From NCBI GenBank assembly GCA_028749475.1, contig JAQVWN010000014.1:1-46065 (forward strand): a stretch of 46,065 bases of DNA, written 5' to 3'. A program made the position numbers and the translations under genes. Under the pieces are notes generated by a model. That model searched no databases, was not told the DNA's origin, and saw only the letters and a program-made list of their open reading frames with translations. The DNA is from Thomasclavelia sp. (GTDB lineage: Bacteria > Bacillota_I > Bacilli_A > Erysipelotrichales > Coprobacillaceae). This document shows positions 1 to 46,065 of the stretch, one piece after another (the first letter of the stretch is position 1; every line of letters begins with the position of its first letter).

Positions 1-53
1 TCTTCACATGCTTGTACTTTTTGTCTTACTGTATATTTTGCCTTTCTGGACAT
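1..53 (-). CDS. IS3-family transposase OrfA, 5' end only
   Basis: The gene begins with ATG at 53 and runs off the left edge, so only about 17 codons are visible (MSRKAKYTVRQKVQACE). This resembles the start of the helix-turn-helix OrfA proteins of IS3/IS150-type elements. A strong GGAGGG ribosome binding site lies just upstream at about 61-70. A possible element end, TGAAGTAGACA on the - strand (101-111), would place the insertion boundary between this gene and the Rrf2 gene. The family call rests on a very short peptide; the presence of a translated start is well supported by the ribosome binding site. Confidence 0.55.
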   Translation of the reverse strand, partial: MSRKAKYTVRQKVQACE

Positions 54-126
54 AATAAAATCCCTCCTCCATAGATTAATGAAATTTTATTTATTTCATT
101 TGTCTACTTCAGTGGGATTGTATCAT

Positions 127-546
127 TTAATTTCCTTTTTTATTTTTATCTATTACATCCTGAATCGTAATACTACTTAGATACTCATCAATAACATTGT
201 TTAAACCTTCCCAAACATGAACAGTACTACATTCTTTATATCGAGGGCATTTATTAGGATTATCTTGTAAACAAGACACGCAAGCAAGAGAGCCCTCAGT
301 AATTGTTAATACATCTTTTAGAGTTATTTCACTTGTTGGTTTAGATAAACGATAGCCACCCTTAGCTCCTCTAACTGCTTCGACAATTCCGGCTTTTTTT
401 AACATATTGACAATCTTTTCCATATACTTAAATGATATTTCTTCTTCGCTAGCTATATCTAGTAAAGAAACAAAATCATTAGAAGAATGTTTTCCTATAT
501 TTACTAAGCATCTAATTGCATATCTTCCTTTAGTCGATATTTTCAT
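127..546 (-). CDS. Rrf2-family transcriptional regulator with cysteine cluster
   Basis: A 139-residue protein with the Rrf2 winged-helix start MKISTKGRYAIRCLV and the turn region VRGAKGGYRLSKP. Four cysteines follow at about residues 89-107, spaced C-x2-C-x7-C-x5-C. In the family such clusters (IscR, NsrR, RsrR) bind an iron-sulfur cluster, so this is probably a cluster-sensing regulator of iron-sulfur, redox or nitrosative genes rather than a CymR-type protein, though the target genes are not visible. Its start overlaps the end of dusB by 17 bases and has a GAGGT ribosome binding site inside dusB, so the two genes are likely co-transcribed. Confidence 0.88.
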   Translation of the reverse strand: MKISTKGRYAIRCLVNIGKHSSNDFVSLLDIASEEEISFKYMEKIVNMLKKAGIVEAVRGAKGGYRLSKPTSEITLKDVLTITEGSLACVSCLQDNPNKCPRYKECSTVHVWEGLNNVIDEYLSSITIQDVIDKNKKGN

Positions 547-1525
547 TTTGTCTTACCTCTATTTCTTTTAAATAATCATTTAAGATACTTTCTAACTCAT
601 TATATGTTTTAATCTGAGTAATTTGGTTTTTTACTTTAGCCGAACCTTTCATTCCCTTAATATACCATGGGGCTTGACCTCTCATTTGAGCCATGGCATT
701 TCTTTCCGGTTCTAATTTCATTAGTCTTTTAGCGTGAGCTAAACATAGTTCAATCTTTTCTTTAGGAGTTGGTTCATCTAATATTTCCCCAGTTTCTAAA
801 TAATGAGATATTTGTTTAATTAACCAGGGATTCCCTTGAGCTGCTCTTCCTATCATAATAGCGTCACAACCAGTTTCATCTAACATCCTAATAGCATCAT
901 CAACACTTCTAATATCCCCATTACCTATTACTGGAATACTAACACTATCTTTAACTTCTTTAATATATGACCAGTTGGCGTGTCCTTCATACATTTGAGT
1001 TCTAGTTCTTCCGTGGACAGCAATAGCACTAGCGCCAGCTTTTTCAATTATTTTAGCAACTTCAACTACATTAATATGTTCATTATCATAACCTAGTCTA
1101 ACTTTTACCGTAACTGGTTTACTAACGTTATCAACAATTCCTTTAACAATATCATATATTAAATCAGGATATTGAAGTAAGTAACTACCGGCATGAGCTT
1201 TCAAGACTTTATTTACTGGACATCCCATATTGATATCAATAATATCGCAATCACTATTACTATCAATATACTTAGCTGCTTCAATCATTGAATCAACTTC
1301 GCCACCAAACAATTGAATCGATACTGGATGTTCATCTTCATCTACCTTTAACATTGTTAAAGTCTTTTCATTGCGATAACAGATAGCTTTATCACTAACC
1401 ATTTCAGAATATACTAGACCAGCATTAAATTCTTTCATTATTTTTCTAAATGCCAAATTAGTAACCCCAGCCATCGGAGCCATGATAACTTTATTATTTA
1501 TTTTTACATTTCCTATATTCCACAT
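530..1525 (-). CDS. dusB: tRNA-dihydrouridine synthase DusB
   Basis: A flavin-dependent enzyme that reduces uridine to dihydrouridine in the tRNA D-loop. The TIM-barrel features are all present: the N-terminal MAPMAGVTNLAFR, the catalytic cysteine in DINMGCPVNKV, the FMN-phosphate region IGNGDI and the motif IGRAAQGNPWLI. I chose the ATG at 1525 (331 residues). A TTG at 1537 would add four codons, but it lies one or two bases from the -10 box of a good promoter and could hardly be in the transcript. With this promoter the mRNA leader would be only about seven bases, so translation may be near-leaderless. Dus genes lie downstream of tilS-hpt-ftsH-hslO in Bacillus as well. Confidence 0.93.
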   Translation of the reverse strand: MWNIGNVKINNKVIMAPMAGVTNLAFRKIMKEFNAGLVYSEMVSDKAICYRNEKTLTMLKVDEDEHPVSIQLFGGEVDSMIEAAKYIDSNSDCDIIDINMGCPVNKVLKAHAGSYLLQYPDLIYDIVKGIVDNVSKPVTVKVRLGYDNEHINVVEVAKIIEKAGASAIAVHGRTRTQMYEGHANWSYIKEVKDSVSIPVIGNGDIRSVDDAIRMLDETGCDAIMIGRAAQGNPWLIKQISHYLETGEILDEPTPKEKIELCLAHAKRLMKLEPERNAMAQMRGQAPWYIKGMKGSAKVKNQITQIKTYNELESILNDYLKEIEVRQNENID

Positions 1526-1538
1526 AATTTCTACCAAT

Positions 1539-1567
1539 ATTGTATGATTTTAATACACTTTTATCAA
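1539..1567 (-). promoter_or_regulatory. Sigma-A-type promoter of dusB-rrf2
   Basis: On the - strand, TTGATA (1562-1567), a 17-base spacer and TACAAT (1539-1544). Transcription would start near 1532, only about seven bases before the dusB ATG. Confidence 0.65.
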
Positions 1568-1591
1568 CTAAAATATTATTATTTGAAATGT

Positions 1592-1623
1592 TAAAAAAAA
1601 ACGATATCAGATTTGATATCGTT
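1592..1623 (-). terminator. Rho-independent terminator after the lipoprotein gene
   Basis: Inverted repeat AACGATATCA / TGATATCGTT with a four-base loop (1600-1623), followed on the - strand by a run of eight or nine T. It begins at the lipoprotein stop codon and separates that gene from dusB. Confidence 0.85.
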
Positions 1624-2098
1624 ACTTTTTAGTTTCTTTACAAGTTACATCATTTTTCTTTAAAGCTTTTACTGTATCTTTTAAAGAAATTGAATCTACA
1701 TCATCACTATCAGAAGTAATTAAACCTTTTTTCTTTAGTGTCTTTAAGTTAGCTTTCTCGACATCAATAACATAACTTACAATTAATTTAGTATCTTTTT
1801 TAGTATACTTAATTGTTAATCCTTTAATACCATCATATGTTTTATCATTTGCTTTAAGTTGAGTTAAATAGTTATCCATTTGATCAACATAATCTTTGCA
1901 ATCATATGTAACATCAATTGTTTGTTTAGTGATATCATCACCACTAGCTTCAATTGTTGTTGTTGAATCTACAGACATAGTTCCAATATGATCATCATGT
2001 TTACATACTGTAGTTGTTTTAGAACCTGAACTACTACCACAGCCACTAATCATAAATATACAAACTAACAATGTTGTTATCTTTATAAGATTTTTCAT
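1622..2098 (-). CDS. Lipoprotein, DUF1307/YehR-like
   Basis: A lipoprotein of about 158 residues with a hydrophobic signal segment and a lipobox ending ISGC, so it should be lipidated and held on the outer face of the membrane. The mature part is Lys- and Asp-rich with Thr/Ser stretches. The order of GDDITKQT, then IKGLTIKY, then VEKANLKTLKKKG and SLKDTVKALKK resembles the YehR/DUF1307 family of small lipoproteins, whose function is unknown. I chose the ATG at 2098 because the only ribosome binding site (AGGGG, about 2108-2112) touches the upstream ATG at 2107 but is nine bases from this one. Three mature cysteines remain (residues 32, 66 and 153 of the listed protein). Confidence 0.7.
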   Translation of the reverse strand: MKNLIKITTLLVCIFMISGCGSSSGSKTTTVCKHDDHIGTMSVDSTTTIEASGDDITKQTIDVTYDCKDYVDQMDNYLTQLKANDKTYDGIKGLTIKYTKKDTKLIVSYVIDVEKANLKTLKKKGLITSDSDDVDSISLKDTVKALKKNDVTCKETKK

Positions 2099-2140
2099 TC
2101 TTTTCATCCCCTATATAAATATACTATCATATTTATCAAT

Positions 2141-3013
2141 TTATTTCTTTTCTTTAAGAATCTTCTGTAAATCTTCTTTAGTAAATTTATAGTCTTTTCC
2201 ACAAAACTGACAATGAACTTCACAGCCATTATCTTCATCTATCATTGCTTGAATTTCATCAGTTGGTAAAGTCATAAGACCTGACTCAAATTTTTCTTTA
2301 CTACAATCACATTTAAAAGATAAATCTTGATGATCAGTAATTTCCACATCATCAAACAACATCTTTAAAACTTCCTCTGGAGTTTTACCTTCGTGAATTA
2401 GTTTTGAAATAGGAGGGAAGTCTTTTATTTTATTTTCGATATAAGATATATCATCTTCTGTTGCTTCTGGTAATAGTTGAATGATAAAACCACCAGCACT
2501 TAAAACTGAATTATCTTCGTCTACTAGTACACCCACTGAAACAACCGAAGGAGTTTGTTCAGAAACCATAAAATAGTATGAGAAGTCATCACCTATTTCT
2601 CCAGTTTGCAAAGGAACAGTTCCAGTAAAAGGTTCTTTAAGTCCCATATCACGAATTACTTGTAAAGTTCCTTCTTTTCCAACTGCAATTCCGACTGCTA
2701 AATGACCAGTATCATTATATGTATAGTGAGTATGGGGATCACCTACAAAACCTTTAACTGTTCCATCAGAATTAGTAGTAGTTATAATAGTCCCAATTGG
2801 CCCACCACCATTAATAGTAATAGAAATTTTATCATGTGATTTATTCATTGCACCCATCATTAAGGTAACAGCCATAACTCTTCCTAGGGCTGCACTGGCC
2901 GTTGGCCACATATCATGTTTTACTCTAGCTTCTTCAGTTAACTTAGTTGTATTACAAGCGAATACTCGACAGTTTTTAGAATTTACTAATCCTCTTACTA
3001 AATAATCTTTCAT
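2141..3013 (-). CDS. hslO: Redox-regulated chaperone Hsp33
   Basis: A holdase chaperone activated by oxidation. The N-terminal domain has the family signature (ALGRVMAVTLMMGAMNK and NGGGPIGTI). The C-terminal zinc and redox switch is intact: CDC in the segment LSFKCDCSKEKF and CQFC near the end, giving the C-x-C and C-x2-C pairs of the family. The start is the ATG at 3013 (290 residues), eight bases after an AAAGGAG ribosome binding site; the TTG five codons upstream lies within that site. It follows ftsH, as in Bacillus, where it forms part of the tilS-hpt-ftsH neighbourhood. Confidence 0.94.
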   Translation of the reverse strand: MKDYLVRGLVNSKNCRVFACNTTKLTEEARVKHDMWPTASAALGRVMAVTLMMGAMNKSHDKISITINGGGPIGTIITTTNSDGTVKGFVGDPHTHYTYNDTGHLAVGIAVGKEGTLQVIRDMGLKEPFTGTVPLQTGEIGDDFSYYFMVSEQTPSVVSVGVLVDEDNSVLSAGGFIIQLLPEATEDDISYIENKIKDFPPISKLIHEGKTPEEVLKMLFDDVEITDHQDLSFKCDCSKEKFESGLMTLPTDEIQAMIDEDNGCEVHCQFCGKDYKFTKEDLQKILKEKK

Positions 3014-3031
3014 GTTTTCTCCTTTCAAAAA

Positions 3032-3053
3032 TGAAAAAGCGCATTTGCGCTTA
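3032..3053 (-). terminator. Weak hairpin between ftsH and hslO
   Basis: GC-rich hairpin AAGCGC-N4-GCGCTT (3037-3052) starting at the ftsH stop codon, followed on the - strand by TTTTCATTTTT. The interrupted T run and the close hslO ribosome binding site suggest partial termination or an RNA-stability element. Confidence 0.5.
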
Positions 3054-5018
3054 TTTCATTTCATCTAATAAATCATCTGCATCATCAACAGTTGGTTTCT
3101 TTTCTTCAACAGGTTTTGTAGGAGTTGAATCTGTTGGAGTATTATCATCTTTATGATCTGCTCCATCTTCTCTTTCTAACATTTTTCCTGTTTTATATAA
3201 AGATTCAATTTGTTCACCAGCTAATGTTTCATATTCTAATAAAGCATCAGCGATACAAATAAGTTTATCTTTGTTTGTTTCAATAATATTTTTAGCTTTG
3301 TCATGACATTCATCAACAATCTTACGAACTTGAACATCAATTTCATAAGCAATTTGTCCTGAATGAGAATTTGATTGAGAAGTATAATCTCTTCCAAGAA
3401 AAACATTACTGCTTTCACTTTCGTACTTAATTGGTCCAAGATCACTCATACCAAGTTCAGAGACCATTAATCGAGCTATTCTAGTAGCTTGTTCAATGTC
3501 GTTTTGAGCTCCGGAAGAAATATCATTGAAGAAGATTTCTTCAGCACAACGTCCACCCATAAATCCAGCAATTGTTTCTTCAAGTTGAGTTTTTGTTTGG
3601 AAATATGTTTCTTCTTTAGGAGTCATTAAGTTATATCCACCGGCATTACCACGAGGTACGATAGTAACTTTTTGAACTTTATTAGCTTGTTCAAGTGTTA
3701 GACCAATAATAGCGTGTCCAGCTTCATGATAAGCCACAAGTTTTCTTTCATGATCTGTATATTTACGAGATCTCTTAGCGGGACCTCCCATAACTCTATC
3801 AACTGCTTCATCAATATCAGCCATTGATATTTGATTATGATTTTCTCTGACAGCTAGTAAAGCTGCTTCATTTAATACATTGGCAAGTTCAGCCCCAGAG
3901 AATCCTGGAGTTCTTTGAGCAACATTGTCAAAGTTTACATCATCAGTAAATTTCTTATTACGAGCATGAACTTTTAATATTGCAGCTCTAGCTCTTTTAT
4001 CTGGATTAGATACTTGAATTTGTCTATCAAAACGTCCAGGACGAAGTAAAGCAGGGTCAAGTACATCAGCTCTGTTAGTAGCAGCTAATATAATAACTCC
4101 TTCATTCCCTGAGAATCCATCCATTTCAACAAGTAATTGGTTAAGAGTTTGTTCACGTTCATCGTGTCCTCCACCCATACCAGTTCCTCTTTGACGACCA
4201 ACTGCATCGATTTCATCAATAAAGATAATACATGGAGCATTTTGTTTAGCTTTTTTAAACATGTCTCTAACACGTCCAGCACCAACCCCAACAAACATTT
4301 CTACGAATTCAGAACCTGAAATTGAGTAGAATGGTACGTTGGCTTCACCAGATACAGCTCTAGCAAGTAAAGTTTTACCAGTACCTGGAGGCCCTACAAG
4401 TAAAACCCCTCTAGGTATTTTAGCACCCATTTGTACAAACTTCTTAGGGTTCTTAAGGAAATCAACTAACTCTGTAAGTTCTTCTTTTTCTTCATCAGCC
4501 CCAGCTACATCAGCAAATCTTGTCTTTTGATTCTTTTCTAATTTAGCTCTTGAATTACCAAATTCAAAGGCTTTATTATTACCACCTGCACCATTAGACA
4601 TCATTCTAAACAATAAGAAGAATGCTCCAATCATTATTACATAAGGTAATAAATTTAAGATAACTGTTAAAACAATTCCTTGATCATCTTGATCAACCAC
4701 AGTAGTTTTAACACCCTTATCATTTAAGGTACTTACTAATGAATTTAATTCATCATCAGTTTTAACAACGACTGTTGAAAATTCAACAGTATCTTTCTTT
4801 GATTTATCAGTATAATACTTACCAGAAATATCACACACTAAATCAGTAGGTTCGATTTCTACTTCTTTAAATTTCTTCTTTTCAACTAATTCCATGAATT
4901 TACTATATGTAATTTCAGTAGATGATGATTGATTCATCATTCCCATAAATCCTGAAATTACAATTAGAACTATGATCCAAGGAAGGATAGTCTTAATTAA
5001 TCCTTTTTTGTTATTCAT
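3051..5018 (-). CDS. ftsH: ATP-dependent membrane zinc metalloprotease FtsH
   Basis: A membrane-anchored AAA+ protease (655 residues) that degrades damaged and regulatory membrane and cytosolic proteins. Two transmembrane helices (about residues 10-27 and 122-142) flank an extracytoplasmic domain of about 95 residues. The AAA module has Walker A GPPGTGKT (about residue 207), Walker [13 protein letters not shown] and the second region of homology ([19 protein letters not shown]). The zinc motif HEAGH is at about residue 431. The C-terminal tail is charged and rich in Asp, Lys, Pro and Thr. The start ATG has a GGAGAAG ribosome binding site and follows hpt by 12 bases, so it belongs to the tilS-hpt-ftsH operon. 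Confidence 0.97.
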
Positions 5019-5030
5019 AACTTCTCCTTA

Positions 5031-5564
5031 CTAAGCTTTATAACATTCTTCTTTTAAGATACCTACATATGGTAATTGACGATATCTTTGATTAAAATCT
5101 AAACCAAATCCAACTACAAAGGCATTTGGAATTTTAAAACCAGAATAGTCAGCAGTCATATCAAATACCCGACCTTCTTCTTTATCTAACATTGTTACAA
5201 TCTTAACGCTTTTAGCGTTACGTTTTTCAAGCATCTTTTTAACATTACTTAATGTCTTTCCAGTATCTAGAATATCTTCGACAATTAAAATATTCTTACC
5301 AGCAATATCAGTTAATATATCTTGTTTTACAACCAATGTTTTAGATTCCACACCTTCATAACTACTTACTTGCATGAATTCAAATGTAACATCACTTTTA
5401 AGATGTTGTGCTAGTTCACTCATAAAAGGAACAGATCCTTTTAATAAACCAACTAGCATAATTTGTTCTCCATGATAATCGGCATCTATTTGTTTTGCTA
5501 TTTCCTCACATCTATTTGAGATGTCTTCATGAGAAAATAATATTTCTTTTATATCATTATGCAT
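5031..5564 (-). CDS. hpt: Hypoxanthine phosphoribosyltransferase
   Basis: A purine salvage enzyme of 177 residues that converts hypoxanthine or guanine plus PRPP to IMP or GMP. The PRPP-binding motif is VEDILDTGKT, and the flanking type I phosphoribosyltransferase segments (LVGLLKGSVPFMSELA near the N-terminus and NAFVVGFGLDFNQRYR near the C-terminus) are typical of Hpt. It sits between tilS and ftsH, the order of tilS-hprT-ftsH in Bacillus. The start ATG follows a GGAGAAG ribosome binding site and lies 19 bases after the tilS stop. Confidence 0.95.
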   Translation of the reverse strand: MHNDIKEILFSHEDISNRCEEIAKQIDADYHGEQIMLVGLLKGSVPFMSELAQHLKSDVTFEFMQVSSYEGVESKTLVVKQDILTDIAGKNILIVEDILDTGKTLSNVKKMLEKRNAKSVKIVTMLDKEEGRVFDMTADYSGFKIPNAFVVGFGLDFNQRYRQLPYVGILKEECYKA

Positions 5565-5583
5565 ATCTCTTCTCCTATAATTA

Positions 5584-6822
5584 TCACAATTTTATCACAA
5601 ACATATTAGGTTTAGTAGTCAAATAATCAACATTTTTTGCTAGATTAGGCACTAAGATAATTTCATTATCTTTATTAACAACAATAGGCCAACTTTTTCT
5701 TTGAATAGAAGGTATCTTGTTATTAATAAATAATCTAGATACTTTTTTATGTCCACTACTTGTTTTGATAACATCTCCATATAAAGGACTACGAATAGTT
5801 ATTGGATAATCCTCTTCACTAATATATACTCCTTCATTAAGACCACCACTAGGAAGAATCTTATAATAATCATTCTCATCCATAGTTAGTTCCTTATATG
5901 TGTATGAATAATCTTTTATTATTTTCTTTTTGGAAACGTATATATTATCGTACTCTTTTATGAACACATAATTAACTGGTAAATCAATCATGATATTTGG
6001 TTTATCAGTTTTTAATTCCCTTAGTATCTCTTCTATTAATCCTTTACTGATTAAAGGAGGATAGATACTCTTTTTTAACATATAATAAATTACTGACTCT
6101 AATCCATAAGGATTAATTGTATGATAGTTTAGTTTTCCTAAACTATCATACTCATTAAAGTATTTTTTAAATAAATTATTCTTTTTATCGATAATATCAT
6201 TATGTTCTTTAGCTTTTCTTAGTAAGAATTTCTTTTCTTTAATTGAATATCTTTTTAAAGTAATGTTTCGAATATAATTACGCGTATAGTCAGTTGAAAA
6301 GTTAGTATAATCATCTCGATATGGAATATCATTATTATTACAATATTGTTGAAGATCTTCTTTAGAACATCCTAGAAGTGGTCTTATTACTTCTAAACCT
6401 TGAACCATTGATATATCTTTAATACCTAAATAGCCATCAGTATTTCCGCGATTTAACTGCATAATTATTGTTTCTAAGACATCATCTTGATGATGTCCTA
6501 AAACCACTTTATCGGTATCATGTTTTAAAGCAATATCTAGATAGAATTTATAACGCATATTACGAGCTTGCATTTCAAAGTTTTCATTCTTATAGGTATT
6601 GATGTCTCGACGATAAAAAGGAATACCCCGATTACGACAATATCTACTTACAAGTTTACTATCTTCATTACTGTCTTCTCGAACATGGTAGTTAACATGA
6701 GCTACTACTATGGTATATCCATAATCATATAGTAAATCTAATAAGGCCATCGAATCACAACCACCTGATACTCCAACAACATAAGTATTTCTTTTTTGTA
6801 GTAATGCTCGTTTAAATTTCAT
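5584..6822 (-). CDS. tilS: tRNA(Ile)-lysidine synthetase
   Basis: This enzyme ligates lysine to C34 of tRNA-Ile(CAU), switching its decoding from AUG to AUA; it is essential in most bacteria. The N-terminal PP-loop ATPase motif is GVSGGCDSMALL (from about residue 17), followed by the TilS features VLGHHQDDVLETIIMQL and RPLLGCSKEDLQQYC. The C-terminal domain (about residues 330-412) has the KTSSGHKKVSRLFINNKIP segment typical of the tRNA-binding domain. There is no ribosome binding site: a near-consensus promoter has its -10 box only six bases before the ATG, so the message is probably leaderless. It heads the operon with hpt and ftsH. Confidence 0.94.
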   Translation of the reverse strand: MKFKRALLQKRNTYVVGVSGGCDSMALLDLLYDYGYTIVVAHVNYHVREDSNEDSKLVSRYCRNRGIPFYRRDINTYKNENFEMQARNMRYKFYLDIALKHDTDKVVLGHHQDDVLETIIMQLNRGNTDGYLGIKDISMVQGLEVIRPLLGCSKEDLQQYCNNNDIPYRDDYTNFSTDYTRNYIRNITLKRYSIKEKKFLLRKAKEHNDIIDKKNNLFKKYFNEYDSLGKLNYHTINPYGLESVIYYMLKKSIYPPLISKGLIEEILRELKTDKPNIMIDLPVNYVFIKEYDNIYVSKKKIIKDYSYTYKELTMDENDYYKILPSGGLNEGVYISEEDYPITIRSPLYGDVIKTSSGHKKVSRLFINNKIPSIQRKSWPIVVNKDNEIILVPNLAKNVDYLTTKPNMFVIKL

Positions 6823-6828
6823 GATTAA

Positions 6829-6857
6829 ATTATATAGTCAAAACGCTTATGAAACAA
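6829..6857 (-). promoter_or_regulatory. Promoter of tilS-hpt-ftsH, giving a leaderless start
   Basis: On the - strand, TTGTTT (6852-6857), a 17-base spacer and TATAAT (6829-6834), then six bases (TTAATC) and the tilS ATG. Initiation at the usual distance falls on or next to the A of the start codon. Confidence 0.75.
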
Positions 6858-6893
6858 CCAAAAAGGATAGTAATCTAATTGATTACTATCCTT
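6858..6893 (-). terminator. Terminator after the sigma-factor gene
   Basis: Perfect 13-base-pair stem AAGGATAGTAATC / GATTACTATCCTT (6863-6893) with a five-base loop, followed on the - strand by TTTTT. It ends the LRR/sigma transcription unit just before the tilS promoter. Confidence 0.88.
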
Positions 6894-6901
6894 CTTAATA
6901 T

Positions 6902-8212
6902 TTATTCAATAGTTATTGTAGTTACATTTCCAGCTTTATCAAATACTTTGATAATATCTTTATCATTATCATTTGTAGTAACCACTAGTATGCCGGTTTT
7001 ACTATTATAACTATAGTCATTAGAGACCACATTATTTCTAGTCATCTTTATACTAGATACACCGGAAAGATTATCACTAATATTTAAGGTAAAAGTATTA
7101 CCATTTTGGCTACTAACCACATCTGGGCCAAGAGTATCGATATTAGAAATACTAATACTACTAGTTGCCACTACTTGATTATCTTTAATTAGTTTAATTG
7201 AATAATTACCATTACTAATTATATTCTTAACATTTTTATCATTAATAAGTAATTGATCATAATTTTGATTTGTTGTTTGAACATTAATATCAATAGGTTG
7301 ATTAGTCCAGTTCTTGTTATAACTAATATTTTGAATTACTGGTTTCTCTTCTTCAACTTCTACTTCAATAGGGTTATCTTGTTTTATTGGGGCTATGCTA
7401 GCAACTGATACATTGTCTTTTTTATTATCAACTTCATTAAATAGTTTTGTACCGCCGTAACCCGCTCCTCCAAGAATAACTACAGCTAATGCTACCTTTA
7501 GCACGCCTAAAGAAGAAACTGTTCCGCCACCAAAGACATACTTACTAATGCTATCTATAGTTTGAGAAGAAAGTGTCCCTTGATTCATCAACATTTGATA
7601 TGCCGTAGTAATTACTGTAGCTGGAACAGAAGTTGATAACATCGTCTTAGGAGTTATCCCTTTATCTGTTAAATCTGTTTTTAAATGCTGATTAATAGTA
7701 TTAAGTCTAGATTTAACAGTTCCTTCTGAGATATCTAAAACATCTGCTATTTGAGCATATGATAAATCTTCATAATATCTTAATACTCCAACACTTCTAA
7801 ACTTATAAGGCATTGTTTGTAAGGATTGAAATACTGCTTCCGTAATTTCTTTATTAATTAGATTTTTATTTACATCATCTTTATTATTAGAATAATTATC
7901 AATTGAATCATTGTCCGATAAATCTTTCATCAATAATTTCTTTTTAGTAGCTACTGAAATACAAGTATTATAAGTAATCTTTTTAATCCAGATACCAAAA
8001 TACTCAACTTCTTTTAATGATTCTAAGTTTTTAAATACTTTTAGATAAACTGTTTGAGTTACATCTTTAGCTAAGGATTCGTCTTGGAAGAATCCATAAG
8101 CAAAGAAATATACACTCTTAAATGTCTTATTATAGATTGTTTTACAAGCTTCTTGATTACCATCTATTGCATCTTGCAATTCATTGCTTGTTACAAATCT
8201 TGATTCTTCCAT
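6902..8212 (-). CDS. ECF-like sigma factor fused to a transmembrane helix and extracellular Ig-like domain
   Basis: A 436-residue chimera. Residues about 20-88 form sigma region 2 (IYNKTFKSVYFFAYGFFQDE through FGIWIKKITYNTCI). Residues about 125-180 form region 4, with the helix-turn-helix DLSYAQIADVLDISEGTVKS. A linker of about 50 residues leads to one hydrophobic helix (about 235-254, LKVALAVVILGGAGYGG), then an exported part of about 180 residues. The exported part has no cysteine, is rich in Asn, Asp and Thr, and ends in a beta-rich segment like a bacterial Ig domain (FTLNISDNLSGVSSIKM, then VFDKAGNVTTITIE). By topology the sigma domains face the cytoplasm and the Ig-like domain faces outside. 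No separate anti-sigma factor is visible. It follows the LRR gene by 30 bases and has its own AAAGGA ribosome binding site. The domain calls are strong; the signalling role is inferred. Confidence 0.85.
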   Translation of the reverse strand: MEESRFVTSNELQDAIDGNQEACKTIYNKTFKSVYFFAYGFFQDESLAKDVTQTVYLKVFKNLESLKEVEYFGIWIKKITYNTCISVATKKKLLMKDLSDNDSIDNYSNNKDDVNKNLINKEITEAVFQSLQTMPYKFRSVGVLRYYEDLSYAQIADVLDISEGTVKSRLNTINQHLKTDLTDKGITPKTMLSTSVPATVITTAYQMLMNQGTLSSQTIDSISKYVFGGGTVSSLGVLKVALAVVILGGAGYGGTKLFNEVDNKKDNVSVASIAPIKQDNPIEVEVEEEKPVIQNISYNKNWTNQPIDINVQTTNQNYDQLLINDKNVKNIISNGNYSIKLIKDNQVVATSSISISNIDTLGPDVVSSQNGNTFTLNISDNLSGVSSIKMTRNNVVSNDYSYNSKTGILVVTTNDNDKDIIKVFDKAGNVTTITIE

Positions 8213-8242
8213 GATTTTATCCTTTCTTTAATTTATTAATTT

Positions 8243-10243
8243 CTAATTTTCTTTTCTTTTTTTATTCATTAATAATCCAAGTAATGAAATCATGAATAGA
8301 GATCCAAATAATCCTATGTTAGAATTATCGCCTGTTGCTACTATACCACTACTAGTTGTACCACTACTTGAACCATTAGTATTCGATAAGTCTGTACCAC
8401 CTTGATCAATTTTAATAGTTTTATCTTTTTCTACTGTTAATACTTTAGTTACATTAATACTCTCACCATTATCATCCGTATAAGTAAATGTAACATTGTA
8501 ACTTCCTACTTTACCAGCAGTAATATCACTATATTTATCACATGTAACACTTGTAGGTTTTGTAGTAGTTTCATCACCTTTAGTTACTACTGCATTCATG
8601 ATATCGATTAAATCTTTAGTTGACTTAATACCTTTAGCTGCTGTTTGTTTAATTGTTTTATCATTTGCATCAATTGTTGATTGAGAAGCATTTGCAGCAG
8701 AAACCCATTCTGCTTTTACTTCTATTGCGTCTGTAATATTAGAATAATCTTTATCCCAACCAATAAACACATATCCTTCTCTTGTAGGAGTTGCAGGCGC
8801 TTTTGCATCTTTTCCATTTTCTACTGTTTGATTACTTAATGCATTACCTTCACCATCGGTGAATAATACTTGATAGTTTACTGTTGGAGTTAAAGTAACA
8901 TCCATTGTTGTATGACTTGTCTCTGTATCTGGTAATACACTATCAGTTTCATAGTTATAAGTAATACTTTGAGGCAAACTAGTATATTCAACCTTTCCAT
9001 CAGTTTTAATAGTTGATCCATCAGTCATAGTTGCTTTATCAACTAATCCATTAGTTGAATTAACATATGATTTTAAATCAAAAGCATATGTACCATTTAC
9101 TTTTTTAGTAACAAAACAACTATTGTTTTGATTTTTAAAGTAAATCATATATTCATTTAATTTCGTATTTTTACTTAAATCTAAAGTTGTTATTTTATTT
9201 TCATTACATAAAAACCATTCTAAATCTGTGTGATTGCGTACATCTATACTTGTTATTTCATTATCAGAACAATCCAACCAAGATAATCCTAAATTCTTAC
9301 TTATATCTAATTTTGATAGATTATTATCAAAACATATAAGGCTATGTAGTTTTGTATTATTGCTAACATCCAAACTAGTCATCTTATTTCTCTCGCACAT
9401 TAAAGATACTAATTCTGTATTTTTACTTACATCTATAGTTTGAATTTGGTTAATACTGAACCCTAAAGATTTCAATGCAGTGTTTTTACTTACATCTAAG
9501 TTTGTTAGTTGATTATTAGCACAGTGTAAACTTGTTAACGCTGTATTTTTACTTACATCTAAGTTCGTTAATTGATTATCATAACAATAAAGAGCCTCTA
9601 GGGATGTATTTTTACTTACATCTAAGTTTGTTAATTGATTATTCTCACAGGATAAACTTGTTAACGCTGTATTTTTGCTTATATCTAAACTTGTTAATTG
9701 ATTGTCAAATAATTCCAATTCAGTTAAGGCTGTATTTTTGCTTAGATCTATACTTGTTAGTTTATTAGCATTGCATTGTAACAATTTTAAGGATGTAAAA
9801 TATTCAATACCTTTTAAATCTGAAAATTTATTTGCATATAGTGTCATTTCTGTTACGTTATCAAATTCACTTTCACTTAAACTTCCATTACCGTCAGTAT
9901 CATATTGTTTTACATAATCTAAGAAGTTTGAATCAGGGAAGTTTGTAGAGTCTATCGTTACTTCTCCTGTTTTTGCTGAAGCTACTTTAGTTGATTCTTT
10001 ATTTGTTGAAGTAGGCGTAGTAGCTACTTTAGATTCTTTATTTTCTTCTACTTTAGAAGAATCATCTTTTACTTCTTCATTATTACTTTCTTTTTCTTGA
10101 TTAACTGATGTCTCATCAGTTTGTGTTTCTTCTGTAGAAGTTGAAGTTTCTACTTCATCTTCTGCATATACTATAGGTATATAACCACCTATCATCACTA
10201 AAGATAATAAGATTGGTAATACCAATTTTTTAATTTTCTTCAT
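8243..10243 (-). CDS. Secreted leucine-rich-repeat surface protein with wall-sorting-like tail
   Basis: A 666-residue exported protein. It has a signal peptide (about residues 1-27, cleavage near VYA-ED), an acidic Ser/Thr/Glu linker to about residue 92, and an EF-hand-like calcium loop DTDGNGSLSESE (about 115-126). Ten tandem 21-residue leucine-rich repeats follow (about 162-371; core LTNLDVSKNTALTSL), of the type often called internalin-like. Then come an InlB B-repeat/Flg_new segment (about 454-512, ending GYVFIGWDKD), a bacterial Ig-like segment (about 565-603), and a tail with ATGDN, a hydrophobic helix and KKRKEN. The tail looks like a sortase signal but lacks a canonical LPxTG. It lies between a 57-codon ORF and the membrane sigma gene in the same orientation. 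The ligand and partner are unknown. Confidence 0.88.
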   Translation of the reverse strand: MKKIKKLVLPILLSLVMIGGYIPIVYAEDEVETSTSTEETQTDETSVNQEKESNNEEVKDDSSKVEENKESKVATTPTSTNKESTKVASAKTGEVTIDSTNFPDSNFLDYVKQYDTDGNGSLSESEFDNVTEMTLYANKFSDLKGIEYFTSLKLLQCNANKLTSIDLSKNTALTELELFDNQLTSLDISKNTALTSLSCENNQLTNLDVSKNTSLEALYCYDNQLTNLDVSKNTALTSLHCANNQLTNLDVSKNTALKSLGFSINQIQTIDVSKNTELVSLMCERNKMTSLDVSNNTKLHSLICFDNNLSKLDISKNLGLSWLDCSDNEITSIDVRNHTDLEWFLCNENKITTLDLSKNTKLNEYMIYFKNQNNSCFVTKKVNGTYAFDLKSYVNSTNGLVDKATMTDGSTIKTDGKVEYTSLPQSITYNYETDSVLPDTETSHTTMDVTLTPTVNYQVLFTDGEGNALSNQTVENGKDAKAPATPTREGYVFIGWDKDYSNITDAIEVKAEWVSAANASQSTIDANDKTIKQTAAKGIKSTKDLIDIMNAVVTKGDETTTKPTSVTCDKYSDITAGKVGSYNVTFTYTDDNGESINVTKVLTVEKDKTIKIDQGGTDLSNTNGSSSGTTSSGIVATGDNSNIGLFGSLFMISLLGLLMNKKRKEN
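9131..9760 (-). repeat. Ten tandem 63-bp units encoding the leucine-rich repeats
   Basis: The coding sequence repeats with a 63-base period. Units 2-5 (about 9446-9697) are the most alike at DNA level, sharing stretches such as TTACATCTAAGTTTGTTA on the + strand. Units 6-10 are more diverged. This suggests recent unit duplication in the middle of the array. Confidence 0.85.
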
Positions 10244-10321
10244 TATTTCGTCCTCTTCTTTTTCACTTTTATTAACGTATCTTTCTCACTAAAAGTTCAC
10301 ACTCGCACCAAAAATAATCTT

Positions 10322-10495
10322 TTATGAAATTCTTATATTCCTCCTTTTATTCCTATTAATTGCTATTTCATAATAGGTTATGGCTACGAAGATTGAAATA
10401 TTCATAATACAACTGATATCTTCATAACTACAATTTAAATGATCTCGAAGGTATAATACTGAGTTTATTTTAAATAATATTAACTCTTTTTCCAT
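10322..10495 (-). CDS. Small 57-residue ORF resembling sigma region 4
   Basis: ATG at 10495 follows GAGGAA by about eight bases. The predicted protein has 57 residues. Its middle, VLYLRDHLNCSYEDISCIMN continuing IS, lines up with the region-4 helix-turn-helix of ECF sigma factors (pattern LRY-L-SYEEIAEIMNIS), and it ends in a basic tail (NRNKRRN). It lies about 26 bases after the -10 element of an ECF-type promoter and 78 bases before the LRR gene. It could be a stand-alone DNA-binding or anti-sigma-like peptide, a remnant of a sigma gene, or a chance ORF. The ribosome binding site and promoter position favour expression; function is not known. Confidence 0.5.
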   Translation of the reverse strand: MEKELILFKINSVLYLRDHLNCSYEDISCIMNISIFVAITYYEIAINRNKRRNIRIS

Positions 10496-10520
10496 AGTGT
10501 TTTCCTCGCCTTCAAAATAA

Positions 10521-10547
10521 GAGACAAGAGAAGTTTAGAAAATGTTC
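10521..10547 (-). promoter_or_regulatory. Candidate ECF-sigma promoter of the LRR/sigma operon
   Basis: On the - strand, GAACAT (10542-10547), a 16-base spacer and GTCTC (10521-10525). A GAAC -35 and a GTC-type -10 with 16 bases between them is the classical pattern of extracytoplasmic-function sigma promoters. No sigma-A promoter is obvious here. The position just after the katA terminator suggests that the sigma factor encoded downstream drives its own operon. Confidence 0.6.
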
Positions 10548-10548
10548 G

Positions 10549-10579
10549 AAAAAAAAGGATAAACTTGAAGTTTATCCTT
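10549..10579 (-). terminator. Terminator after katA
   Basis: Stem AAGGATAAACT / AGTTTATCCTT (10555-10579) with a three-base loop, followed on the - strand by eight T. It lies six bases after the katA stop codon. Confidence 0.88.
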
Positions 10580-10584
10580 ATATT

Positions 10585-12135
10585 CTACATTTCACTAGGC
10601 TTGCAGTTATACTTTCCACCCGGAAGAGTAGCTTTAACAAGAGAGTTATGATTACCTTTTGCAAGTTCCTTAACATCATCTAGATTTAGATTTAAAGCTT
10701 TAGTCATTCTAAGGCCATAATCTTCATCTGCCCAGTAGCAGTGCACTGCATGACGGTATTTAATATTTTCAGAACATGGGGCAATATTTCGAGCAGTATT
10801 TTCAATAAGTAATTGTTTTTCATCTTCGCTCATTACTCGATATAAATCACCACCCGCTTTAAAGTTATCATCTGTTGGATCTTTAGTAGGATCGTAGTTA
10901 TACATAGCGCCTTCTAAATCCAAAGGTGGTTCTAATACTTCTGGTTGAGCTGACCATACTCCTTCACTATTTGGAGAATAGGCAGGAGCTCTTCCATAGT
11001 TACCATCAACCCTCATTGCTCCATCACGATGATAGTCTGATACCTTAGCATGTTTAGCTTGGTTTACTGGTATTTGATTATAGTTAACTCCTAAACGATA
11101 TCGATGAGCATCACCATATACAAATAGTCTTCCTTGTAAGAACTTATCTGGTGAAAAGCCAATTCCTGGTACAACATGAGCAGGGGTAAAGGCAGCCTGT
11201 TCAACATCTTGGAAATAGTTTTCTGGCCATCTATTAAGTTCTACTTCTCCGACCTCAATTAATGGAAATTCTTTATGACGCCATATCTTAGTAATATCAA
11301 AAGGATTCTCATAATGTTCCTTTGCTTGTTTTTCACTCATTACTTGAATATACATTGTCCATTTTGGATAATCCTTTTTCATAATTGCTTCATATAAATC
11401 TCTGCCTGAACTTTCCCGATCATTAGCGACTATCTTTGCTGCTTCTTCATCGGTTAAGTTTTTAATACCTTGTTGAGTTTTAAAATGAAATTTTACCCAA
11501 ACTCTTTCATTATCTTTATTGTACATAGAATATGTATGTTCACCAAAGAAATGCATATGTCTAAATCCATCAGGGATACCGCGATCAGACATGACAACCG
11601 TTGTTTGGTGGAAGGTCTCTGGAAGAAGTGTCCAAAAGTCCCAGTTATTTTGAGCACTTCTCATTCCTGTATAAGGATCTCTTTTAACTGCTCGATTTAA
11701 ATCAGGGAAATTATGAACATCTCTAATAAAGAAAGTAGGGGTATTATTTCCCACTAAATCCCAGTTTCCTTCATTAGTATAAAACTTTACAGCCACTCCT
11801 CGAATATCTCTTTCAGCATCAGCCGCACCTCTTTCACCAGCTACTGTTGAAAATCGAATAAATAATTCTGTTTCTTTACCAATTTCACTAAAAAGATCAG
11901 CTTTAGTATACTTTGTAATATCATGAGTTACTGTGAACTTTCCAAAAGCACCCCAACCTTTAGCATGCATTCTTCTTTCAGGGATAACTTCACGATCAAA
12001 GTGAGCAAGTTTTTCAAGCAACCAAACATCTTGCATCATTACTGGTCCTCTTTTGCCTGCTGTTATACTATGTTCGTTATCTCCAACTGGCGCACCAACT
12101 TCATTAGTCAACTTCTTATTATCATTATCTTTCAT
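10585..12135 (-). CDS. katA: Monofunctional haem catalase, clade 3 type
   Basis: Converts hydrogen peroxide to water and oxygen. The 516-residue length fits small-subunit catalases. The active-site His is at residue 57 ([15 protein letters not shown]), the distal Asn is in [12 protein letters not shown] (about residue 130), and the proximal haem-ligand Tyr is in [13 protein letters not shown] (about residue 340). The gene stands alone between terminators, with an AAAGGAG ribosome binding site and its own promoter, which carries a 19-base Fur/PerR-like palindrome. Nothing in its codon use looks unlike the neighbours by eye. It is not part of the usual origin-region gene set, so it is probably an insertion into this syntenic block. 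Confidence 0.96.
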
Positions 12136-12173
12136 TATTATTCTCCTTTCATTTGATTAATGATAAATTCCTT

Positions 12174-12192
12174 ATTAGGAATCATTCCTAAT
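12174..12192. promoter_or_regulatory. Fur/PerR-like operator of katA
   Basis: Perfect 9-1-9 palindrome ATTAGGAATCATTCCTAAT. The AAT-N-ATT core matches the Fur-superfamily operator layout. It covers the predicted transcription start just downstream of the -10 box, where a bound repressor would block initiation. PerR control of catalase is known in Firmicutes; binding here is inferred. Confidence 0.65.
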
Positions 12193-12195
12193 TAT

Positions 12196-12223
12196 ATTAT
12201 ACTTCTTTTAAAAATATAAACAA
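12196..12223 (-). promoter_or_regulatory. Promoter of katA
   Basis: On the - strand, TTGTTT (12218-12223), a 16-base spacer and TATAAT (12196-12201). The predicted start lies within the adjacent palindrome. Confidence 0.65.
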
Positions 12224-12324
12224 TCAATTTGGAAAATATAATTATTTAAAATATGTAATGTCCTTTAATCTAATTATAACTTAAACAACTAATTAATTAT
12301 ATTTGATCAAAAATATAAATTGGA

Positions 12325-12350
12325 CAAAAAAAGGTATGTTTCCATACCTT
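12325..12350 (-). terminator. Terminator after prfA-prmC-GNAT
   Basis: Stem AAGGTATG / CATACCTT (12331-12350) with a four-base loop, then seven T on the - strand. Confidence 0.87.
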
Positions 12351-12354
12351 ATTA

Positions 12355-12843
12355 TTATAATTCTTTTATAAAATATATATCTTGAAACTGTTGAGATCTA
12401 GTTTTTTCATAGAACCCTAATTTTTTAAGTAACATTATTGAAGCGACATTTGCTTGATAAACATGAGCAACACATTTGTTTAAACTTAAAACATCATGCA
12501 TATAACTTAAGAATACACTAATGGCTTCAAAGGCATAACCTTGATGCCAATAATCATTATCTAAAGTGTAGCCAATTGAAAAAGAATTTTCTTTTTCAAT
12601 TTGGACAAATATATCACCAATTAATAAATCACTATCTTTAAGGTAAATACCTAGTTGGTAATTACCAATTTCATTTTTTAATGGATGTTCGGATGTATAT
12701 CTTATTCTCCATTTAGCTTTTAATACTGGATAATGATTCCAGGATTGATATTTAGATACTTCTGGTTTATTACGATATTCACTAAACCTTAAAGCATCTT
12801 CTTTTTTTAGTTCTCTAATTATTAGTCTCTTAGTTTCAATCAT
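12355..12843 (-). CDS. GNAT acetyltransferase, RimJ/RimL-like
   Basis: A 162-residue protein with the start typical of ribosomal-protein-type N-acetyltransferases (METKRLIIREL-like, here MIETKRLIIRELKKED). The acetyl-CoA region IGYTLDNDYWHQGYAFEA is followed by the usual VYQANVASIMLLKKLGFYE near the C-terminus. It probably transfers acetyl from acetyl-CoA to an amine, but the substrate cannot be told from sequence; protein N-termini or small amines are possible. It lies four bases after prmC and before a terminator, so it appears to be the last gene of the prfA-prmC unit. Confidence 0.85.
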   Translation of the reverse strand: MIETKRLIIRELKKEDALRFSEYRNKPEVSKYQSWNHYPVLKAKWRIRYTSEHPLKNEIGNYQLGIYLKDSDLLIGDIFVQIEKENSFSIGYTLDNDYWHQGYAFEAISVFLSYMHDVLSLNKCVAHVYQANVASIMLLKKLGFYEKTRSQQFQDIYFIKEL

Positions 12844-12847
12844 AAAA

Positions 12848-13708
12848 CTACCTCAAATTATAGTATATAAATAACATTCGATCTTTTCCTGACATATCTT
12901 TTATTATTTCATAGTCAGCATTTTCATCAAAATATTCTTTAATAGCTTCATCCATTAATTCTCTTTGATCAAATCCCATTTCAAAAGCTAATAAAGCTTT
13001 ATCTTTTAACACTTTCTTTACATCTTTAAATATTTTACGGTAGAAATATAAACCGTCATTACCTCCAAATAAGGCTACATTAGGTTCATTATCTTTTACT
13101 AATGATTCTATTTCTTGATTATTTGGAATATAGGGAGGATTACTTACAAAGATATCAACTTTAATATTATTATCTAATAATGGTTGAAGCATATCTCCCT
13201 CATAAAAAGTAACGTTAGCTTTTAATCGATCAGCATTTTCTTTAGCTACTACTAATGCTTTACTAGAAATATCAGTGGCTACAACATTTAGTCGATCTTC
13301 TTCTAGAGCTAAGGTTTCAGATATTGCACCTGAACCCGTACCAACATCACATAAATCTATTTCTTTATAATCACTAAAATAATCATCTATTTTATATAAG
13401 ATATTTTCAACTAATTCTTCGGTTTCATATCGAGGAATTAAAACATCTTCATTTACTTTAAAATCTCTAGCAAAGAATGTTTCATATCCTTTGATATATT
13501 GGATAGGTTTTCCATTAAAGTACTCTTCCATTCCTTCATTAAATTTATTTTGAAGTAATGAATCCACCTCTTCATCCAACATTAGATATAATTCATGCGG
13601 TTGTTTATTAGCTAAAAAATAAAATAATACTTTAGCGACATTTACATCCTTATGTTCATTATCTAATCTTTTTTCTGTTTGTTTGATTAATTCTTTAACA
13701 GTTGGCAT
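12848..13708 (-). CDS. prmC: Release-factor glutamine methyltransferase
   Basis: Methylates the Gln of the GGQ motif in peptide-chain release factors, using SAM. The catalytic motif is VSNPPYIPN (about residues 186-194). The SAM-binding segment is CDVGTGSGAISETLAL, and the N-terminal helical domain that recognises the release factor spans about residues 1-85. It follows prfA by three bases, the standard arrangement in which the enzyme sits with its substrate's gene. The length of 286 residues is usual. Confidence 0.95.
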   Translation of the reverse strand: MPTVKELIKQTEKRLDNEHKDVNVAKVLFYFLANKQPHELYLMLDEEVDSLLQNKFNEGMEEYFNGKPIQYIKGYETFFARDFKVNEDVLIPRYETEELVENILYKIDDYFSDYKEIDLCDVGTGSGAISETLALEEDRLNVVATDISSKALVVAKENADRLKANVTFYEGDMLQPLLDNNIKVDIFVSNPPYIPNNQEIESLVKDNEPNVALFGGNDGLYFYRKIFKDVKKVLKDKALLAFEMGFDQRELMDEAIKEYFDENADYEIIKDMSGKDRMLFIYYNLR

Positions 13709-13711
13709 TTA

Positions 13712-14788
13712 TTATTCACCCTCAAGTTTTCTTTTTTGATCTTCATTTATTAAGGCAGTAATAATATCATCTAACTTCCCATCCATAATTTTATCTAATT
13801 GTTGGATAGTTAAACCAATTCGATGATCAGTCACTCTATTTTGAGGGTAGTTATAAGTTCTTATTTTTTCAGCTCGATCACCAGTTCCGATTTTAGATCT
13901 TCTTTCTCCTGATTCTTTAGCTTCTTTTTCTTGTTGGAAATGATCATAAACCCTAGCTATTAAAGCTGTCATAGCTTTATCTTTATTATCATGTTGACTA
14001 CGACCATCTTGGCTACTAGCTACAATTCCAGTTGGAAGATGGGTAATACGAACTGCTGAATCAGTTTTATTGATATGTTGTCCACCAGCACCACTAGCTC
14101 GATATGTATCAATTCTTAAATCATTTTTATTAATATCAATATCAACTTCTTCTACTTCTGGCATTACTAGAACAGTAGCAGTTGAAGTTTGAACTCTTCC
14201 TTGAGATTCAGTCTTAGGAACTCTTTGAACACGGTGTGAACCAGACTCATATTTAAGTTTTCCATAAACACCTTCGCCAACAATATCAAAAGATATTTGA
14301 GAGAATCCACCAGCATCGCCATCAGTAGCTTCTAATATTTCTACTTTCCATCCTTGAGCTTCACAATATTTAGAATACATTCTAAATAAATCTCCAGCAA
14401 AGATATTACCTTCATCTCCCCCAGCAGCCCCTCTAATTTCCATTAAGACATTCTTATGATCATTAGGATCTTTTGGAAGTAATTCTACTTGTAGTTTGGA
14501 CTCTAATTCAGGAATCTTTTCTTCTAATGAAGAAAGTTCCATTTCAGCCATTTCTTTAATTTCTGGATCATCTTCCTTAGCTAGTTCTTTAGCTTCTTCT
14601 ATTCCAGAAACAGTTTTCTTATATTCTTGATAAAGATTATAAGCCCCTTCTAAAGAAGCTTGTTCTTTAGAAACTTCGGTCATTTTTTTAATATCAGAAC
14701 CTATATCAGGATCCATCATCATTTGTCCTAGTTCTTCATATCTGTTTTCTATTGTTTTAAGTCTATCAAGCATGATATCGTTCATCAT
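13712..14788 (-). CDS. prfA: Peptide chain release factor 1
   Basis: Terminates translation at UAA and UAG. The peptidyl-hydrolysis motif GAGGQHINKTDSAVRITHLP is present. The codon-recognition tripeptide is PKT in RVQRVPKTESQGRVQTS, the PxT type of RF1 rather than the SPF of RF2. A strong GGAGG ribosome binding site lies five bases before the ATG at 14788 and eight before the next ATG at 14785; a TTG at 14800 lies inside it. The chosen start gives 358 residues, close to the family length. It heads the prfA-prmC-GNAT unit. UGA is a stop codon here, so an RF2 gene must exist elsewhere. Confidence 0.95.
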   Translation of the reverse strand: MMNDIMLDRLKTIENRYEELGQMMMDPDIGSDIKKMTEVSKEQASLEGAYNLYQEYKKTVSGIEEAKELAKEDDPEIKEMAEMELSSLEEKIPELESKLQVELLPKDPNDHKNVLMEIRGAAGGDEGNIFAGDLFRMYSKYCEAQGWKVEILEATDGDAGGFSQISFDIVGEGVYGKLKYESGSHRVQRVPKTESQGRVQTSTATVLVMPEVEEVDIDINKNDLRIDTYRASGAGGQHINKTDSAVRITHLPTGIVASSQDGRSQHDNKDKAMTALIARVYDHFQQEKEAKESGERRSKIGTGDRAEKIRTYNYPQNRVTDHRIGLTIQQLDKIMDGKLDDIITALINEDQKRKLEGE

Positions 14789-14840
14789 TACTACCTCCAA
14801 ATCGTTTTCATTATATTATATAAAACCTTTATAAACAAAT

Positions 14841-14869
14841 AAATAAAGTATGTTTAACATACTTTATTT
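14841..14869 (-). terminator. AT-rich palindromic terminator after the YoaK-family gene
   Basis: Perfect 14-1-14 inverted repeat centred on 14855 with core AAAGTATGTT / AACATACTTT, starting at the stop codon of the membrane-protein gene. The T-rich 3' arm and the T-rich sequence after it suit termination on the - strand, though the stem is AT-rich. Confidence 0.7.
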
Positions 14870-15579
14870 TAATGTCCTTTAGGAACTTCATGTATTTTGT
14901 CTTTTTCTACTACTAAATCAGCATGTAATAAATCAATAAATAATAATCCTAGAGGCAAACAAGCAACTAGAATTCCTTGATTACCTAAGTGAGCACAAAA
15001 GAATGTTGAAATGATGGCTCCAATTAAAAAACAGATTATCATATAAAAATGAGATAAAGAACGATTTAAATATTCTTTCTTTTCTTTCTTTCTAAACCAC
15101 CGAACAAGAAAACTTCCTGTTTGTCTAATATGATTAGTAATAAAGGTTGTAGCCATTGGTACCCCTTGATTTTGTCTAAATGTATTAAACTGCATCGCAC
15201 ATATAAAGTTAATACTTATTTGAAATATATGATTAGGAACACTATCTGGTAATAGTCCTAGAATAATAACCATTATAATTTCAATTCCTATAAGGATTGT
15301 ATCCCACCTAAGAATTTCAAATTTCTTAACTTTAAGAGCAATCACTTCTGATAACATTGTTCCTAAAAAATAAGCTGTTATTGGTATTAATAAATATAAC
15401 GCTTCATTTATTTTACCAAGTCCAATATTCATTCCCAGTAAAACAACATTAGCTGTTTGCGCATTACAAAATATTCCTCCTTTAAGAGTATAAGTGTATC
15501 CACCAAAGAAACCACCTATTAATATTAAAGTTGCAAACACATACCATTTTTCACATTCTAAATATTCTTTCTTTTCCAT
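14869..15579 (-). CDS. YoaK-family (DUF1275) membrane protein
   Basis: A 236-residue integral membrane protein with about six hydrophobic helices. The family features are GGYTYTLKGGIFCNAQTANV in the first loop and the central MQFNTFRQNQGVPMATTFIT, followed by GSFLVRWFRKK. DUF1275 proteins (YoaK) are widespread; their transport substrate, if any, is not established. The gene is monocistronic: it is divergent from the ECF S-component gene and ends in a palindromic terminator. The start ATG follows an AAGGTGA ribosome binding site. Confidence 0.85.
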   Translation of the reverse strand: MEKKEYLECEKWYVFATLILIGGFFGGYTYTLKGGIFCNAQTANVVLLGMNIGLGKINEALYLLIPITAYFLGTMLSEVIALKVKKFEILRWDTILIGIEIIMVIILGLLPDSVPNHIFQISINFICAMQFNTFRQNQGVPMATTFITNHIRQTGSFLVRWFRKKEKKEYLNRSLSHFYMIICFLIGAIISTFFCAHLGNQGILVACLPLGLLFIDLLHADLVVEKDKIHEVPKGH

Positions 15580-15660
15580 TAAATCACCTTATTTAGGGTA
15601 GCACTAAAGTCCATTTCATTCAATAATAAAAAACCATTGGTTCTTAAGATAATACAATAG

Positions 15661-15708
15661 TTAATGACAGATAATTTATTTTTATAATATCATTTGAATT
15701 GTATACAA
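15661..15708 (+). promoter_or_regulatory. Promoter and palindromic operator of the ECF S-component gene
   Basis: A weak TTAATG (15661-15666), a 16-base spacer and TATAAT (15683-15688) form a plausible promoter. The perfect palindrome TTGTATACAA (15699-15708) starts about ten bases after the -10 box, in the position of a blocking operator. The same core occurs in GntR-type operators. I see no known riboswitch in the rest of this gap. Confidence 0.45.
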
Positions 15709-15748
15709 CATAAGACTAAAATGGCTTTTAATAAAGGGGGAGAGTTTT

Positions 15749-16318
15749 ATGAAAAACAGTAAAGTATTTAAATTAACAGTTACTGCTTTAATGGCTGCCT
15801 TAGCGTATGTATCATTTACATTCCTACAAATTAAAATAGTTACTCCAGGTGGAGTTACTAGTTTTCATTTAGGAAATGCTTTTGTTTTACTAGCCGCTCT
15901 TATAGTAGGGGGAGTACCTGGGGGTATTGCTGGAGCAATCGGTATGGGAATTGGTGATTTATTAGATCCAATATATATTACCTATGCACCAAAAACAATT
16001 ATTCTTAAATTTATGATTGGGGTAGTAACTGGACTAGTTGATCATAAACTAATTAAAGTAAATGAACTAGAAGGCAAGAAATTATATCTAGGGGTAATAC
16101 TTTCTTGTACTGCTGGGATGTTATTCAATATTGTTGGAGAACCACTATTTGGTTACTTCTATACTAGTGTTATACTAGGGGCTTCTAGCCAAGCCGCTTT
16201 AGCTCTTGCTAGTTATAATTTTATGACTACAATAGTTAACGCCATCTTATCAATAATTATTGCATCAACTTTATATGTAATAATTAAACCAAGAATTGAA
16301 CATTATTTAAGTAAATAA
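15749..16318 (+). CDS. ECF transporter substrate-binding (S) component
   Basis: A 189-residue membrane protein with about five or six hydrophobic helices. It matches the S-component pattern of COG4720/PF07155 proteins: an N-terminal KLTVTALMAALAYVSFTF, then GVTSFHLGNAFVLLAALIVG, GGVPGGIAGAIGMGIGDLLD and YITYAPKTIILKFMIG. S components capture a vitamin or related compound and work with a shared EcfA-EcfA'-EcfT module, which is not in this window. Pyridoxine- or hydroxymethylpyrimidine-type substrates are possible but cannot be decided here. It has a strong AAAGGGGGAG ribosome binding site. It is the only clear gene left of the origin transcribed against the replication direction. Confidence 0.85.
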   Translation: MKNSKVFKLTVTALMAALAYVSFTFLQIKIVTPGGVTSFHLGNAFVLLAALIVGGVPGGIAGAIGMGIGDLLDPIYITYAPKTIILKFMIGVVTGLVDHKLIKVNELEGKKLYLGVILSCTAGMLFNIVGEPLFGYFYTSVILGASSQAALALASYNFMTTIVNAILSIIIASTLYVIIKPRIEHYLSK

Positions 16319-16344
16319 GGAACTCCACCAGGAGTTCCTTTTTT
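16317..16344 (+). terminator. Terminator after the ECF S-component gene
   Basis: Stem AAGGAACTCC / GGAGTTCCTT (16317-16340) with loop ACCA, then a T run. It lies between convergent genes; on the - strand the following sequence has only short T runs. Confidence 0.9.
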
Positions 16345-16355
16345 CATGTGAAACA
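16340..16355. other. Degenerate parS-like site
   Basis: TTTTTCATGTGAAACA matches the ParB site TGTTTCACGTGAAACA at 14 of 16 positions. It is weaker than the two sites at 20660 and 23246 and could be a chance match. Confidence 0.4.
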
Positions 16356-16358
16356 TTA

Positions 16359-18281
16359 TTAATGTATTTCTGTTCCATTAGGAAGGTCTTTTATTGAGAC
16401 TACTTCTAATAGTTTTTTTGTACTACCGGCTAATATCATTCCTTGAGATTCGACACCTCTAAGTTTAGCTGGTTTAAGATTAGCAACGACTATTACTTTC
16501 TTACCAACAAATTCTTCCGGTGTATAATGATCAGCTATTCCAGATACTATCTGTCTAACTTCATCTCCTAAATCTATTTTAGAAACTAATAGTTTATTAG
16601 CATCTGGGTGTTTTTTACATTCTAAAACTGTTCCAACTTTTAATTTGATTTTAGTAAAATCATCAATAGTTATTTCATCTTTTTCTTCTTTAACAACTGG
16701 TTTAGCAGGCATTAAAGCTTTTACTTTTTCTTCTATTTCTTTTGGATCTAATCTAGCAAATAATATTTCTGGTTTTTCTACTACTTTAGTTCCAGAAACA
16801 TAATTACCAAATTCATTTAAAGATTCAACACTTGATAAATTAGTATTAATTTGAGTTAGAATCTTTTTAGATGTTGAAGGCATATATGGTTCTAGCATAA
16901 CTGCTGAAAATCTAATTGCCTCTGTTAAGTTATATAAAACAGTAGCTAAACGATCTTGTTTAGATTCATCTTTTGCAAGAGCCCAAGGCATAGTTTCATC
17001 AATATATTTATTGGTACGACGAAGTAAATCAATAATTTCATCTAGAGACTTACTAGCTTTATATTTATCCATTAATTTTAATACTTTAGCAGGCATTGCT
17101 AGAGCTTTATCTTTTAATTCTTGATCAACTGGTTCTACGACCCCTTTATCTTCAACTATTCCACCAAAGTATTTATTACTCATAGCGATAGTTCTATTAA
17201 CTAAGTTACCTAAAGTATTAGCTAAATCAGTATTAATTCTTTCCACTAATAAATCCCATGTAATTGTACCATCATTATCATATGGTATTTCATGAAGAAC
17301 ATAATATCTAACTGCATCAACTCCAAACATATCTACTAAGTCATCAGCATAGATTACATTACCTTTAGATTTAGACATCTTTCCTTCACCTTGAAGTAAC
17401 CAAGGATGACCAAATACTTGTTTTGGAAGAGGTATATCTAAAGCCATCAACATAATAGGCCAATAGATTGTATGGAATCTAACAATATCTTTACCTATTA
17501 AATGAAGATCAGCTGGCCAATACTTTTTATATAATTCGCCATTATTACCATCAACATCATATCCAAGTCCAGTAATATAATTTGTAAGAGCATCAATCCA
17601 AACATAAACAACATGTTTAGGATTAAAATCAACTGGGATTGACCAAGTAAATGAAGTTCTAGAAACACATAAATCTTGAAGACCTGGTTTTAAGAAGTTA
17701 TTAATCATTTCATTTTTTCTTGATTCTGGTTGAATAAATTCTGAATGATCTTCAATATGTTTCATTAAACGATCTTGGTATTTAGATAATTTAAAGAAGT
17801 AGGCTTCTTCTTTTGCATCATGAACTTCTCCACCACAATCAGGACACTTACCATCAACAAGTTGAGATTCTGTAAAGAATGATTCACAAGCTGTACAGTA
17901 TTTACCTTCATAGTGACCTAAATAAATATCACCTTGATCATATAGTTTTTTAAAAATCTTTTGAACTTGTTTTTCGTGATAAGTATCTGTCGTTCTCATG
18001 AAACGATCATATGATGTATCCATCAAATCCCAAATTCTTTTTACTTCCCCCGCAGTTTTATCAACATATTCTTTTGGTGGAATGTTAGCTGCTTTAGCTT
18101 TTTCTTCTATCTTTTGACCATGTTCATCTGTTCCTGTTTGAAAGTAAACATCATAACCTTCTTGTCTTTTACTTCTAGCAATTGCATCAGCTAAGATAAT
18201 TTCATATGTATTACCAATATGTGGTTTACCTGATGTATAAGTAATTGCCGTTGTTAAATAAAATTTCTTTTTATCACTCAT
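16359..18281 (-). CDS. metG: Methionyl-tRNA synthetase
   Basis: Charges tRNA-Met with methionine. This is a class I synthetase of 640 residues with the HIGH-type motif in TSGKPHIGNTYEI, KMSKS in GKMSKSKGNVI, and two CxxC knuckles (CTACESFFTESQ, then CPDC) of the zinc-binding form. The C-terminal part (about residues 540-640, ending AKLRGVESQGMILAG) is the OB-fold tRNA-binding domain found in the long, dimeric form. Translation starts at the ATG after AAGGAGGGAA. Expression is probably controlled by the T-box leader just upstream. Confidence 0.97.
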   Translation of the reverse strand: MSDKKKFYLTTAITYTSGKPHIGNTYEIILADAIARSKRQEGYDVYFQTGTDEHGQKIEEKAKAANIPPKEYVDKTAGEVKRIWDLMDTSYDRFMRTTDTYHEKQVQKIFKKLYDQGDIYLGHYEGKYCTACESFFTESQLVDGKCPDCGGEVHDAKEEAYFFKLSKYQDRLMKHIEDHSEFIQPESRKNEMINNFLKPGLQDLCVSRTSFTWSIPVDFNPKHVVYVWIDALTNYITGLGYDVDGNNGELYKKYWPADLHLIGKDIVRFHTIYWPIMLMALDIPLPKQVFGHPWLLQGEGKMSKSKGNVIYADDLVDMFGVDAVRYYVLHEIPYDNDGTITWDLLVERINTDLANTLGNLVNRTIAMSNKYFGGIVEDKGVVEPVDQELKDKALAMPAKVLKLMDKYKASKSLDEIIDLLRRTNKYIDETMPWALAKDESKQDRLATVLYNLTEAIRFSAVMLEPYMPSTSKKILTQINTNLSSVESLNEFGNYVSGTKVVEKPEILFARLDPKEIEEKVKALMPAKPVVKEEKDEITIDDFTKIKLKVGTVLECKKHPDANKLLVSKIDLGDEVRQIVSGIADHYTPEEFVGKKVIVVANLKPAKLRGVESQGMILAGSTKKLLEVVSIKDLPNGTEIH

Positions 18282-18300
18282 CTTATTCCCTCCTTAAAAT

Positions 18301-18520
18301 AAAAAAAGTCATCCTGTCTAAGGACGACTTATATCGCGATACCACCTTAGTTCATAGCTTAGCTATGCACCTCAATCTTTTAACGCAAGTTTACGGATAC
18401 TTTTAATTATTCGAAGTATCTACTCATGGGCCATCACCTAAAATTAATCTGTTAGTTTACACCAAACACTAACTCTCTATAAGACTCTTTTTAGCATCTT
18501 CCAATCTTCGTATTTATTTC
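18301..18520 (-). promoter_or_regulatory. T-box riboswitch leader of metG
   Basis: Read on the - strand, the leader has the conserved distal stem I sequence AGAGAGTTAGTGTTTGGTG (about 18460-18480). A methionine ATG candidate for the specifier (18432-18434) sits just before CCATGAGTAG. The T-box AAGGTGGTATCGCGATA follows at 18332-18348, then a terminator stem AAGTCGTCCT / AGGATGACTT and seven T (18301-18330). Uncharged tRNA-Met should stabilise the antiterminator and allow metG transcription. Confidence 0.88.
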
Positions 18521-18526
18521 TTTTAA

Positions 18527-18555
18527 ACAATACCATTGAAAACAAGGTTAGTCAA
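18527..18555 (-). promoter_or_regulatory. Promoter of the metG T-box transcript
   Basis: On the - strand, TTGACT (18550-18555), a 17-base spacer and TATTGT (18527-18532). It lies directly after the alarmone synthetase stop codon and places the RNA start near 18520. Confidence 0.7.
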
Positions 18556-18563
18556 CTTCCAAA

Positions 18564-19184
18564 TTATAAATCCTTACTGTCTAAATGCCACTTGGCATTT
18601 ATTTGTTGGTAGATTTTTTGCATCTTGGCATCTGTTCTAGCCATTAAAGAAGCACACTCTAAAAGTTCTTGTTCAATATTATCATCCTTTATTTCTTTTT
18701 TATACTTCATTTCATGTTCTAAGGAAGCCCAACAATCCATAGCAATAGTTCTTATTTGAATTTCAACTGGCACTTTAATCATTGTTGATTTGTAAAATAT
18801 ATCAACACTAACAATTAAATGCAAAGAACGATATCCATTATCCTTTGGATAATTAATATAATTCTTTTGAGTAATTATATTAATTGAATTATGCATTGAT
18901 AGTAGTTGAGCAATATAAAACACATCATTTACATAATCACAAACAACTCTTACTCCAGCAATATCATTTATTTTAGATAATGATTTAATACTTTTAGGAT
19001 ATCCTTTCCTTACTAGTTTTTCTTTTATGGAATTATTACTTTTAATTCGATAATCAATAGAATGAATTGGATTATGATTTAAAGAATATCCTAGTTCTTC
19101 ATTTAAATTTGATAAGATATTATTTAAATATTTACAAGCTAAGTTATATGGGATTTTATATTCATTTATTTTGTCTTCGTTCAT
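18564..19184 (-). CDS. relQ: Small alarmone synthetase, RelQ/YjbM type
   Basis: A 206-residue single-domain (p)ppGpp synthetase. Family motifs in order are YRIKSNNSIKEKL, DIAGVRVVCDYVND, the ATP/GTP-site YPKDNGYRSLHLIV, VEIQIRT and WASLEHEMKYKK, followed by a C-terminal helix. There is no HD hydrolase domain and no TGS/ACT region, so it is the short type rather than Rel/SpoT. No strong ribosome binding site precedes the ATG; AGGT directly abuts it. RelQ is usually elsewhere in Bacillus, so its place next to metG is a local feature. Confidence 0.88.
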   Translation of the reverse strand: MNEDKINEYKIPYNLACKYLNNILSNLNEELGYSLNHNPIHSIDYRIKSNNSIKEKLVRKGYPKSIKSLSKINDIAGVRVVCDYVNDVFYIAQLLSMHNSINIITQKNYINYPKDNGYRSLHLIVSVDIFYKSTMIKVPVEIQIRTIAMDCWASLEHEMKYKKEIKDDNIEQELLECASLMARTDAKMQKIYQQINAKWHLDSKDL

Positions 19185-19245
19185 ACCTAAATGATAACCA
19201 TTGTATATCCCATTAATTATGGTTAGTTAATGGAAAATTATGGTT

Positions 19246-19271
19246 TAAAAAAGTACCTCAAAGAGGTACTT
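19246..19271 (-). terminator. Terminator after the polysaccharide deacetylase gene
   Basis: Stem AAGTACCTC / GAGGTACTT (19251-19271) with a three-base loop, then six T on the - strand, starting at the stop codon. Confidence 0.88.
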
Positions 19272-20580
19272 AGTGAACACAATCAACTGTTTTATATTGT
19301 AATAATTCAGAAACCGTAACACATTGATAGCCTGCTGCTTGCAGTTTAGGTAAAGCCAGTTCCAATCCAGCAACACTTGTTTCATGAATATCATGAATTA
19401 AGATTACTTTTCCATCCTGAGCTTTACTAACTATTTGATCACAAACATAATTGGCATCTCGATGCTTCCAATCTAAAGTATCAACATCCCATAAAACATA
19501 TTTTAGATTTCTATTAGCAAAAGCTGCTCTAACATTATCATTGATAGCTCCATATGGTGGCCTTACAAGAGTTGGTTCATAACCAGTAATTTTAAAACAT
19601 TCATCTTGAGTATTATCAATTTGCGAACTTAAACTAGCAGCATCTAATTTAGTAAGTTGTGCATGATCATAAGTATGAGAACCTATTTCAAAACCTCTTT
19701 CATAGACATCTAATACTGTGTCAGGATACTTCTTCATTGATTCTCCTAATTCAAAGAAAGTAGCTCTTCCATCAACACTTTCAAAAGCATTCATCGCCCG
19801 ATCGGTATAAATACCTGGCCCATCATCTAAAGTGATAGCTATTAGTTTTTTACTAGTATCAACTTTATGAGTCTTAGGAATAGTTATCCCAGTTGGTCTG
19901 TCTGATGGTATATTTTTATTTGCTAACATATTTAGTGATTTATTAGAATTAAAATTAATAGTTGTCTTTTCTTTTAAATTATTATCTTTATAAATAGTTA
20001 CACCTTTTGTAGATATTTGAAGTAATGTATTTTTACCAGAAGTATTGGTAAAGTTTTTACTTGTTAGAACTCCAACATAAGCTGTTCTAAAACAATCACT
20101 TAAAGAAAGAACTTTCTTTTGTTTAATATCATAAACAAAGGCATCTTTTTTATTAGTAATGGTTTTAGGATTCTTTTTATCAGCCATATTTAATCTTTTA
20201 AAATTAAATGTAACATTTACAAACTGACCATATACTCGACTGCAAGAGTAATCCATATATAAAACATCTTCTCTAACTTCTTTGTTTTCTTCTTCCTTAG
20301 TTAGATAGGCTTTATATTTTTCTTTTACTATTTTATTTAATGGATCAATAGAGAACGTTGGATAAAATATAGAAGTATAAAAATTTTTATTTTCTTTTTT
20401 ATAATGTTCAACTGAACCATATTTTTTATTATCTTTATTGTAAGTATTATATGTTGAATAAGGATCATCTTTTCCCATATGGGTAATAAAGTATCCACCT
20501 CCAACCACAAGCGCTACTGCAAATATTAAGATAAGTAGCTTGTTGATATTTAGTTGTCTTTTCTTTTTATGTCTAGCCAT
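19270..20580 (-). CDS. Membrane-anchored peptidoglycan or polysaccharide deacetylase (NodB domain)
   Basis: A 436-residue protein with a basic N-terminus and one membrane anchor (about residues 14-32). A middle region of about 200 residues resembles the DUF3298/DUF4163-type modules often found before NodB domains. The C-terminal carbohydrate esterase 4 (NodB) domain has all five motifs: ITLDDGP, HTYDHAQL, LVRPPYG, VDTLDW and ILIHDIHE. The metal-binding Asp-His-His and the catalytic residues are present. It probably removes acetyl groups from wall N-acetylglucosamine, giving lysozyme resistance. It is monocistronic with its own promoter and terminator. Confidence 0.9.
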   Translation of the reverse strand: MARHKKKRQLNINKLLILIFAVALVVGGGYFITHMGKDDPYSTYNTYNKDNKKYGSVEHYKKENKNFYTSIFYPTFSIDPLNKIVKEKYKAYLTKEEENKEVREDVLYMDYSCSRVYGQFVNVTFNFKRLNMADKKNPKTITNKKDAFVYDIKQKKVLSLSDCFRTAYVGVLTSKNFTNTSGKNTLLQISTKGVTIYKDNNLKEKTTINFNSNKSLNMLANKNIPSDRPTGITIPKTHKVDTSKKLIAITLDDGPGIYTDRAMNAFESVDGRATFFELGESMKKYPDTVLDVYERGFEIGSHTYDHAQLTKLDAASLSSQIDNTQDECFKITGYEPTLVRPPYGAINDNVRAAFANRNLKYVLWDVDTLDWKHRDANYVCDQIVSKAQDGKVILIHDIHETSVAGLELALPKLQAAGYQCVTVSELLQYKTVDCVH

Positions 20581-20608
20581 AGCAATTCCCCTCTTTTATC
20601 TTACCATG

Positions 20609-20637
20609 CTTATATTTAAAAGTTAATTAATATGCAA
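20609..20637 (-). promoter_or_regulatory. Promoter of the deacetylase gene
   Basis: On the - strand, TTGCAT (20632-20637), a 17-base spacer and TATAAG (20609-20614). An AATAATGATTACT stretch lies just upstream of the -35 box. Confidence 0.6.
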
Positions 20638-20659
20638 ATAGTAATCATTATTATTAATA

Positions 20660-20675
20660 TGTTCCACGTGAAACA
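20660..20675. other. parS centromere-like site
   Basis: TGTTCCACGTGAAACA differs from the ParB site TGTTTCACGTGAAACA at one position. It is intergenic, directly after the rsmI stop codon. Confidence 0.85.
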
Positions 20676-21518
20676 TTAAGAATGATACTCTTTATAGACA
20701 TCATTTTTATTTAAGTTACGTTGCTTAGCTATTTCTTTAATAGCATCTTTTGCTGACATTCCCTTTTCAACATATTCATTAACTGCTTCTTTAATTGTAG
20801 TATTATAAACAATTTCTTTAACTTCTTTACTACCACCCTCTAAGACAATTACCATTTCTCCCTTTAAATCATCTGATATTTCTATTATCTCTTGAATGGT
20901 TCCTCTAATAATTTCTTCATGTTTTTTTGTTAGTTCGCGACATAAAGCAATCTTACGATCACCTAAAATATCCAACATAATTTTTAGTGTTTTAGTTATT
21001 CTATGAGGGGCCTCATAGAATACTATTGTATAAGTAATATCTTTTAATTCTTCTAACTCTTTCTTCTTCTTTTTATCATTATGATCTAAAAATCCGTAGA
21101 ACATAAATGGTTGTGGGGCAATCCCAGAGACCACCAAAGCATCCAAACAAGCATTACATCCAGAAACCGGAATGACATTAATATCTTCTTTAATCGCTTC
21201 TTGAACTAATTCATATCCTGGATCAGATATTGCTGGGTATCCTGCATCGCTTACCAAAGCTATATCATTTCCTTCTTTAAGTAAAGATATAAGATGAGGT
21301 ATTGATTTATGAATATTATGTTCATGATGAGATATAAGTTTTGTCTCAATATTAAAATGATTTAATAACTTAACTGTATTTCTAGTATCTTCAGCCGCAA
21401 TAAAACTAACTTCGTTTAAGATTTCAATTCCCCTTGCAGACATCTCAGAAAGGTTTCCAATTGGAGTAGCTACTATATATAGTTTTGCATTATCATTAAA
21501 GCTCTTTTGTCTATTCAT
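20676..21518 (-). CDS. rsmI: 16S rRNA (cytidine(1402)-2'-O)-methyltransferase
   Basis: Methylates C1402 of 16S rRNA near the P site. It belongs to the tetrapyrrole-methylase fold. The N-terminal motif LYIVATPIGNLSEMSARG and the segments AAEDTRNTVKLLNHF and ALVSDAGYPAISDPGYELV are characteristic, with GCNACLDALVVSG and FYEAPHRI further on. The length of 280 residues is usual. Its start overlaps the end of the trmN-like gene by eight bases, with a GGAGAGA ribosome binding site inside that gene. It ends the tmk-holB-ricT-trmN-rsmI run, matching the Bacillus order. Confidence 0.95.
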   Translation of the reverse strand: MNRQKSFNDNAKLYIVATPIGNLSEMSARGIEILNEVSFIAAEDTRNTVKLLNHFNIETKLISHHEHNIHKSIPHLISLLKEGNDIALVSDAGYPAISDPGYELVQEAIKEDINVIPVSGCNACLDALVVSGIAPQPFMFYGFLDHNDKKKKKELEELKDITYTIVFYEAPHRITKTLKIMLDILGDRKIALCRELTKKHEEIIRGTIQEIIEISDDLKGEMVIVLEGGSKEVKEIVYNTTIKEAVNEYVEKGMSAKDAIKEIAKQRNLNKNDVYKEYHS

Positions 21519-22248
21519 CTATTATCTCTCCAAACATTTTCTTTACTTCTTTCGAATAAGAACCATCTTCATTATGAGCATATAAGGGTGGTAATATTTT
21601 TAACCCTTTTTTCCCTTTATACACACCTTCAATTAAAAGCATATTACATTCTCTTCCTTCTTTAGGATAGACAAATCTAATTCTTTTTGGTTCGATATCA
21701 TTTTTTTGCATGTTAGAAATAATATCTAGCATTCTATCCGGACGATGAATAATAGCTAACTTCCCTTTATTATCTAGAATAGTTGCTGCAGAAGATATTA
21801 TTTCTTGAAGGTTAATTTTAATTTCATGTCTTGCAATTCGTAAATATTCATTTTCATTTAAATTACTTTTTTCATCAACCTTAAAGAATGGTGGATTACA
21901 AATTACTAAATGAACTTTATCACTATGAAGAATATAATCTTTAATATCTTCATTATATATATCTATTTGATTAGTTAAATTATTAATCTCTACATTTTTC
22001 TTTGCTAATTCCACTGCTTCAGGTTGAATCTCAACACCAGTAATATGACGATCTGTTCTTGTGGTAAGTAAAAGAGGGATAGCGGCATTATTAGTTCCGA
22101 AGTCAACTATCTCTTTGGTATCTTTAGTAATCGAACAAAAATTGGCTAATAAGACTGTATCCAAAGAAAAGTTAAACATATCTTTTCTTTGGATTATTTT
22201 CATGTTCTTATGAGCCAATAGATAATTAGTTACTTCTTTTGTTTGCAT
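21511..22248 (-). CDS. TrmN6/YabB-type SAM-dependent methyltransferase
   Basis: A Rossmann-fold methyltransferase of about 245 residues. Features are KDMFNFSLDTVLLANF, the SAM region VDFGTNNAAIPLLL, the acidic VEIQPEAVELAKKN and the catalytic NPPFF for amino methylation of adenine. It resembles the tRNA1(Val) A37 N6-methyltransferase family (YfiC/YabB), and its place after ricT matches yabB in Bacillus. The ATG at 22248 is preferred: AAGG lies eight bases upstream, whereas the longer reading from 22293 has no such site and lies within ricT. The RNA target is inferred from family and context only. Confidence 0.85.
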   Translation of the reverse strand: MQTKEVTNYLLAHKNMKIIQRKDMFNFSLDTVLLANFCSITKDTKEIVDFGTNNAAIPLLLTTRTDRHITGVEIQPEAVELAKKNVEINNLTNQIDIYNEDIKDYILHSDKVHLVICNPPFFKVDEKSNLNENEYLRIARHEIKINLQEIISSAATILDNKGKLAIIHRPDRMLDIISNMQKNDIEPKRIRFVYPKEGRECNMLLIEGVYKGKKGLKILPPLYAHNEDGSYSKEVKKMFGEIIDE

Positions 22249-23068
22249 GATCATTACCTTGATTATTATTTTCGATTGTTTTAATTTCATCAAGTCCTAC
22301 AAATGAGATACCTGTATTAGATAAAATTTTAACTAAATCACTAATAACATTTAAACCAACTACTTTAACTCGTTCTCCTTCGTACATTACTTGAGAACCA
22401 ATCTTTGGAAATCTCTTCTTTTCACTAGTATAGATATCATCTTCATACTTTAAGCAACAAAGTAATCTACCACAAGATCCTGATATCTTCTCTATATTAA
22501 TTGCTAGCATTTGGTTTTTAGCCATATTAATTGAAACCCCATTAAACTCACCAAGTAAATTGCTACAACATAGAGATAGACCACATGGTCCAATTCCTCC
22601 AACTAGTCTAGCTTTATCACGAGGTCCAATTTGTCGAAGTTCTATTCGGCATTTAAATACAGTTGCTAGTTCTTTTAATAATTGCCTAAAATCAACTCTT
22701 TCTTCAGCAGTATACATAAATATTATCTTTGAACGATCTAATGTATAATCACAACTAGTTAGTTGCATATTTAAATTGTAACGCGCTACAATCTCTTTAC
22801 ACATAGTTAAAGATTCTTTAGCTAGTTCAATATTATGATTGTATTCTTTCATATCTTTATCACTAGCTTTTCTTCTTACCGCTTTAAGTTCAGTGTTTAA
22901 GTTAAAATCTTCTAAATCACGAAGTTCGCCGGCAACATTTCCAATTTCTACTCCACGAGCAGTTTCTACTATTACATAGTCCCCATCTTTTAATGGAAGA
23001 TTGGTAGAAAAGAAATATTCTTTACCAGTACTTCTAAATTTTATACTTGCTAATCTTTTTTCCGCCAT
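22226..23068 (-). CDS. ricT: PSP1-domain protein RicT (YaaT)
   Basis: A 280-residue PSP1/YaaT protein. The cysteine-rich core has GGIGPCGLSLCC and SGSCGRLLCCLKYE, the residues that in Bacillus RicT take part in iron-sulfur cluster binding within the RicA-RicF-RicT (YmcA-YlbF-YaaT) complex. That complex promotes RNase Y-dependent mRNA maturation. The order holB-ricT-methyltransferase is conserved, but the yabA gene that follows ricT in Bacillus is missing here. Partner genes ricA and ricF are not in the window. Confidence 0.93.
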   Translation of the reverse strand: MAEKRLASIKFRSTGKEYFFSTNLPLKDGDYVIVETARGVEIGNVAGELRDLEDFNLNTELKAVRRKASDKDMKEYNHNIELAKESLTMCKEIVARYNLNMQLTSCDYTLDRSKIIFMYTAEERVDFRQLLKELATVFKCRIELRQIGPRDKARLVGGIGPCGLSLCCSNLLGEFNGVSINMAKNQMLAINIEKISGSCGRLLCCLKYEDDIYTSEKKRFPKIGSQVMYEGERVKVVGLNVISDLVKILSNTGISFVGLDEIKTIENNNQGNDHANKRSN

Positions 23069-23079
23069 ATTAATCCTTT

Positions 23080-24027
23080 CTATAATTTATACATATAACT
23101 ATCCAACAATAATGGAATATTGGCATTAGTATCTAATAAATTAATTGTTTCTAATGTTAATTCAATTTTCTTTATTATATCATCATTATCACTATTATAG
23201 TTTAAAAATATATCACGGTGATTACAATAAACTATATTGTTAGAATGTTTCACGTGAAACATATCTTTTAATCCAAGTAAGACCATATTAAGAAACAATT
23301 TTATATCAGCTGTATCTTTATATACATTAACAACATTTAATTGCGTGTTAATAACTAAGTTACCTTTTCCATTATATAAATCATCAATAAAATTTATAGC
23401 TTGAAGATATAAGTTGTTAAAATTACCTTCCTTAGCATTTATTATTTCTTCTTTATCATAGTAAATACTAGATAAGATATTAATTTCTTCTTGAGATAAA
23501 TCTAAATCTTTTAAATTGTCAGCAATCTTTTCATCAGATTTTGTTTGAAGATCTAAAACCTGACATCTTGAAATGATGGTTGGTAATATTTTGTTTTTAT
23601 TCTTTGTTGTAAAGATTGCATATATTCCTTTTGAAGGTTCTTCTAATACTTTTAGTAAAGAATTCATCGCTGATTCAGTACTATATTCTATATTTTCTAA
23701 AACATATATTCTAGCTTTGCCTTCCACAGATATTTTGTTGAATTCATTTCTTATAAATTCAACATTTTCTTTTTTTATACTTTCTTCACAACCATCAAAA
23801 TAAATAATGTCTGGATAAACCTTTTCTTTAATTCTTTTACAATCTATACATTCTTCACATGGCGGTTGTTCATCACAAATCAAAGCCATAGTTAAATACT
23901 CTAAAGGTATTTTAGTGTCCTTACCAACAAGTAAAAAGGAATGAGGTATTTCCTTCTTTTGAATTTCATTATTTATTAGTTTTAAAAATAAAGGTTGGTT
24001 TTCTTTTAAGTATTCATAGTCTTTCAT
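23080..24027 (-). CDS. holB: DNA polymerase III delta' subunit
   Basis: A clamp-loader subunit of 315 residues. The zinc-knuckle region has the cysteines in CDEQPPCEECIDC (about residues 50-62), and the AAA+ sensor-like segment is LEEPSKGIYAIFTTKNKNKI followed by PTIISRCQVLDL. The P-loop is degenerate (LVGKDTKIPLEYL), as expected for delta', which does not hydrolyse ATP. The ATG overlaps the tmk stop (ATGA). A perfect parS site lies inside the gene and is read as MFHVKH. Confidence 0.92.
   Translation of the reverse strand: MKDYEYLKENQPLFLKLINNEIQKKEIPHSFLLVGKDTKIPLEYLTMALICDEQPPCEECIDCKRIKEKVYPDIIYFDGCEESIKKENVEFIRNEFNKISVEGKARIYVLENIEYSTESAMNSLLKVLEEPSKGIYAIFTTKNKNKILPTIISRCQVLDLQTKSDEKIADNLKDLDLSQEEINILSSIYYDKEEIINAKEGNFNNLYLQAINFIDDLYNGKGNLVINTQLNVVNVYKDTADIKLFLNMVLLGLKDMFHVKHSNNIVYCNHRDIFLNYNSDNDDIIKKIELTLETINLLDTNANIPLLLDSYMYKL
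23246..23261. other. Perfect parS site inside holB
   Basis: TGTTTCACGTGAAACA, an exact match to the 16-base ParB-binding centromere site. It is translated within HolB as part of DMFHVKHSN, so the site coexists with coding sequence. Confidence 0.95.
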
Positions 24028-24644
24028 AGTAGTTTATCTATAACCTCTTTGCATTGGTTAAATACTTCTTCTTTATTTTCACTAGCATCTATTTTGACGA
24101 TGCGCTCTTTAAACATATCACATATCTTTAAATATCCTTCATAAACATTTTTATGAAATTCTACCGATTCATCATCTAAGCGATTAGTTTCTCGATCATT
24201 ATTTTCTATTCTCTTTAATCCTGCTAAATAATTAATATCAAAGAAAATAGTTTTATCTGGCATAAACTCCCCAATTGCAAATTTATTCATTTCATATACT
24301 TCTTCAATTCCTAGACCTCTAGCCACACCTTGGTAAGCTAAAGAACTATCTACAAAACGATCACATATAACAATTGCTCCGTTTTCTAATGCTGGTTTTA
24401 CCTTTTCAACCAAATGTTGTCTTCTAGCTGCAGCATATAATAAAGCTTCAGTTCTACCATCCATTTTTGTATTTGCTTTATTTAAGATAACTTCTCTAAT
24501 TTGTTCAGCAATATCTATACCTCCAGGTTCTCTAGTAAGAACAACATCATATCCTTGTTTTATATAGTAATCACATAAAGACTTAGCGGCAGTACTTTTA
24601 CCACTACCATCAGGTCCTTCTAATGTTATAAATTTACCTTCCAT
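24024..24644 (-). CDS. tmk: Thymidylate kinase
   Basis: Phosphorylates dTMP to dTDP with ATP. The P-loop is TLEGPDGSGKSTAAKSL, the dTMP-binding DRX motif is ICDRFVDSSLAYQG, and the LTREPGG motif is present. The length of about 206 residues is usual. The ATG at 24644 has an AAAGGAG site seven bases upstream; the adjacent TTG is not needed. Its TGA stop overlaps the holB start, and UGA as a stop here shows the standard code. It heads the tmk-holB-ricT operon. Confidence 0.96.
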   Translation of the reverse strand: MEGKFITLEGPDGSGKSTAAKSLCDYYIKQGYDVVLTREPGGIDIAEQIREVILNKANTKMDGRTEALLYAAARRQHLVEKVKPALENGAIVICDRFVDSSLAYQGVARGLGIEEVYEMNKFAIGEFMPDKTIFFDINYLAGLKRIENNDRETNRLDDESVEFHKNVYEGYLKICDMFKERIVKIDASENKEEVFNQCKEVIDKLL

Positions 24645-24665
24645 CAAATTACTCCTTTGTTACTA

Positions 24666-24694
24666 ATTATAACTAATATTTTAGTTATTATAAA
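24666..24694 (-). promoter_or_regulatory. Promoter of tmk with a palindrome in the spacer
   Basis: On the - strand, TTTATA (24689-24694), a 17-base spacer and TATAAT (24666-24671). The spacer is a palindrome, ATAACTAA-TATT-TTAGTTAT (24669-24688), which could be a regulator site. A second palindrome, AGTAATGATTACT, lies upstream at 24709-24721. Confidence 0.45.
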
Positions 24695-24727
24695 GAATTT
24701 ATATTATTAGTAATGATTACTGATAAC

Positions 24728-24750
24728 AAAAAGAGAACCGAAGTTCTCTT
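24728..24750 (-). terminator. Terminator after recR
   Basis: Stem AAGAGAAC / GTTCTCTT (24731-24750) closed on the - strand by a C-UUCG-G tetraloop, then five T. It starts at the recR stop codon. Confidence 0.9.
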
Positions 24751-25342
24751 ATATCTTTTTACGTCCCTCTAATGATTTTAATAAAGTTAATTCATCAGCA
24801 TAATCTATATTACTACCAATAGGTAAACCATTAGCTATTCGACTAGTATTTATTCCTTTTTTACCAAGAAGCTTTGCTAAATATAAAGCTGTAGTTTCTC
24901 CTTCTCTTGTAGGATTAGTTGCAATAATTACTTCTTTCACTCCATCCAAACGATCAAATAAACTATCAATATTTAAATCTTCTAATGTTTTACCATCCAT
25001 GATTGACATTGTTCCATGTAAAACATGATATAAACCATGATATTCTTTAATCTTTTCCATCGCAAAGACATCTTTAGGAGATTCAACTATACAAATAGTT
25101 GATTTATCTCTAGAAGAATCTTTACATATTTCACAAATTTCATCTTCACAGATATTTCCACATTTTTTACAATAATGAATATTACTTTTAAATTCTTTAA
25201 GTGCTTTAGAAAATTCTTGTAAATAATCTTCATCTTCACCCAAACAATAATAAGCTAATCTTTCGGCACTCTTTGCTCCAATACCAGGTAGTCTTTTGAA
25301 ACAATTAACTAAGTCCTCAAAAGCTTTAGGATAATTATTCAT
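24749..25342 (-). CDS. recR: Recombination mediator RecR
   Basis: Forms the RecFOR/RecOR complex that loads RecA on gapped DNA. In order it has the helix-hairpin-helix RLPGIGAKSAERLAYY (about residues 13-28), a four-cysteine zinc finger (CKKCGNICEDEICEICKD) and a Toprim domain (ICIVESPKDVFAMEKI onward). The length of 197 residues is typical. It lies 11 bases after dnaX. The ybaB/ebfC gene usually found between dnaX and recR is absent. Confidence 0.96.
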   Translation of the reverse strand: MNNYPKAFEDLVNCFKRLPGIGAKSAERLAYYCLGEDEDYLQEFSKALKEFKSNIHYCKKCGNICEDEICEICKDSSRDKSTICIVESPKDVFAMEKIKEYHGLYHVLHGTMSIMDGKTLEDLNIDSLFDRLDGVKEVIIATNPTREGETTALYLAKLLGKKGINTSRIANGLPIGSNIDYADELTLLKSLEGRKKI

Positions 25343-25353
25343 TCTATTTCCTC

Positions 25354-27123
25354 CTAGTCATCATTTTCAAATTTAACTATGTTTTCACCAAACATATTAA
25401 TTGCAAATTCTTTAGCTTCATCTACTTCTTCTTTTTCAACTACTTCTTTACCAATATGATGAAGCTTAATTTCTGTAGGACTTGGAAGATTGTTATCATG
25501 TTTTAGTTCAACAAAATGTTTTCTTATTTTAGGCCATTTCTTTTCGCTAACCGCGATAAAATCATATTCACTACCTAATATTTCTTGTAAGAATCTCTTT
25601 AATGGATAATAGTTATTCGTATTATTAACAACATTAGCTTCTACTTGATGTTCAAAAGTTATAATTAATCCTTTATCACTACCAGCAACAACTGTCGCAT
25701 TACACAACATATTGGCATATTTAGCCGTATTCATATTAAAACGATATCTATTAATTATTTGCCATTTATCTTGTACTTCATCTCTAATAGTCATTTGAGC
25801 TTGAACAAGGATATTCATAATATCATTTTCATCAACATCTATTGGCTTATCTATTGTTTCTTTAACTTCTTCTAACGGTGCTGTATTAGAAGGTTCTTCA
25901 ATAATTTCTTGTTCAAATAATGGTTCTTCTTCCTGTAAAGATTCAATATTAGTATTTTCGTTTTGTGCTTCTTCTTTGACTTCCTCTTTTACTTCTTTTT
26001 TAGTTTCAACTACTTTTTCTTCTACGATTACTTCTTTATGATCATCCTTAATTTTATTACAAATCTTAAGAATAGCTAATTCAAAGTAGGCTTTAGGATC
26101 AGTAGTTCGAGGATAATAAGTACTAGCATCTACAAGTCTATCAACCATTTCAAAACATTCATCAACAGATATGTATTTAGATAGTAACTCTATATTATTT
26201 TTATCCAATACTGATAACACATTAACATTATCAGTATTACGATAAATAATTACATCTTTTAAAATATCAATTAAATCAAAAGTAAGCCTTTGAATATCCA
26301 CGCTACCTTCAAGCATTAAATCTAAAGATTTTAATACTGCTTCCAAATCTTTTGATAATAATTGTTTAATAAAATTAATCTTTGTTTCTATATTTAATAA
26401 TCCATAAACATTATTAACATTCTCAACAGTTACTTCATCATTATAAGCTAAACATTGTTCTAGAATACTTAAAGCATCACGCATTCCACCATCAGCTAAC
26501 TTAGCTATAATACTTAAAGCTTCTTTTTCATAATTTTTATTTTCTTCTTTTAAAACATATTCCATTCTTTTAACAATGTCTTTTTCTTCAATTCTTGTGA
26601 AATCAAATCTTTGACATCTTGAAATAATAGTTGGAAGTATTTTATGAGGTTCAGTAGTAGCTAAAATAAATACAATATGAGCAGGTGGTTCTTCCAAAGT
26701 CTTAAGAAGAGCATTAAAAGCTCCTTTAGACATCATATGAACCTCGTCAATTATATAAACTTTATATTTACCATTAATAGGGGCATACTTAACTTTTTCA
26801 ATTAAATCTCTTACTTCATCAACCCCATTATTACTAGCAGCATCTATTTCAATTACATCGGGATGTTCTCCCTTAGTAATAGCTTTACAATTATCACACT
26901 CATTACATGGAGGATTATTGGTATCACCTGTACAATTAATAGCTTTAGCAAATATCTTAGCAACTGTTGTTTTTCCAGTTCCTCTAGGTCCTGCAAACAA
27001 ATATGCATGAGCAATCTTATTTTCTTTGATTGCATTTTGAAGTGTTGTAGATATATGTTCTTGTCCTGCCAAATCTTCAAAACTTTGGGGACGATATGCT
27101 CGATATAACGCTAAATAGGCCAT
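25354..27123 (-). CDS. dnaX: DNA polymerase III gamma/tau subunits
   Basis: The clamp-loader ATPase and scaffold (589 residues). Walker A is AGPRGTGKTTVAKIFAKA. A zinc-binding segment contains CTGDTNNPPCNECDNC. Walker B region is VYIIDEVHMMSKGAFNALLK, and the sensor-1 arginine segment follows in TIISRCQRFDF. After the AAA+ domains, an acidic linker of about residues 370-430 leads to the tau-type C-terminal domain that contacts the replicase and helicase. No frameshift signal for a gamma form is evident, as in Bacillus. It is followed closely by recR. Confidence 0.96.
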   Translation of the reverse strand: MAYLALYRAYRPQSFEDLAGQEHISTTLQNAIKENKIAHAYLFAGPRGTGKTTVAKIFAKAINCTGDTNNPPCNECDNCKAITKGEHPDVIEIDAASNNGVDEVRDLIEKVKYAPINGKYKVYIIDEVHMMSKGAFNALLKTLEEPPAHIVFILATTEPHKILPTIISRCQRFDFTRIEEKDIVKRMEYVLKEENKNYEKEALSIIAKLADGGMRDALSILEQCLAYNDEVTVENVNNVYGLLNIETKINFIKQLLSKDLEAVLKSLDLMLEGSVDIQRLTFDLIDILKDVIIYRNTDNVNVLSVLDKNNIELLSKYISVDECFEMVDRLVDASTYYPRTTDPKAYFELAILKICNKIKDDHKEVIVEEKVVETKKEVKEEVKEEAQNENTNIESLQEEEPLFEQEIIEEPSNTAPLEEVKETIDKPIDVDENDIMNILVQAQMTIRDEVQDKWQIINRYRFNMNTAKYANMLCNATVVAGSDKGLIITFEHQVEANVVNNTNNYYPLKRFLQEILGSEYDFIAVSEKKWPKIRKHFVELKHDNNLPSPTEIKLHHIGKEVVEKEEVDEAKEFAINMFGENIVKFENDD

Positions 27124-27180
27124 AATTTTCCTCCTTGAATATTCCTTAATTATTATACTATAAAATAGTTATTTATACAT

Positions 27181-27210
27181 AATAAACGATGGATTTATCC
27201 ATCGTTTATT
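27181..27210 (-). terminator. Terminator after tadA
   Basis: Inverted repeat AATAAACGATGGA / TCCATCGTTTATT (27181-27210) with a four-base loop, starting at the tadA stop codon. The T run on the - strand is short and interrupted. Confidence 0.7.
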
Positions 27211-27658
27211 TTTCTCTTTTACTTTTAAAATATTGTTTTAATAAAGCTGTACATTTATCTTCTAAAACTCCACCTATAACTTCCGGATGATGATTAATCT
27301 TCTTGTCATAGTCTTTTACAACATTTGATAGTCCAGCCCATCTTAAATCTTCACTTCCATAAACAACTTTTTTAATTCTACTATTAACAATAGCTCCTGA
27401 ACACATTAAACAAGGTTCTAAAGTAACATATAAAATACAATCATCAAGATGCCAATTATGGAGTATCTTGCAAGCTTTTTCTATCGCTACAATTTCAGCA
27501 TGGCTAGTTGCACATTGATTATTTTCTCTTAAATTATGCGATCTAACAATAATTTCATCATTATAAACAATTACACAGCCTATAGGTACTTCATCTTTTT
27601 GGTAAGCTTTTAAAGCTTCCTTATAAGCTTCTTCCATATATAATTCATCTTGATTCAT
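27206..27658 (-). CDS. tadA: tRNA-specific adenosine deaminase
   Basis: Deaminates A34 to inosine in tRNA-Arg(ACG). The catalytic HAE is in TSHAEIVAIEKA and the zinc PCxxC in TLEPCLMCSGAIV; VPIGCVIV near the N-terminus is typical. I start it at the ATG at 27658 (150 residues) after an AGGAGAA site; the longer reading would begin inside the SRP RNA. The order SRP RNA - tadA next to dnaX resembles Bacillus. Confidence 0.95.
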   Translation of the reverse strand: MNQDELYMEEAYKEALKAYQKDEVPIGCVIVYNDEIIVRSHNLRENNQCATSHAEIVAIEKACKILHNWHLDDCILYVTLEPCLMCSGAIVNSRIKKVVYGSEDLRWAGLSNVVKDYDKKINHHPEVIGGVLEDKCTALLKQYFKSKREK

Positions 27659-27678
27659 AATTTTTCTCCTAATAAAAA

Positions 27679-27759
27679 TGCCATCGCACATAAACGGGAA
27701 TCCTTAATGCTGCTACCTTCCGGTCCTGACATGGTTCGAAGCCGTCTATTGCAATGGCA
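27679..27759 (-). ncRNA. ffs: Small bacterial SRP RNA (4.5S type)
   Basis: On the - strand the ends pair (TGCCATTGCA / TGCGATGGCA). The conserved domain IV core is CATGTCAGGACCGGAAGGTA followed by GCAGCATTAAGG, the Ffh-binding asymmetric loop and GGAA tetraloop. The RNA is about 81 nt, close to the short 4.5S form rather than the long Alu-containing Bacillus scRNA. The closing stem followed by TTTTT may serve as its terminator. Its place between dnaX and tadA fits Bacillus synteny loosely. Confidence 0.92.
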
Positions 27760-27765
27760 AATATG

Positions 27766-27794
27766 ATTATACCTAAAAACATCTTCTTTATCAA
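27766..27794 (-). promoter_or_regulatory. Promoter of the SRP RNA
   Basis: On the - strand, TTGATA (27789-27794), a 17-base spacer and TATAAT (27766-27771). The predicted start coincides with the 5' end of the RNA. Confidence 0.8.
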
Positions 27795-27818
27795 TATCAA
27801 AGACATTACATTTTTCTA

Positions 27819-28148
27819 CTAAATGATTGTATATTCTTTTAATTGTGTATTAGTATCTCTTCTACTATACATTACACGGATTATAACGACCTTTAAATTT
27901 TCAATAAAAGGAATATAAAAAACACAATAATTATCAACAGGCATAATACGTAAGCCACGACTATGCCAAGGTTCATTTTCATATTTACGAAAACGTTCTG
28001 GCATTTGATTAAGTCCTATAATATTCTTTTCCAACCTATCAATTTGCTTTCTAGCATTTTCTGGAGAATGTAATTCAAATGCAATATATTCATAAATATT
28101 TCTAAGATCATTATCTGCCTGAGCTGAAACTTCTATTTCAAAAATCAT
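27819..28148 (-). CDS. RelE/ParE-family toxin
   Basis: A 109-residue type II toxin-like protein. The start IEVSAQADNDLRNIYEYIAF, a middle NARKQIDRLEKNIIGLNQMP, and the C-terminal RIMPVDNYCVFYIPF and VVIIRVMYSRRDTN follow the RelE/ParE plasmid-stabilisation pattern. RelE members cleave mRNA at the ribosome; ParE members poison gyrase. The sequence alone does not decide, but the pairing with a RelB/DinJ-type antitoxin favours RelE/YafQ-like activity. Its start overlaps the antitoxin stop (ATGA), the usual co-translation arrangement. Confidence 0.88.
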   Translation of the reverse strand: MIFEIEVSAQADNDLRNIYEYIAFELHSPENARKQIDRLEKNIIGLNQMPERFRKYENEPWHSRGLRIMPVDNYCVFYIPFIENLKVVIIRVMYSRRDTNTQLKEYTII

Positions 28149-28450
28149 AAATTATAATCCTTGCGGATATCTGCGAATACGTTATCAACTGGTTTTGTGT
28201 TACCTTCTTTCATGTTGTCATATCCTTTTTCTAATTCGGAATTAAATTCTTCCTCTGATAAAGTATCCATATCAATAGTCTTTGTTGGTATTTTTACTTC
28301 AAAAGGAAGTCCTTGCTGGAGAATGATTTGTTTATAAAACATATTAATAGCATTAGAAGATGAAACTCCTAGTACAGAAAGAATTTCTTCTGCTTGCTTT
28401 TTCACCTCTGGTTCAATTCTCGCATAAAGATTTGCTGATTTTGCTGCCAT
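28145..28450 (-). CDS. RelB/DinJ-family antitoxin
   Basis: A 101-residue protein. The N-terminal NLYARIEPEVKKQAEEIL and VLGVSSSNAINMFYKQIILQ are the RelB/DinJ ribbon-helix-helix DNA-binding domain; the C-terminal half is acidic and would bind and neutralise the toxin. It has a strong GGAGGAG ribosome binding site. The promoter TTGCGA-N17-TATAAT (28497-28525) is followed by the imperfect inverted repeat ATTGCTA-N6-TAACAAT (28474-28493), probably its own operator. The pair sits between a GNAT gene and the SRP RNA. Confidence 0.9.
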   Translation of the reverse strand: MAAKSANLYARIEPEVKKQAEEILSVLGVSSSNAINMFYKQIILQQGLPFEVKIPTKTIDMDTLSEEEFNSELEKGYDNMKEGNTKPVDNVFADIRKDYNL

Positions 28451-28473
28451 AATAACTCCTCCTTTATAATAAT

Positions 28474-28525
28474 ATTGCTATATTTCTAACAATTAAATTA
28501 TATATAATTGTCCATACAATCGCAA
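28474..28525 (-). promoter_or_regulatory. Promoter and likely autoregulatory operator of the toxin-antitoxin pair
   Basis: On the - strand, TTGCGA (28520-28525), a 17-base spacer and TATAAT (28497-28502). An imperfect inverted repeat (28474-28493) overlaps the predicted transcription start. Confidence 0.6.
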
Positions 28526-28552
28526 TACATTTAAGGAGATTATACTTAGATA

Positions 28553-29053
28553 CTATAAGTATAAAGACATATATACTGCATCAAAGTATTCATTATCTAT
28601 TTTAAAATAATCCTTATAATATCCAAATTCTTTAAATCCTAGTTTTTTATACAAACTAATTGCATTTACATTATCAGCTTTAACTTCCAAATCAATAATT
28701 TCTATCTTATGATTTTTAGCATAGTCGATTAATTCTTCAACCATCATTTTTCCTATTCCCATATGCCAGTATTCTTTTAATACTGATATTCCTAGATTAG
28801 TATGATGATCAAGTCTTTTAGAACTACTAGTGGTCAATGAACCAACGCTAACTATCTTGTCTTCAACAAAACCTAAAAGCATAACATTCTTTTCACTATC
28901 AATTATTTCTTGTATAAATGAAGCTTCTTCAAATTCATTAATCTTAATATCTTTTCCAAAAGTCAAATTATTGGTTTCACTTCCAACTAGTTTTAAATAT
29001 TCAATTATATCTTTAGCATCTTCAACTAATGCTTCGCTCATAAATAGTTCCAT
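28553..29053 (-). CDS. GNAT acetyltransferase
   Basis: A 166-residue GNAT protein. The acetyl-CoA site is GISVLKEYWHMGIGKMMVEE, with the usual later KADNVNAISLYKKLGFKEFG. The substrate is unknown. No ribosome binding site precedes the ATG at 29053; instead a TATAAT (29060-29065) ends six bases before it, so translation may start leaderless there, or at the ATG at 29041. The -35 box is weak (TGACTT). Confidence 0.83.
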   Translation of the reverse strand: MELFMSEALVEDAKDIIEYLKLVGSETNNLTFGKDIKINEFEEASFIQEIIDSEKNVMLLGFVEDKIVSVGSLTTSSSKRLDHHTNLGISVLKEYWHMGIGKMMVEELIDYAKNHKIEIIDLEVKADNVNAISLYKKLGFKEFGYYKDYFKIDNEYFDAVYMSLYL

Positions 29054-29082
29054 GTAAGTATTATAGTCTTAATATTAAAAGA

Positions 29083-29110
29083 AGTCATTATTTCCTAGGA
29101 AATAATGACT
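29083..29110 (-). terminator. Terminator after the ABC exporter genes
   Basis: Perfect 14-14 palindrome centred between 29096 and 29097 with arms AGTCATTATTTCCT and AGGAAATAATGACT, followed on the - strand by TTCTTTT. Confidence 0.75.
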
Positions 29111-29115
29111 ATTCT

Positions 29116-30264
29116 TTACTTCTTCATTTTATATCTCGTATAAACTTGAATTGCAACATAGAAACCAATAATAAATAATATGATGATTAACCAATTCATT
29201 AATACTGGTTGTAAATTATCCATATTAAATTTTGTAAGTTTAGATATTAATTCATTATTATTAATATAGTAATAAGAAGGTAATATCTTAGAGATATTTG
29301 TAATACTACTTGATAACATTTCTTGAGGAACAAAACTTCCACAAATAAATGAAGATCCAAGAGCTATAACATTTACTATTGGAGAAATGATTTCTCTTTT
29401 AGTAGTTAACTTACAAATAAAGTAAGCTATAAATAATGTAAAGATAGTAAAGATAAACATATTTAAAGAATACAACAATCCATTTGTACTAAATATCTTG
29501 GTTCCAAATAAATAATATCCAAACCCATACATAAATATATAAGTAATTAATGTCAATACAAAACTTCCAAGAAGTAATTGTCTATTTAAACTTTGATAAG
29601 TTAATCCAGAAACATTCTCTCTAGCTTTAATTACATCTTTATTAAATGAAGATATAACCATTGATACTACTAAAATTATCAAAGCTAAAACTGAGTAGTT
29701 ACAAAAATTATAATAATATTTCATATTACTAATTGTATTATCTTGTACCTTTTCAACATTTACAATTGTTGCTTTTTGATTTAAATCATTCTTAATTTTG
29801 TCCTGTAATTTACTAGCATCCGTACCACTTAAGACATAAGCATTTTGGATGTTTAAATATTCATTGAATACTTGTTTTACATAAATGGCATTAGTACTAT
29901 CAGGTACTTGCATAGTCTCTATTTTTACATCTTTACCTGCTAGAACATCTTCTTTATAATTCTCAGGAATAATCATAATAAAACTTGTTTTTCTAAAGAA
30001 TAGGGCATCCTTCATACTTTCATTATCATCTTTAACTTTATAATAATTAGTATTTTTCTTTATATAACTAGTAAATTGTTTCATTTCTTTTGAATCATCA
30101 TGATTTATCACACTTACTGATACATCACTAGTATCAAAATCAGTACTAATTTGATTAATATTACTGTAACTAAGGACAGACATAAATACTAATATTACTA
30201 GATAAAGAATCATAAATCCTTTATACTTCCAAGCTACTTTAAAATATTTATTAAATACTATCAT
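29116..30264 (-). CDS. ABC-2 type transporter permease (second)
   Basis: A membrane protein of about 382 residues with an N-terminal transmembrane helix (about residues 20-38), a long extracytoplasmic domain (to about 185), then five further helices; this is the ABC-2/YhgE-like layout of exporters. I start it at the ATG at 30264, which follows TAGGAGGAAA; the upstream codons overlap the previous gene. The partner permease and ATPase are directly upstream. The substrate is unknown; drugs, lipids or peptides are all possible for this type. Confidence 0.87.
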   Translation of the reverse strand: MIVFNKYFKVAWKYKGFMILYLVILVFMSVLSYSNINQISTDFDTSDVSVSVINHDDSKEMKQFTSYIKKNTNYYKVKDDNESMKDALFFRKTSFIMIIPENYKEDVLAGKDVKIETMQVPDSTNAIYVKQVFNEYLNIQNAYVLSGTDASKLQDKIKNDLNQKATIVNVEKVQDNTISNMKYYYNFCNYSVLALIILVVSMVISSFNKDVIKARENVSGLTYQSLNRQLLLGSFVLTLITYIFMYGFGYYLFGTKIFSTNGLLYSLNMFIFTIFTLFIAYFICKLTTKREIISPIVNVIALGSSFICGSFVPQEMLSSSITNISKILPSYYYINNNELISKLTKFNMDNLQPVLMNWLIIILFIIGFYVAIQVYTRYKMKK

Positions 30265-31384
30265 ATTGTTTCCTCCTAGCAAAAATTAAGGAAATAATAA
30301 TGCATACTATAGTTACTAATACTAAATAGAAAATATTTGTAAAGTAACGTACATTGTCTGTATAGTAATATAAACTATACAAAGCATCTGTAATAAGATT
30401 AACGGGATTAATGTTAGCCAAAATAGGTAAGTTTTCTTGAATAGTGTATTTAATATCAGTAGATCCCATCATTCCAGCTAAGAAACTCATAAATAATGTA
30501 ACAGCTGTAAGTACTGAAATCTTACTATCATTTTTAATATTTAAAACATTGCTTATTACAAGACCAATCGATATACCACATATACAACCAAATACCATTA
30601 ATAATAAAATGTATCCGGTTTGAGAACCAAAACTAACCCCCAATCCAAACATCATAAACAAAAATAACATTATCATACAAAAATAATCAATAATGAATGA
30701 AGCAGTTAAACCAGCTAAGATATTTTTAAGTTTACTTGTTGGGGCAATACAAAGCCTAGCTCCTTTAGCACTTTGGTTTGCTTCGGTCATTTCTCCAACT
30801 TTGATAGCCCAAGTTCCACCATTAACACATGAAAGACCTATTAAGGTATAAAAGTAAATTACTGAAATATCAACATTATTAATACTCTTATCTTTAAAAT
30901 TATTATTACTAATTGCTTTATGAATCTTAGCTATTGTTCCATCAACTAATATTTGTGGATTTTCTTTGATAGTATTTTTAATAGTGGAACTACTTTGCAT
31001 GTAACTATCTGCAATAGATTTCATTATTGTTTGATTAGTTCCATAACCATTTTGATATATTTTTATATTATCTTTTTCTACTACATAATACCCTTCAATA
31101 CTTTTACTTTTTAATAACTTCTTAGCTTTATCTTTATTAGTATAAGTTATTTTTAAAAATCCATCTTCTTGTTTTGTGGACATTTCATTCAATAAAGAAA
31201 CAAAATTATTATCTTCATTATCAGTTACTACTGCAACTTTAAAATCATTTAGTTGTTCACTGGCTAATAAATCTGAAAAAGCCATATTAAAGAAAAATGC
31301 TAAAATTATTGGAAATAATAAACACCAAAACATCATCATCCTATTTTTAAGTAAAATCTTTAAATAATATTTAAGAGTTCTCAT
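30251..31384 (-). CDS. ABC-2 type transporter permease (first)
   Basis: A 377-residue permease with the same layout as its neighbour: one N-terminal helix (about residues 16-32), an extracytoplasmic domain of about 140 residues, then five or six helices. The segment GLSCVNGGTWAIKVGEMTEA and the preceding FYTLIG fit ABC-2 permeases of the DrrB/YhgE type. The start overlaps the ATPase stop by one base (TAATG), so the genes are translationally coupled. It probably forms a heterodimer with the next permease. Confidence 0.88.
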   Translation of the reverse strand: MRTLKYYLKILLKNRMMMFWCLLFPIILAFFFNMAFSDLLASEQLNDFKVAVVTDNEDNNFVSLLNEMSTKQEDGFLKITYTNKDKAKKLLKSKSIEGYYVVEKDNIKIYQNGYGTNQTIMKSIADSYMQSSSTIKNTIKENPQILVDGTIAKIHKAISNNNFKDKSINNVDISVIYFYTLIGLSCVNGGTWAIKVGEMTEANQSAKGARLCIAPTSKLKNILAGLTASFIIDYFCMIMLFLFMMFGLGVSFGSQTGYILLLMVFGCICGISIGLVISNVLNIKNDSKISVLTAVTLFMSFLAGMMGSTDIKYTIQENLPILANINPVNLITDALYSLYYYTDNVRYFTNIFYLVLVTIVCIIISLIFARRKQYDSI

Positions 31385-32322
31385 TAATCTCTTAATTCCT
31401 TTCCAGTTAATTCTAAAAATACATCATTTAAAGTAGGTCTTTCTGTATAGATTGATGAGTATTTGATTTTGTTTGTTTTAAGATAATCAATTATATCTTC
31501 TAAATGACTATCTTTATTATTATATTTAATATGAATATTATTACCTTCAATATCTATTGAAATAATATGTTCATCTTTAGATAAATGATCATATACTTCA
31601 TTTACTCTCTCTTCTAACATAACAGTTATTATTTCTTTTAATTCGATTTTTTCTTTTAATTCATCTTTTGTTCCAGAAGCAATAATCTTCCCTTTATCCA
31701 TAATTACGATTTGATGACATAATTGTTCAACTTCTTCCATATAATGAGATGTATAAACAATAGTTGCCCCATTATCATTTAATACTTTAATTCCTTCTAG
31801 TATCTTATTACGACTTTGAGGATCAACAGCGACTGTTGGTTCATCTAAAAATATTAAACTAGGTTTATGAGCAATTCCACAAGCAATATTTAATCTTCTA
31901 AGTAACCCTCCAGATAACTTCTTAGGAACAAATTTTTTAAATTCATTTAATTCTGTAAGATCAAGTGCTGCTTGAACACATTTTTTTCTTTCATTTTTAT
32001 CTTTGACGTATAATCCACAAAAATAATCAATGTTATCAAAAACACTTAATTCTTCAAATACTGCCACTTCTTGAAATACAACCCCTATTTTACTTTTAAC
32101 ATCATAATTAGTTGGTTTCATTTCTTGATTAAAAATCTTTATATCTCCACTATCATATTTAAGTAAAGATAATACTGTATTAATAGTTGTAGATTTTCCA
32201 CAACCATTAGGACCAAGAAGTCCTAATATTTCTCCCTTTTTTACTTCTAATGAAAAATCATCTAAAGCTTTTAACTTCCCATAACTCTTTGTTAAATGTT
32301 TTATTTCAATTACATTTTCCAT
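31384..32322 (-). CDS. ABC transporter ATPase, drug/antibiotic-export type
   Basis: A 312-residue nucleotide-binding subunit. Walker A is GLLGPNGCGKSTTINTVL, the Q-loop is GVVFQEVAVFEEL, the signature is KKLSGGLLRRLNIACGIAHK, and Walker B with its glutamate is LIFLDEPTVAVDPQSR. A C-terminal extension of about 90 residues after the H-loop (TSHYMEE) resembles DrrA-type exporters. It starts at the ATG at 32322 after GGGAGG. A pair of GCAACC direct repeats lies upstream of the gene. Confidence 0.93.
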   Translation of the reverse strand: MENVIEIKHLTKSYGKLKALDDFSLEVKKGEILGLLGPNGCGKSTTINTVLSLLKYDSGDIKIFNQEMKPTNYDVKSKIGVVFQEVAVFEELSVFDNIDYFCGLYVKDKNERKKCVQAALDLTELNEFKKFVPKKLSGGLLRRLNIACGIAHKPSLIFLDEPTVAVDPQSRNKILEGIKVLNDNGATIVYTSHYMEEVEQLCHQIVIMDKGKIIASGTKDELKEKIELKEIITVMLEERVNEVYDHLSKDEHIISIDIEGNNIHIKYNNKDSHLEDIIDYLKTNKIKYSSIYTERPTLNDVFLELTGKELRD

Positions 32323-32422
32323 ATAACTACCTCCCACTAGTAAGAATACTTATATTTTATCATTATTCTAAATACTTTAGTAAACAACAACGCAAATATT
32401 GGTTGCATAGTAGGTTGCAAAG

Positions 32423-32452
32423 TAAAAAAAATAGGATTTCTCCTATTTTTTT
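32423..32452 (-). terminator. Terminator after serS
   Basis: Stem AATAGGA / TCCTATT with loop TTTC (32430-32447), flanked by A and T runs that extend the stem and give eight T on the - strand. It could act in both directions. Confidence 0.87.
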
Positions 32453-33735
32453 ACTGGTATTAGTATTTCTTTACCACCCATATACATTTGTAATGGTTTT
32501 GGAACATTAATAGTTCCATCTTCATTATAATTATTTTCAATTAAACCAATTAAAGCTCTTGTACTTGCTAAAACAGTATTATTTAAAGTATCTACATAAT
32601 AAGTTTTACCATCTTTATCTTTTGTTCTAATAGACAAACGACGAGCTTGAGCATCACCTAGAGTTGAACAAGAACCAACTTCAAAGTATTTCTTTTGACG
32701 TGGAGACCATGCTTCAACATCACAAGACTTAACTTTCAAATCAGCTAAATCACCACTACAACATTCAAGTGTTCTAACTGGTACATCCATACTTCTAAAT
32801 AATTCAACTGTATAAGACCACATCTTATTATACCAATCCATCGCATCTTCTGGTTTACATAAAACAACCATCTCTTGTTTTTCAAATTGATGAACTCGAT
32901 AAATTCCTCTTTCTTCAATACCATGAGCTCCTACTTCTTTTCTAAAACATGGAGAATAAGAAGTCATTGTAATTGGTAAATCTTCTTCATTTACAATTTG
33001 ATCTTTAAATTTACCAATCATACTATGTTCACTAGTTCCAATAAGATATAGGTCTTCGCCTTCAATCTTATACATCATGGCATCCATTTCTTCAAAAGAC
33101 ATAACTCCTGTAACAACATCACTTCTAATCATGAATGGAGGAATGCAATAAGTAAATCCTTTATCAATCATAAAATCACGAGCATATGAAAGCATAGCAC
33201 TTGATAAACGAGCAATATCGCCCATTAAATAGTAGAAACCATTACCACTAGTTCGACCTGATGCTTCTTTATCTAAACCATCAAATGTTGCCATAATATC
33301 AGCGTGATAAGGTATTTCATAATCAGGTACTACTGGATCACCAAATTTTTCTATTTCCACATTTTCACTATCATCTTTACCAATAGGTACAGTTTCATCA
33401 ATAAAGTTAGGAATAACATTCATTATTTCTTTTAAACGTTTTCCGAATTTTTCTTCATCTGCTTCTAAATTAGATAAATCTTTAGCTGCTTCAGCTACTC
33501 TTTCTTTTGTTTGATTAGCTAGTTCTTTTTTACCTTCTCTCATATAAGCACCAATTTCTTTTGATAACTTATTACGAGTAGATCTTATCTCACTAGCCTT
33601 AGTAATTGCTTCACGATGTTTTTTATCTAATTCAACTGCTTCATCAACTAATTTAAGCTTTTTATCTTCAAATTTCTTTTTTATATTTTCTTTTACTTTT
33701 TCTGGGTCTTCTCTTAATTTATTAATATCAATCAT
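32443..33735 (-). CDS. serS: Seryl-tRNA synthetase
   Basis: Charges tRNA-Ser. This is a class II synthetase of 430 residues. The N-terminal coiled-coil arm (about residues 30-105, rich in Lys and Glu) grips the tRNA long variable arm. Class II motif 2 is SPCFRKEVGAHGIEERGIYR followed by VHQFEK, and motif 3 is near TLNNTVLASTRALIGLIENN. No T-box leader is present; a TATAAT (33763-33768) about 30 bases upstream and GGGAGA provide the start signals. The gene follows gyrA in the same order as in Bacillus. Confidence 0.97.
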   Translation of the reverse strand: MIDINKLREDPEKVKENIKKKFEDKKLKLVDEAVELDKKHREAITKASEIRSTRNKLSKEIGAYMREGKKELANQTKERVAEAAKDLSNLEADEEKFGKRLKEIMNVIPNFIDETVPIGKDDSENVEIEKFGDPVVPDYEIPYHADIMATFDGLDKEASGRTSGNGFYYLMGDIARLSSAMLSYARDFMIDKGFTYCIPPFMIRSDVVTGVMSFEEMDAMMYKIEGEDLYLIGTSEHSMIGKFKDQIVNEEDLPITMTSYSPCFRKEVGAHGIEERGIYRVHQFEKQEMVVLCKPEDAMDWYNKMWSYTVELFRSMDVPVRTLECCSGDLADLKVKSCDVEAWSPRQKKYFEVGSCSTLGDAQARRLSIRTKDKDGKTYYVDTLNNTVLASTRALIGLIENNYNEDGTINVPKPLQMYMGGKEILIPVKK

Positions 33736-33779
33736 ACAAATCTCCCTTTAATATTCCTCAAAATTATACAACATAAAAC

Positions 33780-33811
33780 TAATAAATAAAAGACTAGGTT
33801 TCCCTAGTCTT
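33780..33811 (-). terminator. Terminator after gyrA
   Basis: Stem AAGACTAGG / CCTAGTCTT (33790-33811) with loop TTTC, followed on the - strand by TTTTATTTATT. It overlaps the gyrA stop region. Confidence 0.85.
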
Positions 33812-36296
33812 CATTAGTTTCATTATTTGAACTTTCAATATCTTCTTCAGTTTCTTCTTCTGTTTTATCAACTACTTCAACTGAAGAAACTTCATAATCA
33901 TTTACTTTGATTAATCGAACACCTTGAGTAGCTCTTCCAGCTATCTTAACTTGTTCCATTGGAAGTCTAATAACGATACCATTATCGGTAATAATCATTA
34001 AGTCTTCATCACCATTTACAGCTCTAATTGCAATTATCTCACCATTTTTATCTGTAACATTTAAAGTCTTAACTCCTTTACCACCACGATTAGATAAACG
34101 ATAATCATCAACTGGTGACATCTTACCATAACCTTTTTTAGTAACTACCATTAAGTATTTACCTTCAGCATTAGTAGTCATTCCAATAATGTATCCACCA
34201 TCAACGTTCATACCTTTAACACCTGAAGCACTACGTCCCATTGGTCTTACATTATCTTCTTTAAATCTTACTAATTTACCATTACTACTAGCTATTAACA
34301 TTTCACGATTACCATCAGTTAATCGAACATTAACTAGTTCATCATCTTCTTTAAGTTTTATAGCTATTTTTCCTGATTGACGAATATTTTCAAATTCACT
34401 AATATTTACTCTCTTTACTAATCCTTTCTTTGTAACAAAGAATAAGAATTGAGATTCTATATTTTCAATATCATTTTTATTAATATTGATCATTTCTTTA
34501 ACAGTTTCATCTTTATCTAGGTTTAGAAGATTAACAACTGGTAATCCTTTAGCAGTTCTTCCAAATTCAGGAATATTATATCCTTTTAAACGATATACTT
34601 TACCAAAGTTAGTAAAGAATAATAAATCGTCATGAGTTGACATATTTATTAAACTACTTACCACATCATCATTATTAGTAGACATACCTTTAATGCCACG
34701 TCCACCTCTATTTTGAGATTTATAAGTATCAACTGGCATTCTCTTAACATATCCATTATTAGTTAAAGAAATAATAATATCTTCAACTGGAATTAAATCT
34801 TCATCTTCTAAATCAAACGTACCTTGAATAATTTCAGTTCTTCTTTTATCACCGAATTTATTTTTAATTTCAAGTAATTCATCTTTAATAATTTGATCTA
34901 TTCTTTCTTTATTAGCTAAAATATCTTCTAAATCAGCTATTAAAACTAATAAACCATTTAATTCATTTTCAATCTTTTCTCTTTCCAAACCAGCTAAACG
35001 TTGAAGTTGCATTTCTCTAATTGCTTTAGCTTGTTTTTCAGACATTTTGAATTCATTCATTAAACGACTTTGAACTTCATCAGTTGTTCTTGAAGAACGA
35101 ATTAAATTAATAATTTCATCAATATGATCTAAAGCAAGTTTTAATCCTTCTAAGATATGAGCTCTAGCTTTAGCTTTTTCTAATTCAAATTTAGTTCTTC
35201 TTCTTATTACATCTTCTTGATGTAATAAGTAATTACTAATTATATCTTTAAGAGTTAATGTTTTAGGTTCGTTATTTACTAAAGCAATACTATTAACTCC
35301 AAAAGTAGTTTGCATTGAAGTTAATTTATATAATTGATTTAAAACTACTTCTGCTTGAACATCTTTTCGAAGATCAATTACTAAACGAATACCTTCTCTA
35401 TTAGATTCATCACGAACATCAGTAATTCCTTCAATAACTTTATCACGAGCTAAACTAGCAATCTTTTCATGAAGACGAGCTTTATTAACTTGATAAGGAA
35501 TTTCATAAGCCACGATAGATTTATGACCATTCTTTCCTTCTTCAATTTCAGTTTTAGCTCTCATCATAATTAAGCCATTACCTGTTTCATAGGCTTTTTT
35601 AATAGCTGTTTTACCTAAGATATATCCTCCTGTAGGAAAATCAGGACCTTGAATATAATTTTCCATTAATTCCATAGTAGTTATATCTGGATTTTTACTA
35701 ATTGCGATTGTTGCATCAATAACTTCAGCTAAGTTATGAGGTGGTATGTTTGTTGCCATCCCAACTGCAATACCAGTAGTTCCATTAATTAATAAATTAG
35801 GAATACGACAAGGTAAAACAGCAGGTTCTCTTTCTTCACCATCATAGTTAGGAATAAAATCAACTGTATCTTTATTAATATCTCTAACCATTTCCATAGA
35901 AATCTTAGACATTCTAGCTTCAGTATAACGCATAGCAGCAGCTCCATCTCCATCGATAGAACCAAAGTTACCATGACCATCTACTAACATATAACGATAT
36001 GAGAAATCTTGAGCCATTCTTACTAAGGCTTCATAAATTGAAGAGTCACCATGAGGGTGATATTTCCCCATAACTTCTCCGACAATTCTTGCACTCTTTT
36101 TATAAGGCTTATCACTAGTACATCCAAGTTCATTCATTCCATGAATGATTCTTCTTTGAACTGGTTTTAAACCATCTCTAACATCAGGTAAAGCTCTAGC
36201 TACGATAACTGACATAGCGTAGTTCATGAAAGAGTTTTTCATTTCTGACGTTAATTTTACTTTTCTTATACGACCATTATTATTATTTTCTTCCAT
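33804..36296 (-). CDS. gyrA: DNA gyrase subunit A
   Basis: The DNA-breaking and rejoining subunit of gyrase (830 residues). The catalytic tyrosine is in [14 protein letters not shown]. The quinolone-resistance region reads [20 protein letters not shown], with Ser and Glu at the positions equivalent to E. coli 83 and 87, so no classical resistance change is seen. The GyrA box, a Gln/Arg-Arg-Gly-Gly-Arg motif, is [10 protein letters not shown] at about residue 525, and the C-terminal beta-pinwheel repeats follow. The tail is acidic. It lies ten bases after gyrB. Confidence 0.98.
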
Positions 36297-36306
36297 TTTC
36301 TATCCT

Positions 36307-38229
36307 CTATATATCTAAATCAGTAACGTATTTAGCATTTTCTTGAATAAATTCTCTTCTAGGTTCAACTTTTTCACCCATTAAGATATCAAATATCATG
36401 TCAGCTCCTACAGCTTCATCCATATCTATTTGATTTAAAATTCTCTTATCAGGATCCATTGTAGTATCCCACAATTGTTCAGCATTCATTTCTCCTAAAC
36501 CTTTATAACGTTGAATTGAATACTTAGCTCCTTCACCTAGTTGTCTCTTTAAGTCCTCTAGTTCTTCATCACTATATAAATAATAATCTTTATTACCATG
36601 TTTTAATAAATATAGTGGTGGTTGAGCTGCATATACATAACCATCTTCAATTAATGGTCTTAAATAACGATATAAGAATGTCAACATTAATATTCTAATA
36701 TGTCCACCATCAACATCAGCATCGGTCATAATAACAATCTTATGATATCTAAGTTTAGAAATATCAAATTCATCACCAATACCAGTTCCAAAAGCAGTAA
36801 TCATACTTCTAATAGTATCACTAGATAAAATACGATCTAATCTAGCCTTTTCAACATTTAAGATTTTTCCACGTAATGGAAGAATAGCTTGAATCTTACG
36901 ATCACGACCCATTTTAGCACTACCACCAGCGGAATCCCCTTCGACTATGAATATTTCACATTCACTAGCATCTCGACTACTACAATCAGCTAATTTCCCA
37001 GGTAATGAAGTAACTTCCATTCCTGTTTTTCTTCTTGTAATTTCACGAGCTTTTTTAGCAGCTAATCTTGCATGTGATGCTACAACTGCTTTTTCCATAA
37101 TTATCTTAGCTGTGTCTGGATTCTCCAGTAAGAATTTTTCTAATTCTTTACCAATTATATTACTAGCAATCTTTTTAACTTCGGCATTACCAAGTTTTGT
37201 TTTTGTTTGTCCTTCATATTGAGGATCTGGATGCTTAACTGAAATAATAGCTGTAAGACCTTCTCTTACATCATCACCAGTTAAAGAATCATCTTTATCT
37301 TTTAAGTAACCATTCTTTTTAGCATAATTATTAATTACTCTAGTAAGGGCTAATCTAAATCCTTCTTCATGAGTACCACCTTCATGAGTATTAATATTAT
37401 TACAGAATGAATAGATATTAGCTTGATATCCATTGTTGTACTGCATTGCAGTTTCAACTTCGATATCATTTTGAATATCTTCAACATAAATTATTTCATT
37501 ATGAATAGGTTCTTTATTTTTATTAATAAAGGCAACATATTCTTTTATCCCACCTTCATAATGGAAAGAATCACTATGATCAGAACCATTTCTTTTATCA
37601 AATAAAGAAATACGTAATCCTTTATTTAAGAAAGCTAGTTCTCTAATTCTTTGAAGTAAAACATTATAATCATATTCTGTAGTTTCTTTAAAGATTATTG
37701 GATCAGCTTTAAAAGTAACTGTTGTTCCATTATGAGAAGCATCACCAATTACTTTTAATGGTTCATTAACAGCTCCACCATCTTTAAAAGACATATAGTA
37801 TTCTTTACCATCACGATAAACATTTACTTTTAACCAACTACTTAATGCATTTACAACACTAGCTCCAACACCATGAAGACCACCAGATACTTTATATCCA
37901 CCTTCTCCAAACTTACCACCAGCATGTAAAACAGTAAAAATTGTTTCAACAGTTGATTTACCAGTTTTAGGATGAATACCGGTTGGCATTCCACGACCAT
38001 CATCTTTAACTTCTACTATTCCATCATCTTTTAAAATAACTTGAATATGAGTACAATAACCAGCTAAAGCTTCATCAATACTGTTATCAACTATTTCCCA
38101 TACTAAATGATGAAGACCACGGCTAGAAGTAGTACCAATATACATTCCTGGTCTTTTTCTAACAGCCTCAAGTCCTTCTAAGACCTGGATATCACCCTCA
38201 TCATAACTATGCTTTACTTTTTCTTCCAT
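36307..38229 (-). CDS. gyrB: DNA gyrase subunit B
   Basis: The ATPase subunit of gyrase (640 residues). The GHKL ATP-binding motifs are [32 protein letters not shown] and [15 protein letters not shown]. The Toprim motif is [20 protein letters not shown] and the metal-binding DADVDGGHI follows. The start ATG overlaps the recF stop by one base (TAATG). The order recF-gyrB-gyrA is the standard origin arrangement. Confidence 0.98.
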
Positions 38230-39314
38230 TACATATTTTCCTTTCCAATATATATCTTATTTGCTTTAACTACCGTCTCATGATTAATTCCATCTATAGA
38301 GGTTGTAGTAATAAAAGTCTGAATATTCTTTGAAAGTAAATCTAATAATTTAGATTTTCTTTCATCATCTAATTCACTTAAGACATCATCTAATAATAAT
38401 ATCGGATATTCTCCTACTTTTTCTTTTATAAGATTTATAAGTCCAATCTTTAAACTTAATACAATTGATCTTTGTTGGCCTTGACTTGCAAAGTCACTAG
38501 CTAACTTATCATCAATATATATTTTTAAATCATCATTATGGATTCCCTTAGTAGTCTTACAATATTTAATATCGCGATTATAGTTTTTCTTATATATCTC
38601 TAAAATCTTATTTTCATTTACTTCATTAGTAAAACAATCATAATCAATTCTTATTTCTTTACTATCATTTGAAAAAGATTTATAAATCCTTTTGACATAA
38701 TTATTTAAACTATTAATAAATTCTTTTCGACTATTAATGATATTAATTTGTAAAGATGCCATTTGTTCATCTAATACTTCTAAATAATCATCTGCTTTCT
38801 TATGTTTATTATTTAATAACTTTAAATACTTATTTCTTTCTTTAAGTAATTTATGATAGTTACTTAAATTATAAAGATAAAGTGGATTTATCTTTGATAA
38901 TTCTAAATTAATAAATTTTCTTCTTTTTGAAGGACTATCTTTAATAATACTTAAATCATCAGGAGTAAAAATAACTGTATTTAGATAACCAACATATTCA
39001 CTAATTTTATGAATATCTTTATTATCAACTTTAGCTCTTTTAAAATCTTCTCCAATAATAATTGATAGTTTATGTTTCCTATTTAATGAAATAATATTTC
39101 CTTCAACTTTAGTAAAGTCTTGATTGAAAGTAATCATTTGTTTATTTATCCTAGTTCTAAAACTTCTTGCTAAAGATAGTAAATAAATTGCTTCAATAAG
39201 ATTAGTCTTACCTTCGCCATTATTACCAATTAGAATATTAATTTCATCACTAAATTCAATATGAAAATGATTATAATTTCGATAATTAGTTAAATCTAAA
39301 CTATTTATCTTCAT
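38229..39314 (-). CDS. recF: DNA replication and repair protein RecF
   Basis: An SMC-like ATPase (361 residues) that helps load RecA at gaps. Walker A is [19 protein letters not shown], the signature is [16 protein letters not shown] and Walker B is [20 protein letters not shown]. The coiled-coil-like middle region fits the family. Its ATG overlaps the end of the S4-domain gene by 14 bases. Confidence 0.97.
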
Positions 39315-39516
39315 CTATTAGATATTTTTCATTATTAAATTCTACTTGATCGTTTTTATAAAGTTTTTTTCCACGTCTTGTTTCAACTTGATTATTAACT
39401 TTACACAAACCATCATTAATAACCATCTTTGCTTCATTACCATCTGATACAATTCCAGCAAACTTTAAGAATTGACCTAAAGTAATGAATTCACTATGAA
39501 TTTTAATAGTTTTCAT
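39301..39516 (-). CDS. rlbA: S4-domain RNA-binding protein (RlbA/YaaA type)
   Basis: A 71-residue protein made essentially of one S4 domain (ITLGQFLKFAGIVSDGNEAK, then VNNQVETRRGKKLYKND). This is the small protein always found between dnaN and recF in Bacilli, called YaaA/RlbA and linked to ribosome assembly. It has a GGAGAGA ribosome binding site and starts the rlbA-recF-gyrB-gyrA unit, which is separated from dnaN by a terminator. Confidence 0.92.
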   Translation of the reverse strand: MKTIKIHSEFITLGQFLKFAGIVSDGNEAKMVINDGLCKVNNQVETRRGKKLYKNDQVEFNNEKYLIDEDK

Positions 39517-39546
39517 TATCTCTATCTCTCCAATTATTACCCTTAA

Positions 39547-39575
39547 ATTATACCATAAATAGAACTATTAAACAA
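39547..39575 (-). promoter_or_regulatory. Promoter of rlbA-recF-gyrBA
   Basis: On the - strand, TTGTTT (39570-39575), a 17-base spacer and TATAAT (39547-39552). An inverted repeat TTTCATTC / GAATGAAA (39597-39604 and 39628-39635) lies upstream. Confidence 0.75.
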
Positions 39576-39670
39576 TTTAAAGGGCCTTTTACGCATTTTC
39601 ATTCTAAAACATATTTTTTATATATTTGAATGAAATATGCTTAAAACTTAAATAAATGATTTTTTCGTAA

Positions 39671-39700
39671 AATAAAACCTTCTAGATATTATCTAGAAGG
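39671..39700 (-). terminator. Terminator after dnaN
   Basis: Stem CCTTCTAGAT / ATCTAGAAGG (39678-39700) with a three-base loop, followed on the - strand by TTTTATTTT. Confidence 0.87.
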
Positions 39701-39709
39701 TAATTATTA

Positions 39710-40819
39710 TTACATTGTTCTTACTGGAAGTAATAATTGAAGTAAATCATCTTTTTCATAATCAGTTACTACAAATGGTTTATTATTTTCAGTAAAACAT
39801 ATTTTTATTTTACCGGCATTAAATGATTTAATGGCATCATTAGCATACTTACTACTAAATGAAATAGTTAAAGGTTCTCCTTTAAAGAATGCAGAAGATA
39901 AGTTTTCTTCAGCTGATCCAACTTCTTGAGAATAAGAAGATAAGATAACTCTATCTTCAGACATATCAAGTTTAATAATATTATTTTGATCAGTTGAAAG
40001 TAAACTAACTCTATCAATTGCACTTTGAAGATATAAATTATCAATTGTTAGTTCATGACCATATTCACTTGGAATTAGTCTTGCAGTATCTGGAAAAGAA
40101 CCATCAATTAACCTTGTTTGAATTAAACTATTGTTTAAAGAGAAAAGTATTTTACGATCAGATACAAAGATTTCCATATTTTCATCTTTTTCAATAATTT
40201 TACTTATTTCATCTAATGATAACTTAGGAATAGTTATATTAAAACTAATATCATTATCTAAAGATACAATCTTTTTAGCTAAACGATATGAATCAGTAGC
40301 TACACATTCTAATTGACCATTATTTGCTTTAAAGTTAATACCAGTTAAAACTGGTTTATTTTCTTTATCACTAGCTGCAAATTTAGTTTCATTAATAATA
40401 TCTTTTAATAAGAATGAACTCATTACAAAATTAGAACCTGTTTTAGATAAATCTATTCGAGGATATTCAATTGGATCAATACCATTTAAATCAATCTTAG
40501 ATTTATCACCAGTAATTCTAGTAAGAAAACCATCAATAATTTCAATATCAAGATACTCAGCATCAAACTTTCTAACAGTATCTAAAACATATCGACTATT
40601 TAATACTACAGATCCTTCTTCTATTACTTCTAAATCTTCATCATCTTTTATTACTGTTCTAATAGTTAAATCACTATCACTACCAGTAAGTATTAATCGA
40701 TCAGATAATAATTCAAATTTAACACCAATTAAAACAGCAAGAGGTGTTTTTAAAGATACAGCTTTAGTAGCTTTAGCTAAAGCATTTAATAGTTTTAATC
40801 TTTTGATTCTAAATTTCAT
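39710..40819 (-). CDS. dnaN: DNA polymerase III beta subunit (sliding clamp)
   Basis: The ring-shaped processivity clamp (369 residues) of the replicase. It has the three similar clamp domains; FKFRIKRLKLLNALAKATKA-type N-terminus (here MKFRIKRLKLLNALAKA), the central DKENKPVLTGINFKANNGQL and the C-terminal VTDYEKDDLLQLLLPVRTM, whose ending forms part of the protein-binding pocket. The ATG has AAAAGGAGC before it, and the gene follows the origin-unwinding region after dnaA. Confidence 0.98.
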   Translation of the reverse strand: MKFRIKRLKLLNALAKATKAVSLKTPLAVLIGVKFELLSDRLILTGSDSDLTIRTVIKDDEDLEVIEEGSVVLNSRYVLDTVRKFDAEYLDIEIIDGFLTRITGDKSKIDLNGIDPIEYPRIDLSKTGSNFVMSSFLLKDIINETKFAASDKENKPVLTGINFKANNGQLECVATDSYRLAKKIVSLDNDISFNITIPKLSLDEISKIIEKDENMEIFVSDRKILFSLNNSLIQTRLIDGSFPDTARLIPSEYGHELTIDNLYLQSAIDRVSLLSTDQNNIIKLDMSEDRVILSSYSQEVGSAEENLSSAFFKGEPLTISFSSKYANDAIKSFNAGKIKICFTENNKPFVVTDYEKDDLLQLLLPVRTM

Positions 40820-40849
40820 TTTAAGCTCCTTTTATATAATTATTTAATA

Positions 40850-40941
40850 GTTTTATTATTACTATTATAGTGTGAATATTGTGAATATCTCAAAAAACAT
40901 TGATTTAATAACACTTTTTTATGTTACCACAGTGTGAATAA
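40850..40941 (-). other. dnaA-dnaN origin element: DnaA boxes with DnaA-trios
   Basis: Read on the - strand from dnaA toward dnaN: a box TTATTCACA (40933-40941), then two abutting boxes ATATTCACA (40880-40888 and 40871-40879), then CTA and five consecutive triplets TAA-TAG-TAA-TAA-TAA (40853-40867), then AT-rich DNA up to dnaN. This is the layout of the Bacillus basal unwinding system, where DnaA bound at two boxes extends onto trios and opens the duplex. Confidence 0.75.
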
Positions 40942-40959
40942 AGATGTTCTTAAATGTGA

Positions 40960-42294
40960 TTAACCAATCTTTTTCTTTAATTCTTCATAAGCTTTTTTAT
41001 ACTGAACTTCTTTAGATATTCTCTTTTGAACTCGAGAACAAGCTTTCATAATAGTTGAATGATCTCGATTAGAAAATAATTTTCCAATATCAGCATATGT
41101 AGTATCAGTTTTTTGTCTAATTAAATACATACATAATTCTCTAGGAACTAATAATGTAGCGGTTTTAGTTTTACTAGTTAGTTCTCTAACTTGTAAGAAA
41201 TAAGTATCAGCGACTATCTTTAAGATAGATTCCGGTGTTATTTCAACGCCATTATTAATACCATTATCATTTTGAAATGCCCCTAGCGCAAAATCTAAAT
41301 CAACATGATTCTTACATTCCATGATAGCACAAAAGAATAGTGTATTTAAGTGACCTTCAAGATTTCTAACATCAGTACAATAGTTAGTAGCCATATAATC
41401 GATTACAGATTCATCAATAATAAGTTCACTACTATCACTACTAAAGTTATCTTGATATTTTAATTTCTTATAAAGAATAGCTTTGGCAGTTTCAAATTCT
41501 GGTGGATCAATACCAAAAGATAAACCGCTTTTAAATCTACTAATTAATCTATCTTCAATTCCATTTAATTCATCTGGTGTTTTATCAGAAGTAATGACAA
41601 TTTGTTTACCATTATTAATTAATTCATTAAATATATGGAAAAACATTTCACTACTTTTTTCCTTATTAATCAAGAATTGAATATCATCTAATAATAAGAT
41701 ATCAATATTTTTATAGTTATCATATAAATCATCAGCTTGACGAGATCTTAAAGAATCAACGATTTCATCGACAAAATCTTTACTACTTATATATAAAACA
41801 TTAATGTCTGGATTATTTTTTATTGCGCAATTTCCAATCGCGTTTAGTAAATGGGTTTTTCCTAACCCTGGATTACTATATATAAATAAAGGATTAAAAC
41901 TTCCGGGCTTAGTAGCAACCATATAGGATGCATTTTGAGCCATTTTGTTGCACCCACCAACAACAAAATTATCAAATATCATTTCTTTATTTAAATGATT
42001 TGCTTTATTTTCCTTTATTTCTTCTTTAACTTGTAATTCATTATATTGTTCTTCCGATTTAATTTCTATTGTAATCGGTTGATGTAAAATACTAGTTAAA
42101 GCTTCCTCAATTTGTGTTTTGTCCTCTTGTATTGCTGGAATATTGAATTCCATGTCCGTTAAAATTGTCGCAACACCATTACTTATGTTTGCGATTTTAA
42201 TGGGTTCTAAAAAACTGTTTATTATTACATCATCAATAGCTGGGTTCTCTTTTAACGTATCAATACAAGTAGACCATATATCATCTAATTGCAT
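40960..42294 (-). CDS. dnaA: Chromosomal replication initiator DnaA
   Basis: The AAA+ initiator protein (444 residues). Domain I covers about residues 1-80, with a short linker. Domain III has Walker A NPGLGKTHLLNAIGN and Walker B ILLLDDIQFL, and domain IV carries the DNA-recognition helix with RDHSTIMKACSRV. The ATG is 13 bases after GGAGG, which is longer than usual, and no better in-frame start exists. A TATAAT (42368-42373) serves as a plausible -10 box. DnaA boxes lie on both sides of the gene. Confidence 0.98.
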   Translation of the reverse strand: MQLDDIWSTCIDTLKENPAIDDVIINSFLEPIKIANISNGVATILTDMEFNIPAIQEDKTQIEEALTSILHQPITIEIKSEEQYNELQVKEEIKENKANHLNKEMIFDNFVVGGCNKMAQNASYMVATKPGSFNPLFIYSNPGLGKTHLLNAIGNCAIKNNPDINVLYISSKDFVDEIVDSLRSRQADDLYDNYKNIDILLLDDIQFLINKEKSSEMFFHIFNELINNGKQIVITSDKTPDELNGIEDRLISRFKSGLSFGIDPPEFETAKAILYKKLKYQDNFSSDSSELIIDESVIDYMATNYCTDVRNLEGHLNTLFFCAIMECKNHVDLDFALGAFQNDNGINNGVEITPESILKIVADTYFLQVRELTSKTKTATLLVPRELCMYLIRQKTDTTYADIGKLFSNRDHSTIMKACSRVQKRISKEVQYKKAYEELKKKIG

Positions 42295-42854
42295 TAAATA
42301 TTTTTAACCTCCTTAATATAATTAGAGCTGATAATGCTTTCCCTCATTAACGACCCCTGTAAAGAATATTATATGTTAAAAAAAAGCTAATAAAAAGACA
42401 AAAATGTGAATAACTATTAATTCACATGAGTTATTCACATTTAATATATGATTTTTAGTGCTTTTAAGAGAGTTATTCACAATATTCACAAAATGATATG
42501 TGCACAAATGTTCCTATATGAACAAATAAATGTGAACATTGTGACCATAATTGTGAACAACTCTAGATATTCATACGTTATTCACAATTAAAAGTGTACG
42601 TATATCAATATTTACACGATTTATTCACAAATTCACATTGCTACATATCACAAGCAATAATTTGTGAGTTGAGTTTGTGAATATAAATCTAAATTAGTAT
42701 ATATATAATATAGAAAGAATAGTGAGTGATTTGGATATTAGTTTATATTTGTCAAGTAATATGTAAAATAGTGATTGACTTAAAGAAATAAAACAAGTAA
42801 AATGGACAAGCATATGTTTATAGTATAAAAAAATATAAATTTGGAGGTGTAACT
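42295..42854. other. oriC: oriC intergenic region with DnaA-box cluster
   Basis: A 560-base AT-rich gap without a gene, between divergent dnaA and rpmH. TTATTCACA boxes occur on the + strand at 42431, 42473, 42578 and 42621, and inverted at 42405. Near-matches occur at 42482 (ATATTCACA), 42531 (inverted ATGTTCACA), 42552 (inverted TTGTTCACA), 42629 and 42676. The common form is TTATTCACA rather than the textbook TTATCCACA. The dnaA and rpmH promoters occupy its ends. Confidence 0.92.
42775..42803 (+). promoter_or_regulatory. Promoter of rpmH-rnpA-yidC-jag
   Basis: TTGACT (42775-42780), a 17-base spacer and TAAAAT (42798-42803). Confidence 0.7.
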
Positions 42855-42989
42855 ATGAAAAGAACATATCAACCAAATAAAAGAAAAAGATCAAAAACTC
42901 ATGGTTTTAGAGCTAGAATGGCAACAGTTGGCGGAAGAAAAGTAATCGCTCGTCGCCGTAAAAGAGGAAGAAAAGTATTATCTGCTTAA
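42855..42989 (+). CDS. rpmH: 50S ribosomal protein L34
   Basis: A 44-residue, very basic ribosomal protein, beginning [18 protein letters not shown] and ending in an Arg/Lys-rich tail ([15 protein letters not shown]). The sequence is full length for the family. It has a strong TTGGAGGTG ribosome binding site eight bases before the ATG. It is the first gene right of the origin, its usual place. Confidence 0.98.
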
Positions 42990-42993
42990 TATG

Positions 42994-43020
42994 AGGATCC
43001 ACTTTGCGGTGGATTCTTTT
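42994..43020 (+). terminator. Hairpin between rpmH and rnpA
   Basis: Stem ATCCAC / GTGGAT with a six-base loop, followed by TCTTTTCCTTT. The short stem and broken T run suggest partial termination that would give more rpmH than rnpA message. Confidence 0.5.
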
Positions 43021-43031
43021 CCTTTATTAAT

Positions 43032-43367
43032 ATGAAAAAAGAATATCGAGTTAAAAAAAATGAAGACTTTTCCAAGATTATTTCAAAGAAAAAATCAGTG
43101 GCTAATAAGTCCTTCATTATTTATTATTTAAATAATAACTTAGATCATGGGCGAGTTGGCATCTCAGTAAGTAAGAAGTTAGGTAATGCTGTAGTACGAA
43201 ATAAAATTAAAAGACAAGTACGAATGATGATTCAAGATGTCTTTGATTTAAATAAGAGTATTGATTATGTAGTCATAATGCGTAATAATTATTTACATAA
43301 TTCATATTCAGTAAATAAAGATAATTTATTATCACTTTATAATAAATTATTAAAAAGGAAGGGTTAA
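43032..43367 (+). CDS. rnpA: Ribonuclease P protein component
   Basis: The protein subunit (111 residues) of RNase P, which matures the 5' ends of tRNAs. The RNP motif is KLGNAVVRNKIKRQVRMM, preceded by the family GRVGISVSKK. No clear ribosome binding site precedes the ATG: the upstream sequence is pyrimidine-rich. Expression may depend on rpmH translation or on an unusual start. It lies 43 bases after rpmH and just before yidC, the standard order. Confidence 0.95.
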   Translation: MKKEYRVKKNEDFSKIISKKKSVANKSFIIYYLNNNLDHGRVGISVSKKLGNAVVRNKIKRQVRMMIQDVFDLNKSIDYVVIMRNNYLHNSYSVNKDNLLSLYNKLLKRKG

Positions 43368-43371
43368 TTGA

Positions 43372-44283
43372 ATGATTTTAGACAACAAAACTAAAAAGTT
43401 TCTAAAAATATTTTGTTTATTACTATTTGTAGTAGTTTTAACAGGATGTGCTTCTAACTTAGATAGCGATGGAAACTTAATTAAATCTAGAGCTATTACA
43501 ATGAGTACAGACTGGTCATTATCTAAAGGATGGTTTGATTTCTTACTTGTAATACCTATCGCTAAAGCAATTATATTTTTTGGAAACCAAGTAGGGAATG
43601 TGGCTTTTGGAGTCGTACTTGTAACTATTATTGTAAATATTATTATTTTACCAGTAATGGTTAAATCAACAGTATCTTCTCAAAAAATGCAACTGATTCA
43701 ACCAGAAATAGAGAAAATTCAAAATAAATATCGTGGACGTAAGGACCAACAATCTCAAGCGAGAATGTCAGCTGAAATCCAAAAGTTATATAAAAAGAAT
43801 GATGTAAGTATGTTTGGTTCTTTGGTAACGTTTATTACTTTACCTATCATGTTTGCGATGTGGCAAGCTGTACAAAGAATCCCAACATTATATAGTACTG
43901 TATTACTTGGATTTAACTTAGGTGATAAACCAATGAGTCATATTACAAGTAACTTTAGTATCGCTTATATTATCTTATTATTAGTTGTAGCAGGAACTCA
44001 ATTCTTTGCAATGAAGATTAATGAAATCATGGCTAAGAGATCTCCTAGATACCGTCCTAATAAACAAAACAAGCAAATGGGAATGATGAATAATATGATG
44101 ACTATCTTCATCGTATATTTCGCAGCAATCATGCCAGCAGCTATGTCTTTATACTGGATTACAACTAACTGTATTACTATTTTAAGAACTATTTATATTC
44201 AAATTCATCATATTGAAAAAGCTAGTAAAGAAGTAGAAGAAATTAATACTAATTATTTAAATAAAGATAAAAAGAAAAAATAG
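43372..44283 (+). CDS. yidC: Membrane protein insertase YidC (lipoprotein form)
   Basis: Inserts and folds membrane proteins, with or without SecYEG. This is the 303-residue Gram-positive type with a signal peptide and lipobox (VVLTGC at about residues 21-26), so it is anchored by a lipid at the N-terminus, followed by five helices. The conserved region VGNVAFGVVLVTIIVNIIIL includes the hydrophilic-groove helix. A basic C-terminal tail (KDKKKK) is typical for ribosome contact. It sits four bases after rnpA, with AAGGAAGGG as its binding site. Confidence 0.96.
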   Translation: MILDNKTKKFLKIFCLLLFVVVLTGCASNLDSDGNLIKSRAITMSTDWSLSKGWFDFLLVIPIAKAIIFFGNQVGNVAFGVVLVTIIVNIIILPVMVKSTVSSQKMQLIQPEIEKIQNKYRGRKDQQSQARMSAEIQKLYKKNDVSMFGSLVTFITLPIMFAMWQAVQRIPTLYSTVLLGFNLGDKPMSHITSNFSIAYIILLLVVAGTQFFAMKINEIMAKRSPRYRPNKQNKQMGMMNNMMTIFIVYFAAIMPAAMSLYWITTNCITILRTIYIQIHHIEKASKEVEEINTNYLNKDKKKK

Positions 44284-44295
44284 AAGGTAATAATA

Positions 44296-44895
44296 ATGAA
44301 AAATTATACTGGAAAAAACGAACAAGAAGCTGTAAATAGTGCTTGTCAAGATTTAGGAGTTACTATTGATGAATTAAATTATCAAATTGTTTCTGAGACA
44401 AAATCATTATTTAAAAAAGAAGTTGAAATTAGTTGTTATACAACTAAGATGGTCCAAGAATATATTGAAAACTATGTTCGTAAGATTATTTCTGAAATGG
44501 ACTTAGAAGTTGAAACAGTATCTTATATTCAAAATGATAGAATTTATTGTAATATCAATTCTTCTAATAACTCTATTCTAATTGGTAAGGGTGGAGTAAT
44601 ACTAAGAGCTCTAACATTTATTGTTAGAAATGCTGTTAGCACTACTTTTAAAAATAGAATGCAAGTATCTTTGGATATTAATGGTTATAAAGAAGATCGT
44701 TACCATAAAGTAGCTGCAATGGCTAAACGTTTTGGTAAACAAGTTCAAAGAACTAAACAAGAGATTAAGTTAGATCCAATGCCAGCTGATGAAAGATTAG
44801 TTATGCATCAAGAATTATCTAACTATGATCATGTTAAAACTGAATCTTTTGGTGAAGGTCGAAATAGACATATCGTAATCTCATATGTTGATTAA
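44296..44895 (+). CDS. jag: RNA-binding protein Jag (KhpB)
   Basis: A 199-residue protein with the Jag-N domain (about residues 1-50), a KH domain (IGKGGVILRALTFIVRNAVS) and an R3H domain (MPADERLVMHQELSN through SFGEGRNRHIVISY). In Gram-positive bacteria it forms a complex with KhpA and affects cell division and wall synthesis through RNA binding. It follows yidC by 12 bases, the usual pairing, and is followed by a terminator. Confidence 0.95.
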   Translation: MKNYTGKNEQEAVNSACQDLGVTIDELNYQIVSETKSLFKKEVEISCYTTKMVQEYIENYVRKIISEMDLEVETVSYIQNDRIYCNINSSNNSILIGKGGVILRALTFIVRNAVSTTFKNRMQVSLDINGYKEDRYHKVAAMAKRFGKQVQRTKQEIKLDPMPADERLVMHQELSNYDHVKTESFGEGRNRHIVISYVD

Positions 44896-44902
44896 TAAAT
44901 AT

Positions 44903-44936
44903 ACTGGATAAAAGTTAATTTTATCCAGTTTTTTTA
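44903..44936 (+). terminator. Terminator after jag
   Basis: Stem ACTGGATAAAA / TTTTATCCAGT (44903-44929) with a five-base loop, followed by seven T. Confidence 0.92.
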
Positions 44937-44955
44937 TTCTTTTATTTAAAGTAAA

Positions 44956-44993
44956 ATTCAAAATATGTTGATTATATCAACTTTATTTTGAAT
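44956..44993. repeat. Long imperfect palindrome upstream of the surface-protein promoter
   Basis: Arms ATTCAAAATA / TATTTTGAAT with an inner GTTGAT / ATCAAC and a three-base loop, giving about 16 paired positions. It ends five bases before the -35 box and has no T run, so it looks like a regulator site or cruciform rather than a terminator. Confidence 0.6.
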
Positions 44994-44997
44994 TGAT

Positions 44998-45026
44998 TTG
45001 CAAGTTATGTGAGAATATGTTATAAA
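44998..45026 (+). promoter_or_regulatory. Promoter of the coiled-coil surface-protein gene
   Basis: TTGCAA (44998-45003), a 17-base spacer and TATAAA (45021-45026). The predicted RNA starts near 45033, leaving a leader of about 68 bases. Confidence 0.7.
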
Positions 45027-45062
45027 GTTAAAGAATTCGTTTAAAAATAATATGGAGGTGAC

Positions 45063-45095
45063 GTGGAAGCTAAGTCTCTAAGACCTAGGACTTAG
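45063..45095 (+). CDS. Candidate 10-codon leader ORF
   Basis: GTG at 45063 lies four bases after a strong GGAGG (45054-45058), reads VEAKSLRPRT and stops at TAG 45093-45095, followed by TAA and five bases before the main ATG. The same region folds into a hairpin CTAAGTC / GACTTAG (45070-45095). The strong site serves no other start at a normal distance except this one, since the main ATG is 42 bases away. It may control translation of the following gene; it could also be a chance ORF. Confidence 0.4.
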   Translation: MEAKSLRPRT

Positions 45096-45100
45096 TAATT

Positions 45101-45898
45101 ATGGGTACGTTAGAAAAATTAATTCAAACAAATAAAAGAAATAAAAGAAAAATAGAAATTGGATTCTTAGGATTCGTTATGGTTATGTATTGTAGTTTAT
45201 ATGTTGCATTTTCTGCTAGTGAAGTAAGTGCAGCAAATGATACAAGTAATACATTTAGTGATTCATATGTATTAACTAATACAAATGAATTTGAAAATGC
45301 TACAAATGATATCGTAACAAAAACTAAATTAGAAATAGATGCTCAACGTAAAAGAGAAGAAGAAGCAAGAATAGCTGAAGAAGCTAGAATTGCCGCTGAG
45401 CAAGCTCGTATTGCTGCTGAACAAGAAGCTGCAAGACAAGCTGAATTACAAAGACAAGCTGAAGAAGCTAAATATAGTGATTTTGGAGTACGTTCTACTT
45501 CATCAACTAAATCATATATGGATTATCGTAAGATAACTTCTACCGGGTCAGCCCAATATAAATTAATTCACTCTAGTGCAATTACTGTATCTGGTGATGA
45601 TGGAATGTTATATTCTAGTGATGGTTTTATTGGAGCAGCTCTTGGAAGCCGTTATGGAAAAATCGGATCTAAATGGCGTTTTACTTTATCAAGTGGAGCT
45701 CAAGTTAAGATTATCAAAGTTGATGAAAAAGCTGATCAACATACCAAAGATGGTTGTGAAGAAAGCTTAGATGGAAGTGTAATCGAATTCGTAGTAGATG
45801 TTTCAAAAGCAATACCTCATTACGGAGTTAATGGAGACTTTAACTCAGTAAGTAAATTTAGAGGTAATATCGTAAAAGTTGAAAAATACAACGGTTAA
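45101..45898 (+). CDS. Membrane-anchored coiled-coil surface protein with a compact C-terminal domain
   Basis: A 265-residue protein, function not recognised. It has a basic N-terminus, one hydrophobic helix (about residues 24-44, possibly a signal anchor), a short Asn/Thr linker, then an alanine-rich charged coiled coil (about 84-128, repeating EEARIAAEQARIAAEQ-type units). The C-terminal domain (about 158-265) is beta-rich, with ALGSRYGKIGSKWRFTLSSG, DEKADQHTKDGCEESLDGS and VIEFVVDVS; it resembles domains on extracellular wall-associated proteins but is not a clear 3D domain. The main ATG has only AGGA ten bases upstream. It is monocistronic, between a terminator and an IS30-type element. 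Confidence 0.8.
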   Translation: MGTLEKLIQTNKRNKRKIEIGFLGFVMVMYCSLYVAFSASEVSAANDTSNTFSDSYVLTNTNEFENATNDIVTKTKLEIDAQRKREEEARIAEEARIAAEQARIAAEQEAARQAELQRQAEEAKYSDFGVRSTSSTKSYMDYRKITSTGSAQYKLIHSSAITVSGDDGMLYSSDGFIGAALGSRYGKIGSKWRFTLSSGAQVKIIKVDEKADQHTKDGCEESLDGSVIEFVVDVSKAIPHYGVNGDFNSVSKFRGNIVKVEKYNG

Positions 45899-45909
45899 AT
45901 AGGTCATAT

Positions 45910-45937
45910 AACTCTCAAGAAATTGAGAGTTTTTTTA
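45910..45937 (+). terminator. Terminator after the surface-protein gene
   Basis: Stem AACTCTCAA / TTGAGAGTT (45910-45931) with loop GAAA, followed by a T run. Confidence 0.92.
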
Positions 45938-45940
45938 TAG

Positions 45941-46065
45941 GTAAATTGTCAAAATAAGTGCAACACCTAATGCAAGTTATTTATTTATAACTTCTTTAGG
46001 TGTTTTATATTTTAAACATTTTCTAGGTCTGTTATTAAGTAATTCTAAATTATGTTCTAGTTCTA
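45941..46065 (-). mobile_element. 3' end of an IS30-type insertion sequence
   Basis: The window ends inside an element whose transposase gene runs leftward. The stretch ATTGTCAAAATAAGTGCAAC (from about 45945) next to the preceding terminator is a plausible terminal inverted repeat; the exact boundary cannot be set without the other end. Confidence 0.55.
45977..46065 (-). CDS. IS30-family transposase, C-terminal fragment
   Basis: Only the last 28 codons are visible. The residues NNRPRKCLKYKTPKEVINK at the end match the C-terminus common to IS30-family transposases (LNNRPRKCL-YKTP-E-F type). The DDE catalytic residues would lie further right, outside the window. The stop codon is TAA at 45977-45979. 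It is probably intact beyond the edge rather than broken, but this cannot be judged. Confidence 0.75.
   Translation of the reverse strand, partial: ELEHNLELLNNRPRKCLKYKTPKEVINK

Follow-up and report, generated by a model that had tools for sequence, protein, structure and literature searches.

The window analyzed here is the whole 46,065-nt stretch of Thomasclavelia sp. DNA (contig JAQVWN010000014.1). On the minus strand, Pfam hits, from which the gene names were read, placed gyrB, a recF-like gene, dnaN, and dnaA; the plus strand carries rpmH, rnpA, a yidC-type gene, and jag/khpB. This gene set is the classic origin neighborhood. DnaA boxes were present in both intergenic gaps, rpmH-dnaA (561 nt) and dnaA-dnaN (140 nt). 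The features are listed below with the evidence for each.

42855-42989, plus strand: rpmH (Pfam)
42295-42855: oriC1, the rpmH-dnaA gap with the larger DnaA-box cluster, boxes at 42405-42684 (box scan, shuffles)
40960-42294, minus strand: dnaA, 444 aa (Pfam Bac_DnaA and Bac_DnaA_C; part of it aligned ungapped to PDB 8btg)
40820-40959: oriC2, the dnaA-dnaN gap with boxes and unwinding element (box scan, shuffles, stability scan)
40933-40941, minus strand: distal DnaA box TTATTCACA (box scan)
40880-40888, minus strand: box 1 of the tandem pair, ATATTCACA, counterpart of B. subtilis DnaA-box#6 (box scan)
40871-40879, minus strand: box 2 of the tandem pair, ATATTCACA, counterpart of DnaA-box#7 (box scan)
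40869-40870: 2-nt spacer between box pair and array (sequence)
40854-40868, plus strand: variant DnaA-trio array 3'-TAT TAT CAT TAT TAT-5' (phase set by the invariance of positions 2 and 3 across 12 species)
40829-40869: least stable 40-nt stretch, overlapping the array; predicted opening site (nearest-neighbor scan)
39710-40819, minus strand: dnaN (Pfam)

Two further observations were made to the right of jag. Positions 45101-45898 encode a 265-aa secreted-looking protein, for which Pfam gave no hit at E 0.001. The reverse strand of 45965-46065, which is cut off by the contig end, reads NNRPRKCLKYKTPKEV by eye, and we take this to resemble the end of an IS-element transposase.

The rpmH-dnaA gap contained five exact copies of TTATNCACA and 10 boxes with at most one mismatch, and neither number was reached by any of 500 dinucleotide shuffles. 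The single exact box of the dnaA-dnaN gap was reached by 11 of 500 shuffles, and its three boxes with at most one mismatch by 5 of 500. These counts exceed chance, and together with the upstream boxes seen in all 22 comparable family genomes (see below) they bear out the bipartite origin, with boxes on both sides of dnaA, that an earlier note had proposed from the sequence of the window. The two main box types named there were also recovered: six of the 14 boxes near oriC were TTATTCACA and four were ATATTCACA. Genome-wide (1.84 Mb in 43 contigs), exact TTATTCACA occurred 20 times, six of them at this locus, and the control pattern, TTATTCACA read backwards, occurred 37 times. The T at position 5 of these boxes is ordinary, because it lies within the consensus TTWTNCACA given in the part of PMC7561715 that was available and because T is the commonest base at this position in the origin regions of the family (127 of 237 exact boxes).

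In the dnaA-dnaN gap, two ATATTCACA boxes abut on the minus strand (40888-40871) and are followed by CTATAATAGTAATAATAAAAC and AT-rich DNA, just as the earlier note had described. Its reading of the triplets fared less well. According to the available parts of PMC8287927, PMC6669920, and PMC10721633, DnaA-trios have the consensus 3'-GAT-5' with a conserved middle A, lie on the strand complementary to the boxes, and sit on a 5' tail that abuts the boxes with its 3' end. Canonical trios therefore read CTA or TTA on the box strand, and the C. difficile array in PMC7561715 does so. In a Bacillus locus (L117) with a DnaA 95% identical to the B. subtilis protein, the boxes TTATCCACA/ATATTCACA are followed by AGCC and then by CTA CTA GTA CTT CTA. 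In the window, the box strand reads ATA ATA GTA ATA ATA starting 2 nt past the second box, which places a middle A in every triplet of the bound strand. This phase gives five 3'-NAN-5' trios in a row, none of which is 3'-GAT-5'. An NTA array of this kind was reached by ~2 of 2000 mononucleotide shuffles (p 0.0015). The CTA and the five TAA/TAG triplets reported by the earlier note can be read on the box strand, but they take the wrong strand and phase for trios: in that phase, CTA yields one 3'-GAT-5', and each of the next five triplets has a middle T. The match to the Bacillus unwinding element that the note had drawn thus stands for the presence of a box pair and an array, but not for the triplets themselves, as the array that fits lacks 3'-GAT-5'. 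The operational definition of a basal unwinding system (BUS) in PMC8287927, as far as its available text goes, asks for three or more 3'-NAN-5' trios, a DnaA box or tandem pair no more than 16 bp away from them, and strand separation that depends on DnaA and ATP. The window has a ATATTCACA pair 2 nt from the array and five 3'-NAN-5' trios. By the narrower B. subtilis-type standard of mostly 3'-GAT-5' trios, the window falls outside, with 0 of 5.

The 40 nt starting at 40829/40830 were the least stable of all 46025 such stretches in the window. Next in order, after the immediate neighbors of this stretch, came the stretch at 42681 in the rpmH-dnaA gap. The interval 42681-42720, beside the last upstream box, thus ranks second in instability within the origin region and is a candidate second opening site. 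GC skew changed sign at the locus, as the earlier note had anticipated for an origin, but the cumulative minimum (42651) fell in the rpmH-dnaA gap, which goes part of the way toward the outcome that the same note had named as refuting its prediction. Being 1.8 kb away from the array and at the point where gene orientation switches, this minimum does not decide between the two gaps.

Conservation was evaluated in 30 genomes of the family, the comparison of boxes in relatives that the earlier note had called for. A box pair with an array was called in all 30 (scores 6.2-9.9). Upstream boxes (3-12 exact) were found in each of the 22 genomes in which rpmH bounded the gap; in the other 8 of the 30 the upstream gap could not be bounded. 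Array-like scores in the rpmH-dnaA gap ranged from 2.9 to 7.0, with 7.0 belonging to the window and at most 5.8 to any other genome, and the dnaA-dnaN array scored higher in 22 of 22 comparable genomes. A second unwinding element upstream of dnaA was considered and rejected, as the best matches there were weaker in 22 of 22 and shared no common sequence.

The phase of the array was derived from a 12-species set, made up of the window and 11 relatives from its family, with D187 and either Y or L at position 202 of DnaA. In this set the boxes abut and the spacer is 2 nt. Across trios 1-4, positions 2 and 3 (T and A on the box strand) varied in none of eight columns, whereas position 1 varied in three of four (Fisher p 0.018). 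Invariant positions 2 and 3 with a variable position 1 are what the middle-A phase predicts. The first bases of the five trios on the box strand were A in 39 cases, G in 10, C in 8, and T in 3, so that a pyrimidine was the first base on the bound strand in 49 of 60 trios. When the 60 nt following the boxes were shuffled, at most 1.5% of shuffles reached the NTA count in each of the 12 species. Among the other 18 family genomes, this fraction was 0.6-3% in seven and about 20% in 11; the latter carry TTA/ATT repeats, in which the phase is ambiguous and NTA is not above shuffles. Of note, several relatives (L002, L004-L007, L009-L011, and L013) share CATAAAAAACATTGATnnnATCAATnnTTTTT between the distal boxes and the pair, corresponding to 40892-40926 in the window. 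This near-palindrome with A and T runs was present in all ten sequences aligned, in degenerate form in the window, and by its sequence could possibly be a protein site or a weak hairpin.

Two other readings of the DNA beside the box pair were weighed. If the trios lay on the box strand, as the TAA/TAG triplets of the earlier note imply, DnaA would engage that strand. The triplets can indeed be read there, but published scaffolds and structure, in the parts available, place the trio on the complementary strand with its 3' end toward the boxes, and the box strand of the 41 R202 comparison origins in which a BUS was called (see below) shows CTA/TTA-like triplets. The latter pattern is consistent with the strand rule but not independent of it, because our scorer assumes a middle T. 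This reading contradicts the published rule, and we rejected it as highly improbable. The other reading starts from a promoter-like TTGAGA-18-TATAAT on the minus strand (40864-40893), which has 11 of 12 matches and holds both BUS boxes in its spacer. By sequence, dnaN may be driven from this site under DnaA control. Box pair and TATAAT could then be chiefly a DnaA-controlled dnaN promoter, the triplets a -10 box with an AT-rich leader, and the rpmH-dnaA gap, with its skew minimum and very unstable stretch, the place of opening. However, the region has no excess of promoter-like sites (14 vs 18.7 in shuffles), CTA as the first triplet leaves no TATAAT in 7 of the 12 close species although the array is kept, and the rpmH-dnaA gap has no conserved array. 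Moreover, promoter and unwinding roles can coexist. We therefore regard a promoter as the chief function as unlikely. Opening in the dnaA-dnaN gap is the best reading, because each of the 30 family genomes has this layout, which corresponds to that of the bipartite origins in Bacillus and C. difficile. The earlier note had predicted opening here, and the prediction gains support from the anatomy, the family recurrence, the stability minimum at the array, and, by analogy, B. subtilis and C. difficile as precedents.

Like the array, the DnaA protein of the window differs from its B. subtilis counterpart. In the cryo-EM model of B. subtilis DnaA described in the available part of PMC10721633, R202 and E228 hold the captured G, and N187 holds the captured A. 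Our ungapped alignment to PDB 8btg gave E183K, N187D, I190V, I193L, R202Y, and E228M in the window protein. None of the five base-capture residues (N187, I190, I193, R202, and E228) is identical in the window, where they are D, V, L, Y, and M; V190 and L193 keep the hydrophobic character.

To place these changes, 150 genomes of the class (the window, 29 others of its family, and 120 others of the class) were set against 78 of 80 named loci from, e.g., Bacillus, Paenibacillus, Clostridium, Enterococcus, Actinobacteria, and Chloroflexi. The 150 are part of all genomes with a DnaA match, and the phylum-level search used in the sampling yielded genomes of the same class only. Genomes in which TGA encodes an amino acid also belong to this class, so that the window likely comes from an Erysipelotrichia/Mollicutes-like branch. 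The 80 named loci came from an alignment-based contig scan; the window DnaA alone as a query matched no relative. Two loci with no dnaA frame found (L149 and L172), seven duplicate loci, and genomes lacking a BUS call were dropped before the counts. The BUS scorer used box matches and, on the box strand, the middle T and the third A, but never the first base.

R202 was found in 4 of 150 class genomes versus 66 of 78 comparison loci, N187 in 33 of 150 versus 77 of 78, and E228 in 74 of 150 versus 78 of 78. A BUS was called in 125 of the 150 class genomes, comprising all 4 with R202 and 121 of the 146 lacking it. Among the 78 comparison loci, 45 received a call (41 of the 66 with R202 and 4 of the 12 lacking it). 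In the class, G was the first captured base in 53 of 605 trios without R202 and in 11 of 20 with it; in the comparison loci the corresponding counts were 11 of 20 without and 150 of 205 with R202. The remaining G were unevenly placed. Class genomes without R202 had G in 40 of 121 first trios and in 13 of 484 trios 2-5, and comparison loci with R202 in 36 of 41 and 114 of 164, respectively. Below 35% GC, trio G amounted to 47 of 545 in the class without R202 versus 42 of 65 in the comparison loci with R202. Low GC alone is thus an insufficient explanation, because AT-rich comparison genomes with R202 keep G.

The simple rule that loss of R202 means loss of G proved too simple and was discarded. 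Outside the group, all four loci with K or Q at position 202 and a call (L162, L170, L184, and L196) have G-bearing trios. Once R202 is lost, E228 is immaterial for G (29 of 250 first bases with E228 and 24 of 355 without). Within the sample, L047 has R202 with one G and L138 has R202 with none, and L008, L084, and L206 lack R202 and have two G. Apart from the base-capture residues, position 222 is A or S in L055, L077, L081, L083, L088, L096, and L102, and in L061-L066, L072, and L076; K222 of B. subtilis touches the DNA backbone in the structural model, as far as its available description goes.

The history of these changes was followed in a FastTree phylogeny of 127 DnaA proteins, built with the pocket columns omitted, with 13 near-duplicates removed by hand, and with 30 of the 78 comparison loci. 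Three R202 genomes of one order (L085, L087, and L100) branch first in the class, with G in 3, 4, and 3 of their five trios, respectively. The other 94 class rows follow with a support of 81, which is below the star of the tool, and all of them lack R202 except L047. A search for further genomes of the early-branching R202 order found only these three. With only 4 pairs, the phylogenetic independent-pairs sign test had no power. Pocket change and G loss amount to essentially one evolutionary event, and for this reason co-evolution is a strong lead but not proof; that the two changes depend on each other is, on this comparison of sequences, a lead only.

Two explanations of this event compete. 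With origin and opening site as read above, the pocket may have changed first, so that the first trio base was freed and drifted toward the local AT-rich composition, with DnaA reading the middle A and the backbone rather than a new dinucleotide. The single main event is compatible with this course, and so is the composition of the array: on the box strand, the first bases of trios 2-5 are 69% A and 24% T, as against 54% A and 29% T in the 40 nt past the array. Relaxation may therefore suffice, and it is a serious rival, because the first bases resemble their background; we give it nearly an even chance. Nevertheless, AT-rich comparison genomes with R202 keep G (the 42 of 65 above), pyrimidines make up 49 of the 60 first bases on the bound strand in the 12-species clade, and G is kept in trio 1 in a third of cases (40 of 121), which pure drift does not predict. 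As a more tentative proposal, which we hold to be possible though somewhat doubtful, a large group uses a second trio code, in which R202 was lost, 3'-TA-5' or 3'-CA-5' is captured instead of 3'-GA-5', and pocket and trio changed jointly, the box-adjacent trio often keeping G.

Overall, the locus is very probably the chromosomal oriC, bipartite, with opening predicted in the dnaA-dnaN gap and with an altered trio and a changed DnaA pocket. The DNA anatomy, its recurrence in relatives, and the DnaA residues were observed directly in this analysis; for DnaA binding, the filament, and the opening site, we infer the following course from B. subtilis and C. difficile. DnaA would load on the boxes in both the rpmH-dnaA and the dnaA-dnaN gap, and the abutting, co-oriented boxes at 40871-40888 would seat a pair of DnaA molecules. 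From this pair, a filament of ATP-DnaA would extend onto the plus strand over 40868-40854 and stretch that strand. The duplex would then open toward dnaN, where the helicase would be loaded. The filament would read the altered trio by its middle A, as in Bacillus, and the base captured first would be T or C rather than G; this trio would be met by the changed pocket, with Y for R202, M for E228, and D for N187.

Neither a bipartite oriC with a BUS nor T at box position 5, which the consensus allows, is new. Co-variation of trio and pocket, with the trio G and the G-holding residues lost together across a large group, was not found in the titles and abstract openings of the literature on DnaA-trios, nucleobase capture, and oriC. 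Some of the trio pattern may have been published already, since the available text of a 2021 survey (PMC8287927) points to per-phylum trio figures in its supplement. The nucleobase-capture model of how DnaA finds and opens origins rests mainly on one species. The group studied here offers a natural experiment, in which the G-holding residues are mostly gone and most G is gone, whereas boxes, spacing, and the captured A are kept. Swaps of pocket and trio between lineages would be a direct test of base capture and of how an essential protein-DNA code can change. In practical terms, trio searches tuned to 3'-GAT-5' will under-rate the origins of this group.

Among known systems, the B. subtilis BUS (oriC, incC; DnaA-box#6/#7 with trios) shares with the window the position in the dnaA-dnaN gap, the two co-oriented boxes, the array of middle-A triplets on the complementary strand, and the unstable DNA beyond. 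In contrast to B. subtilis, the window array has no 3'-GAT-5', and N187, R202, and E228 are replaced in the window DnaA. The spacer is 2 nt in the window versus the usual GC-rich 4 nt in the comparison loci. C. difficile, which has an AT-rich genome, also has a bipartite oriC with box clusters in the rpmH-dnaA and dnaA-dnaN gaps. According to the available part of PMC7561715, opening in vitro takes place there at oriC2, in the dnaA-dnaN gap, and both clusters are needed for DnaA-dependent opening. The array given in the same source, CTACTACTATTACTACTA, is mostly GAT, unlike that of the window. The bipartite oriC of Helicobacter pylori, as described in partly available sources, likewise has two box clusters around dnaA and a trio beside a box; this bacterium is distant, and the likeness concerns the layout.
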